NCBI RefSeq assembly: GCF_019890615.1
Contig: NZ_JAINVZ010000004.1
Coordinates: 186,001 to 250,000, forward strand
Origin: Streptantibioticus parmotrematis
Lineage (GTDB): Bacteria; Actinomycetota; Actinomycetes; Streptomycetales; Streptomycetaceae
Length of the DNA stretch: 64,000 nt
Direction of reading: 5' to 3'
In this document: piece after piece, positions 1 through 64,000 of the stretch
How the letters are laid out: each line of letters begins with the position of its first letter
Position numbering within the stretch: position 1 is the first letter of the stretch
Notes under the pieces: generated by a model
What the model was told of the DNA's origin: nothing
The model's input: only the letters and a program-made list of their open reading frames with translations
Databases searched by the model: none
Program-made: the position numbers and the translations under genes

Positions 1-96
1 ACGGGAAACGGCGCTCCGCGATGTCCGTGTGAGTGCAACCGAACAGGGTTCTGCGGCGGCTGCGGACACGCCGGATGCGGCGGACGCCGCCGCTGA
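1..96 (+). CDS. C-terminal end of a small Cys-rich protein (partial)
   Basis: The first reading frame is open from the window edge to a TGA at 94-96. It encodes a tail with six cysteines and one histidine in CPCEC, FCGGCGHAGC-type spacing, ending in Arg residues. Small Cys-rich, probably zinc-binding proteins of this sort occur among the minor genes of Streptomyces integrative elements. The start is outside the window. The open stretch is only 31 codons, so chance is possible, but the Cys/His spacing argues for a real gene. Confidence 0.4.
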   Translation, partial: TGNGAPRCPCECNRTGFCGGCGHAGCGGRRR

Positions 97-114
97 GCAG
101 CACCTCACACCACC

Positions 115-140
115 GCGCCCCCGGCTCGCGCCGGGGGCGC
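115..140 (+). terminator. Hairpin before the gene at 178
   Basis: An 11-bp perfect GC stem with a TCGC loop and no T-run. It sits about 38 nt upstream of the next start codon, like the other hairpins in this element, and may be a terminator or an attenuator. Confidence 0.45.
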
Positions 141-177
141 ACCCATACGCGACAGCGCCATCTTGGAGACCAACCCC

Positions 178-804
178 ATGACCCACTCTCGCGGAGTTCA
201 GCACCTCGCGGACGAACTCGGCGTGGAGGCCGAGCACGTCGCCCGCGCTTTCCGCACCGCATCCCACGCCCACGCGGCCATACGCGCGGTGAAATACACG
301 CACCTGACCGATGAGCAGTTCCGCCGGCTCATCGACAACGACCGCTACACCATCGCCGTCGTCGCCAACCTGGCCATGCGCTTCGCCGGACGCACCGAGG
401 ACGCACGCCTGCTGACGGACATCTACAAGGCCGCCTCAGGCAAGACCGCCCACCGCCCCGTCATCCGCCGCGGCGTCGGCACCCTGCGCGACCACCACGA
501 CCACGACGTGGTCCAGCAGGCCATCCGCATCCTGCAGGCGGCCGGTCTGCCGCCCATCGAGACCGACGGCACCCGGGCCCTGCGCGACGGATTCCAGGTC
601 CTGCCCGGCTGCGACGAACTCCCCGGCTGGGTGTTCATCGCCCCCGACCCCGACTGCGCGCACCGCGGTGGCTTCGCCGGAGGCCGCGACGGCTATCCGA
701 CCGTCATGAAGTGGGCCGGATGGGGCGTCATCCCCGAACCGCTCGCCGAGGGACTGTTCGCCGCCGTTCACCCCGACCACCGGGACCAGCCCTTCCCCTC
801 CTGA
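178..804 (+). CDS. Hypothetical element protein, 208 aa
   Basis: I do not recognise a named family. The ATG at 178 is preceded by GGAG about 9 nt upstream; a TTG 15 nt earlier overlaps that ribosome site and is less likely. The N-terminal half is helical and soluble-looking (residues about 5-90). The C-terminal half has several His, Cys and Trp residues (GWVFIAPDPDC and GRDGYPTVMKWAGWG regions). There is no signal peptide or membrane segment. It is the first complete gene of the element segment, and its position among single-gene units separated by hairpins suggests an accessory function. Function unknown. Confidence 0.7.
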   Translation: MTHSRGVQHLADELGVEAEHVARAFRTASHAHAAIRAVKYTHLTDEQFRRLIDNDRYTIAVVANLAMRFAGRTEDARLLTDIYKAASGKTAHRPVIRRGVGTLRDHHDHDVVQQAIRILQAAGLPPIETDGTRALRDGFQVLPGCDELPGWVFIAPDPDCAHRGGFAGGRDGYPTVMKWAGWGVIPEPLAEGLFAAVHPDHRDQPFPS

Positions 805-813
805 CCCACCTCG

Positions 814-843
814 CGGTCGGCGCGCTCACCGGCGCGCCGGCCG
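814..843 (+). terminator. Intercistronic hairpin
   Basis: An 11-bp stem (CGGTCGGCGCG pairing with CGCGCCGGCCG, one G-U pair) with an 8-nt loop, between the genes ending at 804 and starting at 867. Confidence 0.4.
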
Positions 844-866
844 CCCTCCCGAAAGGCTCTCCGCAC

Positions 867-1166
867 GTGAAGTTCCCGGTCGACGACACCATGCTCACCG
901 CCTGGTCCACCCTCCTCGGCCTGACCGACCAGCAGCGCGACGACGTACTCGGCGAGATCGAAGCCACCCTGCGCCGCGGCTACACCCTGCGCCCACTCGC
1001 GATACGCCACCTCTCCTTCGAGCAGGCGACCGCCGACATGGACCCCGACGAACTCGCCCTGATCTTCCTGGAGACCGGCCTGCGCCGCGCCGGGCACCCG
1101 GACGCGGCCGACGCCGTACTCCGCCGCGGCCTCCTCGCACAACTCCACGCCGCACACGCCGACTGA
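867..1166 (+). CDS. Hypothetical small element protein, 99 aa
   Basis: Start chosen as GTG 867 because GAAAGG lies about 10 nt upstream; the frame is open further upstream but has no ribosome site there. The product is acidic and helical, with a DQQRDDVLGEIEATLRRGY segment and a leucine/alanine-rich C-terminus, and has no recognisable domain. Hairpins flank it on both sides, so it may be a monocistronic unit. Function unknown. Confidence 0.6.
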   Translation: MKFPVDDTMLTAWSTLLGLTDQQRDDVLGEIEATLRRGYTLRPLAIRHLSFEQATADMDPDELALIFLETGLRRAGHPDAADAVLRRGLLAQLHAAHAD

Positions 1167-1191
1167 CCTGCACCCCACTTCCCATCACTCC

Positions 1192-1225
1192 GCCGCCCCG
1201 GCCGCGCACCGCGCACCGGGGCGGC
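1192..1225 (+). terminator. Intercistronic hairpin
   Basis: A 10-bp perfect stem (GCCGCCCCGG with CCGGGGCGGC) and a 14-nt loop in the gap between the genes ending at 1166 and starting at 1255. No T-run. Confidence 0.45.
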
Positions 1226-1254
1226 CCCATGCGCGCAGAAAGGTACGCAGACCG

Positions 1255-2271
1255 ATGTCCACCGACGACGTGCCATTCCTCCCACGGGCGGCCACCGTCA
1301 CCACCTCGCGCACGGCGCCATCCTGGGCCAAGAAGACCCCGCCCGCGCCGAAGGCGTCCGCACGGCCAAGGGTCACCGCACGGAAGTTCAACGCGCCGCG
1401 CGATCCCCACGAGCACGCCCGCAAGATCGCGGAGAATGTCCTCGACGCCTGGTACCGGTCCTTCGGCGGCAGCAGCATCGACATCCCTCTCGGCACCGTC
1501 GCCGGGCTCTCCCTGCTGCGCAACGTCCCCGGCCTGGCGGACTGGGTGCTCAACCTCCAGCCCGAAGAACTCCCTCAGCTGCTCAAGGAGATCTACCTCG
1601 GACACTGGATCAACCGCCCCGATCTCATTAACCGAGCGATACGCCTGCACGACTGGGCCTGGAACCCCGCCCCGGACAAGCAGCAGCTCCGCGCAGTCCA
1701 CGCCGTCGCCTGCGCGGCCATCGACACCGGCTTGCTCGACCTCACCGGCCATGACGACCCAGGGCAACGCTCCGAGGCCGACGTGCTCAGCCCGCTGCTC
1801 ACCGGCCTGCGTCACAAGAGCGACAAGAAGTGGCGGGGCGAGTACCACACGCCGGCGTCCGTCACCGACCTGATGGCCAACGTGACGGTGGACAAGGAAG
1901 TCGTCAAGCCCGGGATGGCCTTTCGCGAACCCGCCGTCGGCTCCGGCGGCATGTTCCGCTCCGTAGCCCAGCGCCTGCGCGAACTCGGCCTCAGCCCGCA
2001 CGACTTCCACTGGTACGGCAACGACATCGACTCGCTGTCCGCTGGGTGCGCCGCCGTCAACACGATCATCTGGGACCTCGGACCGCGCTGCCTCATCGGC
2101 TGCGCCGACTCCCTCGCACCGGAAGACGACTACGCCAAGACCCGCGCCGAAGCAAGGGACGCGTTCGACCAGCGCGACCGGTACATGGACACGGCCCGCA
2201 CGATCATCGCCCACCGCCGCGCCCTCAGACTCCTCGACGACCTCATGCCGAGCAAGGAGCCGGTCGCGTGA
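1255..2271 (+). CDS. N-6 DNA methylase-like protein lacking an obvious catalytic motif
   Basis: The 338-aa product resembles the core of type I-style N-6 adenine methylases. Around residues 200-240 it has the HTPASVTDLMA segment typical of the start of the methylase core. That is followed by FREPAVGSGGMFR, equivalent to SAM-binding motif I, and then a YGNDID acidic segment. The usual NPPF/NPPY motif IV is not visible, and the protein ends about 80 residues after the acidic segment, so it may be inactive or work in a shortened form. GAAAGG precedes the ATG by about 12 nt. It overlaps the next gene by 4 nt (GTGA), which implies translational coupling. Similar short methylase-like proteins occur on Streptomyces integrative elements. 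Confidence 0.7.
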   Translation: MSTDDVPFLPRAATVTTSRTAPSWAKKTPPAPKASARPRVTARKFNAPRDPHEHARKIAENVLDAWYRSFGGSSIDIPLGTVAGLSLLRNVPGLADWVLNLQPEELPQLLKEIYLGHWINRPDLINRAIRLHDWAWNPAPDKQQLRAVHAVACAAIDTGLLDLTGHDDPGQRSEADVLSPLLTGLRHKSDKKWRGEYHTPASVTDLMANVTVDKEVVKPGMAFREPAVGSGGMFRSVAQRLRELGLSPHDFHWYGNDIDSLSAGCAAVNTIIWDLGPRCLIGCADSLAPEDDYAKTRAEARDAFDQRDRYMDTARTIIAHRRALRLLDDLMPSKEPVA

Positions 2272-2795
2272 CCCCGCCCGAGGCCTTCGACCGGCCCGGC
2301 ACCACCCCCGCGATCCGCCGCCGACGCCCGGCCTTCGTCAGGCGGAGCGACGAGATCGAGGTGCCGCCCCTCGATGAGATCGCGCCCGCTCTCGAACCCC
2401 CCTGGCACAAGGAGGGCACCGACACCCCCGACCGCACCGTGGTCTATCGCCATCCCGACGGCCACCGTATCGGCCTGCGTCTCCAGGCCCGCGGCCTCGC
2501 CATCCAGGCCTGGATCACCGCGGGCCCCGACCTGCCGCCCATCTCCGGCGGCACCGCCGCAGAGTGCGCCGAAGCACAGGCCGCCAACGACGCCCGGCTC
2601 CAGCCCGGCCGCACCTGGCACGCCGTACTGATCACGCGCACCAGCAACAGCCTGGTCGCCGACCTCGCCGCGCTCGTCCGCGAACGGCTGCTCCCCGCCC
2701 TCACGAACAAGCCACGCGGCATACCCGCCCCGCCTCCACCCGCCCGCATCGGGCAGCCCGAGATCACCTCGCAGAAGAAGGAAACCCAGAAGTGA
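2268..2795 (+). CDS. Hypothetical element protein, 175 aa
   Basis: The GTG start at 2268 overlaps the stop of the methylase-like gene, and its own stop overlaps the start of the DUF4192 gene, so the three are probably one translationally coupled unit. A Pro/Arg-rich N-terminus (residues 1-50) is followed by a compact alpha/beta-looking region and a Pro-rich, Lys-ending tail. No domain recognised. Cytoplasmic by composition. Confidence 0.65.
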   Translation: MTPPEAFDRPGTTPAIRRRRPAFVRRSDEIEVPPLDEIAPALEPPWHKEGTDTPDRTVVYRHPDGHRIGLRLQARGLAIQAWITAGPDLPPISGGTAAECAEAQAANDARLQPGRTWHAVLITRTSNSLVADLAALVRERLLPALTNKPRGIPAPPPPARIGQPEITSQKKETQK

Positions 2796-4438
2796 GCACG
2801 TCCAAGAGCACCGTCCAGGTCACCAGCCTGGCCCATCTCGCCGAGATCCTGCCGTACCTCCTCGGCCACTACCCCGACGACAGCATCACCCTCCATACCC
2901 CCGGCCCGAACTTCCTCGACGGCGTGACCATGACGTTCCCGCTGCCCGAGGACCCTACCGAATGGCGGGCCACAACCGAGATCGCTGCCCGCCAGTTCGC
3001 GGCCTACGCCCACGACGAAGGATGCCGCCCCGACGAAGACGTCATCGTCTACCTCTGCCGCGAACCGCGCCCCGGCCAGACCCCATGGGACACCGCCGCG
3101 CTCCTCGCCCCGCTCACCGACTGGCTCACGCCTGTGCTCGCGGAGCATCGCACCACCGTTCTCCAGACGATCGGGCTCGTGGCGAACCGGTGGTGGGCGT
3201 ACGAGTGCCACATCGAAGGCTGCTGCGAGGGCGAGCCGCTGCCATCCCCCGACGATCCCACCAGCATCACCGCTCAGATGGTTCGCCTCGGCCGCACCCT
3301 CGGCCCCCGTACCCGCGACATCGTCAAGGAGTTCCGGGCCACAGCCGACTCCGACTTCCTCAAGGAACTGCACACCGCCGTCGGCCACTTCAACGCGCGG
3401 TGCGCGACCAGCGCCGGACGCGACGCGACCCTCGCGCAGACGCTGAACCAGATCGGCTCCGCCATAGGCAGGTTCCGCGACGGGGACAGCGTCCTCAGCC
3501 GGGCGCTCACCACGCAGCTCATCGTCGGCTTGCGGGACGACGCCGCGGCGGAGGCCGGAATAGCCCACGCGGAGGACGACGACCTTCCCCACGCCCGACG
3601 CCTGTGGGCCTACCTCGCCCGCCACTGCGCCGCACCATTCACGCGGGAGGCCGTTCCCATCCTGACGCTGTACGCCTTCGTCGCCTGGCGCCAGGGCGAC
3701 CTCATCGCGGCCCGGCTCGCCCTGCGCGACGCCATCACCACCGACCCGGACTACGAACTGGCCACCGGCATCCACCTCGCCACCCTCGACGGCGAAGACC
3801 CCCGTACGTACCTTGCCTCCGCGCGTGAGGACCTCGCCCACCGCCTGACGTACCTCCAGCACGCTGTTGAAGCCGCCAGCGAGTACCGCCCTATCGCCGA
3901 CGCCACTGCCGCACGCCACAGCGAAGCCCTCGACGCGGCCACCGCCGACTACTTCGTTCAAGCCCTTACCGAACGCGGACGAGTCCTCGCCTCCCACGGC
4001 ACCATCGACATCATCGACGAAGCCCTGGCCGACTTCCGCAACGGGCGACCTCAGCTCGTAGACGAGGTCGCTGCCCGCATCACCCTCGGCCTGCAAGACT
4101 GCGAGACCCGGGACGCCGCGCTGTCCACCTGCGAGGAGAGCGAACTTCCTTACGAACGGCAGCTGTGGGGCTACCTCGCCCGGCGCTGCGTACCGCCCCA
4201 CACCGACAAAGCCCCGCCGCTCCTCACCCTCCTCGGCTGGGTCGCCTGGCGGCAGAACGACACCGTCACCGCCAGCCATGCCCTGGCCGACGCACTCGGC
4301 ATCGATCCCGACTACAGGATGGCCAAGGTACTGCTGCACGCCATCCGCGCCGAGTGCGATCCGGCGCGGTTCCTGGCGATATGCCGCGAGGAGGCGGACC
4401 GATTCGCCGCGAGCCGCGCGGATCTCGACACCCTCTGA
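2792..4438 (+). CDS. DUF4192 family protein with a duplicated C-terminal domain
   Basis: The GTG at 2792 overlaps the previous stop (GTGA). Residues about 7-130 match the start of the DUF4192 family (SLAHLAEILPYLLGHYPDDS). DUF4192 proteins are common in actinobacteria and have no defined function. The family usually has one C-terminal TPR-like helical domain and about 350-400 residues; this one has 548. The C-terminal unit is present twice, at about residues 240-350 and 425-540. Both copies show LW-x-YLAR, then a L-x-W-x-AWRQ-x-D segment, then a DPDY motif. The duplication probably arose within the gene. No secretion signal. Confidence 0.8.
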   Translation: MSTSKSTVQVTSLAHLAEILPYLLGHYPDDSITLHTPGPNFLDGVTMTFPLPEDPTEWRATTEIAARQFAAYAHDEGCRPDEDVIVYLCREPRPGQTPWDTAALLAPLTDWLTPVLAEHRTTVLQTIGLVANRWWAYECHIEGCCEGEPLPSPDDPTSITAQMVRLGRTLGPRTRDIVKEFRATADSDFLKELHTAVGHFNARCATSAGRDATLAQTLNQIGSAIGRFRDGDSVLSRALTTQLIVGLRDDAAAEAGIAHAEDDDLPHARRLWAYLARHCAAPFTREAVPILTLYAFVAWRQGDLIAARLALRDAITTDPDYELATGIHLATLDGEDPRTYLASAREDLAHRLTYLQHAVEAASEYRPIADATAARHSEALDAATADYFVQALTERGRVLASHGTIDIIDEALADFRNGRPQLVDEVAARITLGLQDCETRDAALSTCEESELPYERQLWGYLARRCVPPHTDKAPPLLTLLGWVAWRQNDTVTASHALADALGIDPDYRMAKVLLHAIRAECDPARFLAICREEADRFAASRADLDTL

Positions 4439-4447
4439 CAGCACCAC

Positions 4448-4484
4448 GGTGGCCCCGGCAGTCCGTCATCTCGCCGGGGCCACC
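4448..4484 (+). terminator. Intercistronic hairpin after the DUF4192 gene
   Basis: A 12-bp perfect stem (GGTGGCCCCGGC with GCCGGGGCCACC) and a 13-nt loop, starting 10 nt after the stop codon and ending 22 nt before the next ATG. Confidence 0.55.
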
Positions 4485-4506
4485 CCGACCCGAAAAGCGC
4501 CACATC

Positions 4507-5091
4507 ATGACCACCCCATCTCGCGAACCTCGCGGTGCCGTCGCCCGCCACACCGCCTACCTGACCCAGTTCTGGGACAAGACCAAGGACTCCCGCCCCA
4601 CCTGGCACATCGACTGGGGCCACGCCGGCTTCGACATCCACACCCCGCCCGAGCCCACCTCCGGCCACCGGCCCACACTCCTCGCCCGCTCCTGGGAGCG
4701 ACCGGCCCCCGACGGCTCCGGCGAGACCTGGTCCTACCTCCACCGCGGGGCCTGCCTCGGCTGCACGTGGGAAGGCCCCAACCGGCGCGGTACGGACGAA
4801 GCCATCGAAGACGCCCACGACCACAGCCACCCCGGCTGGCGCGCGCTCCCCGCCGTCCTCGAACGCCGAAGCCGGCACTGGTTCACCCATGTCCAACGCC
4901 TCTACCCGGCGGGCTGGTTCGACCGAGGCGGTCCCATCCGAACCGTCCGCACCGGAATCGAGAAGCAGCACAAGCCCGGAGCAGCACCTGGCGGCGGCTA
5001 CGACCTCGCCACGCAGGCCCCGGAGCGACAGCGGCGCACGGCCATCGCCGAACCTCTTCCCCTGGACGCCAACGAACCCGAGGCAGCGTGA
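4507..5091 (+). CDS. DUF6349-like element protein, 194 aa
   Basis: ATG 4507 follows a hairpin. The protein has Trp/His-rich segments (WHIDWGHAGFDIH; CLGCTWEGPNRRG; HDHSHPGWR) typical of a small Streptomyces family I know as DUF6349, often carried by integrative elements. It has two nearby Cys and several His residues that could bind metal. It overlaps the HTH gene by 4 nt. Function unknown; the family name is from memory. Confidence 0.65.
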   Translation: MTTPSREPRGAVARHTAYLTQFWDKTKDSRPTWHIDWGHAGFDIHTPPEPTSGHRPTLLARSWERPAPDGSGETWSYLHRGACLGCTWEGPNRRGTDEAIEDAHDHSHPGWRALPAVLERRSRHWFTHVQRLYPAGWFDRGGPIRTVRTGIEKQHKPGAAPGGGYDLATQAPERQRRTAIAEPLPLDANEPEAA

Positions 5092-5519
5092 ACTGCATGG
5101 ACTCGATCTCCTGGCTTCGCCCCGAATACAAGGGCCGCGAAGACGAACTGATCAACCTCGCAGCCGGAGCGGACCTCGTAGGCGTCACCCGATCCGCCGT
5201 CAGCAACTGGACCAAGCGTCACGCTCACTTCCCGAAGGTCGCTCTGCTGACCGGCATCGGCGACCGGCGCAACAAGTACGTCCCCCGTGACGAGTTCCTC
5301 GCCTTCGCCCACGCACAACTGACCAAGAAGCGCACCTCTACCGGCAGATCGACACCTCGTCGGCCCACCACAGCCATACGCGCCGCCGAAGTCGCCCACT
5401 CCGAACGGCAGATAGTCCGCCTCACTGAACTGGAGACGCGCCAGGCAGCGGCCCTCGCGAGCACCCGTCGTGTGCTGAGAGAGCATCGCAAGACCCTCAA
5501 GCGTGCCCGCCAGGGCTGA
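5088..5519 (+). CDS. Small helix-turn-helix protein of the element
   Basis: The GTG start overlaps the preceding stop (GTGA); an in-frame ATG four codons later is an alternative. Residues about 20-50 (AGADLVGVTRSAVSNWTKRH) read as a helix-turn-helix with a clear recognition helix. A further DNA-binding-like segment (GIGDRRNKYVPRDEF) and a basic, Arg/Thr-rich helical C-terminus follow. It is the last gene before the attachment site, so an excisionase-like or regulatory role is possible, but no integrase is adjacent. Function otherwise unknown. Confidence 0.65.
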   Translation: MNCMDSISWLRPEYKGREDELINLAAGADLVGVTRSAVSNWTKRHAHFPKVALLTGIGDRRNKYVPRDEFLAFAHAQLTKKRTSTGRSTPRRPTTAIRAAEVAHSERQIVRLTELETRQAAALASTRRVLREHRKTLKRARQG

Positions 5520-5928
5520 ACGCCGAGATCGCAGAAGTCCGCCGTCTCGAAGACACCGAAGGCACGTGCGCGGGCTCTACCCCGCCACTCGACGGAGCGG
5601 GGGGGTACGCTATGAGGACGCGGCAGACCTGCGAAATCGGTCAGTGGCTCGGCCCCGGGCACAGGGGCTTCTGAGCCCCCGCTTCCCCAAAGGGACTTCG
5701 GTGCTCACAGGAACGCGCAGGCCGTCTGAGCTTCGGCGACTTCCAGCACACCCCATCCTCCGGCCTGGCGCGGCCTGCTCTGGGAACGTGGTGGGAACAG
5801 AAGGACGGAGAAAGGCCGGGAAGGATCTGGACAGACCGGGCCTTCGCTGCACCCAAATACCTCACTGACCTGCGAAAACAGGGAATGGTCGGGCCGTGGC
5901 AGGATAGATCAGTGAGCTTATGATCATG
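5520..5928. other. Gene-free end of the element
   Basis: No convincing coding region. The 11-mer GACCTGCGAAA occurs at 5626 and again at 5867, the second 52 nt before the tRNA fragment. Such repeats could be recombinase arm sites or chance. The last 60 nt are relatively AT-rich. Confidence 0.5.
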
Positions 5929-5973
5929 CTCCTAAAGCGGGTGTCGCAGGTTCGAATCCTGCCGGGGGCACCA
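5929..5973 (+). other. 3' fragment of tRNA-Arg(CCT): attachment-site core
   Basis: The sequence runs from the anticodon loop (CTCCTAA, anticodon CCT) through the 3' anticodon strand, variable loop, T-arm (GCAGG-TTCGAAT-CCTGC) and acceptor strand to CCA. The 5' half is missing: the bases before the loop do not pair with AGCGG, and no GCCCCCG acceptor strand is found upstream. This is what tyrosine integrases leave at the distal end of an element inserted into a tRNA 3' end. A rho-independent terminator follows at once, so the fragment marks the old chromosomal tRNA end. Confidence 0.8.
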
Positions 5974-5977
5974 GGCG

Positions 5978-6011
5978 AAAGGCCCCGGACCGATCGTGGT
6001 CCGGGGCCTTT
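5978..6011 (+). terminator. tRNA-type rho-independent terminator
   Basis: An 11-bp perfect stem (GGCCCCGGACC with GGTCCGGGGCC) extended by AAA/TTT pairing, directly after the tRNA fragment. It would have ended the original tRNA-Arg transcript. Confidence 0.8.
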
Positions 6012-6143
6012 GACATCCAGGTCTGACATCAACGCGGGCAGGTCTGACGTCAACGTGGGCGGCCTACGACGACTACACCGGGACTTTGTCGGTTGAGCGG
6101 CGCCGCCAGGCTGGGGAAAGATGCCCGGCAGGGGGTGAGCCGT

Positions 6144-6653
6144 GTGGGTGACGCAACCAGGGACGAGACGATCCAGCGGCTCCGGGTACTGGGGCACTGG
6201 CGCGCGTTCGGTCGGCATGTCCCCTCGAACGAACTCATCCAGGCAGGTCTGGACGCGCTCCTGGCCGGCGTCGACTCCCCTTCGCTGCTCCTGCTGGCCG
6301 GCCTTGGACGTCGGGAAGAGCACGAGGCGCAGGATCTCTTCGATCGCGCGTTGGAGGAGCTGGACTTCACCTTCGAGGTACCGGCCGACCCAACCGCCGC
6401 GAAGCTGGCCATGGCTTACTGGTTGGCCGAACAGATCGCGAGCGGAACCATGGACCCGGCGAAGGGCGCAGACCTCATCTGGAGGGAGGTGGCCTGGGAT
6501 CTCGGGTACCCGGATGAACTCCAGCCGATCGTTCAATGCGCCATCCTGATCGACGACTGGGACGAGCACTGGGGCGTACCACTCGAAGAATTGCGGAGCA
6601 AAGCCCTGAACGCGGCCCGACAGCTTGCCACCCGGAACGGCCGCGCCACCTGA
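6144..6653 (+). CDS. Hypothetical acidic protein, 169 aa
   Basis: Start GTG 6144 was chosen because an AGGGGG stretch lies about 8 nt upstream; an upstream TTG at 6093 has no ribosome site. The product is acidic, helical and cytoplasmic. Features include an LRVLGHWRAFG segment, a long helical middle (ALDALL, EEHEAQDLFDRALEEL) and a DDWDEHWGVPLEEL C-terminal segment. No family recognised. It lies just outside the attachment site, so it could be original chromosome or cargo of an earlier insertion at the same tRNA. Confidence 0.6.
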   Translation: MGDATRDETIQRLRVLGHWRAFGRHVPSNELIQAGLDALLAGVDSPSLLLLAGLGRREEHEAQDLFDRALEELDFTFEVPADPTAAKLAMAYWLAEQIASGTMDPAKGADLIWREVAWDLGYPDELQPIVQCAILIDDWDEHWGVPLEELRSKALNAARQLATRNGRAT

Positions 6654-6739
6654 CGCCCCCCGCTCTGTACTTGCGAACGGAGCGAGGCACCGGATCGACC
6701 ATGACCCGGTGCCTCGCTCACCGTTGACGTCCTCAGGCT

Positions 6740-6853
6740 TCAACCGCGGCCGGTTCGCTTCCTGAGCAGGCGGTCCAGGTGGCTGACCTCGCACTGTGTG
6801 TCCTGGACGATGTGCGTGTACACGTCCATCGTGATGCTGATCCGGCTCCTGTT
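6740..6853 (-). pseudogene. Remnant of a tyrosine integrase C-terminus
   Basis: On the minus strand, about 35 codons ending at 6740 read RISITMDVYTHIVQDTQ, then a VSHLDRLLRKR segment. This is the C-terminal end of Streptomyces phage/AICE-type tyrosine recombinases, and the Tyr in MDVYTH would be the nucleophile. Upstream codons show no integrase similarity, and one residue seems lost in the tail compared with typical relatives. Only the last fragment of the gene remains. Confidence 0.65.
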
Positions 6854-7019
6854 TCGGCGCGTTCGCATGCCCGCGTCACCCGTTCCGCCGGATATGGAGG
6901 AGCGGTGCCGACACCCGCCACAGTAATTCGCACTGAAAGTACGGTATGGCACTTCAGGCACTAGACCGCACTTCCTGTGCTCCCAACACAGATACCAGCA
7001 AACGGAGATGACCGGCCGG

Positions 7020-7211
7020 TGGCTGACTCATGGTCAGCAGGTCGGCCAACAGCTACTTGACCATCGGCATCGCGCAGACCATCTCGGGCGAAAGCCGACG
7101 TGCCTTCAGGAGTGCGTTGAGGGCCTCGTTCGTCTGGCGGTGCTGGGCATGTGCGCGGGCGACGTCGAGGTGGAAGCTGGTCTGCCGCTCGGAGGGCAGT
7201 GGCGAAGCCGC
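7020..7211 (-). pseudogene. Remnant of an XRE-family regulator C-terminus
   Basis: Minus-strand codons below 7211 read SERQTSFHLDVARAHAQ, then a NEALNALLKARRLSPE segment. This matches the TPR-like tail of Streptomyces XRE regulators. An in-frame TAG at about 7053 interrupts it, after which LLADLLTM continues the expected pattern. The N-terminal DNA-binding part is absent; upstream of 7211 the sequence switches to a carbonic anhydrase remnant on the other strand. Decayed and truncated. Confidence 0.55.
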
Positions 7212-7212
7212 C

Positions 7213-7380
7213 AGGTCACTGCCCGGCGACCAGGTGGACAACACCGTCCGCGCCCAGATCCGGTTGACCGTCCGGCAACTGCGGTGCGATCCGCTCCTGG
7301 CCCCCTTGGAGGCGCAGGGCCGCATGCACGTCGTCGGTGCCTACTACAGCCTCGACTGCGGGACCGTGGACTTCCTGTGA
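7213..7380 (+). pseudogene. Remnant of a beta-carbonic anhydrase C-terminus
   Basis: The codons before the TGA at 7378-7380 read GDQVDNTVRAQIRLTV, then HVVGAYYSLDCGTVDFL. This is the C-terminal end of bacterial beta-class carbonic anhydrases. The zinc ligands and the rest of the enzyme are missing. The fragment abuts the XRE remnant at about 7212, so a deletion or rearrangement joined them. Confidence 0.6.
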
Positions 7381-7393
7381 CGTGCCACGCACC

Positions 7394-7427
7394 GGGGCCC
7401 GCCCACGCCGACGCGTGGACGGGCCCC
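7394..7427. terminator. Bidirectional hairpin before the sedolisin 3' end
   Basis: A 14-bp stem with one mismatch (GGGGCCCGCCCACG with CGTGGACGGGCCCC) and a 6-nt loop. It lies between the plus-strand remnant and the minus-strand peptidase and can serve both directions. Confidence 0.6.
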
Positions 7428-7477
7428 TCAGGAGCGCCGCAGAAGACGACGGCCGAAGGCCGCCCTCGTCGGTGCGA

Positions 7478-9622
7478 CTACCAGCCGAACGACCTCAAGT
7501 ACGCGCCCGTCGGCGAGCCCACGCCCGTGGCGTCGTCGTAGCCGCGGACCGCGTTGAGGGTGGTGTCCTGGCCGAAGGCGACCAGGCGGACGGCCAGGGT
7601 GCCGTTGACGACGCCGAAGTCGGCGACGTTGCTCAGCGGGGCCTGGTGGTGGGCGGCCTGCTGGTCGATCACGTCGCGGAAGAGGCCGAGGTGGTCGCGC
7701 AGGTAGATCTCCGGGTCGGCGAAGCCGATCGCGTGGTGCTGGGCCTGGATCGCGTCGGCCTGGACCGCGGCGAACTCGGGCGACGCGACGCTCGTGCCGC
7801 CATAACCGCCCTCGCTGTAGACGCCGTTGACCGTCTGGCCCACCAGGACCGAGGTGTACAGGTCACCGTTCATCGCCACGTCCGGCGTGACGCGCTGCGC
7901 GGTCTTGCTCTTCGCGCCCGTCATCAGGGTGTGCGACAGCGAGTTCGGCACGGTGCCGACCTGGTACCACGGCTGCGTGAAGTCCTCGCTGGTGCCGCCA
8001 CCGCCGCCGAAGTAGAAGTTGCCCGGCAACGGGTTCCAGCTCTTGCCGTCCGCGGACAGCGAGGAGCGCAGCGTGCCCATGTCGGTCTCGAAGCCGTACG
8101 AGCCGCTCTTGTCGGCCAGCCCCAGCGCGGTACCGCCGACCGAGGTGACCCACGGGTCGCTGGACGGGTACTGGTCCTGCGCACGCGAGGTGTCCGCCTG
8201 GCAGTTGACGCCGGTGGCGGCGGCGGTCGGCGAGTCGTCGCCGCAGTCGCCCGCGGAGAAGTTGAAGCCGATGCCCTCGGCCGCGCCCTGCTCGAAGACC
8301 TGCTCGTACGCCTGGATCTGAGCCTGCGTCATGTCACCGGCGTCCGTGGTGTGCATGACCTCGCCCCACGAGTCGGTGACGACGTCGGCGAGGTGCTTGT
8401 CCACGATGGTGGTCAACGCGCCCAGCAGGTCGGGGTCGTTGCAGGAGTTGGCGCCGACGTAGACGACATCGGCGTCCGGGGCGAGCCCGTGCACCATGTC
8501 GACGTCGAGCGACTCCTCGCTGCTCCAGTCGCCGCACGCGGACTGCGAGTTCCACTGGCTCGGCGTGACGACCTCGGTGTACTGGCCGGAGCGGAACGCC
8601 TTGTCGCCGTGGTTGGTGGCGAACTTGTTGGCGTCCGCCAGCATCGTCGGCGACGCGTAGGCGTCCACGATCGCGACCTTGACGCCCTTGCCGGTCAGGC
8701 CCGTGCCGCTGATGCCGTACGCCTTGCGCAGCTGCGACGGCACGAACGAGCACTGGTCGAACGGGACGGCCTTGTTGACGTAGCCGTTGGGCGCGCCGGT
8801 GGCGGTCTTCTGGCCCCAGTAGTCGGAGCAGGTCGCCGTGGTGGGCAGGCCGTCGGCCGGCTTGGCGGCACCGCCCGCGGTGGCCGGGGTGACCGGGACG
8901 GAGTCCGGGGTGGCGTGCGAGGCGGCCGGCGAGGCGAGGCCGACGACGCCGAGGACCGCTGAGGAGACGGCGGCCGGCACGGTCACGTCACGCGTCGGGG
9001 CGTGCAGCAGCGCGCCCTTGACCCGGTACTGGTCGATGCCCGCGCCGAACGCCTTCTTCAGCGCGGAGTTGGTGCCCTTGACCGTGAGGGCGTGGTCGGT
9101 TGCCTGGGTGATGCTCAGGCCCGCGCCGGTCAGCCACTGGCGCACCGCGGCGACCTGCGCCTTGGTCGCGCCGTAACGGGCCTGGTACTGCGCCGGGGTG
9201 AGGAACTTGCCGTAACTGGCGCTGCCCGGCTGGGAGACCGCCTTCGCGTACGCGGCGAGCCCCGAGGGGTTCTGCCCGGCGAGGTAGACGGTGCCGGTGT
9301 ACTGCGTGGCGGCGGAGGCGGCGCCCGCGTCGGCGGCGGGCGTGGCCCACGAGGGGTGGCTGCCGGTGACGGTCTTGGCACCGGAGACGGGAGTGGCGGC
9401 CTGCGAGGGGACCGCGAGCATCAGGGAACCGGTGGCCAGGGTCAGCGAGGTCACCGCGACCGTGGCTATGCGGGCCCGCTTGGCGAGGGTGTGATGTCTG
9501 CCGGAAATGACGACTCCAACTGGCGATGCGTATACGGGATACGCGGGATGTACGGAGGAACTGATCGGCCGTGCGCACAGAGGTTCGTCCGCGGCGGACG
9601 GCGGACCGTCCCACGCGGGCAT
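7478..9622 (-). CDS. Secreted S53 (sedolisin/kumamolisin-type) peptidase
   Basis: The gene encodes a pro-sedolisin. A signal peptide (KRARIATVAVTSLTLA core, then SQAA) is followed by an activation prodomain with AVSQPGSASYGKFLTPAQY. The catalytic domain contains EESLDVDMVHGLAP (Glu and Asp of the triad), SAGDCG (oxyanion Asp) and GGTSVASPEFAAV (nucleophile Ser). Sedolisins are acid serine proteases, secreted and self-activated. The ATG at 9622 has no ribosome site and puts about 40 residues before the signal peptide. An ATT at 9508, five nt after GGAG, gives a normal signal-peptide start and may be the true initiator. Likely monocistronic. Confidence 0.93.
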   Translation of the reverse strand: MPAWDGPPSAADEPLCARPISSSVHPAYPVYASPVGVVISGRHHTLAKRARIATVAVTSLTLATGSLMLAVPSQAATPVSGAKTVTGSHPSWATPAADAGAASAATQYTGTVYLAGQNPSGLAAYAKAVSQPGSASYGKFLTPAQYQARYGATKAQVAAVRQWLTGAGLSITQATDHALTVKGTNSALKKAFGAGIDQYRVKGALLHAPTRDVTVPAAVSSAVLGVVGLASPAASHATPDSVPVTPATAGGAAKPADGLPTTATCSDYWGQKTATGAPNGYVNKAVPFDQCSFVPSQLRKAYGISGTGLTGKGVKVAIVDAYASPTMLADANKFATNHGDKAFRSGQYTEVVTPSQWNSQSACGDWSSEESLDVDMVHGLAPDADVVYVGANSCNDPDLLGALTTIVDKHLADVVTDSWGEVMHTTDAGDMTQAQIQAYEQVFEQGAAEGIGFNFSAGDCGDDSPTAAATGVNCQADTSRAQDQYPSSDPWVTSVGGTALGLADKSGSYGFETDMGTLRSSLSADGKSWNPLPGNFYFGGGGGTSEDFTQPWYQVGTVPNSLSHTLMTGAKSKTAQRVTPDVAMNGDLYTSVLVGQTVNGVYSEGGYGGTSVASPEFAAVQADAIQAQHHAIGFADPEIYLRDHLGLFRDVIDQQAAHHQAPLSNVADFGVVNGTLAVRLVAFGQDTTLNAVRGYDDATGVGSPTGAYLRSFGW

Positions 9623-10044
9623 CGCGCTGTAGTGTGCACGTCACTCGGGGCCCCTGTGAATAGTGGGAACCTCCGTGCCCCACCAGGTGCCACCCCGACT
9701 CGGGGTGCTACGCGCGTTCCTGGGGGGTCGAACGGGTGAACGTGACGCGAATCACAGTCGCACGGCGGCGGGTCGACGGCTCGGGCGCGGTGTTACGCGG
9801 CAGTACGCGGCGAGCGGTCGCGTGCCGCTGACACGCGCGAGGCGGGCCGGGTCGCGGGCGGTGCGGGGTGTGCCGACCTAGCATGGCCGGGCGGCGCGGC
9901 GAGATCCTCTCAGGCCGCGGCCACCCCCGCGCGGAGCCGGCCACCGGTCCTCCGGCCTCCGGCCCGTAGGCAACCGGCCCGCCGACAACCGGCCGCCCGA
10001 CGACCGGCCGTCCGGTCACCGACCCGCCACGATCTGGGAGCGTC
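9623..10044. other. Gene-free region with short CCGGCCG repeats
   Basis: No gene is supported. From about 9985 to 10030 there are imperfect tandem units of 14-16 nt built on AACCGGCCGCCCGACG. The sedolisin promoter should lie between 9509 and 9700; I see no clear -35/-10 pair. Confidence 0.5.
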
Positions 10045-10377
10045 ATGATCTTCATCACCGCCAAGTTCCGCGTGCTGCCGCAGGATGCGGACCGCTGGCC
10101 CGAGATCGCCCGCGACTTCACCCGGGCCACCCGTGCCGAACCGGGCTGCCTGTGGTTCGAGTGGTCCCGCAGCATCGAGGAGCCCACCGAGTACGTGCTG
10201 GTGGAGGCGTTCCGCGACGAGCAGGCGGGCGGCGAGCACGTACGCTCGGCGCACTTCCAGGAGGCGACCCGCACGCTGCCCGCGCACCTCGCGGAGACCC
10301 CGCGCATCGTCAACACCACGCTGGACCAGGACGACTGGTCGGAGCTGGGCGAGATGGCGGTCCGGGAGCGGGGCTGA
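10045..10377 (+). CDS. Putative quinol monooxygenase (ABM domain)
   Basis: The 110-aa product is the length of single-domain antibiotic biosynthesis monooxygenase (ABM) proteins such as YgiN. Typical segments are MIFITAKFRV at the N-terminus, EPGCLWFEW in the middle and the EAFRDEQAGGEHVRSAHF helix. These dimeric ferredoxin-like proteins oxidise quinols or aromatic compounds without a cofactor, or heme in some relatives. GGGAG lies 5 nt before the ATG. Substrate unknown; no pathway neighbours. Confidence 0.85.
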   Translation: MIFITAKFRVLPQDADRWPEIARDFTRATRAEPGCLWFEWSRSIEEPTEYVLVEAFRDEQAGGEHVRSAHFQEATRTLPAHLAETPRIVNTTLDQDDWSELGEMAVRERG

Positions 10378-10404
10378 CGCGCAACGTGTATGGCTCGCGC
10401 CTGA

Positions 10405-10438
10405 GTTGACGTCGTTGACGTTGACGTCACTGACGTCG
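10405..10438. repeat. TTGACGTC repeat cluster between convergent genes
   Basis: Four overlapping copies of TTGACG/CTGACG in 34 nt, including the palindrome TGACGTCA. It lies between the monooxygenase stop (10377) and the ferritin-like gene stop (10441). It could be a weak terminator region or a binding site. Confidence 0.4.
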
Positions 10439-10440
10439 CG

Positions 10441-11226
10441 TCAGGCGAATTCCGGGTCGACCGCGGGGGACGGTCCGCCCAGGGCGTTGCGCCGGACGGG
10501 CATGCGCAGCGTCGTCATCCGCCGCCGTCCGCCCGCGAGTTCGTACGCGTACGTGGCGCGGATGGCGGCCACGAGCATCGTGGCCTTCGGCTCGCCCCAG
10601 CCGAGGATGCGGCCCATGTGCGCCATGACGGCGAGGCTGACGTCGCGGTAGACGACGATCTCCGCGCGGGCCGTGCGCCGCAGCGTGGCCAGGATCTCCC
10701 GGCCGTGTCCGCGCGAGGCGAGCCGCAGCAACTCCTCGTGGCAGAAGGCGAGATGGTTGTCCTCGTCGTTGGAGATCATCTTGACCGCGCGGCCCACCTC
10801 GGGGTGGTCGCCGAAGACCCGCCGCAGCAGGCGCATCTCCTCCGACGCGCGCTGCTCGGTGACCCTGCTGTGGGCGAGGTAGTGCAGGACGTCGCGGTCG
10901 GTCAGCGGCTCGTCGCGGCGCAGGCGGGCGTGGGCGAGACCGATGCCCTGGCGTTCCAGCCGCATCGTGTAGTCGGTGTCGTCGGGCACCTCGACCGGGC
11001 GCAGTCCCCGTTTGCGCAGCAACGCGTTGAAGATGCGGCCGTGCTTGTCCTCGTCGGCGCCGTGCCGGGCGATCTTGGGGGCGAGTTCGGCGTCGGCGAC
11101 GAGCGCGGAGATCCGGCCGTTCTCCCAGCCGCCCTGGGACTCGCCCTTGGCGGCGATGCTGCAGAAGAGCGCGAACGACTCGTCGTTGTCGTGGATCTCC
11201 CGGAACAGGCTTCCCGGCGACAGCAT
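10441..11226 (-). CDS. Ferritin-like di-iron domain protein
   Basis: A 261-aa all-helical protein with ferritin-like Glu/His iron-ligand motifs. EDKH occurs near residue 70, a TEQRASEE helix follows, and NDEDNHLAF follows in the second half. The start at 11226 is supported by GGAGAGGTGG about 7 nt upstream. This group (ferritin-like domain-containing proteins of Streptomyces) has no fixed reaction; oxidase, hydroxylase or iron-binding roles are all possible. The basic C-terminus is Arg-rich. Monocistronic. Confidence 0.8.
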   Translation of the reverse strand: MLSPGSLFREIHDNDESFALFCSIAAKGESQGGWENGRISALVADAELAPKIARHGADEDKHGRIFNALLRKRGLRPVEVPDDTDYTMRLERQGIGLAHARLRRDEPLTDRDVLHYLAHSRVTEQRASEEMRLLRRVFGDHPEVGRAVKMISNDEDNHLAFCHEELLRLASRGHGREILATLRRTARAEIVVYRDVSLAVMAHMGRILGWGEPKATMLVAAIRATYAYELAGGRRRMTTLRMPVRRNALGGPSPAVDPEFA

Positions 11227-11423
11227 TGCGTGACCACCTCTCCGAACCGTCCCGCCCGGGACCGGGGGCCGCACGCGGGCGGGCCGGACGCGGACGTTGC
11301 CATCAGCCAGTCAAGGCGCCCCGCCCCACCCCCGCCAACGGGCCGCACCCAGCCGGGTGAACGCCCCCGCCCACGCACTCCGCCCACCCCGCAGCCGCCC
11401 CACCCCGGAGCAGTCCGAAGGCC

Positions 11424-11996
11424 TCACCCCTTTACCGGCGCCCCCCGTGCCGCCAGCAACCGCGCCGCCGCGCCGCGGGCCCGCTCCCCCGCGTCCGCGT
11501 CGTCCAGCAGGCCCGCGGTGACGATGGCGCCCTCCGCCAGCAGGTGCAGTTCCTCCGCGAGCGGGTCCACCGGCAGCCCGGTCGCCTCCACCAGGCGCCG
11601 CAGATCGCTCCGGAAGCCCTCCTTGTGGCGCCGGGCCTGCTCGGCGACGCCGGGCGAGACCGCGCCCAGCTCCCCGTAGCAGTTGATCCACGCGCACCCC
11701 CGGAAGCCGGGGTCGGCGAACCACGTGCCGAGCCAGTCGAAGACGGCGAGCACGCGCTCGTACGGATCGGAGCGCTCGGCGACGTACTCGGCGAGCGCGA
11801 TCCGCCAGCGCTCGTCACGGCGTTCCAGATACGCCTCGACCAGCTGCTCCTTGGCCGGGAAGAGCTGGTAGAGCCGCTTGAGCGAGACACCGGACGCACT
11901 GCGTATGTCGTCCATGCCGACCGCCTGGACGCCGCGCCCGTAGAACAGCTCCTCCGCCGCGTCCAGCAGCGCGGTCCGCGCGGCCCGTTGATCCAT
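11424..11996 (-). CDS. TetR/AcrR family repressor
   Basis: A 190-aa TetR regulator. The N-terminal HTH (residues about 8-55) includes GVQAVGMDDIRSASGVS and LYQLFPAKEQLV; a variable ligand domain follows. ATG 11996 has AGGAG about 8 nt upstream; a GTG three codons earlier is less well placed. It is divergent from the alpha/beta hydrolase at 12263, with two inverted repeats between them, so it most likely represses itself and the hydrolase gene. The ligand is unknown; a small hydrophobic ester or alcohol would fit. Confidence 0.92.
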   Translation of the reverse strand: MDQRAARTALLDAAEELFYGRGVQAVGMDDIRSASGVSLKRLYQLFPAKEQLVEAYLERRDERWRIALAEYVAERSDPYERVLAVFDWLGTWFADPGFRGCAWINCYGELGAVSPGVAEQARRHKEGFRSDLRRLVEATGLPVDPLAEELHLLAEGAIVTAGLLDDADAGERARGAAARLLAARGAPVKG

Positions 11997-12077
11997 CGTG
12001 CCCACTCCTGGCCCCTTCCTGCCCGGCCGGCGTCATCCGGTCGCTCCCGGTTCCCCGGCCCGCGCGGCGGGTCCCGC

Positions 12078-12135
12078 TTGACGAGAGAACCAACGTTCTC
12101 TACGTTAGCAAACACGAGGGAGAACGATCGTTCTC
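12078..12135. promoter_or_regulatory. Hydrolase promoter with two TetR-type operators
   Basis: TTGACG (12078-12083) and TACGTT (12101-12106), 17 nt apart, form a good plus-strand promoter. The whole spacer is occupied by inverted repeat AGAGAAC-CAAC-GTTCTCT (12084-12101). A second, perfectly palindromic GAGAACGATCGTTCTC lies at 12120-12135. The two centres are 35 bp apart and share the GAGAAC half-site. Binding of the adjacent TetR protein would block the promoter; this is inference from position and symmetry. Confidence 0.75.
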
Positions 12136-12262
12136 CACAGCGTGGCCGTCGCCCGCCGCAGCGTGGGAGCGCCACGCGCCGCGGCGTGGAGACGCGCACG
12201 CACCCGACGCCGTCCGGCGGCACGCGACGACACCGGACGGCCTTCGACGACAGGGGATCGCC

Positions 12263-13246
12263 ATGTCCGACCACACCTCCGCGGCCGCGGGAGCCCAGCC
12301 CGTCCCGGTCCTGGAGCCCGCCGCCCGGGCCTTCGCCGAGGCCACCGCCAAGCCGCCGTTCCTCTTCGAACTCCCGCCCGCCGAGGGCCGCGTGGCCGTC
12401 GACGACGTGCAGTCGGGACTGACCGTCAAGCCCGAGGTGGACGAGGAGTGGGTGACCGTCGAGGGCGGGCCCACCGGTTCGGTCGACGTCAGGATCGTCA
12501 AGCCGCTCGGCGCCACGGGCCCGCTGCCCGTCGTGCTGTACGTGCACGGCGCGGGCTGGGTCTTCGGCAACGCCGGCACCCACGACCGCCTGGTGCGCGA
12601 ACTGGCCACCGGCACCGGGGCGGCCGTGGTCTTCCCCGAGTACGCCCTGTCGCCCGAGGCCCGCTACCCCGTCGCGCTGGAGCAGAACTACGCGGTCGCC
12701 CGCTGGATCACCACCGACGGCGGCACCAAGGGACTCGACGGCACCCGGCTCGCGGTCGCGGGCGACTCGGTCGGCGGCAACATGGCGACCGCGCTCACCC
12801 TGCTGGCCAAGGACCGCGGTGACGTGGCGTTCCGGCAGCAGGTGCTCTTCTACCCGGTCACCGACGCGTCGTTCGACACCGGCTCGTACCGGCAGTTCGC
12901 CACCGGGTACTTCCTGCGGCGCGACGGCATGCGGTGGTTCTGGGACCAGTACACGACCGACCCCGCGCAGCGCGCCGAGATCACCGCCTCGCCGCTGCGG
13001 GCCACCACCGGGCAACTGGCCGGGCTGCCGCCGGCGCTGGTGATCACCGCCGAGGCGGACGTCCTGCGCGACGAGGGCGAGGCGTACGCGGCCAAGCTGC
13101 GCGCGGCGGGGGTCGCCGTGACGTCGGCGCGGTACGGGGGCGTCATCCACGATTTCGTGATGCTGGACGCGCTGCGCGAGACGCACGCGGCGGGCGCCGC
13201 GATCGCCCAGGCCGTCGCCACGTTGAGGACCGCGCTGTCGGCGTGA
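12263..13246 (+). CDS. Alpha/beta hydrolase of the hormone-sensitive lipase type
   Basis: The 327-aa protein has the oxyanion motif HGAGWVFGN (a variant of HGGG), nucleophile elbow GDSVGGN, an EADVLRDEG acid region and a VIHDF histidine. This is the full catalytic set of HSL-family esterases and steryl-acetyl-type hydrolases. The cytoplasmic enzyme would split short-chain esters. A GGGG-containing site precedes ATG 12263. It is controlled by the divergent TetR through the operators at 12084-12135 and is probably co-transcribed with the NTF2-like gene at 13358, subject to the hairpin between them. Confidence 0.92.
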   Translation: MSDHTSAAAGAQPVPVLEPAARAFAEATAKPPFLFELPPAEGRVAVDDVQSGLTVKPEVDEEWVTVEGGPTGSVDVRIVKPLGATGPLPVVLYVHGAGWVFGNAGTHDRLVRELATGTGAAVVFPEYALSPEARYPVALEQNYAVARWITTDGGTKGLDGTRLAVAGDSVGGNMATALTLLAKDRGDVAFRQQVLFYPVTDASFDTGSYRQFATGYFLRRDGMRWFWDQYTTDPAQRAEITASPLRATTGQLAGLPPALVITAEADVLRDEGEAYAAKLRAAGVAVTSARYGGVIHDFVMLDALRETHAAGAAIAQAVATLRTALSA

Positions 13247-13272
13247 GGGGTCCCTCCGGGGGCTTGAAAGGG

Positions 13273-13307
13273 GCGGGCGTCCGGGGCCGCGTGCCCCGGA
13301 CGCCCGC
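13273..13307 (+). terminator. Strong hairpin after the hydrolase gene
   Basis: A 15-bp perfect GC stem with a CGCGT loop and no T-run, 27 nt after the hydrolase stop. It may be a partial terminator between the hydrolase and the NTF2-like gene. Confidence 0.55.
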
Positions 13308-13357
13308 GCTCCGTCCGCCCCACTTCCCATCCGTAAAAGACAGAAGGCAGCACGCTC

Positions 13358-13822
13358 ATGACCTCCCCCGTCCGCCCTCCCGTTCCGCCGTTCACGCGCG
13401 AGACCGCGCTCGTGAAGGTCCAGGCCGCCGAGGACGCCTGGAACACCCGCGATCCGCAGAAGGTCGCGCTCGCATACACACCCGACTCGGTCTGGCGCAA
13501 TCGCGACACCTTCGTCACCGGCCGCGCCGCCATCGTCGAGCTGCTGACCGCCAAGTGGGAACGGGAGCTGGACTACGCGCTGCGCAAGGAGCTGTGGGCG
13601 TTCGACGGCGACCGGATCGCCGTCCGCTTCCAGTACGAGTGCCGGGACCGCGACGGCCAGTGGTGGCGCAGCCACGGCAACGAGCTGTGGGAGTTCACCG
13701 CGGACGGCCTGATGTCGCGCCGTGAGGCGAGCATCGACGACGTCCGCATCGCGGAGTCCGACCGCCGCGTCCACGGGCCCCGGCCGGAGTCGGAGCGCGG
13801 GGTGACGTTTCCGTTGAGGTGA
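13358..13822 (+). CDS. NTF2-like protein (DUF1348 / SnoaL-type fold)
   Basis: The 154-aa protein has the DUF1348 pattern: a [21 protein letters not shown] helix start, [24 protein letters not shown] and [11 protein letters not shown]. The cone-shaped NTF2 fold serves isomerases, hydrolases and binding proteins; DUF1348 members are of unknown activity. An AGAAGG site precedes the ATG. It lies 111 nt after the TetR-controlled hydrolase on the same strand, so it may share its control. Confidence 0.85.
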
Positions 13823-13840
13823 CGGTTCCGTTGTGGTGAC
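13807..13840. repeat. 17-bp tandem repeat over a stop codon
   Basis: Two copies of GTTTCCGTTGAGGTGAC / GGTTCCGTTGTGGTGAC, with a third degenerate copy to about 13857. The first unit includes the stop codon of the NTF2-like gene. Confidence 0.5.
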
Positions 13841-14005
13841 GTTCGCCGTGGCGGACGTCGTCGTTGAGGTGAAGTCTGCGGTGGGCCCTCGCGTCAGCGT
13901 GACTCCCTCACTCCGGAGGGTGACCGAGTTGTCCACGGACCCGGTCCTGTCCCCAGAAATCCGGCGCCCGTCTCGCGCCGCTCGCGGGTCTCCTAGAGTG
14001 GCGGC

Positions 14006-16138
14006 ATGACCTCCCCGGAACCGTACGAGAAGTACGAGACGTACCCGACGTACGAGCCCTCCGAGCCGGCCGAGCCGTACGAGCCGTTCGATCACTTCGA
14101 CGGTGCCGACGCGTACGAGCCGCCGGACGAGGAGGGGCCGTACGGGGACGAGCCGCGCGTGTGGCCGGGGGCGGACCACGAGGCGCCGGCCGCCTCGCGG
14201 CCCGCCTACGGCGACGCCTCCGACGTGCTGCGCCGCGTCTTCGGCTACGACTCGTTCCGGGGCGAGCAGCAAGCGATCATCGACCACGTGGTCGGCGGCG
14301 GCGACGCGCTCGTGCTGATGCCGACCGGCGGCGGCAAGTCGTTGTGCTACCAGATCCCCGCCCTGGTGCGCGACGGCGTGGGCGTCGTCATCTCGCCGCT
14401 GATCGCGCTGATGCAGGACCAGGTGGACGCCCTGCGCGCGCTCGGCGTGCGCGCCGGGTTCCTCAACTCGACGCAGGACATGGACGAACGGCGGCTGGTG
14501 GAGGCCGAGTTCCTCGCCGGGGAGCTGGACCTGCTCTACCTCGCGCCGGAGCGCCTGCGGGTGGACGCCACCCTGCGGCTGCTGGAGCGCGGCAGGATCT
14601 CGCTGTTCGCGATCGACGAGGCGCACTGCGTCGCCCAGTGGGGCCACGACTTCCGGCCCGACTACCTCGCGCTGTCGCAGCTGCACGAACGCTGGCCGAC
14701 GGTGCCCCGGATCGCGCTGACCGCGACCGCCACCGAGGCCACCCACGCCGAGATCGCGCAACGGCTGAAGCTCGGCGACGCGCGGCACTTCGTGGCCAGC
14801 TTCGACCGGCCCAACATCCAGTACCGCATCGCGCCCAAGAACGAGCCGAAGAAGCAGCTGCTGGACCTGCTGCGCACCGAGCACCCGGGCGACGCGGGCA
14901 TCGTCTACTGCCTCTCGCGCGCCTCGGTGGAGAAGACCGCCGCGTTCCTGGTGGAGAACGGCATCGACGCGCTGCCGTACCACGCGGGTCTCGACGCGTC
15001 GGTCCGCGCCAGGCACCAGGCGAGGTTCCTGCGCGAGGACGGCATGGTCATGGTCGCCACCATCGCGTTCGGCATGGGCATCGACAAGCCGGACGTGCGC
15101 TTCGTCGCCCACCTCGACCTGCCCAAGTCCATCGAGGGCTACTACCAGGAGACCGGCCGCGCCGGGCGCGACGGCCTGCCGTCCACGGCCTGGCTCGCCT
15201 ACGGGCTCCAGGACGTCGTGCAGCAGCGCAAGATGATCGACACCTCGGAGGGGGACGACGCCCACCGCCGCAGGCTCGCCGCCCATCTGGACGCGATGCT
15301 GGCGCTGTGCGAGACGGTGGAGTGCCGCCGGGGGCGGCTGCTCGCGTACTTCGGGCAGAAGGCCGAGGCCGCCTCGTGCGGCAACTGCGACACCTGCCTG
15401 ACTCCGCCGCAGTCGTGGGACGGCACGGTCGCGGCGCAGAAGCTGCTGTCGGCGGTGGTGCGGCTCAAGCGGGAGCGCAACCAGAAGTTCGGCGCGGGCC
15501 AGATCATCGACATCCTGCTGGGCAAGAAGACGGCCAAGGTCATCCAGTTCGACCACGACGCGCTCAGCGTCTTCGGCATCGGCACGGAGCTGCGCGAGGC
15601 CGAATGGCGCGGCGCCATACGGCAGTTGCTCGCGCAGGGCCTGCTGGCGGTGGAGGGCGACTACGGCACGCTGGTGCTGACCGATGCCAGCGCCGAGGTG
15701 CTGGGCGGGCGCCGTGAGGTGCCGCTGCGCCGGGAGCCGGAGAAGGCGGCGCGCGCGTCGAGGTCCTCCGGCGGTGGCACGAAGGCCAAGCGGGCCCCGG
15801 TCGACCTGCCGCAGGAGGCGGTCGGCATCTTCGAGCACCTGCGCGCGTGGCGGGCGGCGACCGCCAGGGAGCAGGGCGTTCCGGCCTACGTGATCTTCCA
15901 CGACGCGACGCTGCGGGAGATCGCGGTGAGCGGCCCGACGACGCCGGCCGAGCTGGGCGGCATCAGCGGCGTCGGCGAGAACAAGCTCGCCAAGTACGGG
16001 CAGGCGATCCTGGACGCCCTGTCCGAACTGGCCGCACCGGCCGATCCCGCAGACGCCCCGGCCGACACCGACGCCCCGGCCCACGCCCACGCCGACGCCG
16101 ACGACCTCGCCGAGTCGACCGCCGAGGAGACCTCATGA
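14006..16138 (+). CDS. recQ: RecQ family ATP-dependent DNA helicase
   Basis: A 710-aa RecQ helicase that unwinds DNA 3' to 5' in recombination and repair. Walker A GGGKS is at residues 108-112 and the DEAH box at 204-207. The ATATEAT and [12 protein letters not shown]-type helicase motifs and the [10 protein letters not shown] motif VI follow. A zinc-binding Cys set (CETVECRRG ... CGNCDTC, about 435-467) precedes an RQC region and a C-terminal HRDC domain (about 610-680). The first 70 residues are a Tyr/Glu/Pro-rich acidic arm not needed for the fold. TAGAGT ends 6 nt before the ATG, which suggests leaderless transcription. The stop overlaps the next start (ATGA). Confidence 0.95.
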
Positions 16139-16716
16139 CCGCCGACGACCGCTGTCCCTGGGCTTCCGGCGGCTCCGAGTTGATGACCGCGTACCACGAC
16201 ACCGAGTGGGGCGTGCCGTCCCACGACGAGGGCTACCTCTTCGAACTGCTGCTGCTCGAAGGGGCGCAGGCGGGACTGTCGTGGAACACGGTGCTCAACA
16301 AGCGGGAGAACTACCGTGCCGCGCTGGACGGTTTCGACCCGCGGCGGATCGTGGAGTACGGGCCGGAGAAGCTGGAGGCGCTGCTCGCCGACCCGGGCAT
16401 CGTGCGCAACCGGCTGAAGGTGGCGTCCGTGGTCAAGAACGCGCGGGCCTTCCTCGCCGTGCAGCGCGAGTACGGCTCGTTCGACGCGTACCTGTGGGGC
16501 TGGGTGGACGGCGAGCCGGTCGCGGACCGCCCGAAGCCCGGGCAGGCGCCGCCCGCGAGCACGCCGTTGTCGGACCGGATCGCGAAGGACCTCAAGAAGC
16601 GCGGCTTCACCTTCGTCGGCACCACGATCGTCTACGCCTACCTCCAGGCGGTCGGCGTCGTCAACGGCCACACGACCACCTGTCCGGCGGGCGAACGGGT
16701 CCGGCAGGCGGCGTAG
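16135..16716 (+). CDS. tag: DNA-3-methyladenine glycosylase I
   Basis: A 193-aa enzyme that removes 3-methyladenine from DNA in base-excision repair. The N-terminal [30 protein letters not shown] and [20 protein letters not shown] segments are family hallmarks. Zinc-binding Cys/His residues are present near both ends. ATG 16135 overlaps the recQ stop, so the two repair genes are translationally coupled. Confidence 0.94.
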
Positions 16717-17020
16717 CGGGGGCGCGCCACGCCTCGCCGCGCCCTGCCGCGCCCTCGTCACCGGGGCGGTCCACGGCGCGGCGCCCCTGTCGGCGCCGGG
16801 GCGGCCCCCGGCGCCGCGTGCCCCGCCCGGCTCCCCGCTCCCGCCGCGTCCGGCTCCCCGCTGCCCGCCCTGCCGCCCGCTCGCTCCCGCGGCGCTCCCC
16901 CGGCCCCTCCACGCGCGCCCCCTCGCAGGCGCCGAGCGCTCTCTCGGGAATACCCCAGGGGGGTATAGGGTTGTTCCTGGCACGGACAGCGGACGGCAGC
17001 GTGGACGGGAGTGAGCGGGG
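16717..17020. other. Gene-free leader of the copper ATPase gene
   Basis: About 200 nt of C-rich, low-complexity sequence without a supported gene, then the CsoR-type operator at 16950 and a 55-nt leader to the GTG/ATG region of the ATPase. Confidence 0.6.
16950..16966. promoter_or_regulatory. CsoR-type copper operator
   Basis: ATACCCC-AGG-GGGGTAT is a perfect 7-3-7 inverted repeat. It matches the GC-tract operator known for the copper-sensing repressor CsoR in Streptomyces and mycobacteria. It lies 55 nt upstream of a copper-type P-ATPase, so copper should derepress that gene. No csoR gene is in the window. Confidence 0.8.
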
Positions 17021-19342
<2,322 letters not shown>

Positions 19343-19401
19343 ACGAGGACGGTTCCGTACCGGACACGTACCACGACGTAACCCGTCATGAGGAGCGAAC
19401 G

Positions 19402-21060
19402 ATGCCCGAGTCCGCCGCAGACCACTCCGTACGGCTCGACCGGCTGCCGCAGTGGGAGGCGCTGGCCAAGCACCGCGAGCAGTGGGGGGAGGTGGGACTG
19501 CGCGAGCTGTTCGCCGACGACCCCGGGCGCGCCGAGCGCTACACCCTGACCGTCGGCGATCTGCACATCGACTACTCCAAGCACCTGGTCACCGACGAGA
19601 CGCTGGCCCTGCTGCGCGAGCTGGCCGAGGTACGCCGGGTGGCCGAACTGCGCGAGGCGATGTTCCGCGGCGAGAAGATCAACGTCACCGAGGACCGCGC
19701 CGTCCTGCACACCGCGCTGCGCGCGCCGCTCGACACGGTGGTCGAGGTCGACGGCGAGAACGTGGTGCCCAAGGTGCACGCCGTCCTCAACAAGATGTCC
19801 GTCTTCGCCGACCGCGTCCGCTCCGGCGCCTGGACCGGCCACACGGGCAAGCGCATCCGCACGGTGGTCAACATCGGCATCGGCGGCTCGGACCTCGGTC
19901 CCGCGATGGCGTACGAGGTGCTGCGGCCTTACACCGCACGGGAGTTGACGTTCCGCTTCGTCTCCAACGTGGACGGCGCCGACCTGCACGAGGCGGTGCG
20001 CGACCTCGACCCGGCCGAGACGCTGTTCATCATCGCGTCGAAGACCTTCACCACCATCGAGACCATCACCAACGCCACGTCCGCCCGCACCTGGCTGCTG
20101 GACGGCCTCGGCGGCGACACGGCCGCGGTCGCCAAGCACTTCGTGGCGCTGTCCACCAACGCGGAGAAGGTCGCCGACTTCGGCATCGACACCGCCAACA
20201 TGTTCGAGTTCTGGGACTGGGTCGGCGGTCGCTACTCGTACGACTCGGCGATCGGCCTGTCGCTGATGCTCGCCATCGGCCCGGACCACTTCCGCGAGAT
20301 GCTGGCCGGATTCCACCTGGTCGACGAGCACTTCCGCACCGCGCCGCCCGAGCAGAACGCGCCGCTGCTGCTCGGCCTGCTGGGCGTGTGGTACGGCAAC
20401 TTCCACGACGCGCAGTCGCACGCCGTACTCCCCTACAGCCACTACCTGTCCCGTTTCACCGCCTACCTCCAGCAGCTCGACATGGAGTCCAACGGCAAGT
20501 CGGTGGACCGCGGGGGCGAGCGGGTGCGCTGGCAGACCGGGCCGGTGGTGTGGGGCACGCCGGGCACCAACGGGCAGCACGCGTACTACCAGTTGATCCA
20601 CCAGGGCACCAAGCTGATCCCGGCCGACTTCATCGGCTTCGCCAACCCGCTCGCGGAGCTGGGCGAGTTCGCCGGTCAGCACGACCTGCTGATGGCCAAC
20701 TTCTTCGCGCAGACGCAGGCGTTGGCGTTCGGCAAGACCCCTGAGGAGGTGCGGGCCGAGGGCGTTCCGGAGGAGCTGGTCGCGCACAAGACCTTCCGCG
20801 GCAACCACCCGACCACCACCGTCCTGGCCAAGGAGCTGACCCCCTCGGTCCTCGGCCAGCTGGTCGCCCTCTACGAGCACAAGGTCTTCACCCAGGGCGC
20901 GATCTGGAACATCGACTCCTTCGACCAGTGGGGCGTCGAGCTGGGCAAGGTGCTGGCCAAGCGCGTCGAGCCCGCGCTGACCGAGGGCGCCGAGGTCCCG
21001 GGCCTGGACGCCTCCACGCGGGCGCTGGTCAAGCGCTACCGCGCGCTGCGCGGGCGCTGA
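19402..21060 (+). CDS. pgi: Glucose-6-phosphate isomerase
   Basis: A 552-aa cytoplasmic enzyme interconverting glucose-6-phosphate and fructose-6-phosphate in glycolysis. Seen are [11 protein letters not shown] (sugar-phosphate binding), [27 protein letters not shown] (catalytic Glu/His region) and the signature [13 protein letters not shown] near the C-terminus. Length is typical for the bacterial long form. AGGAG at 19391-19395 fixes ATG 19402. It starts 59 nt after the copper ATPase, with its own ribosome site, and ends in a strong terminator. Confidence 0.97.
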
Positions 21061-21081
21061 GCCCCGCACGGTGACGCCGGG

Positions 21082-21115
21082 CGGCCCGGCGGTGCGTCAG
21101 CGCACCGCCGGGCCG
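21082..21115 (+). terminator. Rho-independent-type terminator of pgi
   Basis: A 15-bp perfect stem with a TCAG loop, followed by TTCCCGTT, 21 nt after the pgi stop. Confidence 0.75.
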
Positions 21116-21120
21116 TTCCC

Positions 21121-21159
21121 GTTCGCGTCGCGAGTTCGCGTTGCGGGTTCGCGTTGCGG
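21121..21159. repeat. Three 13-bp tandem repeats
   Basis: GTTCGCGTCGCGA then two copies of GTTCGCGTTGCGG, just upstream of the rhomboid-like gene. The last unit falls where its -35 region would lie. Confidence 0.6.
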
Positions 21160-21180
21160 GCGCTCGCCCATAATCGCCGC

Positions 21181-21903
21181 ATGGGCATCCTGCGCGCGAC
21201 GCCGCGAGCGGTGGCGCACTACGTCCGGCGCGCCCCGGGCACCTTCGTGTGGCTGACGATCCTGCTGATCACCACCTACGTGGTCCGCCATCTGTCGCCC
21301 GGCTTCGAGAACCACTTCCTGGAGCGCCGGTCCACCAACATCCACAACCTGTGGAAAGACCCGGTCCGGGTCCTGATCGGCAGCGCGATGTACCTCGACG
21401 GCGGCACCTGGCTGTTCTACTTCGTGCTCTACAACCTCTTCCACGTGCCCGCGGAACGCTGGCTGGGCACCGGCCGCTGGCTCGCGGTCTGCGCGGTCGC
21501 GCACGTGGGGGCCACGTACCTCAGCGAGGGCGTGCTGCTGCTGGCCATCCACTACGGCCACGCGCCGCACCACGACGTCTTCGTACGCGACATCGGCGTC
21601 TCGTACGCGCTGGCGGGCGTGCAGGGGGTGCTGACCTTCCGGCTGCCGTGGCGGTGGGCGCGCTGGGCGTACGGCTTCTGCGTGCTCGCGTTCTACGGCG
21701 CGGCGCTCGTCCAGGGCCGGACCTTCACCGACGTCGGCCACTTCACGTCCGTGCTGATCGGGATGGCCTGCTGGCCGGTGGGGCGGTGGTGGGCGGCCCG
21801 GCACAGCGGTCCGCGGGCCCCGGCGCGCTGGAGCGACGGGAGCGCGGGAGGGGACGCGGGCGGCGGGAACGACGGGAGCGGCGGCCCACCCCCCTCGGGG
21901 TGA
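21181..21903 (+). CDS. Rhomboid-like intramembrane protein
   Basis: A 240-aa protein with about six membrane segments, starting near WLTILLITTYVV. It shows the rhomboid-like layout: a WLFYFVLYNLFHVPAERWLGTGRW region, a Ser in DIGVSYA and a His in DVGHFTSVLIG that could form the Ser-His dyad. Rhomboids cleave membrane proteins within the bilayer, but this actinobacterial 'rhomboid-like' group is not well characterised. CATAAT ends 6 nt before ATG 21181 and no ribosome site is seen, which suggests a leaderless mRNA. The Gly/Ser-rich C-terminus lies outside the fold. Confidence 0.8.
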   Translation: MGILRATPRAVAHYVRRAPGTFVWLTILLITTYVVRHLSPGFENHFLERRSTNIHNLWKDPVRVLIGSAMYLDGGTWLFYFVLYNLFHVPAERWLGTGRWLAVCAVAHVGATYLSEGVLLLAIHYGHAPHHDVFVRDIGVSYALAGVQGVLTFRLPWRWARWAYGFCVLAFYGAALVQGRTFTDVGHFTSVLIGMACWPVGRWWAARHSGPRAPARWSDGSAGGDAGGGNDGSGGPPPSG

Positions 21904-21915
21904 ACCGCCGCTCCC
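21874..21915. terminator. Shared terminator of convergent genes
   Basis: An 11-bp perfect stem (GGGAGCGGCGG with CCGCCGCTCCC) with an inner small stem. The loop contains the stop codon of the rhomboid-like gene, and the 3' end of the carboxypeptidase gene is 21 nt away. It can act in both directions. Confidence 0.7.
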
Positions 21916-21936
21916 GGTCCCTGACGGCGCCTCGGC

Positions 21937-24162
21937 TCAGCCGAGCCGGGTCAGCTTGTCGCCGAAGCCCGGCGCCGACATCGCCGACTGCAACGCCACC
22001 GGCACCTGCGTCTTCGCGGTCCCGCTGCCGAAGCTGAGGGTGCCGACGTCGGTGCCCGCGGCGGCCTGGTGCGGCATCTTCCTGCCGTCCACCGACAGTG
22101 CCAGCTGCGTCCGCATGCCCGGCCAGCCGATCGCCTGGAGATCGGCGGTCGCCACCACCGGGTCCTTGCCGCCGAGGCCGTTGTCGACGTAGCCGACGAC
22201 CTCGCCCTTCTTGACGACGGTGGCCGACTCCAGGGTCGACTGCATGGTCGTGATCAGCTTGTTGCTGGCATCGAGTGCCTTTTGCAGGCTGGCGTTGGGC
22301 GTGGTGCCGCTCTGCTGGCCCATGACGACGCCCAGGATCAGCTGGTTCTTGCCGTCGACGTTCTTCTGCGCCGCCCACAGCAGGTTGCCGCCGGCCGGGG
22401 TGGACGAGCCGGTCTTGATGCCGACGACACCCTGGTTCACCAGCAGGTTGTTGTTGTTGTAGATCTTGCCGACGTTGGGGATCTGGATGTTCGGGATGGA
22501 CACCACGTCACGGAAGGCCGAGATCTTCATGGCCGCCGCGGCCAGCTTCAGCTGGTCGGTCGCCGTGCTCTTGGTGGTCGCCTCCAGACCGCTGGGGTCG
22601 GTGTACGTGGTGCGGGTCATCCCGAGCTGCTGGGCGGCCGCGTTCATCTTCTTGACGAAGGCGTCGTCGGTGCTCGCGTCCCAACGGCCCAGCAGACGGG
22701 CGATGTTGTTGCCCGAGGGGATCATCAGCATCTCGAGCATCTGGCGCTCGGTGTAGGTCTGGCCCTTCTGCACCGGCACCGTCGACTCGTCGACGTTCTT
22801 GGCCTGGTTCGCGGCCTCCTCGTCGATGGGGATCGTCGGTCCGTTGGCGCCCTTGGCCAGCGGGTGGTCGCGCAGCACCAGGTACGCGGTCATGGTCTTG
22901 GCCATGCTCGCGGTCGGCGCGGGCGTCTGGTCGCCGTACGTGCCGACCGCGCCGAGGCCCTCGACCTCGACGGCGGCCTGCCCCTGGCCCGGCCACGGCG
23001 GGGTCAGCGTGCCGCCGCTGAAGGTGTACGACGGGGCGGCGGTCAGCGACAGCGTCGGCGTGGGCAGCGGACGCACCGCCTGCACCACGCAGAAGACGAT
23101 CGCGAGCAGCACGACAAGCGGCGTCCAGATCTTCACCCGGCGCACGAGTGTGCGCACCAGGGTCGGCGGAGGCGGCGGCGTGTTCGTCAGCTCGGCCAGC
23201 AGCTTCAGCGGCGCCTCCGGGTCCGGGGGCAGCGGCTGCTGCTTGGTCCGCTCGACGCGAGGCGGCTCGACGGGCGCGGCGGCGGAGGGCTTCGCCTGGG
23301 CGACGGGCGCGGGGGCACGCTCGGACTCGGCGTCGGCCTTGGCGGCGGAGTCAGCCTTGGCGGCGGGCTCCGGCTTGGCTTCCGGCTCGGGCTTCGCCTT
23401 GGTAACGGGCTCGGGCGCGGGCTTCGCCTTGGCTTCAGCAGCGGGCTCGGCCTCGGCCTCGGGGTCGGCCTCAGGGTCGGCCTTGGACTTGGCCTCAGCC
23501 TCGGACTTCGGCTCGGACTTGGCTTCCGGTTCGCTCTCCGGCTCCGGCTTCGCGTCAGGCTCAGCCTCGGCTTCCGGCTCGGCCTCGGCTTCCGGCTCGG
23601 CCTGCGCCTTCGGTTCCGGCTTGGCCTCGGCGTCCGCCTTCGGCTTCGACTCGGCGGCGACAGCCGCCGCTACGGGCGCGGCCTCCGCGGAAGCCTCGCC
23701 CGCATCGTCCTCGCCGCTCCCGCCCTCATCGCCGGAGGCGTCGCCCTCGCCGGAGGCGTCGTCCTGCGCCGGGGCGGGCTCCCCCGCCTCACCGCCGTCA
23801 GCGTCCTCACCGGAGGCGTCCTCCGCAGCGGACTCGCCGTCCCCCGTGTCCGCCGCCTCGTCGTCTTCCGCCGTATCGGCGTTCGACGCGTCGTCCACCT
23901 CGGTGACGTCTCGCGCCGCAGCGCTTTCCGCGGAATCGTCCGCATCGTCGTCACCGTGAGACGAAGATGCGCTACGCTTCGTGTCCGGATCCGCAGCCGG
24001 TTCGCGGTCGTGACCGCGTTCCTCGTCGGGTGCGGGAGCAGCGGGGGGCACCGTCTCCCCGTCCACCCGTACCGCCAGCCGCGGATCCGCGGTGGCCGTC
24101 GCCTTCGCCGTCTCCCCCGACGACTGCCGCTCTTCCGCCCTGCCGGGGGACTCGCCCGCCAC
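21937..24162 (-). CDS. Membrane-anchored D-alanyl-D-alanine carboxypeptidase with a long disordered arm
   Basis: A class S11 low-molecular-weight penicillin-binding protein of 741 aa that trims peptidoglycan stem peptides. SMAK (Ser419, Lys422), SGN (from Ser483) and KTG (from Lys583) are all present. One membrane segment lies at about residues 343-362, so the catalytic part is extracytoplasmic. Residues 1-340 are an acidic region and then Ala/Glu/Pro/Lys repeats (PEAEAEPEAEAEPDAKPE type), predicted disordered and cytoplasmic. That is unusual, since most S11 enzymes are 400-450 aa. GGGAGG precedes the GTG start. From memory, S. coelicolor SCO4439 is the likely counterpart. Confidence 0.93.
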   Translation of the reverse strand: MAGESPGRAEERQSSGETAKATATADPRLAVRVDGETVPPAAPAPDEERGHDREPAADPDTKRSASSSHGDDDADDSAESAAARDVTEVDDASNADTAEDDEAADTGDGESAAEDASGEDADGGEAGEPAPAQDDASGEGDASGDEGGSGEDDAGEASAEAAPVAAAVAAESKPKADAEAKPEPKAQAEPEAEAEPEAEAEPDAKPEPESEPEAKSEPKSEAEAKSKADPEADPEAEAEPAAEAKAKPAPEPVTKAKPEPEAKPEPAAKADSAAKADAESERAPAPVAQAKPSAAAPVEPPRVERTKQQPLPPDPEAPLKLLAELTNTPPPPPTLVRTLVRRVKIWTPLVVLLAIVFCVVQAVRPLPTPTLSLTAAPSYTFSGGTLTPPWPGQGQAAVEVEGLGAVGTYGDQTPAPTASMAKTMTAYLVLRDHPLAKGANGPTIPIDEEAANQAKNVDESTVPVQKGQTYTERQMLEMLMIPSGNNIARLLGRWDASTDDAFVKKMNAAAQQLGMTRTTYTDPSGLEATTKSTATDQLKLAAAAMKISAFRDVVSIPNIQIPNVGKIYNNNNLLVNQGVVGIKTGSSTPAGGNLLWAAQKNVDGKNQLILGVVMGQQSGTTPNASLQKALDASNKLITTMQSTLESATVVKKGEVVGYVDNGLGGKDPVVATADLQAIGWPGMRTQLALSVDGRKMPHQAAAGTDVGTLSFGSGTAKTQVPVALQSAMSAPGFGDKLTRLG

Positions 24163-24344
24163 TCAAACCTCCCGTTGACATCGCACGGGACGCCGCCGCG
24201 GCGCCCCGCTACCCGTGTTCAAGCCAGTGTCCAGTGCTTCCCTGTGCCCCGGTCCACCGACCCGCCGGTACGCCCCACCAGGCACCACCCTCCCGGTAGA
24301 CGAGAACGACATACCTACCGGTTCCCGCAGATAAGGAAGAGGCG

Positions 24345-24367
24345 CTCTCGACACATCGGTGTGAGAG
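24345..24367. promoter_or_regulatory. Inverted repeat upstream of the GPP34 gene
   Basis: CTCTC-G-ACAC-ATCG-GTGT-GAGAG: 9-bp arms with one bulged G, 37 nt before the GPP34 start in the divergent intergenic region. It may be an operator or a 5' UTR hairpin. Confidence 0.45.
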
Positions 24368-24404
24368 GCGTCACCCTGTCATTCATCCACGCGGGGAGGC
24401 ATGG

Positions 24405-25115
24405 ATGGGCAGGAGCCGCAGAACAATTCCGGAGGAGCTACTGCTGCTCGCCCTGGACCCGGCCACCGGGACCACGGCGCAGCCACAGTCGCTCGACCTA
24501 GGTCTGGCCGGGGCTCAGCTAGTGGAGCTGGCCCTGGCGGGACGGATAGCCCCTGACGGGGATCGTATCGCCGTGGTGCACCCACGGCCGACAGGTGATC
24601 CGACTCTGGACACCGCGCTCGAACTGCTGCGCAGGCGTGGCAGTCCGGTGCGCGCGGTCCACTGGATCGGCGGGCCCCGGCTGGGGCTGCGCCAGACGTA
24701 TCTCGCGCACTTGGAACGGTGCGACATGGTGCACGCCGTGCCGGGCCAGATGTGCGGGGTGCTGCCGACCACCCGCTACCAGGCGACCGACAGCGAGGTC
24801 AGCCGGGAGATACGCGCCCGGCTGGACAACGCGATCCGCACCGGCGTGCCGCCGGACCCGCGGACCGCGGCGCTGGCCGCGCTGGCCCACGCGGTCGGCC
24901 TCGGCAAGCATCTCTACCCCGGTAACGAGGGCCGGTCCTCGCGATCGCGCCTGCGTGACCTGATCAGGTACGACCCCATGGGCGGCCTGGTGGCGCACGC
25001 CGTGATGGACGTCCAGAACGGTGTCGCCGTCCAGCCCCGCCGGCCCGCCGCCCAGGGGCCCGCGGCCGCGCCGCGCGGTGCCGGGCGCGGCATGGTCCGG
25101 GCCGGAGCGCGCTGA
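24405..25115 (+). CDS. GPP34/GOLPH3 family phosphoprotein
   Basis: A 236-aa protein with the GOLPH3 (VPS74) fold pattern. It has EELLLLALDPATG at the start, LGLAGAQLVELALAGRI, a DRIAVVHPRPTGDPTLD segment and the basic YPGNEGRSSRSRLRD loop. In eukaryotes the family binds PI4P on Golgi membranes; in Streptomyces its members are numerous and of unknown function, perhaps binding phospholipids. GGGGAGG lies 5 nt before ATG 24405. It neighbours the Scr1/DUF397 pair, an association known in several Streptomyces. Confidence 0.9.
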   Translation: MGRSRRTIPEELLLLALDPATGTTAQPQSLDLGLAGAQLVELALAGRIAPDGDRIAVVHPRPTGDPTLDTALELLRRRGSPVRAVHWIGGPRLGLRQTYLAHLERCDMVHAVPGQMCGVLPTTRYQATDSEVSREIRARLDNAIRTGVPPDPRTAALAALAHAVGLGKHLYPGNEGRSSRSRLRDLIRYDPMGGLVAHAVMDVQNGVAVQPRRPAAQGPAAAPRGAGRGMVRAGAR

Positions 25116-25250
25116 CCCGGGACACCGGAAGACAGGAACCGCCGGGACGCGCGGCGTGCCGGGACCCCTCGCGGGGGTGCCCGGCGCGCCGCGCGTTCCG
25201 GCGTACGCCCCCTCCGGAGCCGGGACGGCCGGCAGGCGGTCGGCCCGTCG

Positions 25251-25310
25251 GCAGGCACCGGCGGGCACCAGCAAGCACCGGCAGGCACCAGCAGGCACCA
25301 GCAGGCACCC
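25251..25310. repeat. Six 10-bp tandem repeats
   Basis: Units GCAGGCACCG, GCGGGCACCA, GCAAGCACCG, GCAGGCACCA, GCAGGCACCA and GCAGGCACCC in exact 10-bp register. They lie in the 371-nt gap between GPP34 and the XRE regulator, which otherwise holds no gene. Confidence 0.85.
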
Positions 25311-25486
25311 GAGCAGGCGCCGGAAGGCAAAGGTCCGGCCAAACCGTTGCGCCCGTTTGCCAGCGCGGGCCACACCATTGGTGGCAGGCTGCTGACCGGT
25401 AGTACACCCGTAGTACAAAGCGCCGGTGCGCGAGCCCGGGCGTGGCTGGTCGTACGCGGGTCGGTCGTAGGCGAAAGGTGCGGGTC

Positions 25487-26344
25487 GTGGCGTCCAGCGT
25501 CAATCCAACTGTCAGGCGGCGTCGGCTGGGCTCGGAGCTGCGCAAGCTGCGTGAGCAGAAGGGCATGACGGCCGAGGAGGTCGCCGCGCGCCTGCTGGTG
25601 TCGCAGTCGAAGATCAGCCGCCTGGAGAACGGCCGCCGCAGCATCAGCCAGCGCGACGTGCGCGACCTGTGCGGGGTCTACGGGGTCGAGGACCACCGGG
25701 TCGTCGACTCGTTGATGCAGATGGCCAAGGAGTCGCGGCAGCAGGGCTGGTGGCACGCGTTCGGCGACGTCCCGTACAGCGTCTACATCGGCCTGGAGAC
25801 CGACGCCGCCTCACTGCGCGTCTACGAGTCGCTGGTGGTGCCGGGGCTGCTCCAGACGCCGGAGTACGCGCGGGCGGTCATCGAGGGCATGTGGCCGGAG
25901 AACACCACCGCCGAGATCGAGAAGCGCACCAAGGTGCGGCTCAAGCGGCAGGACCGGATCACCGACCCGGTCAACCCGATGCGGTACTGGGCGGTGGTCG
26001 ACGAGGCCGCGCTGCGCCGGGTGACCGGCGACGAGCGGATCATGAGCGACCAGATGCAGCACCTGGTCAAGTGCAGCACGATGGCGCACGTCACGCTCCA
26101 GGTGCTGCCGTACAGCGTGGGCGCGCACCCGGGGATGTACGGGAAGTTCGCGATCCTGGAGTTCGAGGACGCGTCCGACGCGACGGTGGTCTACCTGGAG
26201 GGCGTCACCAGCGACCTGTACCTGGAGAAGCCCAACGACGTGCAGGACTACAGCATGATGTACGAGCACCTGAGGGCGCTGGCGCTCGGGCCCGACCAGT
26301 CCCGGCAGTTCATCATCGAACTCGCCGAAGAATACGCCCAGTAG
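25487..26344 (+). CDS. Scr1-type XRE regulator with DUF5753
   Basis: The 285-aa protein has an N-terminal XRE helix-turn-helix (residues about 10-65: LRKLREQKGMTAEEVA, VSQSKISRLENGRR). A DUF5753 sensor-like domain follows (VYESLVVPGLLQTPEYARAVI, VVDEAALRR, LQVLPYSVGAHPGM). Start GTG 25487 fits GAAAGG 8 nt upstream and the usual MAS(N/S)VNPTVRRRRLG beginning. Such regulators pair with small DUF397 proteins. The S. coelicolor pair SCO4441/SCO4442 (Scr1/Scr2, from memory) affects antibiotic production, and this is probably the orthologous locus. Confidence 0.92.
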   Translation: MASSVNPTVRRRRLGSELRKLREQKGMTAEEVAARLLVSQSKISRLENGRRSISQRDVRDLCGVYGVEDHRVVDSLMQMAKESRQQGWWHAFGDVPYSVYIGLETDAASLRVYESLVVPGLLQTPEYARAVIEGMWPENTTAEIEKRTKVRLKRQDRITDPVNPMRYWAVVDEAALRRVTGDERIMSDQMQHLVKCSTMAHVTLQVLPYSVGAHPGMYGKFAILEFEDASDATVVYLEGVTSDLYLEKPNDVQDYSMMYEHLRALALGPDQSRQFIIELAEEYAQ

Positions 26345-26512
26345 CGCGAAGGCCGCAGGTTACACCGTGCAAGCGACCTTCGGTGGCCCGTCGTGGAATA
26401 TGCCATCCGGTCGAGTGAACAGCCCCTCCGGAGACTGATGTTGGCCGGTAGCGTCGTTCGCGTCACGAGGGAGTCAACCGCCCCTCAGGCCACTCACACA
26501 CCCGGAGCTGAA

Positions 26513-26731
26513 ATGATCAAGCAGCCCAGCCGGCACGGTGTCACCGCGGCGTGGAAGAAGTCGTCGTACTCGGGTGCGCACGGCGACTGCGTGGAGGTCC
26601 GCGCCCCGGGCCCGCAGGCGATCGCGGTGCGCGACTCCAAGAACCCGCAGGGCCCCGCGCTCTCCTTCTCCTCGCAGGCGTGGGCGGCGTTCGTGGCCGA
26701 CGTCGAGGCAGGCGCGTTCGACCGCGGCTGA
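26513..26731 (+). CDS. DUF397 partner protein (Scr2-like)
   Basis: A 72-aa DUF397 protein. The W-x-KSSYSGAHGDCVEV, IAVRDSKNPQGPALSF and WAAFVADVEAGAFD blocks are diagnostic. DUF397 proteins act with, and often oppose, the XRE/DUF5753 regulator encoded beside them. GGAG lies about 7 nt before ATG 26513. The 168-nt gap to the regulator may hold its own promoter. Confidence 0.92.
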   Translation: MIKQPSRHGVTAAWKKSSYSGAHGDCVEVRAPGPQAIAVRDSKNPQGPALSFSSQAWAAFVADVEAGAFDRG

Positions 26732-26854
26732 CGCCGCGCCCAGTAGTACCCCCGAGCCCTCTCGTCTGGCCGCCGTCCTGGTCGAGGGGGCTCACCCACG
26801 CCCGAACGCGCCCACGCCGACCGCCCGATGGAGCCGAGGGCCGTTCCGCCCGTT

Positions 26855-26906
26855 CACGACGACTACCTGACAGGCCCGTACACGACGACCGCCTGACAGG
26901 CCGGTA
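26855..26906. repeat. 26-bp tandem duplication
   Basis: CACGACGACTACCTGACAGG + CCCGTA (26855-26880) repeats at 26881-26906 with three mismatches, in the gap upstream of the DUF72 gene. Confidence 0.8.
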
Positions 26907-26940
26907 CATTCCGCGCGATCGCCCGGGTAGGCGCCGGGTC

Positions 26941-27834
26941 ATGGACCGGATACTCGTCGGCACCTGCTCGTGGACCGACCGCGCCCTGCTGGACAGCGGC
27001 TGGTACCCGCCTGCCGCCCGCGACGCCGGGACCCGGCTGCGGTACTACGCGAGCCGCTTCCCGGTGGTCGAGGTCGACGCCACCTACTACGGCCTGCCGA
27101 ACGCCCGCAACAGCGCGCTGTGGGCCGAACGGACGCCGGACGGCTTCGTCTTCGACGTCAAGGCGTTCTCCCTGATGACGGGCCACCCGACCCGGATCGC
27201 CGCGCTGCCTGCGGCGCTGCGGCCGTCCGGGCGCCCGCAGCGGATGCTGCGCCCCGGTGACGTGCCGCGGGGTGTGGTGGACGAGGTGTGGCGCAGGTTC
27301 CTCGACGGGGTGGAGCCGCTGCGGAGGGCCGGGCGGCTGGGCACGCTGCTCTTCCAGTTTCCGCCCTGGTTCGCCCCGGGCCCGCGCGCCCTGGCCCACC
27401 TCGCCCTGTGCCGCGAACGCCTCGGGGACCGGCCGATGGCGGTGGAGTTCCGGCACCCCGACTGGTGGCGGCCCGACCGCCGCGAGCACACCGCCCGTAC
27501 GCTGGCGGACCTGCGCTGCGACGCCGTCTCCACCGACACGGTCGAGGGCCCGGTCACGCCGCCGTGGGCCACCGGTCCTGGCCCGGCCGTGGTCCGCTTC
27601 CACGGCCGCAGTCCTTCCTGGGGCACGGGCAGCAAGGAGGACCGCTTCCGCTACGCGTACACCGCCGGGGAGTTGGAGTCCTGGCTGCCGCGGATCGACG
27701 CACTGGCCCGGCGGGCGGACAGCGTGCACGTGCTCTTCAACAACTGCTGCGGCACGGCGGCCGTCCGGGCGGCGGAGACGATGCGCGAGCTGACGGCGTG
27801 TGCCACGGCGACGGGTTTCCCGGCTTCGGGCTGA
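26941..27834 (+). CDS. DUF72 (YecE-like) TIM-barrel protein
   Basis: A 297-aa member of DUF72: VGTCSWTDRALLDSGWYPP at the start, RLRYYASRFPVVEVDATYYGLP, FVFDVKAFSLMTGHPTR, MAVEFRHPDWW and VHVLFNNCCGTAA. The family is a TIM barrel with a conserved pocket whose chemistry is unknown. ATG 26941 is the start that gives the canonical N-terminus; only a weak purine site precedes it. Confidence 0.9.
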   Translation: MDRILVGTCSWTDRALLDSGWYPPAARDAGTRLRYYASRFPVVEVDATYYGLPNARNSALWAERTPDGFVFDVKAFSLMTGHPTRIAALPAALRPSGRPQRMLRPGDVPRGVVDEVWRRFLDGVEPLRRAGRLGTLLFQFPPWFAPGPRALAHLALCRERLGDRPMAVEFRHPDWWRPDRREHTARTLADLRCDAVSTDTVEGPVTPPWATGPGPAVVRFHGRSPSWGTGSKEDRFRYAYTAGELESWLPRIDALARRADSVHVLFNNCCGTAAVRAAETMRELTACATATGFPASG

Positions 27835-27897
27835 GCGGTGGTGCGCGGCCTCAGGCGTTCGGGGCCCGCCGCCTCACGCCTTCACACGAGAGCCCTC

Positions 27898-28986
27898 TCA
27901 CGCGTTCGGGTAGCGGCGCAGCCATCCGTCGCCGTGCAGGCCCGCCGACTGCGTCATCTCCATGGCGAAGTCGTCCGCCAGCGTCAACAGCGCCCCCCGG
28001 CCCTCCAGTTCGACCACCCACGCGGGCGGTAGCGCCGTCTCGCCGTGCTGGACGCCCAGGAGGTTGCCGCAGATCGAGCCGGTCGAGTCGCTGTCGCCGG
28101 AGTGGTTGACGGCCAGCAGCAGCCCGTGGCGCACGTCCTCGGCGACCAGCGCGCAGTACACGCCGATCGCCAGCGCCTCCTCCGCCGTCCAGCCCTCCCC
28201 CAGCGACTGCACGCGTTCCGGCGTGGGCAGCCCCTGCCGCACCGCGCCGAGCGCCGCCCGTAGCGCCTCCGTGGTCTCCTCGTGGCCGGACTGCGGCGCG
28301 AGGTGGGCCAGCGCCCGCTGCACGGCGGCGTCCAGCGGCTCGCCGTGCGCCAGCGCGTGCACGATGACCGCGAACGCGCCCGCCGACAGATAGCCGGTGG
28401 GATGCCCGTGGGTCTGCGCGGCGCACTCCACCGCGAGCTGGAAGACCAGGCCCGGTTCCCAGCCGACCAGCAGGCCGAAAGGCGCCGAGCGCATCACCGT
28501 TCCGCACCCCTTGGACCGCGGGTTCTTCGGCGCGGCCGGTGTGCCCATCCGCTCGTCGCCCAGCCCGCTCAGGCAGGCCTGCCCGGGCGCCCTGCGGGAG
28601 TAGAGCCACTCCTCGCGGGCCAGCCAGCCCTGGTCCTTCTTGCGCTCGTCCGGCCCCCAGTCGGCCTGGGTGGTCGCCCAGCGCAGGTAGGCGCGGTGCA
28701 CGTCGGTCGGCGGGTGCCACACCCCGGCGTCCCGGCGTACGTGCGCCCGGATCAGGCCCTCCATCGTGAACATCGTCATCTGGGTGTCGTCGGTGATCGC
28801 CCCGCGCCTGCCGAACGCCGGCACGTAGTCGGTGACACCCGCCTCGCCGTGGGTGCGGCGGATGGCGTCCAGCGAGTCGAACTCGATCCCCGCGCCCAGC
28901 GCGTCGCCGATCGCCCCGCCCAGCAGGCATCCGCGCACCCGGCTGCGGAAGTCCTGTTGCTGTGCCCGTCCCCAGATCTCGTTCAC
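27898..28986 (-). CDS. ADP-ribosylglycohydrolase family protein
   Basis: A 362-aa member of the ARH/DraG family, which removes ADP-ribose from proteins or small molecules using two Mg/Mn ions. Key segments are GCLLGGAIGDALG near residue 20, GAITDDTQMTMFT (metal ligands) and NHSGDSDSTGSICGN in the C-terminal half (the second Asp metal site). GTG 28986 follows GGGGAGGGGAG by about 9 nt. The substrate is unknown; a macro-domain ADP-ribose protein is encoded elsewhere in the window (61049) but not in the same unit. Confidence 0.92.
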   Translation of the reverse strand: MNEIWGRAQQQDFRSRVRGCLLGGAIGDALGAGIEFDSLDAIRRTHGEAGVTDYVPAFGRRGAITDDTQMTMFTMEGLIRAHVRRDAGVWHPPTDVHRAYLRWATTQADWGPDERKKDQGWLAREEWLYSRRAPGQACLSGLGDERMGTPAAPKNPRSKGCGTVMRSAPFGLLVGWEPGLVFQLAVECAAQTHGHPTGYLSAGAFAVIVHALAHGEPLDAAVQRALAHLAPQSGHEETTEALRAALGAVRQGLPTPERVQSLGEGWTAEEALAIGVYCALVAEDVRHGLLLAVNHSGDSDSTGSICGNLLGVQHGETALPPAWVVELEGRGALLTLADDFAMEMTQSAGLHGDGWLRRYPNA

Positions 28987-29110
28987 GGTGGTGCTCCCCT
29001 CCCCAATCCGGCGCGCAGCACTGTAATGGAACGGTGTAATGCACAGGTCAGACCGAGCCAGACGCACAGCGGCCGGACCGGGCCGGGCGGACGGCGCCCG
29101 GCCGCGGGCT

Positions 29111-31723
29111 CTAGTCCCCCACGACCGGCAGCAGTTGCGGCAGGTGGCCGTCGGAGGCCAGCCCGGCGGCCTGCCGTTCCCCGGAGACCTCGCCGTACGT
29201 CGTGGTGCGCTGCCGCGCCGGGCGCCCGGCCGCCTCGGCTATGGCGACCAGGTCGCGGATCGAGCGGTACGAGCCGTAACTCGACCCGGCCATCCGGGAG
29301 ATGGTTTCCTCCATCAGCGTGCCGCCCAGGTCGTTGGCGCCGGAGCGCAGCATCTCGGCGGCGCCCTCGGTGCCGAGCTTGACCCAGCTGGTCTGGATGT
29401 TGGGGATGTGCGGGTGCAGCAGCAGCCGGGCCATCGCGGTCACCGCGCGGTTGTCGCGGGTGGTCGGGCCGGGCCGGGCGATGCCGGCCAGGTAGACGGG
29501 TGCGTTGGTGTGGATGAACGGCAGGGTCACGAACTCGGTGAATCCGCCGGTCTGTTGCTGGATGCGGGCGAGCAGCCGCAGGTGGCCCAGCCAGTGCCGC
29601 GGCTGGTCCACGTGGCCGTACATCATCGTGGACGAGGAGCGGATGCCGAGTTCGTGCGCGGTGGTGACGACCTCGACCCAGGTGGCGGCGGGCAGCTTGC
29701 CCTTGGTGAGGACCCAGCGCACCTCGTCGTCGAGGATCTCGGCGGCGGTGCCCGGGATGGAGTCGAGGCCCGCCTCCTTGGCGGCGGTCAGCCAGTCGCG
29801 GACCGACATGCCGGTGCGCGTCGCTCCGTTGACGACCTCCATCGGCGAGAACGCGTGCACGTGCATGCCGGGGACGCGTTCCTTGACGGCGCGGGCGATG
29901 TCGAAGTACGCGGTGCCGGGCAGGTCGGGGTGGATGCCGCCCTGCATGCACACCTCCGTCGCGCCGACCTCCCAGGCCTGCGCGGCGCGGTCGGCGACCT
30001 GGCCGATGGACAGGGTGTAGGCGTCGGCGTCGGTGCGGCGCTGGGCGAAGGCGCAGAAACGGCAGCCGGTGTAGCAGACGTTGGTGAAGTTGATGTTCCG
30101 CGTGACGATGTACGTCACGTCGTCGCCGACGGTGTCGCGGCGCACGTCGTCCGCGATGCGGCACAACGCGTCCAGCGCGGGCCCGTCGGCGTGCAGCAGG
30201 GCGAGCGCCTCGGCGTCGGTCAGCCGCGTCGGGTCGTCGGCGGCGGTGGCGAGCGCGGCGCGCACGTCCGCCTCGATGCGGTCGGGCGCGGCGGAACCGG
30301 CCTGTTCGCGCAAGGCTTCCCAGTCGCCGTAGACCTCGTCGAAGTCCTCGCGGCGGTCGCTGGAGCGGCCCTCGGTGTCGATGGCGGTGTGCAGGTCGGT
30401 GCGGCCGCTGCCGCGCGCACTCACGCTGAAGGTGTCCTCGGGCTCCTGCCAGGGCAGGCCGCGCGGCACGGTGTCCTCCCGGGCCAGCCCGGTGCCCGGT
30501 TCGGCCAGCGCGTTCACGTGCGGCAGCACGCGCGGGTCGAGCCAGGGCTCGCCGCGGCGGACGAACTCCGGGTAGACGGTGAGCCGTTCGCGCATCGTGA
30601 AGCCCGACTCGGCGGTGCGGGCGCGCAGTTCCTCGATGTGCGGCCAGGGGTGCTCGGGGCTCACGTGGTCCGGGGTGACCGGTGAGACGCCGCCCCAGTC
30701 GTCGATGCCCGCCGCGATCATGCGCGCGTACTCGCCCGCGACGAGGTTGGGCGGGGCCTGGATGCGGGCGGAGGGGCCCAGGACGATCCGGGCGACGGCG
30801 ATCGCGGCGACCAGGTCGTCCAGTTCCGCGTCCGGCATGCCGCGCATCGCGGTGTCCGGCTTGGCGCGGAAGTTCTGGACGATGACCTCCTGCACGCCGT
30901 GGTACTGCCGGGCGACCGAGCGGATGGCGAAGACCGACTCGGCGCGCTCGGCGTACGTCTCGCCGATGCCGATGAGGATGCCGGTGGTGAACGGCACGTT
31001 GGTGCGCCCGGCGTCCTGGAGCACGCGCAGCCGGACCGCGGGCTCCTTGTCGGGCGAGCCGTGGTGGGGGCCGCCCGGCTCGGACCACAGCCGGGTCGCC
31101 GTGGTCTCCAGCATCATGCCCATCGAACCGGCGACGGGCTTGAGGCGCTGGAAGTCGGTCCACGACATCACGCCCGGGTTGAGGTGCGGCAGCAGCCCGG
31201 TCTCCTCCAGCACGCGGATCGCCATGGCGCGCACGTACGCGACGGTGTCGTCGTAGCCGTGCGCGTCGAGCCACTCGCGGGCCTCGGGCCAGCGGTCCTC
31301 CGGTTTGTCGCCGAGGGTGAACAGCGCCTCCTTGCAGCCCGCTTCGGCGCCGCGCCGGGCGATGTCCAGCACCTCGTCCGGCGAAAGGAACATCCCGTGC
31401 CCGGCCCTGCGCAGCTTGCCGGGGACGGTCACGAAGGTGCAGTAGTGGCACTTGTCGCGGCACAGGCGGGTGAGCGGGATGAAGACGTTGCGCGCGTACG
31501 TGATGACGCCGGGGCGGCCGGCGTCGTCCAGCCCCGCGTCCCGCACGCGCGCGGCGGCCCGCGTCAGCGCGTCGAGGTCCTCGCCGCGCGCCCGCAGCAG
31601 CACGGCGGCCTCGGAGACGTCCAGCGCGACCCCGGAGCGCACCCGGCCCAGCGCGCGGCGCATCGCGTTGGCGGTCGGCGTCGGCTCCTCGGGCGGACGT
31701 CCCGGCAGGCTGCTGCTGTTCAT
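29111..31723 (-). CDS. fbiC: Bifunctional FO synthase CofGH (FbiC)
   Basis: An 870-aa fusion of two radical-SAM halves. It makes the deazaflavin FO from tyrosine and a pyrimidine intermediate, the chromophore step of coenzyme F420. The CofG half has C88-x3-C92-x2-C95 (CRDKCHYC). The CofH half has a second CYTGCRFC near residue 560, with NINFTN and MYGHVD segments around the core. Fused CofGH is normal in actinobacteria. On the coding strand TATGCT ends 6 nt before ATG 31723, so the message is likely leaderless. The neighbouring luciferase-like gene fits F420 metabolism. Confidence 0.96.
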
Positions 31724-31872
31724 GATCCGAGCATAGAAGCGACCACCGACAGCGGCGGAGGGGCCGCGCTGCGCGCTTCGTCACAGGTGGAGAAGGAATA
31801 ATGGCGCGGTGGGGGCGCGCCGAGGCGAGGCGGAGCCGGGGGCGCCGGAGCCGGGGGCCGCCGGGGCGGCGT

Positions 31873-32694
31873 CTACAGGAACTGGGCGTACTCGTCCAGT
31901 GTCCGCAGGACGTCCTCCGTACCGGCGGGCGGCAGTTGTGCGACGGCTTCCGTGATCCCCAGGTCACGCAGGCGGGCGAGTCGGTCGTGGGTGGGGCGCA
32001 GGCCGTAGGGGACGACGCGGGGTTCGCCGGTGCGTCCGGCGGCGTTCCAGGCGTGGCGCAGGCGGGCGACGGACTCGTCGAGGCCGCGCCCGCCGATGGG
32101 CAGCCAGCCGTCGGCGTAGGCGGCGATGTCGGCGAAGAGGCGGGGTCCGACGGCGCCGCCGAGCAGCACGGGGACGGGGCGGTGCGGCTTGGGGTGGGCG
32201 TCGCTGGCGCTGACGGAGGCGAACTCGCCCTCGTACGGCGTGGGTTCGGCGGCCCACAGGGCGCGCATGACGGCGACCTTGTCCCGGACGGCGGTGCGCC
32301 TGCGGGGCCAGTCGACGCCGTGGTCGCGTGCTTCCTCCTCGTTCCACCCGAGGCCGACGCCGAGGGTGAAGCGGCCGTCGGAGAGCAGGTCGAGCGTGGC
32401 GATCTCCTTCGCGAGCACGATGGGGTCGCGCTGCGCGACGAGGGCGACGCCGGTGCCGAGCCCGATGCGGGTGGTCACGACGGCGGCAGCGGCCAGCGCG
32501 ACGAAGGGGTCGAGGGTGCGCCCGTACTCCCGCGGCAGCGGCTCGCCCATCGGCGCGGGGGTGTCACGGCTGACGGGGATGTGGGTGTGCTCGGGCAGGT
32601 AGAGCCCGCCGAACCCGCGTTCCTCCAACTCCCGCGCGAGCCGCACGGGACGAATGGTCTCGTCGGTCAGAAACGCGCCGACAGCGATCCGCAC
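31873..32694 (-). CDS. LLM-class, probably F420-dependent, oxidoreductase
   Basis: A 273-aa luciferase-like TIM-barrel protein. Segments are VGAFLTDETIRPVRLARELEERGFGGLYLPEHTHIP, GTGVALVAQRDPIVLAKEIATLD, GRFTLGVGLGWNEEEA and VPVLLGGAVGPRLF. The pattern matches the TIGR03619-type F420-dependent group, and it lies just upstream of fbiC on the same strand. GTG 32694 is chosen because GGAGG lies 5 nt upstream. The substrate is unknown. Confidence 0.9.
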   Translation of the reverse strand: MRIAVGAFLTDETIRPVRLARELEERGFGGLYLPEHTHIPVSRDTPAPMGEPLPREYGRTLDPFVALAAAAVVTTRIGLGTGVALVAQRDPIVLAKEIATLDLLSDGRFTLGVGLGWNEEEARDHGVDWPRRRTAVRDKVAVMRALWAAEPTPYEGEFASVSASDAHPKPHRPVPVLLGGAVGPRLFADIAAYADGWLPIGGRGLDESVARLRHAWNAAGRTGEPRVVPYGLRPTHDRLARLRDLGITEAVAQLPPAGTEDVLRTLDEYAQFL

Positions 32695-32843
32695 GAGCAC
32701 CTCCGAACGGCCTCCGAAAGGCCTCCGTTGGACGACGACGGCTCCATCATCCCGGCGAAACCACCGCAACGCACGCAGGGCGCGGGCACACCTCGACCAG
32801 AGAGGCGGGGCGCACCGTCACGCTGGAGGTTGGAGGTCGTCGG

Positions 32844-33380
32844 TCACGCGAGGGTCATTTCGTAGCGCAGCCGTTGGCGGTGGGCGGGGAAGACCATCAG
32901 GTCGACCTGAAGAGGGCGCCCATCCGCGTCCAGGGTGCGGCGGGTCAGGGTCAGTACGGGCTGCGTGTCGGCCAGGCCGAGCGCGTCGCGTTCTTCCGCG
33001 GTCGGCATGCGCGCGCTCACCTCTTCCTCGACGCGCCGCCCCACGTGGCCGAGTTGGCGCAGGAGGATGACCGCGCCACCGCGGATCTTCCCCGTACGGG
33101 CCAGCGCGGTGCCCGAGGCGATCCGGGTCGGGTAGTAGGTGTCGGTGAGTTCGGTGGGCACGTCATCGAGATACATCACCCTGCGCCGCACGACCACGGC
33201 GCCGTCCTCGCCCAGCAGCCGCGCCACGACAGCCGGTGCGGACACCTCGCCCGCGAACGTGATCCGCTGCGTGCCCTTCCCGCCCGACGCGGCGGCCTCC
33301 TCGGCCCACGGCTCGGCTTCGCCGTCCGCACGCGGCCGCACGTAGGGCGTCGAACTCCCCACCCACACAACTTCGCCCAC
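32844..33380 (-). CDS. UTRA-domain protein without a DNA-binding domain
   Basis: A 178-aa protein made up mainly of the UTRA ligand-binding domain of GntR/HutC regulators (VVVRRRVMYLDDVPTELTDTYYP, RVEEEVSARMPTAEERDALGL, PVLTLTRRTLDADGRPLQVDLMVFP). It has no N-terminal winged helix. The GTG start at 33380 has GGGAGGG just upstream, so the short form is the real product and not a truncation artefact. Similar UTRA-only proteins occur in other Streptomyces. It may bind a small ligand or a partner regulator. Confidence 0.85.
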   Translation of the reverse strand: MGEVVWVGSSTPYVRPRADGEAEPWAEEAAASGGKGTQRITFAGEVSAPAVVARLLGEDGAVVVRRRVMYLDDVPTELTDTYYPTRIASGTALARTGKIRGGAVILLRQLGHVGRRVEEEVSARMPTAEERDALGLADTQPVLTLTRRTLDADGRPLQVDLMVFPAHRQRLRYEMTLA

Positions 33381-33475
33381 GCGTGCCCTCCCTGCATCCC
33401 GGTCCTGTCCGTCTTCACGCTAGGCGGCCGGGCGCCATCACGCCGTGCTTCACGGAGTGCCAACGGGCCGGATGT

Positions 33476-34558
33476 TCACCAGCTGAGCGTGGCCGTCACC
33501 GGCAAGTGGTCGCTGCCGTCGGCCGGCAGGACGCGTGAGCTGTCCGGCCGTACGCCGCGGACCAGGATCTGGTCGATCCTCGCCACCGGGAACGCCGCCG
33601 GCCACGTGAAGCCGAAGCCGTTCCCTGCCACCTCCTGGGCCGAGCGCAGCCGTGAGGTGATCCCGGTCAGCGCGCGGTCGTCCGTGGTGCCGTTCAGGTC
33701 GCCGAGCAGCACGACCCGCCTGCCCGGATCGGCCGCGACCGCCGTGCCGAGCGTCCGCGCGCCGATGTTCCGCGAGGCCGTCCAGAAGCCCGCCCGGGGG
33801 TTCACCCGTACCGACCCCAGGTGGGCGACGTACACCGTCAGCGCGCCGTGGCGCGTGGTCACCGTCGTGCGCAGCGCCCGGTTCGCGGCCGACTTCTCGG
33901 CGGCCGGCTTGGTGGCCGCCAGCGGGCCGTAGTCCATGATGTCGATCGGCCGGGTGTCCGACAGCGGCAGCTTGCTCCAGAGGCCGACCGTGCCCATCAC
34001 CGTGCGGTACGGGTACGCGTCGGCCAGCTGCTTCTCGTACGTGCTGGTGGCCTGCGGGGTCAGCTCGACCAGGGCCAGCAGGTCCGCGCCGGAGGCGACC
34101 AGGGCGCGGGCGGTGCGGGCCGGGTCGTGGTTGCCCGCGTCGACGTTCTGCTCGGCCACGGTGAGGTCGCCGCCCGGGTGGGACTTGTCGACGAGCAGCC
34201 CGCCGAAGAGGTTCAGCCACGCCACGACCGGCAACAGCAGAGCGAGCGTCGCGGAGGCGGAGCGGCGCCACAGCGCCCCGGCCAGCAGCAGCGGGACGAA
34301 CACGCCGGACCACGGCAGGAAGGTCTCCACCAGGCTTCCGACGTTCCCGAACCCGTTCGGGATCTCGGCGTGCAGCAGCATGAGCAGCCCGAGCAGCAGT
34401 GCCGCCGCCGTCAGCACCGGTCCGCGCCTCCACGGTCCCCGGCGGACGCCCGGTGCCGGCCGGGCCCCACGCCGACCGGTACCGGTCTCGCGGCGGAGAG
34501 CGGTACCGCTCCCGCCGCGGCCTTCGTCCATCGTCGTTTCCGGGCTCGGTTCGTTCAT
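33476..34558 (-). CDS. Membrane-anchored endonuclease/exonuclease/phosphatase family protein
   Basis: A 360-aa protein. A basic N-terminus precedes about three membrane segments in residues 45-130, and then an EEP domain: TVAEQNVDAGN, LVELTPQ (metal Glu), LLGDLNGTTDD (GDxN) and the C-terminal GSDHLPV (SDHxP). EEP enzymes are Mg-dependent phosphodiesterases acting on DNA, lipids or sugars; the extracytoplasmic placement suggests a lipid or envelope substrate. ATG 34558 has only a weak ribosome site, and an ATG nine codons later is an alternative. It is divergent from the two-component operon with an 87-nt gap. Confidence 0.85.
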   Translation of the reverse strand: MNEPSPETTMDEGRGGSGTALRRETGTGRRGARPAPGVRRGPWRRGPVLTAAALLLGLLMLLHAEIPNGFGNVGSLVETFLPWSGVFVPLLLAGALWRRSASATLALLLPVVAWLNLFGGLLVDKSHPGGDLTVAEQNVDAGNHDPARTARALVASGADLLALVELTPQATSTYEKQLADAYPYRTVMGTVGLWSKLPLSDTRPIDIMDYGPLAATKPAAEKSAANRALRTTVTTRHGALTVYVAHLGSVRVNPRAGFWTASRNIGARTLGTAVAADPGRRVVLLGDLNGTTDDRALTGITSRLRSAQEVAGNGFGFTWPAAFPVARIDQILVRGVRPDSSRVLPADGSDHLPVTATLSW

Positions 34559-34645
34559 GCCGCCAGACAACGCGGCGTGGTGTTGTCGGCGCGTATGGGA
34601 ATTTCGATACGCGGACGATATGCGCCCACTCGTACCATCAGGGGC

Positions 34646-35356
34646 ATGCGCGTCTTGCTCGTCGAGGACGAACCCTTTCTGGCGGAAGCCGTCCGCGACG
34701 GGTTGCGCCTGGAGGCGATCGCGGCCGACATCGCGGCCGACGGTGACAGGGCGCTGGAGCTGCTGAGCGTCAATTCCTACGACATCGCCGTCCTCGACCG
34801 TGACATTCCCGGGCCGTCCGGTGACGAGATCGCCGCGCGCATCGTGGCCTCCGGCAGCGGCATGCCGATCCTCATGCTCACCGCCGCCGACCGTCTCGAC
34901 GACAAGGCGTCCGGTTTCGCCCTCGGTGCCGACGACTACCTCACGAAGCCCTTCGCACTCCAGGAACTCGCGCTCCGGCTGCGGGCACTCGACCGCAGGC
35001 GGGCCCACAGCAGGCCACCCGTGCGGGAGATCGCGGGCCTGCGGCTGGACCCGTTCCGGCGCGAGGTCCACCGGGACGGCCGTTACATCGCGCTCACCCG
35101 CAAGCAGTTCGCCGTGCTCGAAGTCCTCGTCGCGGCCGAAGGCGGTGTCGTCAGCGCCGAGGAGCTCCTGGAGCGCGCGTGGGACGCGAACGCCGACCCC
35201 TTCACCAACGCGGTGCGCATCACCGTGTCCGCGCTGCGCAAGCGGCTCGGCGAACCCTGGATCATCGCCACGGTGCCGGGCGTCGGCTACCGCATCGACC
35301 ACCGCGCCGGCACGCCGCCCGAGGGGAGCGACCGCAAGGGAGGCGGCCGTGGATAG
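34646..35356 (+). CDS. OmpR-family response regulator
   Basis: A 236-aa regulator. The receiver domain has acidic residues E7/D8, phospho-acceptor D51 (AVLDRDIPGPSG) and Lys in DDYLTKPF. A winged-helix C-terminus has ALTRKQFAVLEVLVAAEGG and VRITVSALRKRLG. TACCAT ends 7 nt before ATG 34646, while the purine stretch is too close to act as a ribosome site, so a leaderless message is likely. The stop overlaps the kinase start by 8 nt. Target genes are unknown; the divergent EEP gene is a candidate. Confidence 0.93.
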   Translation: MRVLLVEDEPFLAEAVRDGLRLEAIAADIAADGDRALELLSVNSYDIAVLDRDIPGPSGDEIAARIVASGSGMPILMLTAADRLDDKASGFALGADDYLTKPFALQELALRLRALDRRRAHSRPPVREIAGLRLDPFRREVHRDGRYIALTRKQFAVLEVLVAAEGGVVSAEELLERAWDANADPFTNAVRITVSALRKRLGEPWIIATVPGVGYRIDHRAGTPPEGSDRKGGGRG

Positions 35357-36476
35357 GGCACCGGGGACGAGCGTTCGTCTCAAACTGACGCTCAGCTACG
35401 CCGGGTTCCTCATGGTGGCCGGGGTGCTGCTGCTCGCGGCGGTGTGGGCGTTCCTGCTGCGTTACGTCCCCGACCGCGCGCTCATCATCCCCGGCTCCAC
35501 CGGCACCTCCCTCCACGGTGTCTTCCCCGTGCGCTCCAGCCTCCTGCACGTCTTCGCCCCGAGGGCCGCCGCGGTGCTGGCGCTCCTGCTGGCGTTCGGC
35601 CTGGCGGGAGGGTGGATCCTCGCCGGGCGCATGCTCGCCCCGCTGACCGCCGTCACGGACGCCACCCGCCTGGCCACCGCCGGTTCGCTCTCGCACCGGA
35701 TCCGGCTGCCGGGCCGCAGGGACGAGTTCCGCGAACTCGCCGACGCCTTCGACACGATGCTGGCGCGGCTCGAAGCCCACGTCGCCGAGGAACGGAGGTT
35801 CGCGGCCAACGCCTCCCACGAGCTGCGCACGCCGCTGGCGATCTCGAAGGCACTGCTCGACGTGGCCCGCGCCGATCCCGAGCGGGACACCGGCGAAGTC
35901 CTCGACCGCCTCCACGCCGTCAACGCCCGGGCGATCGGCCTCACCGAGGCGCTGCTCCTGCTCAGCCGCGCCGAGCAGCGGTCCTTCACGCGGGAGCGGG
36001 TCGACCTGTCGCTCGTGGTGGAGGAGGCCACCGAGACGCTCCTGCCTCTCGCGGAGGAACACGGCGTCACCGTCGAGATCCGCGCCGACCTCACGCCCGC
36101 GTCCGGATCGCCCGCGCTGCTGCTGCAACTGACCACGAATCTCGTGCAGAACGCGATCGTCCACAACCTGCCGAGGAACGGCACCGTGTGGGTGAGCACC
36201 GGCCCTGCCCCCACCGGTGTGGTGCTGACGGTGGAGAACACCGGCGAGCCGGTTCCCCCGCGGTTGCTCGCCACGCTCACCGAACCCTTCCAGCGCGGTT
36301 CCGAACGCGTCCGCACCCACCACGCGGGCGTCGGCCTCGGGCTGGCGATCGTCGAGACCATCACCCGCGCGCACGACGGAACGCTCACCCTCACCGAGCG
36401 CCCCGCCGGCGGGCTGCGCGTCACCGTGGAACTTCCCGCGGCGGACCCGCCCCCCGACCGCCGCCGAACGGGCTGA
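35349..36476 (+). CDS. Sensor histidine kinase
   Basis: A 375-aa membrane kinase. Two membrane segments (about residues 14-35 and 60-85) flank a very short extracytoplasmic loop of some 25-30 residues, then come a HAMP domain and a HisKA helix with H157 in ASHELRTPLA. The HATPase domain has NLVQNAIVHN (N box) and GVGLGLAIVE (G box). The small loop suggests sensing in the membrane or through a partner. It overlaps the response-regulator gene and must be co-translated with it. Confidence 0.93.
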   Translation: MDRAPGTSVRLKLTLSYAGFLMVAGVLLLAAVWAFLLRYVPDRALIIPGSTGTSLHGVFPVRSSLLHVFAPRAAAVLALLLAFGLAGGWILAGRMLAPLTAVTDATRLATAGSLSHRIRLPGRRDEFRELADAFDTMLARLEAHVAEERRFAANASHELRTPLAISKALLDVARADPERDTGEVLDRLHAVNARAIGLTEALLLLSRAEQRSFTRERVDLSLVVEEATETLLPLAEEHGVTVEIRADLTPASGSPALLLQLTTNLVQNAIVHNLPRNGTVWVSTGPAPTGVVLTVENTGEPVPPRLLATLTEPFQRGSERVRTHHAGVGLGLAIVETITRAHDGTLTLTERPAGGLRVTVELPAADPPPDRRRTG

Positions 36477-36546
36477 CCGACCTGACCGGTCCGACCGACT
36501 GACCGGCCTGACCGGGCCCGACCGGTCTGACCGACCTGACCAGGCC
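36473..36546. repeat. CTGACCGG-type tandem repeats after the kinase gene
   Basis: About six imperfect units of 12-16 nt based on GACCTGACCGGTCCGACC, running from the kinase stop almost to the sigma-factor stop on the opposite strand. The short palindrome ACCGGT recurs. Confidence 0.6.
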
Positions 36547-36550
36547 TTGC

Positions 36551-37501
36551 TCAGCCGATCGTCCGCGGCCGGTCCGTCCGGGGCTCCTCCGTCCTGGCCA
36601 GCGGGCGGGAGACCAGTGCCCCGCCGAGCTTCTCCGGGTTGCGGACCGCGTACATGCCGTGGATCAGGCCCTCGTCGATCTCGAAGACCAGGACCGAGTC
36701 GAGGCCGTCCGGTGTGCGCAGCAGCAGCGCGGGCATGGCGTTGCAGCTCGTCCACTCGGCGTCCGCGCCCAGCCCGGTGGTCCGTGCGATCCCGGCGATG
36801 AAGCGCGCGACCTGCGTCCGGCCGCTGACCGGCTGCAACGCGGCGGCCGCGCGGCCCCCGCCGTCCGAGATGTGCACCACGTCGGGGGCCATCAGGCTCA
36901 TCAAGGCCTCGACGTCCCCCGTTCCGGCCGCGCGCAGGAAGCGGTCGACGACCTCCCGTGCCGTTCCCGGATCGGGCCGGAAGCGCCTGCGCCGGGCGCG
37001 GACGTGTTCGCGGGCGCGGTGCGCGATCTGCCGTACCGCCGCCTCCGACTTGCCGACCGCCTCGGCGACCTCGGCGTGCGGGTAACCGAACACCTCCCGC
37101 ATCACGAACACCACGCGCTCGTCGGGGCCCAGCGTCTCCAGCACCAGCAGCATCGCCATCGACACCGACTCCGCGAGGGCGACGTCCTCGCCGACGTCCG
37201 GCGCGGTGCGGACCGGCTCGGGCAGCCACTGCCCCACGTAGTCCTCGCGCCGCCGCCGCGCCGCGCGCAGGTGGTTGAGCGCCTGGCGGGTGACCGTACG
37301 CACCAGATAGGCGCGCGGGTGCTCGACCTGCTCCCGGCGCACCGCGTGCCACCGCAGGTAGCTGTCCTGCACGACGTCCTCGGCGTCCACCGCGCTGCCG
37401 AGGATCTCGTACGCGATCGTGAACAGCAGCGGCCGGCACTCGGCGAACTCGCGGGCGGCCCCGTCGCCGCCTCCGGCTGTCCCCCGGTCGTCCTCGCTCA
37501 C
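36551..37501 (-). CDS. SigJ-type ECF sigma factor with SnoaL-like C-terminus
   Basis: A 316-aa ECF41-like sigma factor. The sigma-2 region includes LLFTIAYEILGSAVDAEDVVQDSYLRW. The sigma-4 region includes LGPDERVVFVMREVFGYPHAEVAEAVGKSEAAVRQ. A SnoaL/NTF2-like C-terminal extension (about 185-300, with the VFEIDEGLIHGMYAVRNPEKL end) is known in this group to modulate activity in place of an anti-sigma factor. The gene usually seen beside ECF41 factors (carboxymuconolactone decarboxylase or oxidoreductase) is not adjacent here. Confidence 0.92.
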   Translation of the reverse strand: MSEDDRGTAGGGDGAAREFAECRPLLFTIAYEILGSAVDAEDVVQDSYLRWHAVRREQVEHPRAYLVRTVTRQALNHLRAARRRREDYVGQWLPEPVRTAPDVGEDVALAESVSMAMLLVLETLGPDERVVFVMREVFGYPHAEVAEAVGKSEAAVRQIAHRAREHVRARRRRFRPDPGTAREVVDRFLRAAGTGDVEALMSLMAPDVVHISDGGGRAAAALQPVSGRTQVARFIAGIARTTGLGADAEWTSCNAMPALLLRTPDGLDSVLVFEIDEGLIHGMYAVRNPEKLGGALVSRPLARTEEPRTDRPRTIG

Positions 37502-37658
37502 CGCTCACCCCGCATGGCTCGTCGTCGTCCTCACGCGCGTCCCAACGCGACGTGTGGACATCGCGCCCACGGAGAGTGTGACACCGGGGCGGGTGACACC
37601 GGTCACGCCGCATGCCGGCTCATGCCCGCGCCGCGCCGCCTCGCCTACGCTGGGAAGC

Positions 37659-39038
37659 GTGACGCAGCAGCCGAGCGGCGACGACGACACCCTGGTCCTG
37701 CGCGGGCAACTGCCGCCCGGCGCACGGGACTTCGTGGAGGTGCCGTTCGCCGTGCCGGACGGCGTGCGGGAGATCGCCGTGTCGTACGCGTACGCGCGGC
37801 CCGACGTGCCGGACGGGACGCTGGGGAACGCCTGCGACATCGGCCTGCTCGACGCGGACGGGCGCTTGAGGGGGTGGTCGGGCGGCGCCCGCGACTCCTT
37901 CCGGGTGGGCGAGCGCGACGCCACGCCCGGCTACCTCCCCGGCCCGATCGCCCCGGGGACGTGGCGCGTCCTGCTCGGCCCCTACACCGTCGCCCCGCAG
38001 GGCCTCCCGTACGAGATCCACGTCACCCTGCACCACGCCCCCGCGATCGGACCTCCGGCGCCCGCCCCCGCCTATCCCCCGTCCCGCGCTCCCGGCCGCG
38101 GCCGTTCCTGGTACCGCGGCGACTGCCACCTGCACACCGTGCACTCCGACGGCTCCCGCACCCCCGCCGAACTGGCCGCCGCCGCCCGGGCCGCCCGCCT
38201 GGACTTCATCGTCAGCACCGAGCACAACACCACGTCCGCGCACGCCGCGTTCGCCGCCGAGGCCGGGGACGACCTGCTGATCCTCACCGGCGAGGAGATC
38301 ACCACCCGCAACGGCCACCTGCTCGCCCTCGGCACCGACCCGGGCACGTGGTTCGACTGGCGCTTCCGGGCCCGCGACGAGGACGCCTTCGCCCGCACCG
38401 CGCGGGCGATCCGCCGCGCGGGCGGCCTCGTCGTCCCGGCGCACCCGTACGGCCTGCACCTGGGCAGCCAGTGGAAGTTCGGCTACGAGCACGCCGACGC
38501 CGTGGAGGTCTGGAACGGCACCTGGACGCTGGACGACGAGGCGGCGCTCGCCACGTGGGACAACCTGCTGGGCCACCGCGTGCTGCCCGCGATGGGCAAC
38601 TCCGACGCGCACCGCGAACCGCAGGTGGTCGGCCTCCCACAGACGGTCGTGCGCGCCGACGCGCTGGAGCGCGGCGCGATCCTGGACGGGCTGCGGGCGG
38701 GCCGCAGCTGGATCGCCGAATCGGCCGACCTCGACGTGGAGTTCGAGGCGGTCGCGGAGGGTGGTGCCCGGGCGGGCGTCGGCGACACGCTGCCGGTACG
38801 CGCCGACGAGCCCGTCGCCGTCACCCTGACCGTCACCGGCGTGCCCGACCCCGTCGTGCGGCTGGTCACCGACGAGGGCCAGACGCACCTGGCGTTCGCC
38901 GAGCGCGTCGAGTGGCGCACGACGTCCGCCGCGACCGCGTACGTCCGCGCGGAGGTACGGCACGCGGGCAACGGAACGATGGCGGCGCTGACCAACCCGA
39001 TCCGGCTGCTCGACACGCCCACGGAAGGCGGACGATGA
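37659..39038 (+). CDS. CehA/McbA-type PHP metallohydrolase
   Basis: A 459-aa protein. An N-terminal beta domain (residues about 1-140) precedes a PHP metal-binding domain: GDCHLHTVHSDGS near 150, STEHNTTSAHAAF, GEEITTRNGHLLALG, VPAHPYG and MGNSDAH. PHP proteins hydrolyse phosphoesters or, in CehA and McbA, carbamates, using a trinuclear metal site. TACGCT ends 7 nt before GTG 37659, so the message may be leaderless. The stop overlaps the next start (ATGA). Confidence 0.87.
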   Translation: MTQQPSGDDDTLVLRGQLPPGARDFVEVPFAVPDGVREIAVSYAYARPDVPDGTLGNACDIGLLDADGRLRGWSGGARDSFRVGERDATPGYLPGPIAPGTWRVLLGPYTVAPQGLPYEIHVTLHHAPAIGPPAPAPAYPPSRAPGRGRSWYRGDCHLHTVHSDGSRTPAELAAAARAARLDFIVSTEHNTTSAHAAFAAEAGDDLLILTGEEITTRNGHLLALGTDPGTWFDWRFRARDEDAFARTARAIRRAGGLVVPAHPYGLHLGSQWKFGYEHADAVEVWNGTWTLDDEAALATWDNLLGHRVLPAMGNSDAHREPQVVGLPQTVVRADALERGAILDGLRAGRSWIAESADLDVEFEAVAEGGARAGVGDTLPVRADEPVAVTLTVTGVPDPVVRLVTDEGQTHLAFAERVEWRTTSAATAYVRAEVRHAGNGTMAALTNPIRLLDTPTEGGR

Positions 39039-39658
39039 ACCCGACGACGACCGTACGCGCCCCGCGTGGGCGGGAGTTGATCGTCACGGCGTCGCGCGAT
39101 CTGACCGCGTGGCTGGCCCGGCGCCCCCTGGACGCGGTCCGCCGCGGGCACACCGTCATCGGCCATTCCGGCCCCCTGCGCACGACCGTCGGCCTGGTCC
39201 TGGCCACGGAACTGCTGGCGGAGGGTCTGATGGACGTCTCGATGCTGCCGCCTTCGTGGCGCGCGTTCCACCTGCTGTGGATGGCGCTGCTCGCGGACTG
39301 CTTCCTCGCGTTCGTCGCCACCACCAAGCGCCGCCCGCACGTGCTGACGGCGACGACGCTGCGGCTCAGCGCGGGGCCGCTGGGCGAGGTGGAGGTGCCG
39401 CTGTCCGCGATCGCCTCCGTACGGCGGGAGTTGACGTCGGCGAGCGGTCTGGGCGTCCGCGGGATCCCGGACCGCCCCGGCTCGCTCCTGTGCACGGTCA
39501 GCGGCACCGCCGACGTCACCGTGGAGCTGCGGGAGCCGCACACCGTCCGCCTCGCGAACGGCACGACGCACCACGCCACCCGCCTCCACTTCGCCGCGAA
39601 CACCCCGGCGACGGCACACCAGTTGATCGGGACGGCGGTGCGGTCGGCGGGACGGTGA
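39035..39658 (+). CDS. Hypothetical protein with possible membrane segment, 207 aa
   Basis: ATG 39035 overlaps the stop of the PHP gene, so the two are coupled. Residues about 75-105 (LLWMALLADCFLAFVATT) form a hydrophobic segment. The C-terminal half resembles a small beta-rich PH-like fold (LTATTLRLSAGPLGEVEVPLSAIASVR). No named family recognised. It may anchor or modulate the PHP enzyme. Confidence 0.75.
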   Translation: MNPTTTVRAPRGRELIVTASRDLTAWLARRPLDAVRRGHTVIGHSGPLRTTVGLVLATELLAEGLMDVSMLPPSWRAFHLLWMALLADCFLAFVATTKRRPHVLTATTLRLSAGPLGEVEVPLSAIASVRRELTSASGLGVRGIPDRPGSLLCTVSGTADVTVELREPHTVRLANGTTHHATRLHFAANTPATAHQLIGTAVRSAGR

Positions 39659-39745
39659 GGGTCGCCGGTCGACGGGGCGGTGAGGACGCCGGCCGGCGGG
39701 GCGGCGAGGGTCGCCGGTCGGCGGGGCGGTGAGGGGCGCCGGTCG
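39654..39745. repeat. 25-bp tandem repeat over a stop codon
   Basis: Units of 25, 24 and 25 nt (GGTGAGGGTCGCCGGTCGAC + GGGGC type) and a partial fourth. The first unit includes the TGA stop of the preceding gene. The array ends 10 nt before the convergent LLM gene stop and is likely replication-slippage DNA. Confidence 0.8.
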
Positions 39746-39755
39746 CCCTCGCGCG

Positions 39756-40883
39756 TCAGGGCGTCGCCGTGCCGCGCAGGCGGGTCGTGCGGTGGATCGG
39801 GTCCGTGTCCAGGGCGGGAATGACGTGTTCGCCCATGAGCCGGATCGTCGTCAGCGCCTCCTCGCGCGGCAGCCCCACGGGCAGGCAGAACGCCAGCTGG
39901 TCGGCGCCCGCCGCCTCCCAGCGCTTGCACTGCGCCAGCACCTCCCCCGGGTCGCCGCAGATCAGCAGTTCCTCCGCGATCAGCAGGTCGATGATCTCCG
40001 GCGTGTACTCCGGCAGCCGTTCGGGCCAGCGCGGGACGCCCTCGGGACGCGGGAAGGTGTCGTGGTAGCGGAAGAGCAACGAGTGCAGGTAGCCGAGGTC
40101 GGCGCGCACGGCCGCCTCGCGGGCCTCGGCGGAGGTCTCCGCGCAGATGGCCGTCGTGGTCACCATCACGTTGTCGTTGACGAACGCGCCGACCGGCTCC
40201 GCGTCACGGACCGCGGTCCGGTAGGAGTCGACGACCCACTCCATGTCGGAGACGCTCTGCACGCTGAAGCCCAGCACGCCCAGGCCCTTGCGGGCGGCCA
40301 TCGCGTACGACGACGGCGACCCGGCCGCGTACCACATCGCGGGATGCGCGGGCCCGTACGGCTTGGGCAGCACCTTGCGCGGCGGCAGGGACCAGTGCGC
40401 GCCCTCGAAACCCGGGTAGGTGTCGTTCAGCCACATCCGGGGGAACTGCGCGATCGTCTCCTCCCAGATCTCCCGGGTGACGTCCAGGTCCGTGACGCCG
40501 GGCAGGAAGCCGAGGACCTCGTGGCTGCCCGCGCCGCGCCCGGAGCCGAACTCGAAGCGCCCGCGCGTGAGGTGGTCGAGCATGGCCACGCGTTCCGCGA
40601 CCTTGACGGGGTGGTTGACCTGCGGCAACGGGTTGAAGATGGCGGAGCCGAGGTGAATGCGCTCGGTGGCGTGCGCGAGGTAGCCGAGGAAGACGTCGTT
40701 GGCCGACAGGTGGGAGTACTCCTCCAGGAAGTGGTGTTCGCTGGCCCACGCGTACTTGAAGCCCGCGCGGTCGGCCGCGACGACGTAGTCCACCTCTTCC
40801 AGCAGCGCGTGGTGCTCGGCCTCCGGGTCGGTCCTCGACCGCCCGGCGGGCACGTACCCCTGAACGAAGATCCCGAACTCCAC
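39756..40883 (-). CDS. LLM-class flavin monooxygenase
   Basis: A 375-aa luciferase-like monooxygenase. It has VEFGIFVQGYVP, YAWASEHHFLEEYSHLS, IHLGSAIFNPLPQVNHPVKVAERVAMLDHLTRGRFEFGSGRG (split across strands of the barrel) and GDPGEVLAQCKRWEAAGADQLAF. The HHFLEEY segment is typical of bacterial-luciferase-like FMN enzymes, not the F420 group. GTG 40883 has GGGGGAGG upstream; an upstream frame extension lacks support. The substrate is unknown. Confidence 0.9.
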   Translation of the reverse strand: MEFGIFVQGYVPAGRSRTDPEAEHHALLEEVDYVVAADRAGFKYAWASEHHFLEEYSHLSANDVFLGYLAHATERIHLGSAIFNPLPQVNHPVKVAERVAMLDHLTRGRFEFGSGRGAGSHEVLGFLPGVTDLDVTREIWEETIAQFPRMWLNDTYPGFEGAHWSLPPRKVLPKPYGPAHPAMWYAAGSPSSYAMAARKGLGVLGFSVQSVSDMEWVVDSYRTAVRDAEPVGAFVNDNVMVTTTAICAETSAEAREAAVRADLGYLHSLLFRYHDTFPRPEGVPRWPERLPEYTPEIIDLLIAEELLICGDPGEVLAQCKRWEAAGADQLAFCLPVGLPREEALTTIRLMGEHVIPALDTDPIHRTTRLRGTATP

Positions 40884-41014
40884 TGCTCCGCCTCCCCCTT
40901 GGCGACGCCCGGACGACACCCGGGCGCGCTCAGGTCGGTCCTACCCGATGACGGGACGCGGCGCACCGGGAACGGGCAGGCCGGTTCCTGCCAACCGCGC
41001 CTCGGGAACGCCCG

Positions 41015-41830
41015 CTACGTGCCGGAGGCGTCGCCGCCCGCCGCGTACCGGGCCGGAGGCGCCCCGACGACCGCGGTGAAGTCCCGTACCAGGTGGGCCT
41101 GGTCGGCGTAGCCGAGGTCCGCGGCGAGCGCGGCCCAGTCCACCGCCGCGCCGCTGTCCGCCCTTGCCGCCGCCTCGTGCAGCCGGGCCCTGCGCAGCAC
41201 CCACTTCGGGGGCACGCCGACGTACTCCGCGAAGAGCCGTTGCAGGGTCCGTACGGAGTGCCCTGATTCGGTAGCGAGTTGGCCGACGCGGAGCAAGGCC
41301 GGGGCGCCCGCGATCCGGTCCACGAGGGCGGCGGCCTCACGCGCCGCCGGATCCGGCACGGCACCGTCCAGCACGCCGCGCAGGAAGTCCTGCGCCGCCC
41401 GCTTCATCACGGCGACGTCGCGGGCGCCGAGCACCACGCGTTCGGTGCGCGTGACCGCCTCGCCGAACAGGTCCGCCGCGGGCACCCTGCGGTCCGTGAG
41501 CGCGGCCACCGGCCCGTCGAACAGGGCCCGGAAGGCCCCGGGGCGGAACTTCACGCCGAAGACGTGCCCGGCGCCGGTGAGGTGGTGGGCGTAGACACCG
41601 CGGTTGACGCCGTACACGGCGGCCTGGGGGCGCTCGAAGACCAGGTGGACGTTGGGGTGGGACAGCACGCGCTGGTCGTGCGCCGGGCGCCCGCGCAGGT
41701 CCCAGCGCACGACCCAGTGGAACTCGACGTACGGCGCCAGGTCGTCGTCCGGCTCCTCGCGCAGCAGCTCGAAGTGCCGCGCCGCCAGGTCCGGCCGCAG
41801 CACCCCGCGCCCGATGCCGGGGGTGGTCAC
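41015..41830 (-). CDS. AraC family transcriptional regulator
   Basis: A 271-aa protein with an N-terminal DUF6597-like ligand domain (APYVEFHWVVRWDLRGRPAHDQRVLSHPNVHLVFE) and a C-terminal AraC double helix-turn-helix (LATESGHSVRTLQRLFAEYVGVPPKWVLRR, LAADLGYADQAHLVRDFTAVVG). On the coding strand TACGCT ends 6 nt before GTG 41830, which supports this start and a leaderless message. It is divergent from the mycothiol-type protein gene at 41911, with only 80 nt between them, and may control it. Confidence 0.92.
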   Translation of the reverse strand: MTTPGIGRGVLRPDLAARHFELLREEPDDDLAPYVEFHWVVRWDLRGRPAHDQRVLSHPNVHLVFERPQAAVYGVNRGVYAHHLTGAGHVFGVKFRPGAFRALFDGPVAALTDRRVPAADLFGEAVTRTERVVLGARDVAVMKRAAQDFLRGVLDGAVPDPAAREAAALVDRIAGAPALLRVGQLATESGHSVRTLQRLFAEYVGVPPKWVLRRARLHEAAARADSGAAVDWAALAADLGYADQAHLVRDFTAVVGAPPARYAAGGDASGT

Positions 41831-41910
41831 CCTGGCAGCGTAATCCGGTCGGCGGCCGTTGTCGCGTTTGTTCAATACCGCCGCTGACCTGCCGCGTTAG
41901 CGTCGTGACC

Positions 41911-42525
41911 ATGAACGAGACGCTCTATGGGCAGATGGTCGCGGCCGCGGAACTCGCCGTTCGCACGGCGCGCGGGGTGCGCCGCGAGCAGTTGGACGAC
42001 GCGACGCCGTGCGCGAAGTTCGACGTGCGCGCGCTGGTCGACCACTGGGTCCTGTACACCTCGCACGGCCTTGAGCACCGCGCTCGCCGCGAGCCGCTGC
42101 CGCCCGCGCTGACCGAACGCGACTTCACCGCCGACCCGGAGTGGGCGCAGGCCTACGCGGAGCAGTTGGAGCGCGCGGTGGCGGCGTGGGCGGAGCCGGA
42201 GGCGTGGCGTGGGGAGGTAGACCTCGGCGGCGGGACGACGATGCCGGCCGAGGCGATCTTCTCCATGATCCTCAAGGAGATGGTCGTCCACGGCTGGGAC
42301 GTGGCCCGCGCGACCGGGCAGGACTTCCCCTGCCCGCCGTCCACGGCGACGACGGTGCTCGCGGTGGTCGAGGAGTACGCGCCGGTCTACCGGCAGTACG
42401 ACGGCTTCGCGGATCCGGTGGCCGTCCCGGAAGGGGCGTCCGCGTTCGACCGGGCGCTCGGGCTCTCGGGCCGCGACCCGGGCTGGGCGCCGCCGCGGGC
42501 CGAGGGCATGACGTACCTGGCGTAA
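41911..42525 (+). CDS. TIGR03086-type maleylpyruvate isomerase/DinB-fold protein
   Basis: A 204-aa protein of the mycothiol-dependent DinB-like fold. DATPCAKFDVRALVDHWV carries the first His of the metal triad, and IFSMILKEMVVHGWDVARATGQ the others. Members are putative mycothiol-S-transferases or isomerases with a bound metal. TAGCGT ends 7 nt before ATG 41911, so the message is likely leaderless, in step with the divergent AraC gene. Confidence 0.87.
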   Translation: MNETLYGQMVAAAELAVRTARGVRREQLDDATPCAKFDVRALVDHWVLYTSHGLEHRARREPLPPALTERDFTADPEWAQAYAEQLERAVAAWAEPEAWRGEVDLGGGTTMPAEAIFSMILKEMVVHGWDVARATGQDFPCPPSTATTVLAVVEEYAPVYRQYDGFADPVAVPEGASAFDRALGLSGRDPGWAPPRAEGMTYLA

Positions 42526-42618
42526 CGGTTCTGCTGCTCCCGTACGGCTGATACCTGCCCCCGTGCGCCCCCGGCGTGCGCCCGCTTCGGCGCCTGATTC
42601 AAGCCAAATGCGAGTCGG

Positions 42619-42660
42619 CGTTGAGCCGTTACGGGCCGGCGTCGAGCCGTTACGGGCCGG
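42619..42660. repeat. 21-bp direct tandem repeat
   Basis: CGTTGAGCCGTTACGGGCCGG followed by CGTCGAGCCGTTACGGGCCGG (one mismatch) in the 177-nt gap between convergent genes. Confidence 0.8.
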
Positions 42661-42702
42661 CCGTGGGCCGAACCGGGTGCCGCGGAGCCGCGCACCGGGC
42701 CC

Positions 42703-43521
42703 TCACCCGTCCCCGCGCGGCCCCTGCGTCTCCCACACGACGCGGCCCTCGTGGACCGGGAGCAGCAGCCGCCAGACCGCGTCGTCCACGCCGTGGACCG
42801 ACGCGATCCAGCCCAACTCCTCGTCCTTGACGCCGATCCGGCAGGCGTCCTGGAGTTCGCCGAGCACGTGCAGCAGGTCGCCGTGGCTGAACGCGGGCTC
42901 CATGCGGCCCGCGAAGGCCTCGCCGGGCGCGCCGGGCACGTAGCGCCGGTAGGCGTCCGCGCCGCGCAGTATCCCCACCGGCCGCCAGCGGTCGGCGAGT
43001 TGAAGCACGGGACGGCCGCCGACCATCGTGCCGTCGGCCTCCAGCACCGGCACCCGGTCCCGGTTCACCGGCAGCGCCGACCAGCCGTCGGAGGCGGTCA
43101 ACACGGCTGCCGGGGAGACGAGTTCGACCGCCGCCGCGAGCCCCTCGGCGCAGCGTCCCTCCCCCAGCGCGTACGGCACCGCGACCATTCCCGCGTACAG
43201 GCACCCGTAGAAGGCGCCCGCGAAGTCCGGTCCCGGCGGGTAGGCCAGCAGCACCCGGCTGCCCGGCGGCAGCGCGCCGCCGAGCCGGGCGGCCACCGCG
43301 CGGGCGCGGCGGTCGAGTTCGGCATAGCTGCACGCGGCGGTCGCCGCGAACGGGGCGCCCGGCAGCGCCCCGTAGGGCACCGCGAAAGGCGCCTCCGCGG
43401 CGCGCCTGCGCAGCATCCTGCCCGGGGTCACGACCGCTCGCATCCTCGCCGGGTCCGGCACCTGGACGCTGTCCCACGCCGTCGGCACCGACCTCTCCGG
43501 CGGTGTACACCAAGAGCACAT
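42703..43521 (-). CDS. AMP-binding-like protein without a normal A3 loop
   Basis: The 272-aa protein resembles the N-terminal domain of fatty-acyl-AMP ligases: CSYAELDRRARAVAARL, GSRVLLAYPPGPDFAGAFYGCLYAGMVAVPY, SPAAVLTAS. Where family members have the ATP-binding loop (TSGSTGxPKG) it reads YVPGAPGEAFAGRMEPAFSH. It continues only to a degraded GWLP-like segment (GWIASVHGVDDAVW) and ends, with no A5-A10 motifs. It is thus half length and should not adenylate. ATG 43521 has AAGGAG 13 nt upstream; a GTG at 43557 is an alternative. It is divergent from afsR. Confidence 0.75.
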   Translation of the reverse strand: MCSWCTPPERSVPTAWDSVQVPDPARMRAVVTPGRMLRRRAAEAPFAVPYGALPGAPFAATAACSYAELDRRARAVAARLGGALPPGSRVLLAYPPGPDFAGAFYGCLYAGMVAVPYALGEGRCAEGLAAAVELVSPAAVLTASDGWSALPVNRDRVPVLEADGTMVGGRPVLQLADRWRPVGILRGADAYRRYVPGAPGEAFAGRMEPAFSHGDLLHVLGELQDACRIGVKDEELGWIASVHGVDDAVWRLLLPVHEGRVVWETQGPRGDG

Positions 43522-43759
43522 GACAGGTCCGACACTCCTTTCCCCCACTGGCCTCACACACGGAACGTGGCATTCCGATCAATTCGCGCTGATTGGCGTA
43601 CAACCGCCCGCCAGGAGGTGACCGCGCCCGGTACGACAGGGCAAACTGGCCGTCACGCGGCTGCGCTCATCACACCTGTCAGATGGTCCCGGCTCGCGAT
43701 GAACGATCGATATACACGGTCGGCAGCGCGCGACCGGCCGGTGGGAAACGGAGTTCGTC

Positions 43760-46753
43760 ATGGATGGCGGAACGGCGCCGGGACTGCGCTTCGCGCTCCT
43801 CGGCCCGGTACGGGCATGGCGGGGCGAGGAGACGCTGCCCGCGGGCTCGCCGCAGCAGCGTGCCCTGCTCGCCGCACTCCTGCTGCGCGGTGGCCGCACC
43901 GCGACCGCCGACGAGCTCATCGACGCGCTGTGGGGCGAGGCGCCCCCGGACAGCGCGCTGGCGGCGCTGCGCACCTACGCGTTCCGGCTGCGCAAGGTGC
44001 TCGGTGCGGACGCGCTCACCTCCGAGTCCGGCGGCTACGCGCTGCGCACCGGCGCGGACACCCTCGACGTCACGCGCGCCGAGGAGTACGCCGTCGAGGC
44101 GGAGAAGGCCCGGGCCGGCGGGGAGACCGCGCGCGCCCGCGAACTGCTGGCCCACGCACTGGACTTGTGGGACGGCGAACCGCTGGCCGGGCTGCCCGGG
44201 CCGTACGCGGAGGCGTACCGCACCCGGCTGTCGGAACGGCGGCTGGCGCTGCTGGAGACCCGCCTCGAACTCGACCTGGAACTCGGCGGTCACACCGACG
44301 CGGTCTCGGTGCTGACCACGCTGTCCGCGGAACACCCCTTGCGGGAGCGGCTGCGCGCCCTGCTGATGCTCGCCCTCTACCGCAGCGGCCGGCAGGCGGA
44401 GGCGCTCGGCGTCTACGCCGACACCCGGCGGCTGCTCGCGGAGGAGCTGGGCGTCGACCCGTGCGCCGAGCTGAACGAGCTGTACCAGCGCATCCTGCGC
44501 GCCGACCCCGATCTGGCGGCGCAGCCCACCGGCGCCGAGGACGCCCCGGCCGCGGGTTCGGCCGTGCGTCCCGCCCAACTCCCTGCGGCGGTAGTGGACT
44601 TCACCGGCCGGACCGCTTTCGTCGACGAGCTGGTGGAGGAGTTGTCCACGGCGGATTCGGGTGTCATGGCCCTGTCCGCGGTGGCGGGCATCGGCGGCGT
44701 CGGCAAGACCACGCTCGCCGTCCACGTCGCCCACGCGGCCCGCGACGCCTTCCCCGACGGGCAGTTGTACGTGGACCTGCAAGGCCAGGACGCCAGGCCG
44801 TCCGAGCCGGAGACCGTACTCGCCTCGTTCCTGCGGGCGTTGGGCACGCCGGACGCCGCGATCCCGGAGGGCCTGGAGGACCGCGCCGCGCTCTACCGCT
44901 CGGTGCTCGACGGCCGCCGGGTGCTCGCGCTGCTCGACAACGCGCACGACGCCGCGCAGGTGCGCCCGCTGCTGCCCGGCACGCCCGGCTGCGCGGCGCT
45001 GATCACCTCGCGGGTGCGGATGGTGGACCTGGCGGGGGCGCACCTGGTGGACCTGGACGTGATGAGCCCGGAGGAAGCGCTCCAGCTCTTCACGAAGATC
45101 GTGGGCACGGAACGGGTGATGACGGAGCGTCAGGCCGCGCTGGACGTGGTGGCCGCGTGCGGCTTCCTGCCGCTGGCCATCCGCATCGCCGCATCCCGGC
45201 TCGCGACCCGGCGCACCTGGACGGTCTCCGTGCTGGCCCGCAAGCTCAGCGACAGCAGGCGCCGCCTGGACGAGCTGAAGGCGGGCGACCTGGCGGTCAA
45301 GGCGACGTTCGAACTCGGCTACGGCCAGCTCGCCGACCACCAGGCCCGCGCGTTCCGCCTGCTGGCGCTCCCCGAGGGCCCCGACATCTCGCTGGACGCG
45401 GCGGCGGCCGTGCTCGACATGGACGCCTACGAGGCGGAGGAACTGCTGGAGGCCCTGGTCGACATCAGCCTCCTGGAATCCGCCGCCCCCGCCCGCTACC
45501 GCTACCACGACCTGCTGCGGCTGTACGCCCGCGACCGCGCGGAGCAGCACGAGACCCCGGCGGACCGCCGGGCGGCGCTCTCCCGGCTGCTGGACTTCTA
45601 CCTGGCGACGGCGGCCAGCGCCTACGAGATGGAGAACCCGGGCGACCGCGTCCTGTCCCACATGGCACCGACCTCGCGGGAGGGACGGACGTTCACCACC
45701 CAGGCGGAAAGCCTGGAGTGGCTGTTCACGGAGGCGACAGGCGTGCTGGCCGCGGTACGGCAGGCCTCCGGCGCCTCGGGGGCCGAGCAGGTCCGGCAGC
45801 CCGGGGAGGAATCCGTACGCGCGGAGCGGACGACGGGGGCCGGATGCCTGCGGCGGGCCGTCGACCTGCTGTTCATGACGCAGAACCTGATGGAGTCCGG
45901 CGTTCACGCCCGCGCCTACGAGCAGTGCGCCCAGGCGGTGGCGACGGCGGCCACCGGGAGCGGGGACGCCTTGGTGGAAGGCCGGGCGCGGGTGCTGCTC
46001 GGGCGCATCCAGAGCTGGTCCAGCAGCCGCTGGGCGGAGGCCGATGTCCAGGCACAACGCGCCCAGTTGCTGGGCCTCGCCAGCGAGGATCTGCTGACCT
46101 GCAGCTACGCCCCCAACCTGCGCAGTCTGATCGCTCGCGACCAGCGCAGGTTCGCCGAGGCGGAGGAGTACTGCCTGCACGCGCTGCGGTCCTTCCGGGA
46201 CGACCACAACGAACACGGCGCGGCGTCCGCTCTCAGCAACATCGCCCGAGTCCGCATCGAACTCGGCCAGCCCGACGCCGCGATCGACGCGGCCGAGCAG
46301 GGCGTGACCCTCATGCGCAGGATCGGCGCGGGCTACCGGCTGGGCAACAGCCTCTACGCCCTGGCCATCGCCCTGACGGTCAGCGGCCGCCTCGACGAAG
46401 CGCTGACGGCGCTGGACGAGGCGCTGGCCATCTTCCGCGACGCCCGCCAACCGTTGTGGGAGGGCCTGACGCTCTACCGGATGGCCGACGTCCACTTCAC
46501 GGCGGGCCACTTCAGGCTGGCCGCGACGCACGCGGAGCAGTCACTCGTCCTGCTCAACGAGGGCAGCGGTCACTGGATGAGGACGTACGCGCTCACGGTT
46601 CTGGGCCACGCGCTGGACGGCATCGGCCAGCCGGACCGCGCCCGGGCCTGCTGGCGGGACGCGCTGGACTCGTCCCCCGACCCGAAGAGCGGCGAGGCGC
46701 AGAAATTGCGGCTACTCCTGGAGCGGCCCGCAGCGTCGGCTCTGGCGGTCTGA
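43760..46753 (+). CDS. afsR: AfsR global regulator (SARP - NB-ARC - TPR)
   Basis: A 997-aa protein, close to the roughly 993 aa I recall for S. coelicolor AfsR. An N-terminal OmpR-like winged helix (residues about 10-100) and BTAD (about 100-250) form the SARP part. An NB-ARC ATPase follows, with Walker A GIGGVGKTT at 310-318. C-terminal TPR repeats (about 720-990) include RRFAEAEEYCLHALRSF and GRLDEALTALDEALAIF. AfsR is phosphorylated by AfsK, binds the afsS promoter and raises secondary metabolism. GGGAAACGGAG precedes the ATG, and TATACA at about 43711 is a possible -10. Its neighbours (a small gene in the afsS position, and afsK) support the name. Confidence 0.9.
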   Translation: MDGGTAPGLRFALLGPVRAWRGEETLPAGSPQQRALLAALLLRGGRTATADELIDALWGEAPPDSALAALRTYAFRLRKVLGADALTSESGGYALRTGADTLDVTRAEEYAVEAEKARAGGETARARELLAHALDLWDGEPLAGLPGPYAEAYRTRLSERRLALLETRLELDLELGGHTDAVSVLTTLSAEHPLRERLRALLMLALYRSGRQAEALGVYADTRRLLAEELGVDPCAELNELYQRILRADPDLAAQPTGAEDAPAAGSAVRPAQLPAAVVDFTGRTAFVDELVEELSTADSGVMALSAVAGIGGVGKTTLAVHVAHAARDAFPDGQLYVDLQGQDARPSEPETVLASFLRALGTPDAAIPEGLEDRAALYRSVLDGRRVLALLDNAHDAAQVRPLLPGTPGCAALITSRVRMVDLAGAHLVDLDVMSPEEALQLFTKIVGTERVMTERQAALDVVAACGFLPLAIRIAASRLATRRTWTVSVLARKLSDSRRRLDELKAGDLAVKATFELGYGQLADHQARAFRLLALPEGPDISLDAAAAVLDMDAYEAEELLEALVDISLLESAAPARYRYHDLLRLYARDRAEQHETPADRRAALSRLLDFYLATAASAYEMENPGDRVLSHMAPTSREGRTFTTQAESLEWLFTEATGVLAAVRQASGASGAEQVRQPGEESVRAERTTGAGCLRRAVDLLFMTQNLMESGVHARAYEQCAQAVATAATGSGDALVEGRARVLLGRIQSWSSSRWAEADVQAQRAQLLGLASEDLLTCSYAPNLRSLIARDQRRFAEAEEYCLHALRSFRDDHNEHGAASALSNIARVRIELGQPDAAIDAAEQGVTLMRRIGAGYRLGNSLYALAIALTVSGRLDEALTALDEALAIFRDARQPLWEGLTLYRMADVHFTAGHFRLAATHAEQSLVLLNEGSGHWMRTYALTVLGHALDGIGQPDRARACWRDALDSSPDPKSGEAQKLRLLLERPAASALAV

Positions 46754-46802
46754 ACGCCCGATTCGCCCCGAAACAGCCCTGGTCAACGGGATCACCACCC
46801 CC

Positions 46803-46835
46803 GTTTATCGGTTGCTTATCGACTGCTGCCAGGAT
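46803..46835 (+). promoter_or_regulatory. Candidate AfsR (SARP) or PHO-type box
   Basis: Two direct repeats in 11-bp register, GTTTATCGGTT (46803-46813) and GCTTATCGACT (46814-46824), share TTATCG. A possible -10, CAGGAT (46830-46835), lies about 8 nt after the second heptamer. This is the spacing SARP regulators use (11-bp repeats just upstream of the -10). PhoP boxes have the same 11-bp period, and both AfsR and PhoP are known to act on afsS in S. coelicolor. Confidence 0.6.
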
Positions 46836-46925
46836 TCCATCACAGCGAAATCGCTCGCCTGGTGACGCACGGGGGTCGCCACCAGGCGGGCATCGGGCTC
46901 CGAGAACACCAACGGGGAGAACCGC

Positions 46926-47111
46926 ATGGACACCAACATTCCGAACGACGGCAAGGGGCAGCGTCCCGGCTTCGACCTCGGCGCGGGCGTCGGCGACCTG
47001 CTGGGGAACCGCGCGCCGAAGGAGCAGCCGCCCGCTCCCGTGGAGGAAGCGGAGGAGACGCCGAAGGACGGCAAGCCCGTCATCGGCCCTGACAACTGGC
47101 AGAACGGCTGA
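46926..47111 (+). CDS. 61-aa protein in the afsS position, ending PDNWQNG
   Basis: ATG 46926 has an excellent ribosome site (GGGGAGA, 5 nt upstream), so this tiny gene is very likely translated. The product is hydrophilic and Gly/Pro/Glu-rich. It begins MDTNIPNDGKGQRPGF, has an EEAEETPKDGKP middle and ends VIGPDNWQNG, with no signal peptide. It is the same size as S. coelicolor AfsS (63 aa, from memory) and sits in the same place, 172 nt after afsR. AfsS proteins carry D-N-H-M-P repeats; here a single D-N-W occurs at the C-terminus. It may be a divergent AfsS activator or a peptide precursor. Confidence 0.75.
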   Translation: MDTNIPNDGKGQRPGFDLGAGVGDLLGNRAPKEQPPAPVEEAEETPKDGKPVIGPDNWQNG

Positions 47112-47142
47112 TCCCAGCCGCGACGCCGGCTCGGAGCTCCTC

Positions 47143-47242
47143 GGGGGAACGGGGGAACACGGGGGTACGGGGGAGAACGACACGGGGGAACAACGGGGAC
47201 GGGGGACAAACGGGGCCCGCGGGGGAAGCACGTGAACGGGGG
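47143..47242 (+). repeat. Ten G-tracts between the two small genes
   Basis: In 100 nt there are ten runs of four or five G (first at 47143, then 47151, 47161, 47169, 47184, 47195, 47201, 47212, 47221, 47238), separated by short A/C-rich spacers such as AAC and ACAAAC. On the plus-strand transcript this could form tandem G-quadruplexes. Confidence 0.85.
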
Positions 47243-47379
47243 AACCCGGACCAAGTAAGGGCCGTACACGGCGCGTTCACCGCGTACGCGATGCCGGCCG
47301 TAGCGCGGAGGGGGCGCCACGGCCGGTGTCCGGCGTACGCCCTTTTCCGGAATCAGCCACTCCGACCATGGAGCAGACA

Positions 47380-47526
47380 ATGAGTCTCATACGCAGGGCC
47401 GCCCTCGTGGTGGCCGGGACGGCGGCAATCGTCGCCGCCATCGTGATACCGGCGACGGCGGCCAACGCGTCCACGCCGACCGGTATCAGCGCGGCCGTCC
47501 AGCCCGACAACTGGGCGTCCGGCTGA
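47380..47526 (+). CDS. 48-aa secreted peptide precursor ending PDNWASG
   Basis: ATG 47380 has GGAG 6 nt upstream; an ATG at 47368 in the same frame lacks a site. Residues 1-30 are a classic Sec signal peptide: MSLIRR, a hydrophobic core of Val/Ala/Ile, then TAANA. Cleavage after ANA would release an 18-residue peptide, STPTGISAAVQPDNWASG. Its last seven residues follow the same P-D-N-W-x-x-G-stop pattern as the 61-aa protein upstream. A strong terminator follows 20 nt later. It does not match a family I know; an exported signalling peptide or RiPP-like precursor is possible. Confidence 0.7.
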   Translation: MSLIRRAALVVAGTAAIVAAIVIPATAANASTPTGISAAVQPDNWASG

Positions 47527-47545
47527 CAAGGCCCTGCCCCTGAGC

Positions 47546-47588
47546 GGGGTGGCGACGGCACCGGGGGGTCCGTCGCCACCCCTTTTTT
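47546..47588 (+). terminator. Rho-independent terminator of the afsR-peptide region
   Basis: A 13-bp perfect stem (GGGGTGGCGACGG with CCGTCGCCACCCC), 11-nt loop and TTTTTT. It is one of the few hairpins in the window with a true T-run. Confidence 0.9.
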
Positions 47589-47625
47589 CGCGTTCTCACG
47601 AAGATTTCTCGCGTTCTCACGAAGA
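47588..47625. repeat. 17-bp direct repeat after the terminator
   Basis: TCGCGTTCTCACGAAGA occurs twice (47588-47604 and 47609-47625), 21 nt apart, between the peptide terminator and the afsK terminator. Confidence 0.75.
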
Positions 47626-47636
47626 GCCCGCACAGC

Positions 47637-47674
47637 GCCCGGTGAGCCGGGCGCCCCCGCGCGGCTCACCGGGC
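47637..47674 (-). terminator. Terminator hairpin of afsK
   Basis: A 12-bp perfect stem (GCCCGGTGAGCC with GGCTCACCGGGC) and 14-nt loop, 8 nt beyond the minus-strand afsK stop. Confidence 0.7.
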
Positions 47675-47681
47675 TCCCGCC

Positions 47682-50147
<2,466 letters not shown>

Positions 50148-50728
50148 TGCCCTGCCACCTCCCCGTCCCCCGAATTCTTGCAGCCCCGGGCGACCACTCA
50201 CCGCCGACCGCCCCGGGGTCGGCTGCTGATTCTTCCTGGGATACGTCCCGGTTGCGAACCCGGGGCGCGCGCCCGTGTGGCGCACCCCGCCCCCGTCCAC
50301 CCCGCGCCCCCACGGACCCGCAGGTCAGACCACATCCGGGCACTTCGGCCGACCCCGCCCTTACCTCGAAGACGGCGAGTCGGCCCACAGAAGAGGGGAA
50401 AGGGCTTTTTGTCGGATGTATCGGTTGATTCGGTGTATATCAGCGGGGTGGATTGTCGGTACGGCGGTACGGCAGGACGACGCGCGGCGGGGGCGGCGGT
50501 GCGGCGGGCTCGCAGGGTCCGGGGGCCTGCGGGCTCGCGAGGTCGGTGGACCTGCGGGCGCGCGGGGGCGGCGGGCCCGGCGGGCCTGCGGAAGCGCCGG
50601 GCAGCAGGCTCGCGAAGACGACGGGCCTGCGGGCGTGCGGGGGCGGTGGGCACGGCGGGCCGGCGGAGGGCGGCACGGGCAGCGGGGCCGAGGCGCCGGG
50701 GCCGGGGCGTGCGAGCCGGGGCGGGTGC
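50148..50728. other. Gene-free leader of afsK with GC-rich repeats
   Basis: No gene is supported. Positions 50405-50450 form an AT-rich island (TGTATCGGTTGATTCGGTG, then TATATCAG) that probably carries the afsK promoter. From 50470 to 50720 there are degenerate repeats of GCCTGCGGGCNCGCGGGGGC type. Confidence 0.5.
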
Positions 50729-51583
50729 CTACTCCTGCCCGGTCCGCCTGGATATGTCGATCACCGTGAAGTGCGTGCCCTGGTTGTCCACGACCGAGGC
50801 CAGTCGGCCGTGCGGGCTGTCCTGGGGCTCCCGGTCGACCTTGCCGCCGAGCCTGCGGACCGTCGCCACCGCCCGGTCGCAGTCCTCGACGCCGAAGTAC
50901 ACGACGAAGTGCGAGGGCAGCTCGGCGGGGGAGTCCGCGCCCATGCGCATCCGGCCGCCCACGTAGACCTTCTCCTCCCTCTCCGCCTCTTCCCCCTCCG
51001 CGTCCTCCCCCTGTACGGCACCCCCGCCCTCCGGCCCCCGTTCGCCCTTCACGGTCCACACCTCGTAATCGAAGGGGCCGTCCGCCTGGCCGATCTGCTC
51101 CGCGTCGAAGCCGAAGACCTGCCGGTAGAAGGGGTCCACCGCGTCCTTGTCCCGCGCGTACAGCTCCGTCCAGCAGAACGAGCCAGGCCCGTTCCTCTCC
51201 TGGAAGCCCACGTGCCCCGCCCCCTGCCAGACTCCGAACACCGCGTCCCCGGGGTCGGCGGCCATCAGCAGCGAGCCCGCCTCACCGACCACCGCGGGAC
51301 CGGTGATGATCTGACCGCCCGCCTTGCGGACCCGCGCTGCCGTGCCGGGGAGATCGGGCGAGGCGAAGTAGACGTTCCACACGGTGGGCATGCGCCCGTC
51401 GGGCTTGGCGATCAGGCCCGCGACGATCTTGTCGTCCCGGCGGGCCAGCGTGTAGGAGTGGCGCTCGTCGTCTCCCTCGTCGAACGTCCAGCCCAGCAGT
51501 TCTCCGTAGAAGCGCTTGCCCGCTTCCAGGTCGGGGAGCATCGCGTCCGCCCAGCAGGGCTCCCCCTCAACGAATGCCGCCAT
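50729..51583 (-). CDS. Two-domain VOC (glyoxalase-like) protein
   Basis: A 284-aa protein with two VOC domains: MAAFVEGEPCWADAMLPDLEAGKRFYGELLGWTF, and GSFCWTELYARDKDAVDPFYRQVFGFDAEQI. An Glu/Arg-rich linker (EDAEGEEAEREEK) lies inside the second. VOC domains bind metals or small ligands. ATG 51583 is chosen because GGGAGGAG is 8 nt upstream. It lies directly upstream of afsK on the same strand. In S. coelicolor the neighbouring gene kbpA encodes an AfsK-binding inhibitor (from memory), so this could be its counterpart; I cannot confirm that KbpA is a VOC protein. Confidence 0.85.
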   Translation of the reverse strand: MAAFVEGEPCWADAMLPDLEAGKRFYGELLGWTFDEGDDERHSYTLARRDDKIVAGLIAKPDGRMPTVWNVYFASPDLPGTAARVRKAGGQIITGPAVVGEAGSLLMAADPGDAVFGVWQGAGHVGFQERNGPGSFCWTELYARDKDAVDPFYRQVFGFDAEQIGQADGPFDYEVWTVKGERGPEGGGAVQGEDAEGEEAEREEKVYVGGRMRMGADSPAELPSHFVVYFGVEDCDRAVATVRRLGGKVDREPQDSPHGRLASVVDNQGTHFTVIDISRRTGQE

Positions 51584-52409
51584 GACCATGGCTCCTCCCG
51601 TGCGAGGCATCCCCCTCGACCGGGGGGATGTCGTGATAGCCACGCTATTCCTCGTTCACGGCTTTCGCCCGGCCTGTGGACAACCTCCACTCGAACAGGT
51701 GATCAATTTATCCCGAGCATGTCGTCATACCGCGTGAGCTGACCCAGGCGGCACGCGTGGCCGACGTCTCCATGCCATCGCCTCACGCCATCACCCCAAT
51801 CCCATCACCCCGATCCCATCGCCCTCACGCAATCGCCCTCGTGGAGCCGCCATCGCGCCGTCCCCCTCACACCCAGCCGCCCTCCCGCCGTCGCCCTCCC
51901 CCAGTCGCCCCCCGCCGCCGAAGACGCGTCGCCGACCCCTCATGCCGTCTCGGGGGACCTGTCAACAAAGGGCGCCTCCTCGCCGCACCCCACACCATCC
52001 CTCCGGGCGTCCACAGCCGTTCGGCGCAGAGTCAGCGCAGAAATGGCCTTTGCGCAAAGGGAGTTGTCCCGAAGCGACGCCCAAGAGCGGATCGGCCGTC
52101 ACCATCGAGCGTCCTGGCCACTCCTGACGCCCGGATCGATTCCGCGTCACCAGAACGAACCCCACACCACTCCCACAGGCCATTCCCAGGGAATCCCATG
52201 AAACGACAGGCAATGGCACGGCGTGGCATGACAGAGCGTGGAGCGATGGGCTTCTCCCGACGCCATCGCAGTTCCCTTTACCCTTCCGGCATCTGACGGA
52301 GCACGCTGGGTAACCGGTGCTGACCTGCGCGTTCATGGTCGCGGGGAGCCTCCTCCCCATTTGCAGGCTGCCGAATCGCGCGCTGATCACCCGAAGGTAA
52401 ACTGACGGC
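51584..52409. other. Gene-free region with C-rich repeats and a palindrome
   Basis: No supported gene over 826 nt. From 51775 to 51850 there are tandem ATCACCCCAATCCC-like units. A perfect palindrome lies at 52048. The region just before 52410 carries TAAACT, the likely -10 of the TetR gene. Confidence 0.5.
52048..52061. promoter_or_regulatory. 14-bp perfect palindrome
   Basis: CCTTTGCGCAAAGG, 350 nt upstream of the TetR gene in an otherwise empty region. A regulator-binding site is possible; no promoter is visible beside it. Confidence 0.3.
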
Positions 52410-53057
52410 ATGACAGGACAAGTTCGCACCGTCGACGGCCGGGTTGCCGGGCGCCGCGGGCAGGCGACGCGGCAGAAGCTGCTCGAATGCCTCAGCGAGA
52501 TGCTCAGCACCCACCCGTACCGGGACGTCAAGGTCATCGACGTCGCCCGGATGGCGGGTACCTCCCCCGCAACGTTCTACCAGTACTTCCCCGACGTCGA
52601 GGGCGCCGTCCTCGAGCTCGCGGAAGAGATGGCCAAGGAAGGCACGACCCTCACCGACCTCGTCGCCGGCCGCAACTGGGTGGGCAAGCCCGCCTACGCC
52701 GCGGCCGAGGACCTGGTGGACGGGTTCCTCACCTTCTGGCGCAAGAACGACGCCATCCTGCGCGTCGTGGACCTCGGAGCGGCGGAAGGGGACAAACGGT
52801 TCTACAAGATCCGTATGAAGATCCTCAACGCCGTGACCAACTCCCTCACCGACTCCATCAAGGAGTTGCAGAGCAAGGGGAAGGTCGATAAGACGGTCAG
52901 TCCGGCGGCGATGGCCGGTTCGCTGGTCGTCATGCTCGCCGCGGCGGCCGCGCACCAGAAGGGCTTCCAGTCCTGGGGCGTCAAGCAGGCCGAGTTGAAG
53001 CCGAACCTGGCCCTTCTCGTGCATCTCGGCGTCACGGGCAAGAAGCCCACGAAGTAG
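52410..53057 (+). CDS. TetR family regulator
   Basis: A 215-aa TetR protein. The HTH (residues about 15-65) includes RGQATRQKLLECLSEML, VKVIDVARMAGTSPATFYQYFPDVEGAVLEL; a helical ligand domain follows and ends in a Lys-rich tail. TAAACT ends 6 nt before ATG 52410 and no ribosome site is present, pointing to a leaderless message. From memory, S. coelicolor has a TetR gene (SCO4421) near afsK. The target genes are unknown; no divergent partner exists. Confidence 0.92.
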   Translation: MTGQVRTVDGRVAGRRGQATRQKLLECLSEMLSTHPYRDVKVIDVARMAGTSPATFYQYFPDVEGAVLELAEEMAKEGTTLTDLVAGRNWVGKPAYAAAEDLVDGFLTFWRKNDAILRVVDLGAAEGDKRFYKIRMKILNAVTNSLTDSIKELQSKGKVDKTVSPAAMAGSLVVMLAAAAAHQKGFQSWGVKQAELKPNLALLVHLGVTGKKPTK

Positions 53058-53283
53058 GCCCCGCCCGCTTCTCGTTTCACGTCATCCGTCAGTCCTGCCA
53101 CGCAACGACGCGGGCGTCTGCCGGCCCTCGGGGGAGGTTGCCGGTCCAGGCGCCCGCGCGCGTGCGTCCGGGCCCATCCGGCCCGCGCCCGGCGCACGCC
53201 CCTCTTCGCCCCCTCACGCCCCAGCGATCCCCCGCGCCCCGGCCCTGCCGCGTGATCGCCGGGTGTCCAGGCATGATCGGGGG

Positions 53284-53547
53284 ATGCGACAAGAGACGCC
53301 GAAGAGTTCCGCCATGCGTCGGCTCACCCCGACCGAGGACAGTTCCTGGACGGTGCTGCGGACGCACCTCGTCATCTGGATCCTCTTCGGACTCCTCTGG
53401 ATCAGCTGGCAGTTCTGGGGCGACGGCTCGACGTCACGCAGGCTGCTCGGCGTGGTCCTGACGCTGGTGGCGATCGCGCAGATGCTCAGCACGGTCGGCC
53501 TGATGCGCAAGAAGCGGCAGAAGGAGCGCGAGCAGCCTCCGCTGTGA
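53284..53547 (+). CDS. Small two-helix membrane protein
   Basis: An 87-aa protein with two hydrophobic segments (about 24-43, HLVIWILFGLLWISWQFW; about 50-70, LLGVVLTLVAIAQMLSTVGL) and a Lys/Arg-rich C-terminus, so both ends are likely cytoplasmic. ATG 53284 has GGGGG just upstream and CATGAT 6 nt before it. No family recognised. Confidence 0.7.
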   Translation: MRQETPKSSAMRRLTPTEDSSWTVLRTHLVIWILFGLLWISWQFWGDGSTSRRLLGVVLTLVAIAQMLSTVGLMRKKRQKEREQPPL

Positions 53548-53566
53548 CCGCCCGTTCGACGCGGTG

Positions 53567-53638
53567 GCGTACGACGCGATGGCGTACGGCGCGATGGCCT
53601 TCAACACGGCAGCGCACGACGCGGCAGCGCACGACGCA
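53567..53638. repeat. 15-bp tandem repeats
   Basis: GCGTACGACGCGATG, GCGTACGGCGCGATG, a 12-nt variant, then GCAGCGCACGACGCG and GCAGCGCACGACGCA. The array lies between convergent genes. Confidence 0.8.
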
Positions 53639-53721
53639 CGAGTCGGCGCGGCCAACGCGTGGACGGGGCGCACGGGAGCGTCGGTCCGGCCCCGGTCCGC
53701 CCCCGGTGCGCACGCAAGCCG

Positions 53722-54324
53722 TCAACGGTCCCTCGTCCGCCCGTCAGCCCTGGCCGCCGTCCGGGCCGTGGTGACGTCCGGTGCCGGATCCGTGGTGAGG
53801 CGGGCGTGCAGATGCACGGTGAGGAAGCCGCCGTCCACGTCGGGCAGCGCGTCGCGCAACGTGCCCTCGTACGCGTACCCGCAGCGCCGGGCGACGCCGC
53901 ACGACGCGTCGTTGCCGACCGCGTGGCCCAGCTCCAGGCGGTGCAGCCCGAGGTCGCGGAACGCCCACCGCGTGCAGGCTTCCAGAGCGCGCGACGCGAG
54001 GCGGCGGCCGCGCGCTTCGGGCAACGTCCAGTAGCCGACCCGCCCGCTGCCCGTTCGCGGGTCGATGCTGTTGACGTTGATGCTGCCGCGTACGACACCG
54101 TCCTCGAGGACCGCGAACGACGCCGTCTCACCGCGCCGCCAGCCCAGAGCGCGGGTCCGCACGAAGTCGATCGCCCCCTCGATGTCCTCAACGGGCTCGG
54201 CCGCCGGAGGGTTCCAGCGCAGGTAGTCGCGATCGGTCAGTCCGCGCAGCATGTCGGGGGCGTCGCCCTCCTCCCACGGTCGGAGCAGCAGCCCGTACGC
54301 CTCGATCTCCACCGGTCGCAGCAT
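53722..54324 (-). CDS. GNAT family N-acetyltransferase
   Basis: A 200-aa GNAT protein of the RimJ/RimL-like type: LLLRPWEEGDAPDMLRG, ASFAVLEDGVVRGSINV, GSGRVGYWTLPEARGRRLASRALEAC (acetyl-CoA loop) and LHRLELGHAVGNDASCGVARRCGYAYEG. It transfers an acyl group from acyl-CoA to an amine. ATG 54324 gives the usual LRPVE start; a GTG 15 nt earlier is possible. The Ala/Arg/Asp tail is low complexity. Confidence 0.9.
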   Translation of the reverse strand: MLRPVEIEAYGLLLRPWEEGDAPDMLRGLTDRDYLRWNPPAAEPVEDIEGAIDFVRTRALGWRRGETASFAVLEDGVVRGSINVNSIDPRTGSGRVGYWTLPEARGRRLASRALEACTRWAFRDLGLHRLELGHAVGNDASCGVARRCGYAYEGTLRDALPDVDGGFLTVHLHARLTTDPAPDVTTARTAARADGRTRDR

Positions 54325-54514
54325 CGTTTCATTCAACACCGGGCCGGACGAGCGGCACCCTCACGGAGTCGGTCCACCCGCACAGCCGCGGCCCCCGCCC
54401 TCGGCCAGGAACGGCAACCTTTACCGTGCAGCGCGGTTCCCGCCCACCCGACGCCCCAGTAACATGACTGGGCGTCAATTCTGTTGGCCGGCTCACCAGA
54501 ATCGGACGGGACCC

Positions 54515-56779
54515 ATGCTTGGATCCACACACGGCTCCCTCAGCACCGATCCCCGTACGACACGCGCCGCGACCTGCGGTGAACGTCGGGTGTCCCACGC
54601 CGGTGACACCACGGACCTCGACGTCGGCGGCCGTCCACTGCACGCGTCCGTTCCCGACCTCGACGCGTTCTTCCGTCCCGCGACCGTGGCCGTCATCGGT
54701 GCCCGCGACGCCGACGACAGCGCCGAAGCCGCCGTCACCCGGCACCTCATGGCGTGGGCCGAGCGGCTGGACGCACGGCTGCTCCCGGTGAACCCGCGTC
54801 ACCGGACCGTCTTCGGCGTGCCCTGTCTGCCGTCCGTCGCGAGCCTTCCGTGCCCGGTGGACCTCGCCGTCGTCCTGACCGCCGACCCCGCCTGCGAACT
54901 GGGGGAACTCGCCGCTGCCCAAGCGAAGTCCGCCGTCGTCCTCGCCCCCGGTCTCACGGCGGCCGAGGGCCGGCGGCGACTGGCCGACGTGGTCTCCGGT
55001 TCCGGTCTGCGGCTGCTGGGGCCTTCCACCGGCCTCGACGCCTTCGCCCACCTGCGCGACGATCTCGGCGGCCCCGCCATCGCGTTGGTCACCCAGCACG
55101 GCGACCAGGGCCACCCGGTCCTCGCCCTCCAGGATTTGGGCATACGAGTCAGCCACTGGGCGGTCACGGGCGACGAGGCCGATCTCGAAGTGGCGGATTT
55201 CGTCGCGTACTTCGCCGAACAGCCGGAGGCCGGAGCCATCGCCGCGCACGTGGACGGGTTCAGGGACGGCAGGGCGTTCCTGCTCGCCGCCGATCGCGCG
55301 GCACGCAACGGCGTTCCCGTCGTCGCGATCACGTCCGGCCGCACGCGGGCCGGAACGCGTACGGGGACCGGAAGCCGTACGGGGACCGGAAGCCGTACGG
55401 CCGCATCGCGCGCCGACGGGCCGACCGGTTCGGCCTCAGTCGAGGACGCGGTCGCGGACGCGGCGTTCCGGCAGTTCGGCGTCATCAGGGTGGACGGGCC
55501 GGACCGGTTGCGGGACACGGCCGCGTTGCTGGCCCGTGCCCGGCCTCCGAAGGCCGACGGCGTCGCCGTCTACGCCCCCTCGGGCAGCACGGACGGAACC
55601 GGCGGTACCGGCGCGTACTTCCGCGACCTGGCGACGGCGGCCGGGCTGCTGGTCCCCTCGTTCGACGCCGAGAAGCAGGCAGAGCTGCGCCGGTGGATAC
55701 CCGGCTCCCTGAGCGTGGCCAACCCCGTGGAACACGGCGGTCGGTCGGTGGGCGGCCGGTACGGGCCGAGGATCCTCGACGCGATCCTGGCCGACCCTTC
55801 GGTGGGCGTCCTGGTCTGCCCGATCACCGGTCCGTTTCCTCCGATGAGCGACGCACTCGTGCAGCAGCTGGTGGACGCGGCGGACCGTACGGACAAGGTG
55901 GTGTGCGTCGTCTGGGGCTCGCCGGTGGGCACGGAAGTGGCCTATCGCCGCACGCTTCTGCGCTCGTCCCGTGTCGCCACGTTTCGTACGTTCGGCAACT
56001 GCGTCGCCGCCGTCGGGGCCCACTTGGACCACCACCGGTTCGTCGTCGGCTACCGCTCACCGTTCGAGAGCGCGCCGCGCACTCCGTCCCCCTCCGCGCG
56101 CAGGGCCCGCGCGTTCCTGCGGCCGGGTCAACGGCTGAGCGAGCACGCGGCGAAGCGGCTGCTGCGGGCGTACGGCGTCCGGGTACCGCGCGAACACCTC
56201 GTGACCAGCGCCGCCGGAGCGGTCCGGGCGGCCGGGCTGGTCGGCTACCCCGTGGTCATGAAGGCCTCGGGGGCACACCTCGCGCACCGGTCCGAACGCG
56301 GCCTGGTCAAGCTGGGATTGACATCCGCGAGCCAGGTGCGCGACACGTACCGGGACCTCACCGACATCGCCCGCCACGAAGGCGTCGGTCTCGACGGCGT
56401 CCTCGTCTGCCAGATGGTCGAGCCCGGGATCGAGATGGCCGTCGGTGTCGTCGACGACGGCGTGTTCGGGCCCGCGGTGACGGTCGGGCTCGGCGGCGTC
56501 TTCGGGGCTGCCCTGGGGGAACCGGCCGTCCGCGTCACACCGTTCACGGAGGCCGAGGCGCGGCGGATGCTCCACGAACTGCCGGGGTGCGCCCTGCTGG
56601 AGGGGGTGCGAGGGCGGCCCCCCGCGGACGTCGACGCGCTGGTCGACATCGTTCTGCGCGTGCAACGCATGGCCATGGAACTCGGCGACGAGCTGGCCGG
56701 GTTGGACGTCGATCCCCTCGTGGTGCTGCCGCGCGGGCAGGGAGCGGTGGCACTGGACGCGAACGCCGTCTGCCGTTGA
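54515..56779 (+). CDS. ADP-forming acetate-CoA ligase-like protein
   Basis: A 754-aa protein of the Acd/Pat-like family. It has an N-terminal CoA-binding domain (FFRPATVAVIGA near residue 50), a succinyl-CoA-ligase-like flavodoxin domain with SLSVANPVEHGG (about 395), and a C-terminal ATP-grasp domain (LSEHAAKRLLRAYGVRVPRE, GYPVVMKASGAHLAHRSERG, GVFGPAVTVGLGGVFGAAL). Family members make ATP from acyl-CoA or form acyl-CoA. No GNAT domain is fused, though a GNAT gene is the divergent neighbour. GGACGGG precedes ATG 54515. A short in-frame repeat lies in the linker at 55358. Confidence 0.87.
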   Translation: MLGSTHGSLSTDPRTTRAATCGERRVSHAGDTTDLDVGGRPLHASVPDLDAFFRPATVAVIGARDADDSAEAAVTRHLMAWAERLDARLLPVNPRHRTVFGVPCLPSVASLPCPVDLAVVLTADPACELGELAAAQAKSAVVLAPGLTAAEGRRRLADVVSGSGLRLLGPSTGLDAFAHLRDDLGGPAIALVTQHGDQGHPVLALQDLGIRVSHWAVTGDEADLEVADFVAYFAEQPEAGAIAAHVDGFRDGRAFLLAADRAARNGVPVVAITSGRTRAGTRTGTGSRTGTGSRTAASRADGPTGSASVEDAVADAAFRQFGVIRVDGPDRLRDTAALLARARPPKADGVAVYAPSGSTDGTGGTGAYFRDLATAAGLLVPSFDAEKQAELRRWIPGSLSVANPVEHGGRSVGGRYGPRILDAILADPSVGVLVCPITGPFPPMSDALVQQLVDAADRTDKVVCVVWGSPVGTEVAYRRTLLRSSRVATFRTFGNCVAAVGAHLDHHRFVVGYRSPFESAPRTPSPSARRARAFLRPGQRLSEHAAKRLLRAYGVRVPREHLVTSAAGAVRAAGLVGYPVVMKASGAHLAHRSERGLVKLGLTSASQVRDTYRDLTDIARHEGVGLDGVLVCQMVEPGIEMAVGVVDDGVFGPAVTVGLGGVFGAALGEPAVRVTPFTEAEARRMLHELPGCALLEGVRGRPPADVDALVDIVLRVQRMAMELGDELAGLDVDPLVVLPRGQGAVALDANAVCR
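55358..55393 (+). repeat. In-frame 18-bp minisatellite
   Basis: CGTACGGGGACCGGAAGC occurs twice in tandem, with flanking partial copies, encoding repeated R-T-G-T-G-S in the linker of the acyl-CoA-synthetase-like protein. Copy number can change without a frameshift. Confidence 0.85.
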
Positions 56780-56912
56780 GATCGCCGTCCGCCGCTGAAC
56801 GGGGGCTCGCGGTGGCGCGAGGCGGGGGCGCGTGCCGGAACGTGTGCCGTTCGGGGGCCGCCGCCCGCCCCCCTTCCTAACCACCGTCACGTCAGCTTCA
56901 ATTGACGGTGTG

Positions 56913-57587
56913 ATGGGACACGCGGGAATGGCCGCCGCAGCCGTCCGCTACCTCAGGTCGGTCGGCGCCGCGACCTCCGTCGAGCCGGTGGAGCCGCTGC
57001 CCAGGCCGGAGTTGCGGGCCGTGCGGGAGGACGAGCGGGCGCCGTTCGACGCGGCGCGGTTCCGCCACGTGCTGGGGCACTTCGCCAGCGGCGTCACCAT
57101 CGTCACGGCACCGGGCGTGGCCACCGAGGCGCCCGACGCGTTAGGCGGCCGGGCATCCGGCACGTTGGACGCCGACGCGGCAGAGCCGCCCGCACCCGCC
57201 GGGTTCGCCTGCCAGTCCTTCTCGTCGCTCTCCCTCGACCCCCCGCTCGTGGCCTTCATGGTGGCCCGTACGTCGGGCAGCTGGCCGCGCATCGCCCGCG
57301 CCGGGGTCTTCTGCGTCAACGTGCTGGCGGCCGGACAGGAGGCCCTGTGCCGCGCCTTCGCGGTCAGCGGTGCCGACAAGTTCGCCGGGGTCGAGTGGAC
57401 GCCCGCGCCCGCGACGGGCGCGCCACTGCTCGCGGGGGTCGCGGCGTGGGTCGACTGCGAGGTGCACGCGGTGCACACCGGGGGCGACCACCTCGTCGTC
57501 GTCGGCCGCGTCAAGGACCTGGGCGCACCGGCGGAACCGCTCCCTCCGCTGCTGTTCCACCGCGGCCGGTTCGGCGGCCTCGCCTGA
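56913..57587 (+). CDS. Flavin reductase family protein
   Basis: A 224-aa member of the HpaC-like flavin reductases. FDAARFRHVLGHFASGVTIVTA, GFACQSFSSLSLDPPLVAFMVARTSGSWPRI, GVFCVNVLAAGQEALCRAFA and PPLLFHRGRFGGL are family hallmarks. It supplies reduced flavin to partner monooxygenases; the LLM enzyme at 39756 is a possible but distant partner. About 25 extra residues (PGVATEAPDALGGRASG region) lie between the first strand and the CQSF block. ATG 56913 was chosen from several weak candidates; the ATG at 56928 is an alternative. Confidence 0.88.
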   Translation: MGHAGMAAAAVRYLRSVGAATSVEPVEPLPRPELRAVREDERAPFDAARFRHVLGHFASGVTIVTAPGVATEAPDALGGRASGTLDADAAEPPAPAGFACQSFSSLSLDPPLVAFMVARTSGSWPRIARAGVFCVNVLAAGQEALCRAFAVSGADKFAGVEWTPAPATGAPLLAGVAAWVDCEVHAVHTGGDHLVVVGRVKDLGAPAEPLPPLLFHRGRFGGLA

Positions 57588-57627
57588 GCGGCAGCCCCCG
57601 AGCCGCACCCACGCGACCCCCAACACC

Positions 57628-58956
57628 TCACGCGGGAGCCGGAATCGCGACGTCCTTCCGTGGCCCCGGCGTCGCGCGGCGCCGGATCACCAGCGCCATC
57701 AGTGCCGCCATCGCGCACAGGGCGCCGGACGTGTACCAGGCGAGGTCGTACGAGCCGAAGGTGTCACGCGCCCAGCCCGCGAGGAACGCGACGAAGGCGG
57801 CGCCGATCTGGTGCGAGGCGAGCACCCAGCCGAACACGATCGGGGCGTCCTCGCCGTAGTGCACGCGGCACAGCGCCAGTGTCGGCGGCACGGTGGCGAC
57901 CCAGTCGAGGCCGTAGAAGACGATGAAGAAGACCATCGGCGGACGTACGGTGGCGGCGAAGAGCATCGGCAGGAACATCAACGAGACGCCGCGCAGCGCG
58001 TAGTACGTCGCGAGCAGCCGACGTGCGTCCAGACGGTCGGTGAACCAACCTGACGCGATGGTGCCCACGATGTCGAAGATCCCGATCACCGCGAGGAGGC
58101 TCGCGGCTATCGTGGCGGGCATGCCGTGGTCGCAGGCGGCCGGCACGAAGTGGGTGCCCACCAGGCCGTTCGTGGACGCGCCGCAGATGGCGAAGGTGCC
58201 GGCGAGCAGCCAGAAGGGTTTGGTGCGGGCCGCCGACAGCAGCGTGGTGACCGCCTTGCGGGCCGCGCCGGGCCTCCTCGGTGGTACGGGGACCGGGACC
58301 GCCGGGTCGGCCCCGTAGGGCTGCAGGCCGACGTCCTGCGGGTGGTCGCGCAGCATCCAGACGACCAGGGGCACGACGGCCAGGGCGGCGCCGGAGACGA
58401 CCAGCGAGGCGGTGCGCCAGCCGTGGTGGGCGATGAGCGCGGAGACCAGGGGCAGGAAGACGAGCTGGCCCGCCGCGCCGCCCGCGGTGAGGATGCCGGA
58501 CACCAGGCCGCGACGCCTGACGAACCAGCGGCCGGTGATGGTGCCGACGAAGGCCAGCGCCATGGAGCCGGTGCCGAGGCCGACGAGCACGCCCCAGCAG
58601 AGCATGAGCTGCCAGCTGGCCCGCATGAGGACGGTCAGGCCGCTGCCCGCGCTGACCAGCAGCAACGCGCAACTGACCACCCTACGTATGCCGAACCGGT
58701 CCATCAGGGCGGCGGCGAACGGTGACGTCAGCCCGTACAGCGCCATGTTGACCGACACCGCGGCGCTGATCGTCGCGTCGGACCAGCCGAACTCGGCGTG
58801 CAGCGGGTCGATCATCACACCGGGTACCGCACGGAATCCGGCGGCGCCCACCAGCGTCAGGAAGGTGACGACCGCGATCCACCAGGCCCGGTGGACGCGC
58901 GGCGTACGGCGGCGGGTGGTGGTCTCGTGCGTCGGCTCTTGGCAGGTCTGCGTCAC
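57628..58956 (-). CDS. MFS transporter, oxalate/formate-antiporter-like
   Basis: A 442-aa protein with twelve membrane segments. MFS hallmarks are the loop 2-3 segment LMDRFGIRRVVS and WFVRRRGLVSGILTAGGAAGQLVF. This layout fits the monocarboxylate/oxalate-formate antiporter group. GTG 58956 has AAGGA about 7 nt upstream. It is divergent from the DJ-1/AraC regulator gene with a 70-nt gap, so that regulator probably controls it. Confidence 0.9.
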   Translation of the reverse strand: MTQTCQEPTHETTTRRRTPRVHRAWWIAVVTFLTLVGAAGFRAVPGVMIDPLHAEFGWSDATISAAVSVNMALYGLTSPFAAALMDRFGIRRVVSCALLLVSAGSGLTVLMRASWQLMLCWGVLVGLGTGSMALAFVGTITGRWFVRRRGLVSGILTAGGAAGQLVFLPLVSALIAHHGWRTASLVVSGAALAVVPLVVWMLRDHPQDVGLQPYGADPAVPVPVPPRRPGAARKAVTTLLSAARTKPFWLLAGTFAICGASTNGLVGTHFVPAACDHGMPATIAASLLAVIGIFDIVGTIASGWFTDRLDARRLLATYYALRGVSLMFLPMLFAATVRPPMVFFIVFYGLDWVATVPPTLALCRVHYGEDAPIVFGWVLASHQIGAAFVAFLAGWARDTFGSYDLAWYTSGALCAMAALMALVIRRRATPGPRKDVAIPAPA

Positions 58957-59026
58957 CAGGCCATCCTTCGGCCGCGGGCCCGCCCGAACCAGTGGCCTGA
59001 TGGACACGATGTGCAAGGATCGGGCC

Positions 59027-60016
59027 ATGAGCACACCGGCTGTGGCAGCCCGCCCCCATCGCGTCGCGGTCCTGGTCCTCGACGGGCTGATCCCGTTCGA
59101 ACTCGGCATTCCTGCACGCATACTGGGCGGCGCGCGCGACGCCTACGGCGAGCGGCTGTATTCGGTACGTACGTGTGCCGCCGTCCCGGGCCGTATACGT
59201 ACGGACGCCGATTTCACGGTCAACATCGAGCACGGTCCCGAGGAACTGGCCACCGCCGACACCGTGGTCGTGCCGGCGTCGCACGAACTCGGGCCGGTCT
59301 TCGAGGAAGGACGGCTCACCGCACCGCTGGAGCGGGCGTTCTCCGCGATCCGGCCCGGCACCCGCATGGTGTCGATCTGCACCGGCAGTTACGTGCTGGC
59401 GGCGGCCGGACTGCTCGACGGGCGCCCGGCGACCACCCACTGGAAGAACGTCGAGCACTTCCAGCGACTGTTCCCGCGCGTCAGGGTCAATGCGGACGTG
59501 CTGTTCGTCGACGACGGCGACGTGCTGACCTCCGCAGGGGTGGCCTCCGGGATCGACCTGTGCCTGCACCTCGTGCGGCGCGACCACGGCGCGGCCGTCG
59601 CCAACGACGTCGCCCGCGGGACCGTCGTGCCCCCGCACCGGGACGGCGGGCAGGCGCAGTACGTACGGCGGCCGGTTCCCGACACCCAGCTGGCGTCGAC
59701 CTCCGCCGCGCGCGCCTGGGCCCTGGAGCGGCTGGAGCAGCCCCTGACGCTGCGGGAGTTGGCGGAGCGCTCGTCGATGAGCGTACGGACCTTCACGCGG
59801 CGTTTCCGGGACGAGACCGGCGTCAGCCCCGGCCAGTGGCTGGTGCGGCAACGCGTGGAGCGGGCACGGCAGTTGCTGGAGTCCAGCGAACTGCCGGTGG
59901 ACCGCGTGGCGCGGGAGGCGGGTTTCGGCACGTCCGCGTCGATGCGGATGCACCTTCAGGCGGTCCTGGGGGTGTCGCCGACGGCGTATCGGCGCACGTT
60001 CCGGACCGACGAATAG
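59027..60016 (+). CDS. DJ-1/PfpI - AraC (FtrA-like) regulator
   Basis: A 329-aa GlxA/FtrA-type regulator. The N-terminal glutamine-amidotransferase-like domain (VAVLVLDGLIPFELGIPARILG, MVSICTGSYVLAAAGLLDGRPATTHW, with Cys in SICTG) is fused to a C-terminal AraC DNA-binding domain (LTLRELAERSSMSVRTFTRRFRDETGVSPGQWL, DRVAREAGFGTSASMRMHLQAVLGVSPTAYRR). Such proteins sense small amines or sugars. AAGGA precedes ATG 59027. It likely controls the divergent MFS transporter. Confidence 0.92.
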   Translation: MSTPAVAARPHRVAVLVLDGLIPFELGIPARILGGARDAYGERLYSVRTCAAVPGRIRTDADFTVNIEHGPEELATADTVVVPASHELGPVFEEGRLTAPLERAFSAIRPGTRMVSICTGSYVLAAAGLLDGRPATTHWKNVEHFQRLFPRVRVNADVLFVDDGDVLTSAGVASGIDLCLHLVRRDHGAAVANDVARGTVVPPHRDGGQAQYVRRPVPDTQLASTSAARAWALERLEQPLTLRELAERSSMSVRTFTRRFRDETGVSPGQWLVRQRVERARQLLESSELPVDRVAREAGFGTSASMRMHLQAVLGVSPTAYRRTFRTDE

Positions 60017-60073
60017 CGACCGGCGGGCGGCGGGGGCGGACCGGCGGGTGCGAGGGGGTCTGACGGGCGCGGG

Positions 60074-60580
60074 TCAGCGCACGCGGTCGGGGAGCGGGAG
60101 TTCGGAGCGCGGTACGAGGCCCCAGCCGGCCAGCGCCGTCACCGGAGCCGCGGGCGGGGCGGGCGGCCCGGCCGCGGCGCAGCGGTCCACCTCGCACCAG
60201 ATGTGCTTGCCGGATCCCTCGCGCTGCCAGCCCCACCGGTCGGCGAGGCCGTCGACCAGTTCCAGGCCGCGGCCACCGGTGTCGTCGCCGCGCGCGTGAC
60301 GCGGGGTGGGCGGGCGTTCGCTGGTGTCGGCGACCTCGACCCGTACGGTCCCGGCCTCCGGGACCTCGGGCTGCGGGAAGAGCATGCGCAGGACGGCGGG
60401 GCAGCCGGTGTGCACGACGGCGTTGGTGACGAGTTCGGAGATCAGCAGGAGCAGGGTCTCGGCCAGTGGCTCGTCCGCGCCTATGCCGGATCCCTGGAGC
60501 CGGGAGCGGGCCCACCTGCGGGCCCGGCCCACCTCCGCCGGGTCAGGGCGTACCTCCAACTGCACCTGAAGCACCTGCAC
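60074..60580 (-). CDS. Anti-sigma-type HATPase protein
   Basis: A 168-aa protein with only a GHKL ATPase domain (LLLLISELVTNAVVHTG, N box; VEVADTSERPP, G1 box; GGRGLELVDGLADRWGW, G2 box). Streptomyces has dozens of such RsbW/SpoIIAB-like kinases that bind sigma or anti-anti-sigma factors. The Pro/Ala-rich tail is not conserved. GTG 60580 is the first in-frame start. No partner gene is adjacent. Confidence 0.88.
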   Translation of the reverse strand: MQVLQVQLEVRPDPAEVGRARRWARSRLQGSGIGADEPLAETLLLLISELVTNAVVHTGCPAVLRMLFPQPEVPEAGTVRVEVADTSERPPTPRHARGDDTGGRGLELVDGLADRWGWQREGSGKHIWCEVDRCAAAGPPAPPAAPVTALAGWGLVPRSELPLPDRVR

Positions 60581-61048
60581 CGTTCACACCATCCGAACCG
60601 GCGGACACATCGCCTCGCGCTTCCACCTCGTCACGGATCGTGACGCCGACGGAAGACAGCATGATTGACGTTCAGTCACCGCAACAAGCGCTTCCGGCAT
60701 ATTCCCACGGGATGCGGCGGTGAAGTCGCGCACCGGCCCGCGATTACTGTAAGCTCCGCGCTCGACGCGCTCCGTGAGCCTCGTGTGCGTCTGACGAGCA
60801 TCGCGCTCCGGCGCACCGGCCGCCACTGGGGCGCCGCCGCGTTCGTCGCGCAACCGAAGCACTCGCACCCGATGGAGCGTACCCGAGCACGGCCCTGACT
60901 CCACGCCGTGACGAGTCACACCTAGGACACAACCCGATATCAACGCTCGGTGATCCTTTATTCCGGGCAAAGCGCCACATTTCGACAACCGGGCCCCAGG
61001 AAGCGGTGTCCGCCGGTGGCCGGATGCCCCGCCACCGCCACCTCGCGG
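60581..61048. other. Gene-free region
   Basis: I see no supported gene. The leader of the HATPase gene and the 3' end of the macro-domain gene share this 468-nt gap. A moderately AT-rich part lies at 60660-60760. Confidence 0.5.
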
Positions 61049-61564
61049 CTACGCGTCCGCCGCCTCCGCGAACACCTCGTAGGCCGCCTCGTCGAACAGC
61101 ACGAACCGCACCTCCTCCACGCTCTCCGCGGACGCCTCCCGCACGGTACGCAGCGCGATCCGCGCCCCGTCGGCCATCGGCCAGCCGTAGACGCCGGTGG
61201 AGATCGCCGGGAACGCGACCGTGCGCGCCGCCAACTCCCCCGCCACACGCAGCGATTCGCGGTAGCAGGACGCCAGCAGCTCGGAACGGTCCTCCCGCGC
61301 CGACCAGACCGGCCCCACGGTGTGGATGACCCAGCGCGCCTCCAGCCGTCCCGCCGGGGTGGCCACCGCCTGCCCGGTGGGCAGGCCGCCGCCATAGTGC
61401 GACGCCCTCAACTCCCGGCAGGCGGCGAGGATCTCGGGGCCACCCTTGCGGTGGATCGCGCCGTCCACCCCGCCGCCACCCAGCAACGAGGAGTTGGCCG
61501 CGTTGACGACGGCGTCGACGCGCTGCGCGGTGATGTCGCCCCGGACGAGCGTGATGCGTGCCAT
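61049..61564 (-). CDS. Macro-domain (ADP-ribose) hydrolase
   Basis: A 171-aa single macro domain of the YmdB/MacroD type: [36 protein letters not shown] at the start, [11 protein letters not shown]-like [22 protein letters not shown], and [12 protein letters not shown] (the phosphate-binding loop). Such enzymes remove ADP-ribose from Asp/Glu residues or deacetylate O-acetyl-ADP-ribose. ATG 61564 gives the canonical N-terminus. It is divergent from the DsbA-like gene with a 123-nt gap. Confidence 0.94.
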
Positions 61565-61687
61565 GCGGCCATCCTCGCACCGCGGACGGCCGAGCCGCGC
61601 GCCGCCGGCTCGCGCACCAGTGGCCCACTCGTACGGCCCACGACCGGCCCTCGGTTCCAGGCCACCCGGGCGCCTAGCCTCGGATGT

Positions 61688-62296
61688 ATGACCACGACCA
61701 GGGTTGACTTCTACTTCGATCCCATCTGCCCCTTCGCCTGGATCTCCTCCCGCTGGATCCTGGAGGTCGAACGCCACCGCGACATCGACCTGCGGTTCCG
61801 TGTGATGAGCCTTTCCGTGCTGAACGAGGGCCGCGAGGGGCTGCCCGAGCGGTACGAGCGACTGCTCACCACCGGCTGGGGCCCCGTGCGCGTCTGCGTC
61901 GCCGCCGCCCAGGCGCACGGCCAGGAGGTCCTGCGCGACCTCTACACCGCGCTCGGCACTCGCATCCACAACGCCGACCGCGAGGTCTCCGACGAACTGA
62001 TCGCGGAGGCCCTCGCCGAAGCGGGCCTGCCCACGGAACTCGTCGCGGCCGCCCACACCGCCGACCACGACGAGGCGCTGCGCAAGAGCCACCACGAGGG
62101 CATGGACCCGGTCGGCGAGGAGGTCGGCACCCCCACCCTCCACGTCGACGGCGTCGCCTTCTTCGGGCCCGTGCTGAGCTCCATCCCGCGCGGCGAGGAC
62201 GCCACCCGGGTCTTCGACGGTGTGCGGCTGCTCGCGGGCTATCCGGACTTCTTCGAGCTGAAGCGCACCAGAACCGGGGAGCTGGACTTCGGCTGA
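61688..62296 (+). CDS. DsbA-fold mycothiol-linked oxidoreductase (Rv2466c-like)
   Basis: A 202-aa thioredoxin/DsbA-fold protein. Its [16 protein letters not shown] motif and [16 protein letters not shown] (cis-Pro loop) fit the Rv2466c mycothiol-dependent nitroreductase family and the 2-hydroxychromene-carboxylate isomerase-like superfamily. The active site reads CPFA, so only one catalytic Cys is present, favouring a monothiol reaction with mycothiol. TAGCCT ends 7 nt before ATG 61688, so the message is likely leaderless. Confidence 0.87.
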
Positions 62297-62350
62297 CGAA
62301 CGGCACGCCGCGCGGTAGTAGCCTCGTAGCTCCGCCGGGCCCGCGCGGCC

Positions 62351-62440
62351 CCGTCCCGCGAAGGGCCGTCCCACGAAGGGTCGTCCTCCGGAGGTCCGAC
62401 CTCCGAAAGGCCCGTCCCTCAAGGTCCTCGTCCAGAAAGG
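62351..62440 (+). repeat. Six 15-bp repeats, each with a Shine-Dalgarno-like core
   Basis: Six units in exact 15-nt register from CCGTCCCGCGAAGGG to CCTCGTCCAGAAAGG. Each ends in a purine run (GAAGGG, GAAGGG, GGAGGT, GAAAGG, CAAGGT, GAAAGG). The last run is the ribosome site of the CobW gene, 7 nt before its GTG. Confidence 0.85.
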
Positions 62441-62447
62441 CAGCACG

Positions 62448-63596
62448 GTGGCCAGGAGCCGGATTCCCGTCATGATCCTCGCGGGCTTCCTCGGCGCCGG
62501 GAAGACCACGCTGCTCAACCACCTCCTGCGCAACAGCGGCGGCACCCGCATCGGCGTCGTCGTCAACGACTTCGGGGCCGTCAACATCGACGCCCTGTCC
62601 GTCGCGGGACAGGTCGACTCGATGGTGACCCTGGGGAACGGCTGCATGTGCTGTGCGGTGGACGCGGGTGACCTGGACGACATGCTGCGCAAGCTCACCC
62701 GGCCCGGCGCGGGCATCGACGTCGTCGTCATCGAGGCGAGCGGCCTGGCCGAACCCCGCGAACTGATCCGCATGCTGCTGGCCAGCGGCAACCAGCGCAT
62801 CTCCTACGGGGGCCTCGTCGAACTGGTCGACGGCGCCGAGTTCGAGTCGACCCGCGAGCGCCATCCCGAGCTGGACGCCCACCTGCGCTGCGCGGACCTG
62901 ATCGTCCTCAACAAGACCGACCGCGTGGACGCCACCGGCCGCGAACGGCTCCTCGGTCATCTGAACGCCGTCGCGCCGGACACCCCGGTCGTGACCGCCG
63001 CCCACGGCCGGGTCGACCCCGAGCTGCTCTTCGACCGGCACCGGCGACCGGCCAGGGAGCCCGCCGTACGACAGTTGTCCTTCGACGACCTGCGCACCGG
63101 GACGGACGCCGAGGGCGGCGGCCACGGGCACGACGGCGAGCACGGGCAGCACGGCCAGGAGCAGCACGGCCACGAGGCCCATCCGCACGCGGCCTACCAG
63201 ACGATGTCGTACACCTCCGAACTCCCCGTGGACCCACGCGCGTTCATGGACTTCATGGACACCCGCCCGCCCGGAGTCTTCCGGATCAAGGGCTTCGTCC
63301 ACTTCGGCGCGCCCGGGCAGGACGAGAAGTACGCCCTGCACACCGTCGGCAACTACCTGCGTTTCCGCAGCACCCCGTGGCGCCGCTCCGAACCGCGCCT
63401 GACCCGACTGGTCTTCATCGGCAGCGGCATCGACACCGACGCGCTCACCAAGGGCCTGGAGGCGTGCGCCGACCAGCCCCCTGCCGCCGACCCGCCGCTC
63501 GCCGCCACCGACCAACTCCTCGCCACCGACCGGCCCCCCGCAGCCGACGCGTACCCGCACCGCATGATGCCCGTGCTGCGGTACCTGGAGACCTGA
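62448..63596 (+). CDS. CobW/COG0523 G3E GTPase, metal chaperone
   Basis: A 382-aa COG0523 protein. Walker A is GFLGAGKTT (residues about 13-21), the metal-binding motif is GNGCMCCAV (CxCC), Walker B is VIEASGLAEP and the base motif is NKTD. A His-rich stretch (GHGHDGEHGQHGQEQHGHEAHPH, about 225-247) precedes the CobW C-terminal domain. Such GTPases load zinc, cobalt or other metals onto targets. The His stretch argues for zinc or nickel. The Pro/Ala/Asp-rich repeat (about 345-370) near the end is not conserved. GTG 62448 is fixed by AGAAAGG. Confidence 0.92.
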   Translation: MARSRIPVMILAGFLGAGKTTLLNHLLRNSGGTRIGVVVNDFGAVNIDALSVAGQVDSMVTLGNGCMCCAVDAGDLDDMLRKLTRPGAGIDVVVIEASGLAEPRELIRMLLASGNQRISYGGLVELVDGAEFESTRERHPELDAHLRCADLIVLNKTDRVDATGRERLLGHLNAVAPDTPVVTAAHGRVDPELLFDRHRRPAREPAVRQLSFDDLRTGTDAEGGGHGHDGEHGQHGQEQHGHEAHPHAAYQTMSYTSELPVDPRAFMDFMDTRPPGVFRIKGFVHFGAPGQDEKYALHTVGNYLRFRSTPWRRSEPRLTRLVFIGSGIDTDALTKGLEACADQPPAADPPLAATDQLLATDRPPAADAYPHRMMPVLRYLET

Positions 63597-63648
63597 CCGC
63601 GCCGCCCAGGCGGGCACCAGGGCCCCGGGGACGGACCGCTCCGTCGGC

Positions 63649-64000
63649 TCAGGCGATGCCCGCGAACAGGTCGGTCTCCGGGAGGGCGACGGCGACGCGG
63701 CTGCGCGCCAGCACGTAGTCCTCCGTGGGCCAGACCGCACGTTCCAGGTCGCGGGGGTGGGCGAAGAACGGGTTGTCGTCCGCGGCCTGCGTGGCGTGCG
63801 CGCGGAACGCCCTGTCGCGTATGGGGAAGTAGTCGGCGCACTCGACGCGGCTGGTCACCTCCAGGGCCGGCGCCCACTCGGGCCAGTCGTCCAGCACCGC
63901 TCCCATCTCCGACTCCAGTCCGCGGTCCGTCATCGCCTCGTGCAGCGTCTCGAACCACCTCTTGGCGAAGGCCGCCTGGTAGTAGAGCTTGTGCGGCCGC
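63649..64000 (-). CDS. mca: Mycothiol conjugate amidase C-terminal part (cut by the window edge)
   Basis: The minus-strand frame is open from the right edge to the stop at 63649. It encodes a C-terminus with PHKLYYQAAFAKRWFETLHEAM, TSRVECADYFPIRDRAFRAHATQ, RAVWPTEDYVLARSRV and DLFAGIA. These are characteristic of Mca, the zinc amidase that cleaves mycothiol-S-conjugates for detoxification. The zinc-binding AHPDDE start lies outside the window. The closely related MshB is less likely, since it lacks this tail. Confidence 0.8.
   Translation of the reverse strand, partial: RPHKLYYQAAFAKRWFETLHEAMTDRGLESEMGAVLDDWPEWAPALEVTSRVECADYFPIRDRAFRAHATQAADDNPFFAHPRDLERAVWPTEDYVLARSRVAVALPETDLFAGIA

Follow-up and report, generated by a model that had tools for sequence, protein, structure and literature searches.

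The tRNA-Arg(CCT) fragment and its intact counterpart

The window analysed here is a stretch of 64,000 nucleotides on contig C34 of genome G000. Close to its left end, 43 nt exactly repeat the 3' half of a tRNA-Arg(CCT) gene, from the anticodon loop to C74. The tRNA fragment starts with CTCCTAAAG in the anticodon loop and ends with GGGGGCACCA, and on the contig the 43 nt correspond to C34:191929-191971. Since ARAGORN called no tRNA gene in the window, the fragment lacks the tRNA 5' half, as had been stated in the original prediction. The positions of this fragment and of the features around it are listed in Table 1.

Table 1 Features around the tRNA-Arg(CCT) fragment (positions are those of the window)
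Feature	Position	Strand	Basis
Prophage right end	1-5928	+	Between both core copies; gene models and family scans; 5598-5928 in a stretch matching the corresponding part of the G200 prophage at 75%
Last prophage gene, HTH protein like an excisionase or transcriptional regulator	5088-5519	+	phrog_66, E 1.9e-5; HTH_17, E 0.0026 (below the Pfam cut-off)
Predicted attR core	5929-5971	+	Exact copy within the intact tRNA gene (C34:114289-114331)
Anticodon loop CTCCTAA, likely strand-exchange region	5929-5935	+	Match to the left copy starts precisely with the first base of the anticodon loop
CA, remainder of the encoded CCA end, on the host side and outside the repeat	5972-5973	+	Left copy has GA; G001 empty site has CCA
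Hairpin, most likely from the older element	5978-6011	+	Fold z -5.6; such hairpins behind the tRNA in many family loci; near-same sequence at the left end of the G200 AICE
Three TGACRTC motifs (6011, 6024, 6045), putative arm-type sites of the older integrase	6011-6051	+	Two such motifs equally far behind the tRNA in loci with an AICE integrase
Remnant of a pSAM2-type tyrosine integrase, last ~32 codons	6755-6847	-	tblastn 81% over 32 aa, E 7e-12, against the G191 integrase
Start of the chromosome common with congener G001	7384-8000		blastn 93.5% over 617 bp; 91% over 4 kb in a longer comparison

A genome search with a 165-nt query around the site located a second full copy of the core 77,640 bp to the left on the same strand, and no further full copy was found in the 7.4-Mb genome. 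When both strands of C34:98001-206000 were scanned for further core-like sites with at least 26 of 43 matches, none was found besides the two copies. A perfect repeat of 43 nt is far beyond chance. The left copy is enclosed by an intact tRNA-Arg(CCT) gene (C34:114258-114331, ARAGORN), which is the sole tRNA-Arg(CCT) gene found in the genome, the other tRNA matches that were checked having other anticodons. An intact gene had been expected to the left of the fragment, and it was thus found 77.6 kb away, that is, less than 100 kb, with the 43 nt identical and with a tyrosine integrase gene as its neighbor. The fragment had been described as a 45-nt tRNA 3' part; the start in the anticodon loop was correct, but the repeat ends after 43 nt, where CA in the window stands against GA at the left copy.

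The tRNA is restored at one end of the intervening element and a tRNA fragment is left at the other. The restored tRNA in G000 encodes a C-G-A end; CCA is encoded at the corresponding site of the congener G001 and on the host side of the fragment. A tRNA without an encoded CCA needs the CCA-adding enzyme. With CGA in place of the encoded CCA, the restored tRNA-Arg(CCT) should therefore be dependent on this enzyme in the lysogen. The CCA end was read by eye in 16 of 30 tRNA-Arg(CCT) loci, a biased count because these loci were the best matches to a CCA-ending query, and of the 12 related core-containing loci, two showed it. The hairpin 3' of the restored tRNA is derived from the element (fold z -7.6) and differs from the one 3' of the fragment, which folds at -31.3 kcal/mol. 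Neither was called by the terminator pattern scan, the latter presumably because of its short T run.

The joined flanks of the element (361 nt) matched G001, the one congeneric genome searched, contiguously over positions 1-255 at 91% identity, spanning the junction. No prophage is present at the tRNA site in G001, which represents the empty site. Left of the tRNA in the present genome, the genes at C34:98271-109934 may form a second foreign island, because they have a low GC3 and showed no match in the G001 stretch compared.

The prophage between the two cores

The DNA between the cores comprises 77.6 kb (C34:114289-191971), for which 82 gene models were obtained with a simple codon-based caller; 42 of them were scanned with Pfam, and the majority of the others carry no label. 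About 100 bp behind the restored tRNA, and convergent with it, lies the gene for a tyrosine integrase of 542 aa (minus strand, C34:114435-116063), whose frame is free of stops and which matched PF00589 (E 1.2e-15) and phrog_1 (E 9e-54). A small excisionase-like HTH gene adjoins it. Genes for terminase, capsid E, tail tube, tape measure, Dit and amidase were recognized by Pfam, and those for portal, scaffold, small terminase and minor tail by PHROGs. Starting from the integrase and the excisionase-like gene, the order is ParB-like, methylase/GNAT, small and large terminase, portal, scaffold and capsid E, followed by tail tube, tape measure, Dit, minor tail, amidase with a holin-like part, RecT, nuclease and methylase. 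Head, tail and lysis functions are all represented in the element, and no match to FtsK/SpoIIIE (TraB type) or RepSA was obtained in the 42 of 82 gene models scanned with Pfam. By its predicted gene content the element left of the fragment is a siphovirus-type prophage.

On the strength of the two cores, the intact tRNA gene, the adjoining integrase gene and the prophage between them, the copy in the window is read as the attR of this prophage, and we are highly confident that it forms the attR core of a temperate phage whose 77.6-kb genome has integrated in the tRNA-Arg(CCT) gene. The attachment site claimed in the original prediction is thereby supported by an exact direct repeat, an intact tRNA and a tyrosine integrase; the element does lie to the left, and the core length, which had been taken to fit tyrosine-integrase elements, agrees with the integrase found at the left end. 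Both ends are now fixed for a large prophage, which belongs to a phage group of Streptomycetaceae for which the phage collection searched contained no close relative.

Judged from its sequence, the prophage may still be able to excise. About 20 kb of non-structural cargo lie between the capsid and tail genes (C34:135474-155103), encoding aspartate-tRNA(Asn) ligase-like, ARMT1-like, NB-ARC/WD40, two radical SAM and cupin-like proteins as well as a 1069-aa protein with a Dsr1 match. The phage could be defective because this cargo sits within the structural region. Aldehyde-dehydrogenase-like and amine-oxidase-like genes are located on the minus strand between the large terminase and portal genes (C34:126344-129477), and a PAPS-reductase-like gene with weak similarity to DndC was found at C34:184422-185252. 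Furthermore, a fragment of a large serine recombinase adjoins the tyrosine integrase (C34:116723-117688); it contains the recombinase and zinc-ribbon domains, while the catalytic domain was not found, and it is perhaps the trace of an integrase swap.

A probable older AICE end and the proposed order of events

It had been proposed that foreign DNA stops exactly at the fragment. This did not hold: the probable end of an AICE follows, and the chromosome shared with G001 does not begin until about 7384. In the corrected reading, the window starts with 5.97 kb of phage DNA, followed by up to about 1.4 kb with old mobile-element debris. Position 8000 in Table 1 is the end of the stretch in one blastn comparison, and the G001 match runs further. 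Within the debris, about 0.7 kb (6045-6746) had no match in G001 or G200 in the flank comparison. A 169-aa open reading frame in the same region (6144-6653) had no Pfam match, and a reading frame with a weak TPR match lies between the debris and the shared chromosome (7053-7325) and is perhaps a gene fragment.

The nature of the debris is indicated by two other genomes. In G001, the same AICE-type integrase gene, which is broken, lies directly behind the tRNA. In G200 (Streptomyces sp. S.PNR 29), a 92% relative of the AICE-type integrase stands at full length directly behind the prophage attR together with RepSA and FtsK/SpoIIIE genes; 14 kb farther along, the core occurs a third time. A pair of TGACRTC motifs occurs behind the tRNA in the AICE-integrase loci L167, L168, L176, L177, L179 and L181. 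From these likenesses, the right flank appears to be the end of an older pSAM2-type AICE, of which G000 keeps only the hairpin, the repeats and about 32 integrase codons. A right-hand core of the old AICE was found neither in G000, by mismatch count over C34:98001-206000 and by exact 14-mers up to 250000, nor in 40 kb of G001. The hairpin most likely belongs to the older AICE as well. It had been taken for the tRNA terminator in the original prediction; a hairpin is indeed present behind the fragment, but its role as the native terminator is weakened, as such hairpins end AICE-type elements in other genomes. Much the same hairpin was also seen at four loci (L158, L169, L172 and L173) with no integrase found within 1.5 kb.

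The following course of events is proposed. At attL, a 3' half supplied by the phage would have been attached to the host 5' half, restoring the tRNA with a phage hairpin behind it; at attR, the displaced host 3' half would have been left behind as the fragment in the window. Strand exchange likely took place at the anticodon loop. The phage would have entered a site already holding the decaying end of a pSAM2-type AICE, so that the debris would now lie to the right of attR. Since G001 has the AICE end without a prophage, the AICE probably came first and the prophage later, pushing the AICE remains outward.

Other readings of the locus differ from this course of events in one or more steps. 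A tRNA pseudogene arisen by chance duplication, with no mobile element involved, has a probability close to nil: a fragment on its own would look alike, but this locus also has a second copy, an integrase and phage genes, the congener has the empty site, and this origin was rejected on the second full core copy, on the lack of any other site with at least 26 of 43 matches in the region scanned, and on the G001 empty site. The element on the left might also be considered an AICE or ICE instead of a prophage, as the end of an AICE adjoins the site and tRNA-Arg is a hotspot of AICEs according to the available part of PMC9513070. However, it contains genes for terminase, portal, capsid, tail tube, tape measure and lysin, and the 42 of 82 models scanned gave no FtsK/SpoIIIE or RepSA match; this reading was rejected on the phage structural genes and is very improbable. 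The AICE-type sequence directly to the right would fit with the 43-nt fragment being an attachment core of only the older AICE, the prophage having its boundary elsewhere. This is highly improbable too, because the left core copy adjoins the prophage integrase, phage-type sequence reaches up to the core through the match to the G200 prophage, and G001, which lacks the prophage, has the AICE end at its tRNA. The core would rather be the attachment core of both the prophage and the AICE, one core having been used serially.

The order of the two integrations could also be the reverse, with the AICE entering the attR copy after the prophage. Any core copy is a possible target, and the elements stand in the same order in G200. 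We nevertheless consider this order unlikely, because the decayed AICE integrase of G001 lies directly at the tRNA with no prophage, which suggests that the AICE is the older element in the genus. The locus clearly exemplifies the stacking of a prophage and an AICE at a single tRNA gene via one common core, with a fuller counterpart in another species. A further extension is improbable: with a shared core and different integrases, the prophage and the AICE could leave the chromosome together in a single circle wherever the AICE retains an outer core, as it does in G200, and the AICE could be carried in phage particles; in addition the change from CCA to CGA would make the sole tRNA-Arg(CCT) found wholly dependent on the CCA-adding enzyme.

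Known phages and relatives of the integrase

The core is 100% identical over 43 nt to the attP of the phages VWB, SF3 and OnionKnight and over 45 nt to that of RP3; attP is annotated as such in VWB and RP3 (in RP3 as the core of attP). The insertion site was therefore already known, and VWB is described as using tRNA-Arg as its attB in the part of the literature available (PMC13346255). Like the present prophage, VWB, SF3 and OnionKnight combine the identical 43-nt core with a tyrosine integrase. Their integrases are 72-76% alike among themselves, whereas those of VWB and SF3 are only about 27% identical to that of the prophage over 195-201 aa. The integrase gene lies 5' of the core in these three phages but 3' of it here, where it is convergent with the restored tRNA. 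RP3 of Streptomyces rimosus, whose attP core matches all 45 nt including the CA, also has its integrase gene on the opposite side, as read from an unannotated RP3 frame, and the 2.9 kb of RP3 sequence showed no clear similarity to the prophage integrase (30 aa, E 0.7). One site is thus used by unrelated or distant integrases.

The best capsid match in the phage collection was not VWB but ZL12, with 50% identity over the full length; its head and tail genes are also similarly ordered. ZL12 exists as a plasmid prophage, whereas the present prophage is integrated and carries cargo between its head and tail genes. The closest integrase, found among the best 80 of 570 relatives, is 83% identical and sits at the tRNA-Arg(CCT) of G200. 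The capsid (87%) and tape measure (70%) of the G200 prophage are also related, and it uses the same tRNA and the same core with the same AICE type behind; it differs in its length of 114 kb versus 77.6 kb and in its AICE with a full integrase, RepSA and FtsK-like genes.

It has been reported that AICEs accrete at a Streptomyces tRNA-Arg gene as stacked elements with identical direct repeats and an old remnant (PMC9513070, available part). The stacked elements described there are AICEs; here the newcomer at the tRNA is a prophage. The principle is already known and the prophage is ordinary in kind, while the correction of the boundary is useful. Another published arrangement, tRNA-dependent lysogeny, involves a short core of about 10 bp that does not restore the tRNA and a phage tRNA of the same isotype, as far as the accessible part of the source goes (PMC10865867); measured against that description it was ruled out, as the core here has 43 nt and the tRNA is restored.

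Integrase relatives were collected from the GTDB genome set, and the best 80 of 570 confirmed relatives were examined for a target. In 61 of these 80 a tRNA lies directly behind the integrase gene in convergent orientation, namely Met in 27, Thr(CGT) in 15, Arg(CCT) in 11, Thr(TGT) in four, Val in two and Lys in two, and no nearby tRNA was found in the other 19. Among the 11 Arg(CCT) calls, that of L090 may represent a displaced copy, its 5' half being unusual with 56 of 73 matches. Downstream of the tRNA, 11 of 21 family loci examined, G001 included, contain one or more additional copies of its 3' half with at least 38 of 42 matches. Capsid protein relatives were detected in 12 of 14 genomes tested, the best per genome being 60-87% identical, and tape measure relatives in 10 of 12. 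Moreover, integrase, capsid and tape measure lie between two same-strand core copies in four relatives, with core-to-core distances of 114.1 kb in G200, 89.7 kb in G201, 93.4 kb in G203 (88.5 kb to a nearer 40-nt copy) and 85.4 kb in G204. Neither capsid nor tape measure was found in G209 and G210, two of the 12 integrase relatives with the core, and the integrase clade is therefore not confined to this phage.

An integrase tree was built from 75 of 81 rows, six being dropped because of a frame stop before 350 aa. All Arg(CCT) rows fall in one clade of 26 rows, in a tree whose long branches leave parts unsure. The Arg(CCT) label needs seven changes, and the tRNA targets thus seem to switch. 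In the clade comprising L077-L156, several changes of target among Arg, Thr, Val, Met and Lys seem to have occurred (at least 21 label changes, with 'none' counted as a label), and the integrase is always convergent to the tRNA where one was found.

Follow-up and report, generated by a model that had tools for sequence, protein, structure and literature searches.

Covariation of AfsS cores with the AfsR sensor points to a peptide signaling code in Streptomyces and relatives

AfsS, a small protein, contains a short sequence core that varies between species in step with the C-terminal sensor half of AfsR, the regulator encoded next to it, and as judged from this covariation AfsS is very likely the ligand of that sensor. 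AfsS is a tiny pleiotropic activator of antibiotic production that has been known for about 30 years; to our knowledge, it has no known mode of action. A 2024 structural study says that it is not known if the AfsR sensor binds anything (PMC10936776), and the literature that we searched, subscription papers lying outside its scope, held no paper tying AfsS to this sensor. The covariation would provide one answer to both questions, the mode of AfsS and the ligand of AfsR, in the form of a residue-level code that is open to simple peptide-binding assays. Together with an exported mimic of the AfsS core, these proteins point to an unrecognized peptide signaling code controlling antibiotic production. 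Genes assignable to this system are found throughout Streptomyces and relatives, the exported gene in about a third of loci. If the interpretation is true, peptide-TPR signaling, so far from Firmicutes, would extend to the main antibiotic-producing bacteria, and strain-specific peptides might be used for waking or silencing antibiotic gene clusters.

The DNA that we analyzed (the window) is a stretch of 64,000 nucleotides from Streptantibioticus parmotrematis. Its afsR gene (43,760-46,753, + strand) encodes a 997-residue SARP-NOD-arm-TPR regulator with Pfam BTAD, NB-ARC, and TPR matches, which scores 1434 bits against the NF053617 equivalog (cut-off 1430). The convergent gene (47,682-50,300, - strand) is afsK, encoding a Ser/Thr kinase with a PQQ beta-propeller (NF053615, 1357 bits against a cut-off of 1300, the match running from residue 53). 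With both above their equivalog cut-offs, these neighbors are true AfsR and AfsK. Between them lie two small ORFs on the + strand (46,926-47,111, 61 aa; 47,380-47,526, 48 aa), both starting with ATG behind a GGAG-type ribosome site. The unit is closed by an intrinsic terminator recognized by folding (47,546-47,588, + strand), in which a hairpin at 47,546-47,582 (-38 kcal/mol, z -3.1) is followed by T6; a simple terminator scanner with a loop limit misses this hairpin. The 61-aa protein has no signal peptide and ends in PDNWQNG; the 48-aa protein begins with a Sec-type N-terminus (MSLIRR, a hydrophobic stretch, and AxA), has the predicted mature sequence STPTGISAAVQPDNWASG, and ends in PDNWASG. 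The motif is flush with the stop codon in both. On all of these points, from the identity of the neighbors to the ribosome sites, signal peptide, and terminator, our results agree with the first-pass annotation, which was made from the sequence alone.

The 61-aa gene is afsS, as identified from its sequence context, because it lies directly 3' of afsR, its start at 46,926 falling about 170-175 nt past the afsR stop, and because a perfect afs-box-like direct repeat precedes it (TTATCG-N5-TTATCG; 46,805-46,821, + strand). The TTATCG hexamers are spaced with an 11-bp period, and the window copy matches at 12 of 12 positions; at a threshold of at least 10 of 12 matches, 205 of 230 afsR-afsS intergenic regions contain the repeat, compared with 1 of 230 after shuffling. 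Pfam/NCBIfam-type family libraries gave no useful match for the 61-aa or the 48-aa protein, and low-threshold protein searches with these two short queries returned mostly chance matches beyond close relatives. A route based on AfsR succeeded, yielding 232 distinct regions downstream of afsR, of which 225 extend 1.36 kb or more past the gene. An AfsS-like gene sits directly after afsR in nearly every AfsR locus read, and the orthologues support the assignment. AfsR-like proteins of about 42%-53% identity, from other genera or encoded as second copies, had no AfsS-like gene in the downstream stretch read; AfsS pairing therefore belongs to true AfsR. One such second copy (L368, 44% identity) is encoded on contig C9 of the window's own genome.

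The genes, their order, and the afs-box-like promoter are those of the Streptomyces coelicolor AfsR-AfsS-AfsK system, in which there are likewise two genes between afsK and afsR (PMC10936776). S. coelicolor AfsS contains a 12-residue segment repeated three times (PMC2267785), a feature absent from the window protein, which has one core. A further difference is that the papers searched give no mode of action for AfsS and no inducer of AfsR, whereas we propose AfsS as the ligand.

The window core, PDNWQNG (47,088-47,108, + strand), is proposed as the ligand from its co-inheritance with the AfsR sensor and belongs to a PDNWxxx type; in Streptomyces the core is typically D-x-H-x-x. Across the 225 loci, the core is usually repeated and uniform inside a gene and hypervariable between species. 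Examples include four copies of DMHATG, three of DQHATG, four of ENHAGS, and up to nine of DSNRPIQPM; we counted 88 different His-type pentamers, and the other types are PDNW, PDTW, PDNF, PDNQ, and DSNRP. The window AfsS has a single core, members of its clade have one or two, and Streptomyces proteins have 2-9, so repeat number is variable within the orthologue group. Uniformity within a gene combined with hypervariability between species is the pattern of a specificity peptide and not of a structural repeat. At three loci (L296, L343, and L348), AfsS lacks His and has as many as nine DSNRPIQP repeats; the exported partners carry several DNNRP copies each at two of these loci and DSHIP/DSHFP at L348.

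Inheritance of the core follows one half of AfsR. In 174 Streptomyces loci, core distance correlated with TPR distance after control for SARP and NOD (partial Mantel r 0.57, 0 of 200 permutations), and the value for the core and NOD given SARP was 0.10. Among loci whose AfsR N-terminal halves are less than 3% apart, the TPR halves differ by 4.8% when the core is the same (34 pairs) and by 37% when it is different (51 pairs). Same-core and different-core pairs look alike through AfsR residue 600 and split sharply from residue 601 to the C-terminus; the split persists across the intergenic region and afsS but disappears past the afsS stop (0.69 versus 0.71 identity). The polymorphic half, delimited by this mismatch profile, by AlphaFold, and by PDB matches, comprises the arm and TPR sensor (residues 601-997; 45,560-46,750, + strand). 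From these boundaries, AfsR(601-997) and afsS appear to behave as one exchangeable cassette between conserved flanks. Pherotype cassettes such as ComQXP and Agr have this organization: hypervariability and joint inheritance are confined to the ligand and the sensor half of the receptor, and the flanks are conserved. At AfsR-AfsS, a hypervariable ligand candidate and sensor half covary in the same way within conserved flanks. The differences are that AfsR is a cytosolic STAND activator, that AfsS is not exported, and that a second, exported near-copy is present.

Part of the association between AfsS and the sensor is linkage, the two being neighbors. Linkage might even be the whole of it, with the C-terminal half of AfsR and afsS exchanged together merely as neighbors and AfsS acting elsewhere; the afsR-afsS gap of about 175 nt and the recombination-like cassette boundaries fit such an account. 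We nevertheless consider it unlikely, since residue-specific covariation survives control for both sensor and N-terminal distance. When AfsR columns were tested against core positions with these controls in 132 thinned sequences, core position 2 paired with AfsR 787 (partial r 0.59, z 8.8; runner-up column 0.29). Position 1 paired with residue 860, position 4 with residue 793 (partial r 0.42), and position 5 with residues 903 (partial r 0.59) and 943. The residue pairs at position 2 and 787 were N-D in 54 of 55 cases, S-E in 24 of 28, G-E in 9 of 9, A-Q in 10 of 10, M-A in 13 of 13, and Q-A in 10 of 13, a chemically sensible set. At position 1, D or E accompanied R860 in 147 of 147 cases and N accompanied K in 21 of 23. 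Such pairing holds across core backgrounds (N-D in DNHAS, DNHAT, DNHQP, and ENHAG; S-E in DSHMT, DSHAS, and ESHIT), and the paired residues are complementary in size or charge, neither of which agrees with linkage alone.

Linkage also fails to predict which columns come first. In 80 disjoint nearest pairs covering 562 AfsR columns, 787 was the top column for core position 2 (p 5e-11) and 793 for core position 4 (p 4e-9); the expected columns for positions 1 and 5 were not singled out in these pairs, changes there being too rare. Nor does linkage predict the enrichment of the strongest covarying residues at canonical TPR ligand positions (6, 2, 12, 13, and 34; p 0.0009), AfsR 903 occupying position 2. 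More of the strongly covarying residues lie at TPR helix ends (positions 39, 36, and 32). Contacts were judged from the TPR register rather than from distances, the structure models being single chains.

In the window, the corresponding AfsR codons, all on the + strand, are 787 (L; 46,118-46,120), the partner of core position 2 in Streptomyces as judged from covariation; 793 (R; 46,136-46,138), the predicted partner of position 4; 860 (R; 46,337-46,339), the predicted partner of position 1 from residue pairing; and 903 (L; 46,466-46,468), the predicted partner of position 5. The code derives from His-type Streptomyces cores, and its application to the Trp-type core of the window's clade, which has few members, is an extrapolation. 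In this clade, the residues that pair with core D1 (D815, N817, and R860) are the same and residue 787 is L, so only the contacts of core position 1 would carry over directly.

The predicted structure of the sensor resembles that of peptide receptors. AlphaFold models window AfsR 601-997 as a TPR superhelix (pLDDT 93.3, pTM 0.90), and the nearest PDB matches are peptide-bound TPR proteins, among them APPBP2 with a degron and LGN with its ligands. Z-scores were 25.1 and 23.8 for Rap with a Phr-type pheromone, 23.6 for RapF-PhrF, 22.3 for NprR-NprX, and 21.9 for MalT domain III. The model thus resembles known peptide receptors in its build, although having the same fold does not prove the same function. 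MalT combines a NOD with a TPR-like sensor and senses maltotriose, which is thought to lift autoinhibition. AfsR shares this combination, and it differs in that we propose it to sense a peptide encoded next door instead of maltotriose.

From these observations we infer physical binding, in which the AfsS core would dock in the groove on the concave face of the AfsR superhelix and separate sensor residues would read core positions 1, 2, 4, and 5. AfsR and AfsS would then form a polymorphic lock and key, swapped between strains as one cassette in the manner of a pherotype. Ligand binding would close a feedback loop, because AfsR switches on afsS. Binding most likely activates or locks AfsR; we prefer activation because inducers so act on STAND proteins and because stimulation by extra afsS has been reported. 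AfsR binds the pstS, phoRP, and glnR promoters (PMC10936776), and pst/phoRP and nitrogen genes are disturbed in an afsS mutant (PMC2267785). AfsS has no DNA-binding features, and it may alter phosphate and nitrogen genes because AfsR, its proposed target, binds those promoters. If afsS stimulates antibiotics in cells lacking afsR, AfsS has other targets. The second gene would export a copy of the ligand with one residue changed. This precursor would be trimmed to a C-terminal peptide that probably enters the producer or neighboring cells, where it may act as a weak or competing ligand at AfsR. We judge the explanation as a whole, in which AfsS is the cognate AfsR ligand, the pair is exchanged as a cassette, and an exported copy one residue off acts at AfsR, to be probable, with room for error.

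The exported partner in the window (47,380-47,526, + strand) has orthologues with the same signal-peptide layout, and its predicted core, PDNWASG (47,503-47,523, + strand), ends at the stop codon, a placement also seen in homologues. A lack of conservation near afsR, which would have refuted the idea in the first-pass annotation, was not seen: AfsS-like genes proved near-universal at the loci examined, and a small Sec-type ORF, called by signal-peptide and ribosome-site criteria, follows afsS at 68 of 225 loci. Most pairs came from a motif-blind scan, four from loci found with a secreted-peptide profile, and three from manual entry; visual inspection was used to discard spurious ORFs, and the first ORF calling misses precursors whose true start is masked by longer frames. 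Missing from about 70% of loci, the exported gene cannot be essential to the AfsR-AfsS loop.

Exported cores track the AfsS of their own genome at a distance of one residue. They share 4 of 5 residues with it in 43 of 57 His-type pair classes, against 7.3 +/- 2.3 under random pairing (0 of 20,000), making the one-mismatch match six times commoner within a genome than by random pairing. Identity was seen in 1 of the 57 classes, against 9.5 expected if positions were independent (0 of 20,000 permutations as low), and the one-mismatch rule holds after thinning by sensor similarity (n 36, 31, and 22). Examples (AfsS/exported) are DSNRP/DNNRP, GEGHIP/GEGHLP, DKHAP/DRHAP, NVHVT/NVHIT, DDHGT/DDHGM, and PDNWVNP/PDNWVSP. 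Six loci related to the window have both genes with a shared, changing motif: the last of these examples together with PDNWSNT/PDNWSNV, PDTWGNT/PDTWGNA, PDTWGNT/PDTWGNV, PDNWSNP/PDNWGNP, and PDNWAGG/PANWGGG. Given these six loci and the within-genome excess of 4 of 5 matches in the 57 classes, the shared motif exceeds chance. The first-pass annotation had written it as PDNW-x-x-G; what is shared and conserved is P-D-[N/T]-W followed by three variable residues. We dropped the strict form because its final G varies and the DNW core occurs only in the window's clade.

That annotation had also proposed that the secreted peptide and the cytoplasmic protein bind, or compete for, one site. Its AfsS half has gained strong comparative support from co-inheritance with the AfsR sensor only, residue covariation, the TPR ligand positions, and the Rap/NprR-like sensor model. 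On the secreted side, the copy of the motif is real, lies at the C-terminus, and tracks the core of its own genome, but it is systematically one residue off and so not the same peptide; its processing, import, and competition with AfsS would follow from our model.

How the exported peptide would be used divides into two readings, which share a receptor site and which we regard as about equally likely: a self signal competing with AfsS, or interference aimed at other strains. The self signal would be a quorum-sensing pheromone of RRNPP type, re-imported as an agonist or antagonist and reporting density to the producer's own AfsR. We take this to be a serious possibility, though short of probable. 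In known RRNPP systems (Rap-Phr, NprR-NprX, and PlcR-PapR), a regulator with a C-terminal TPR groove adjoins a small Sec-type precursor with a 5-7 residue peptide at its C-terminus, and receptor and peptide types co-diversify. The AfsR sensor model lies near peptide-bound Rap and NprR and has a predicted peptide-binding TPR fold, and a small Sec-type precursor lies beside the regulator. Of 71 precursors, 38 have no more than one residue after the exported core (naive expectation 5.4), whereas AfsS mostly has 4-5 residues past its last core, and the exported motif follows the AfsS/AfsR type of its locus. The RRNPP systems known so far come from Firmicutes and phages of these bacteria (PMC10075063), whereas AfsR is a SARP-NOD-TPR STAND protein of Actinomycetota, its BTAD/SARP, NB-ARC, and TPR architecture being distinct from that of Rap, NprR, PlcR, PrgX, Rgg, or AimR. 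The co-evolving ligand here would be a cytosolic repeat protein. The patchy distribution of the exported gene and its systematic mismatch with the ligand with which the sensor co-evolves speak against a self pheromone.

That same avoidance of the own core is what interference between species would predict, the exported peptide copying the AfsS core of a neighbor or sister, jamming its AfsR, and sparing the producer. Of 64 near-self exported cores, 27 are identical to an AfsS core from a different genome in the sample (19.5 +/- 2.6 expected, p 0.004), a modest enrichment. The residue that the exported peptide carries at core position 2 is usually one not seen with the producer's own 787 residue, and some precursors carry several foreign types. 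In Streptomyces sp. Ncost-T10-10d (L169), where the AfsS core is DMHAT, the exported precursor contains DSHMT, DTHAT, and ENHAG, each an AfsS core elsewhere. Against interference, the exported core in the window's clade closely resembles the producer's own AfsS core, and the exported peptide is not known to be taken up by other cells. We give it much the same standing as the self pheromone, as an open contender and not the expected outcome. A broader, more tentative idea is a self/non-self code in which a cell's own AfsS reads its polymorphic AfsR sensor and mismatched copies, exported by many strains, spare self and target AfsR in related or competing strains.

Two readings place the exported gene outside AfsR signaling. 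It could encode a peptide derived from afsS whose role outside the cell is unrelated, such as metal binding or antimicrobial activity; mature N-termini such as DQHAT, DNHIP, and DSHRP fit the amino-terminal Cu/Ni-binding layout. This seems improbable to us, as it leaves the one-mismatch tracking of the local core unexplained, and W- and NRP-type cores contain no His for metal binding. In many Streptomyces (L111, L122, L183, L188, and others), cleavage after AxA would leave D-x-H at the start of the mature exported peptide, again the Cu/Ni-binding layout. The 48-aa gene could alternatively be a RiPP precursor of the FxSxx/cyclophane kind, a group that also uses TPR proteins, and AfsR does match the NCBIfam family HaaT weakly. 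At 298 bits, this match is below the family cut-off of 1125, and no radical SAM enzyme was seen among eight neighboring ORFs scanned, several of which had no match of any kind; we consider a RiPP precursor highly improbable. AfsK was set aside as a candidate peptide receptor: no exported domain was seen by eye, and in Streptomyces afsK lies up to several kb away.

Two further features of these loci were observed. In Streptomyces anulatus NRRL B-2873 (L124), the exported gene, at about 575-824 downstream of afsR, is apparently frameshifted past the signal peptide; the out-of-frame stretch still reads DNHATG...DNHAT, and the local AfsS has DQHATG. In the window, the stretch separating afsS from the exported gene is filled with G-rich near-repeats of GGGGGAAC/ACGGGGG (47,142-47,250), possibly a structural or regulatory element.
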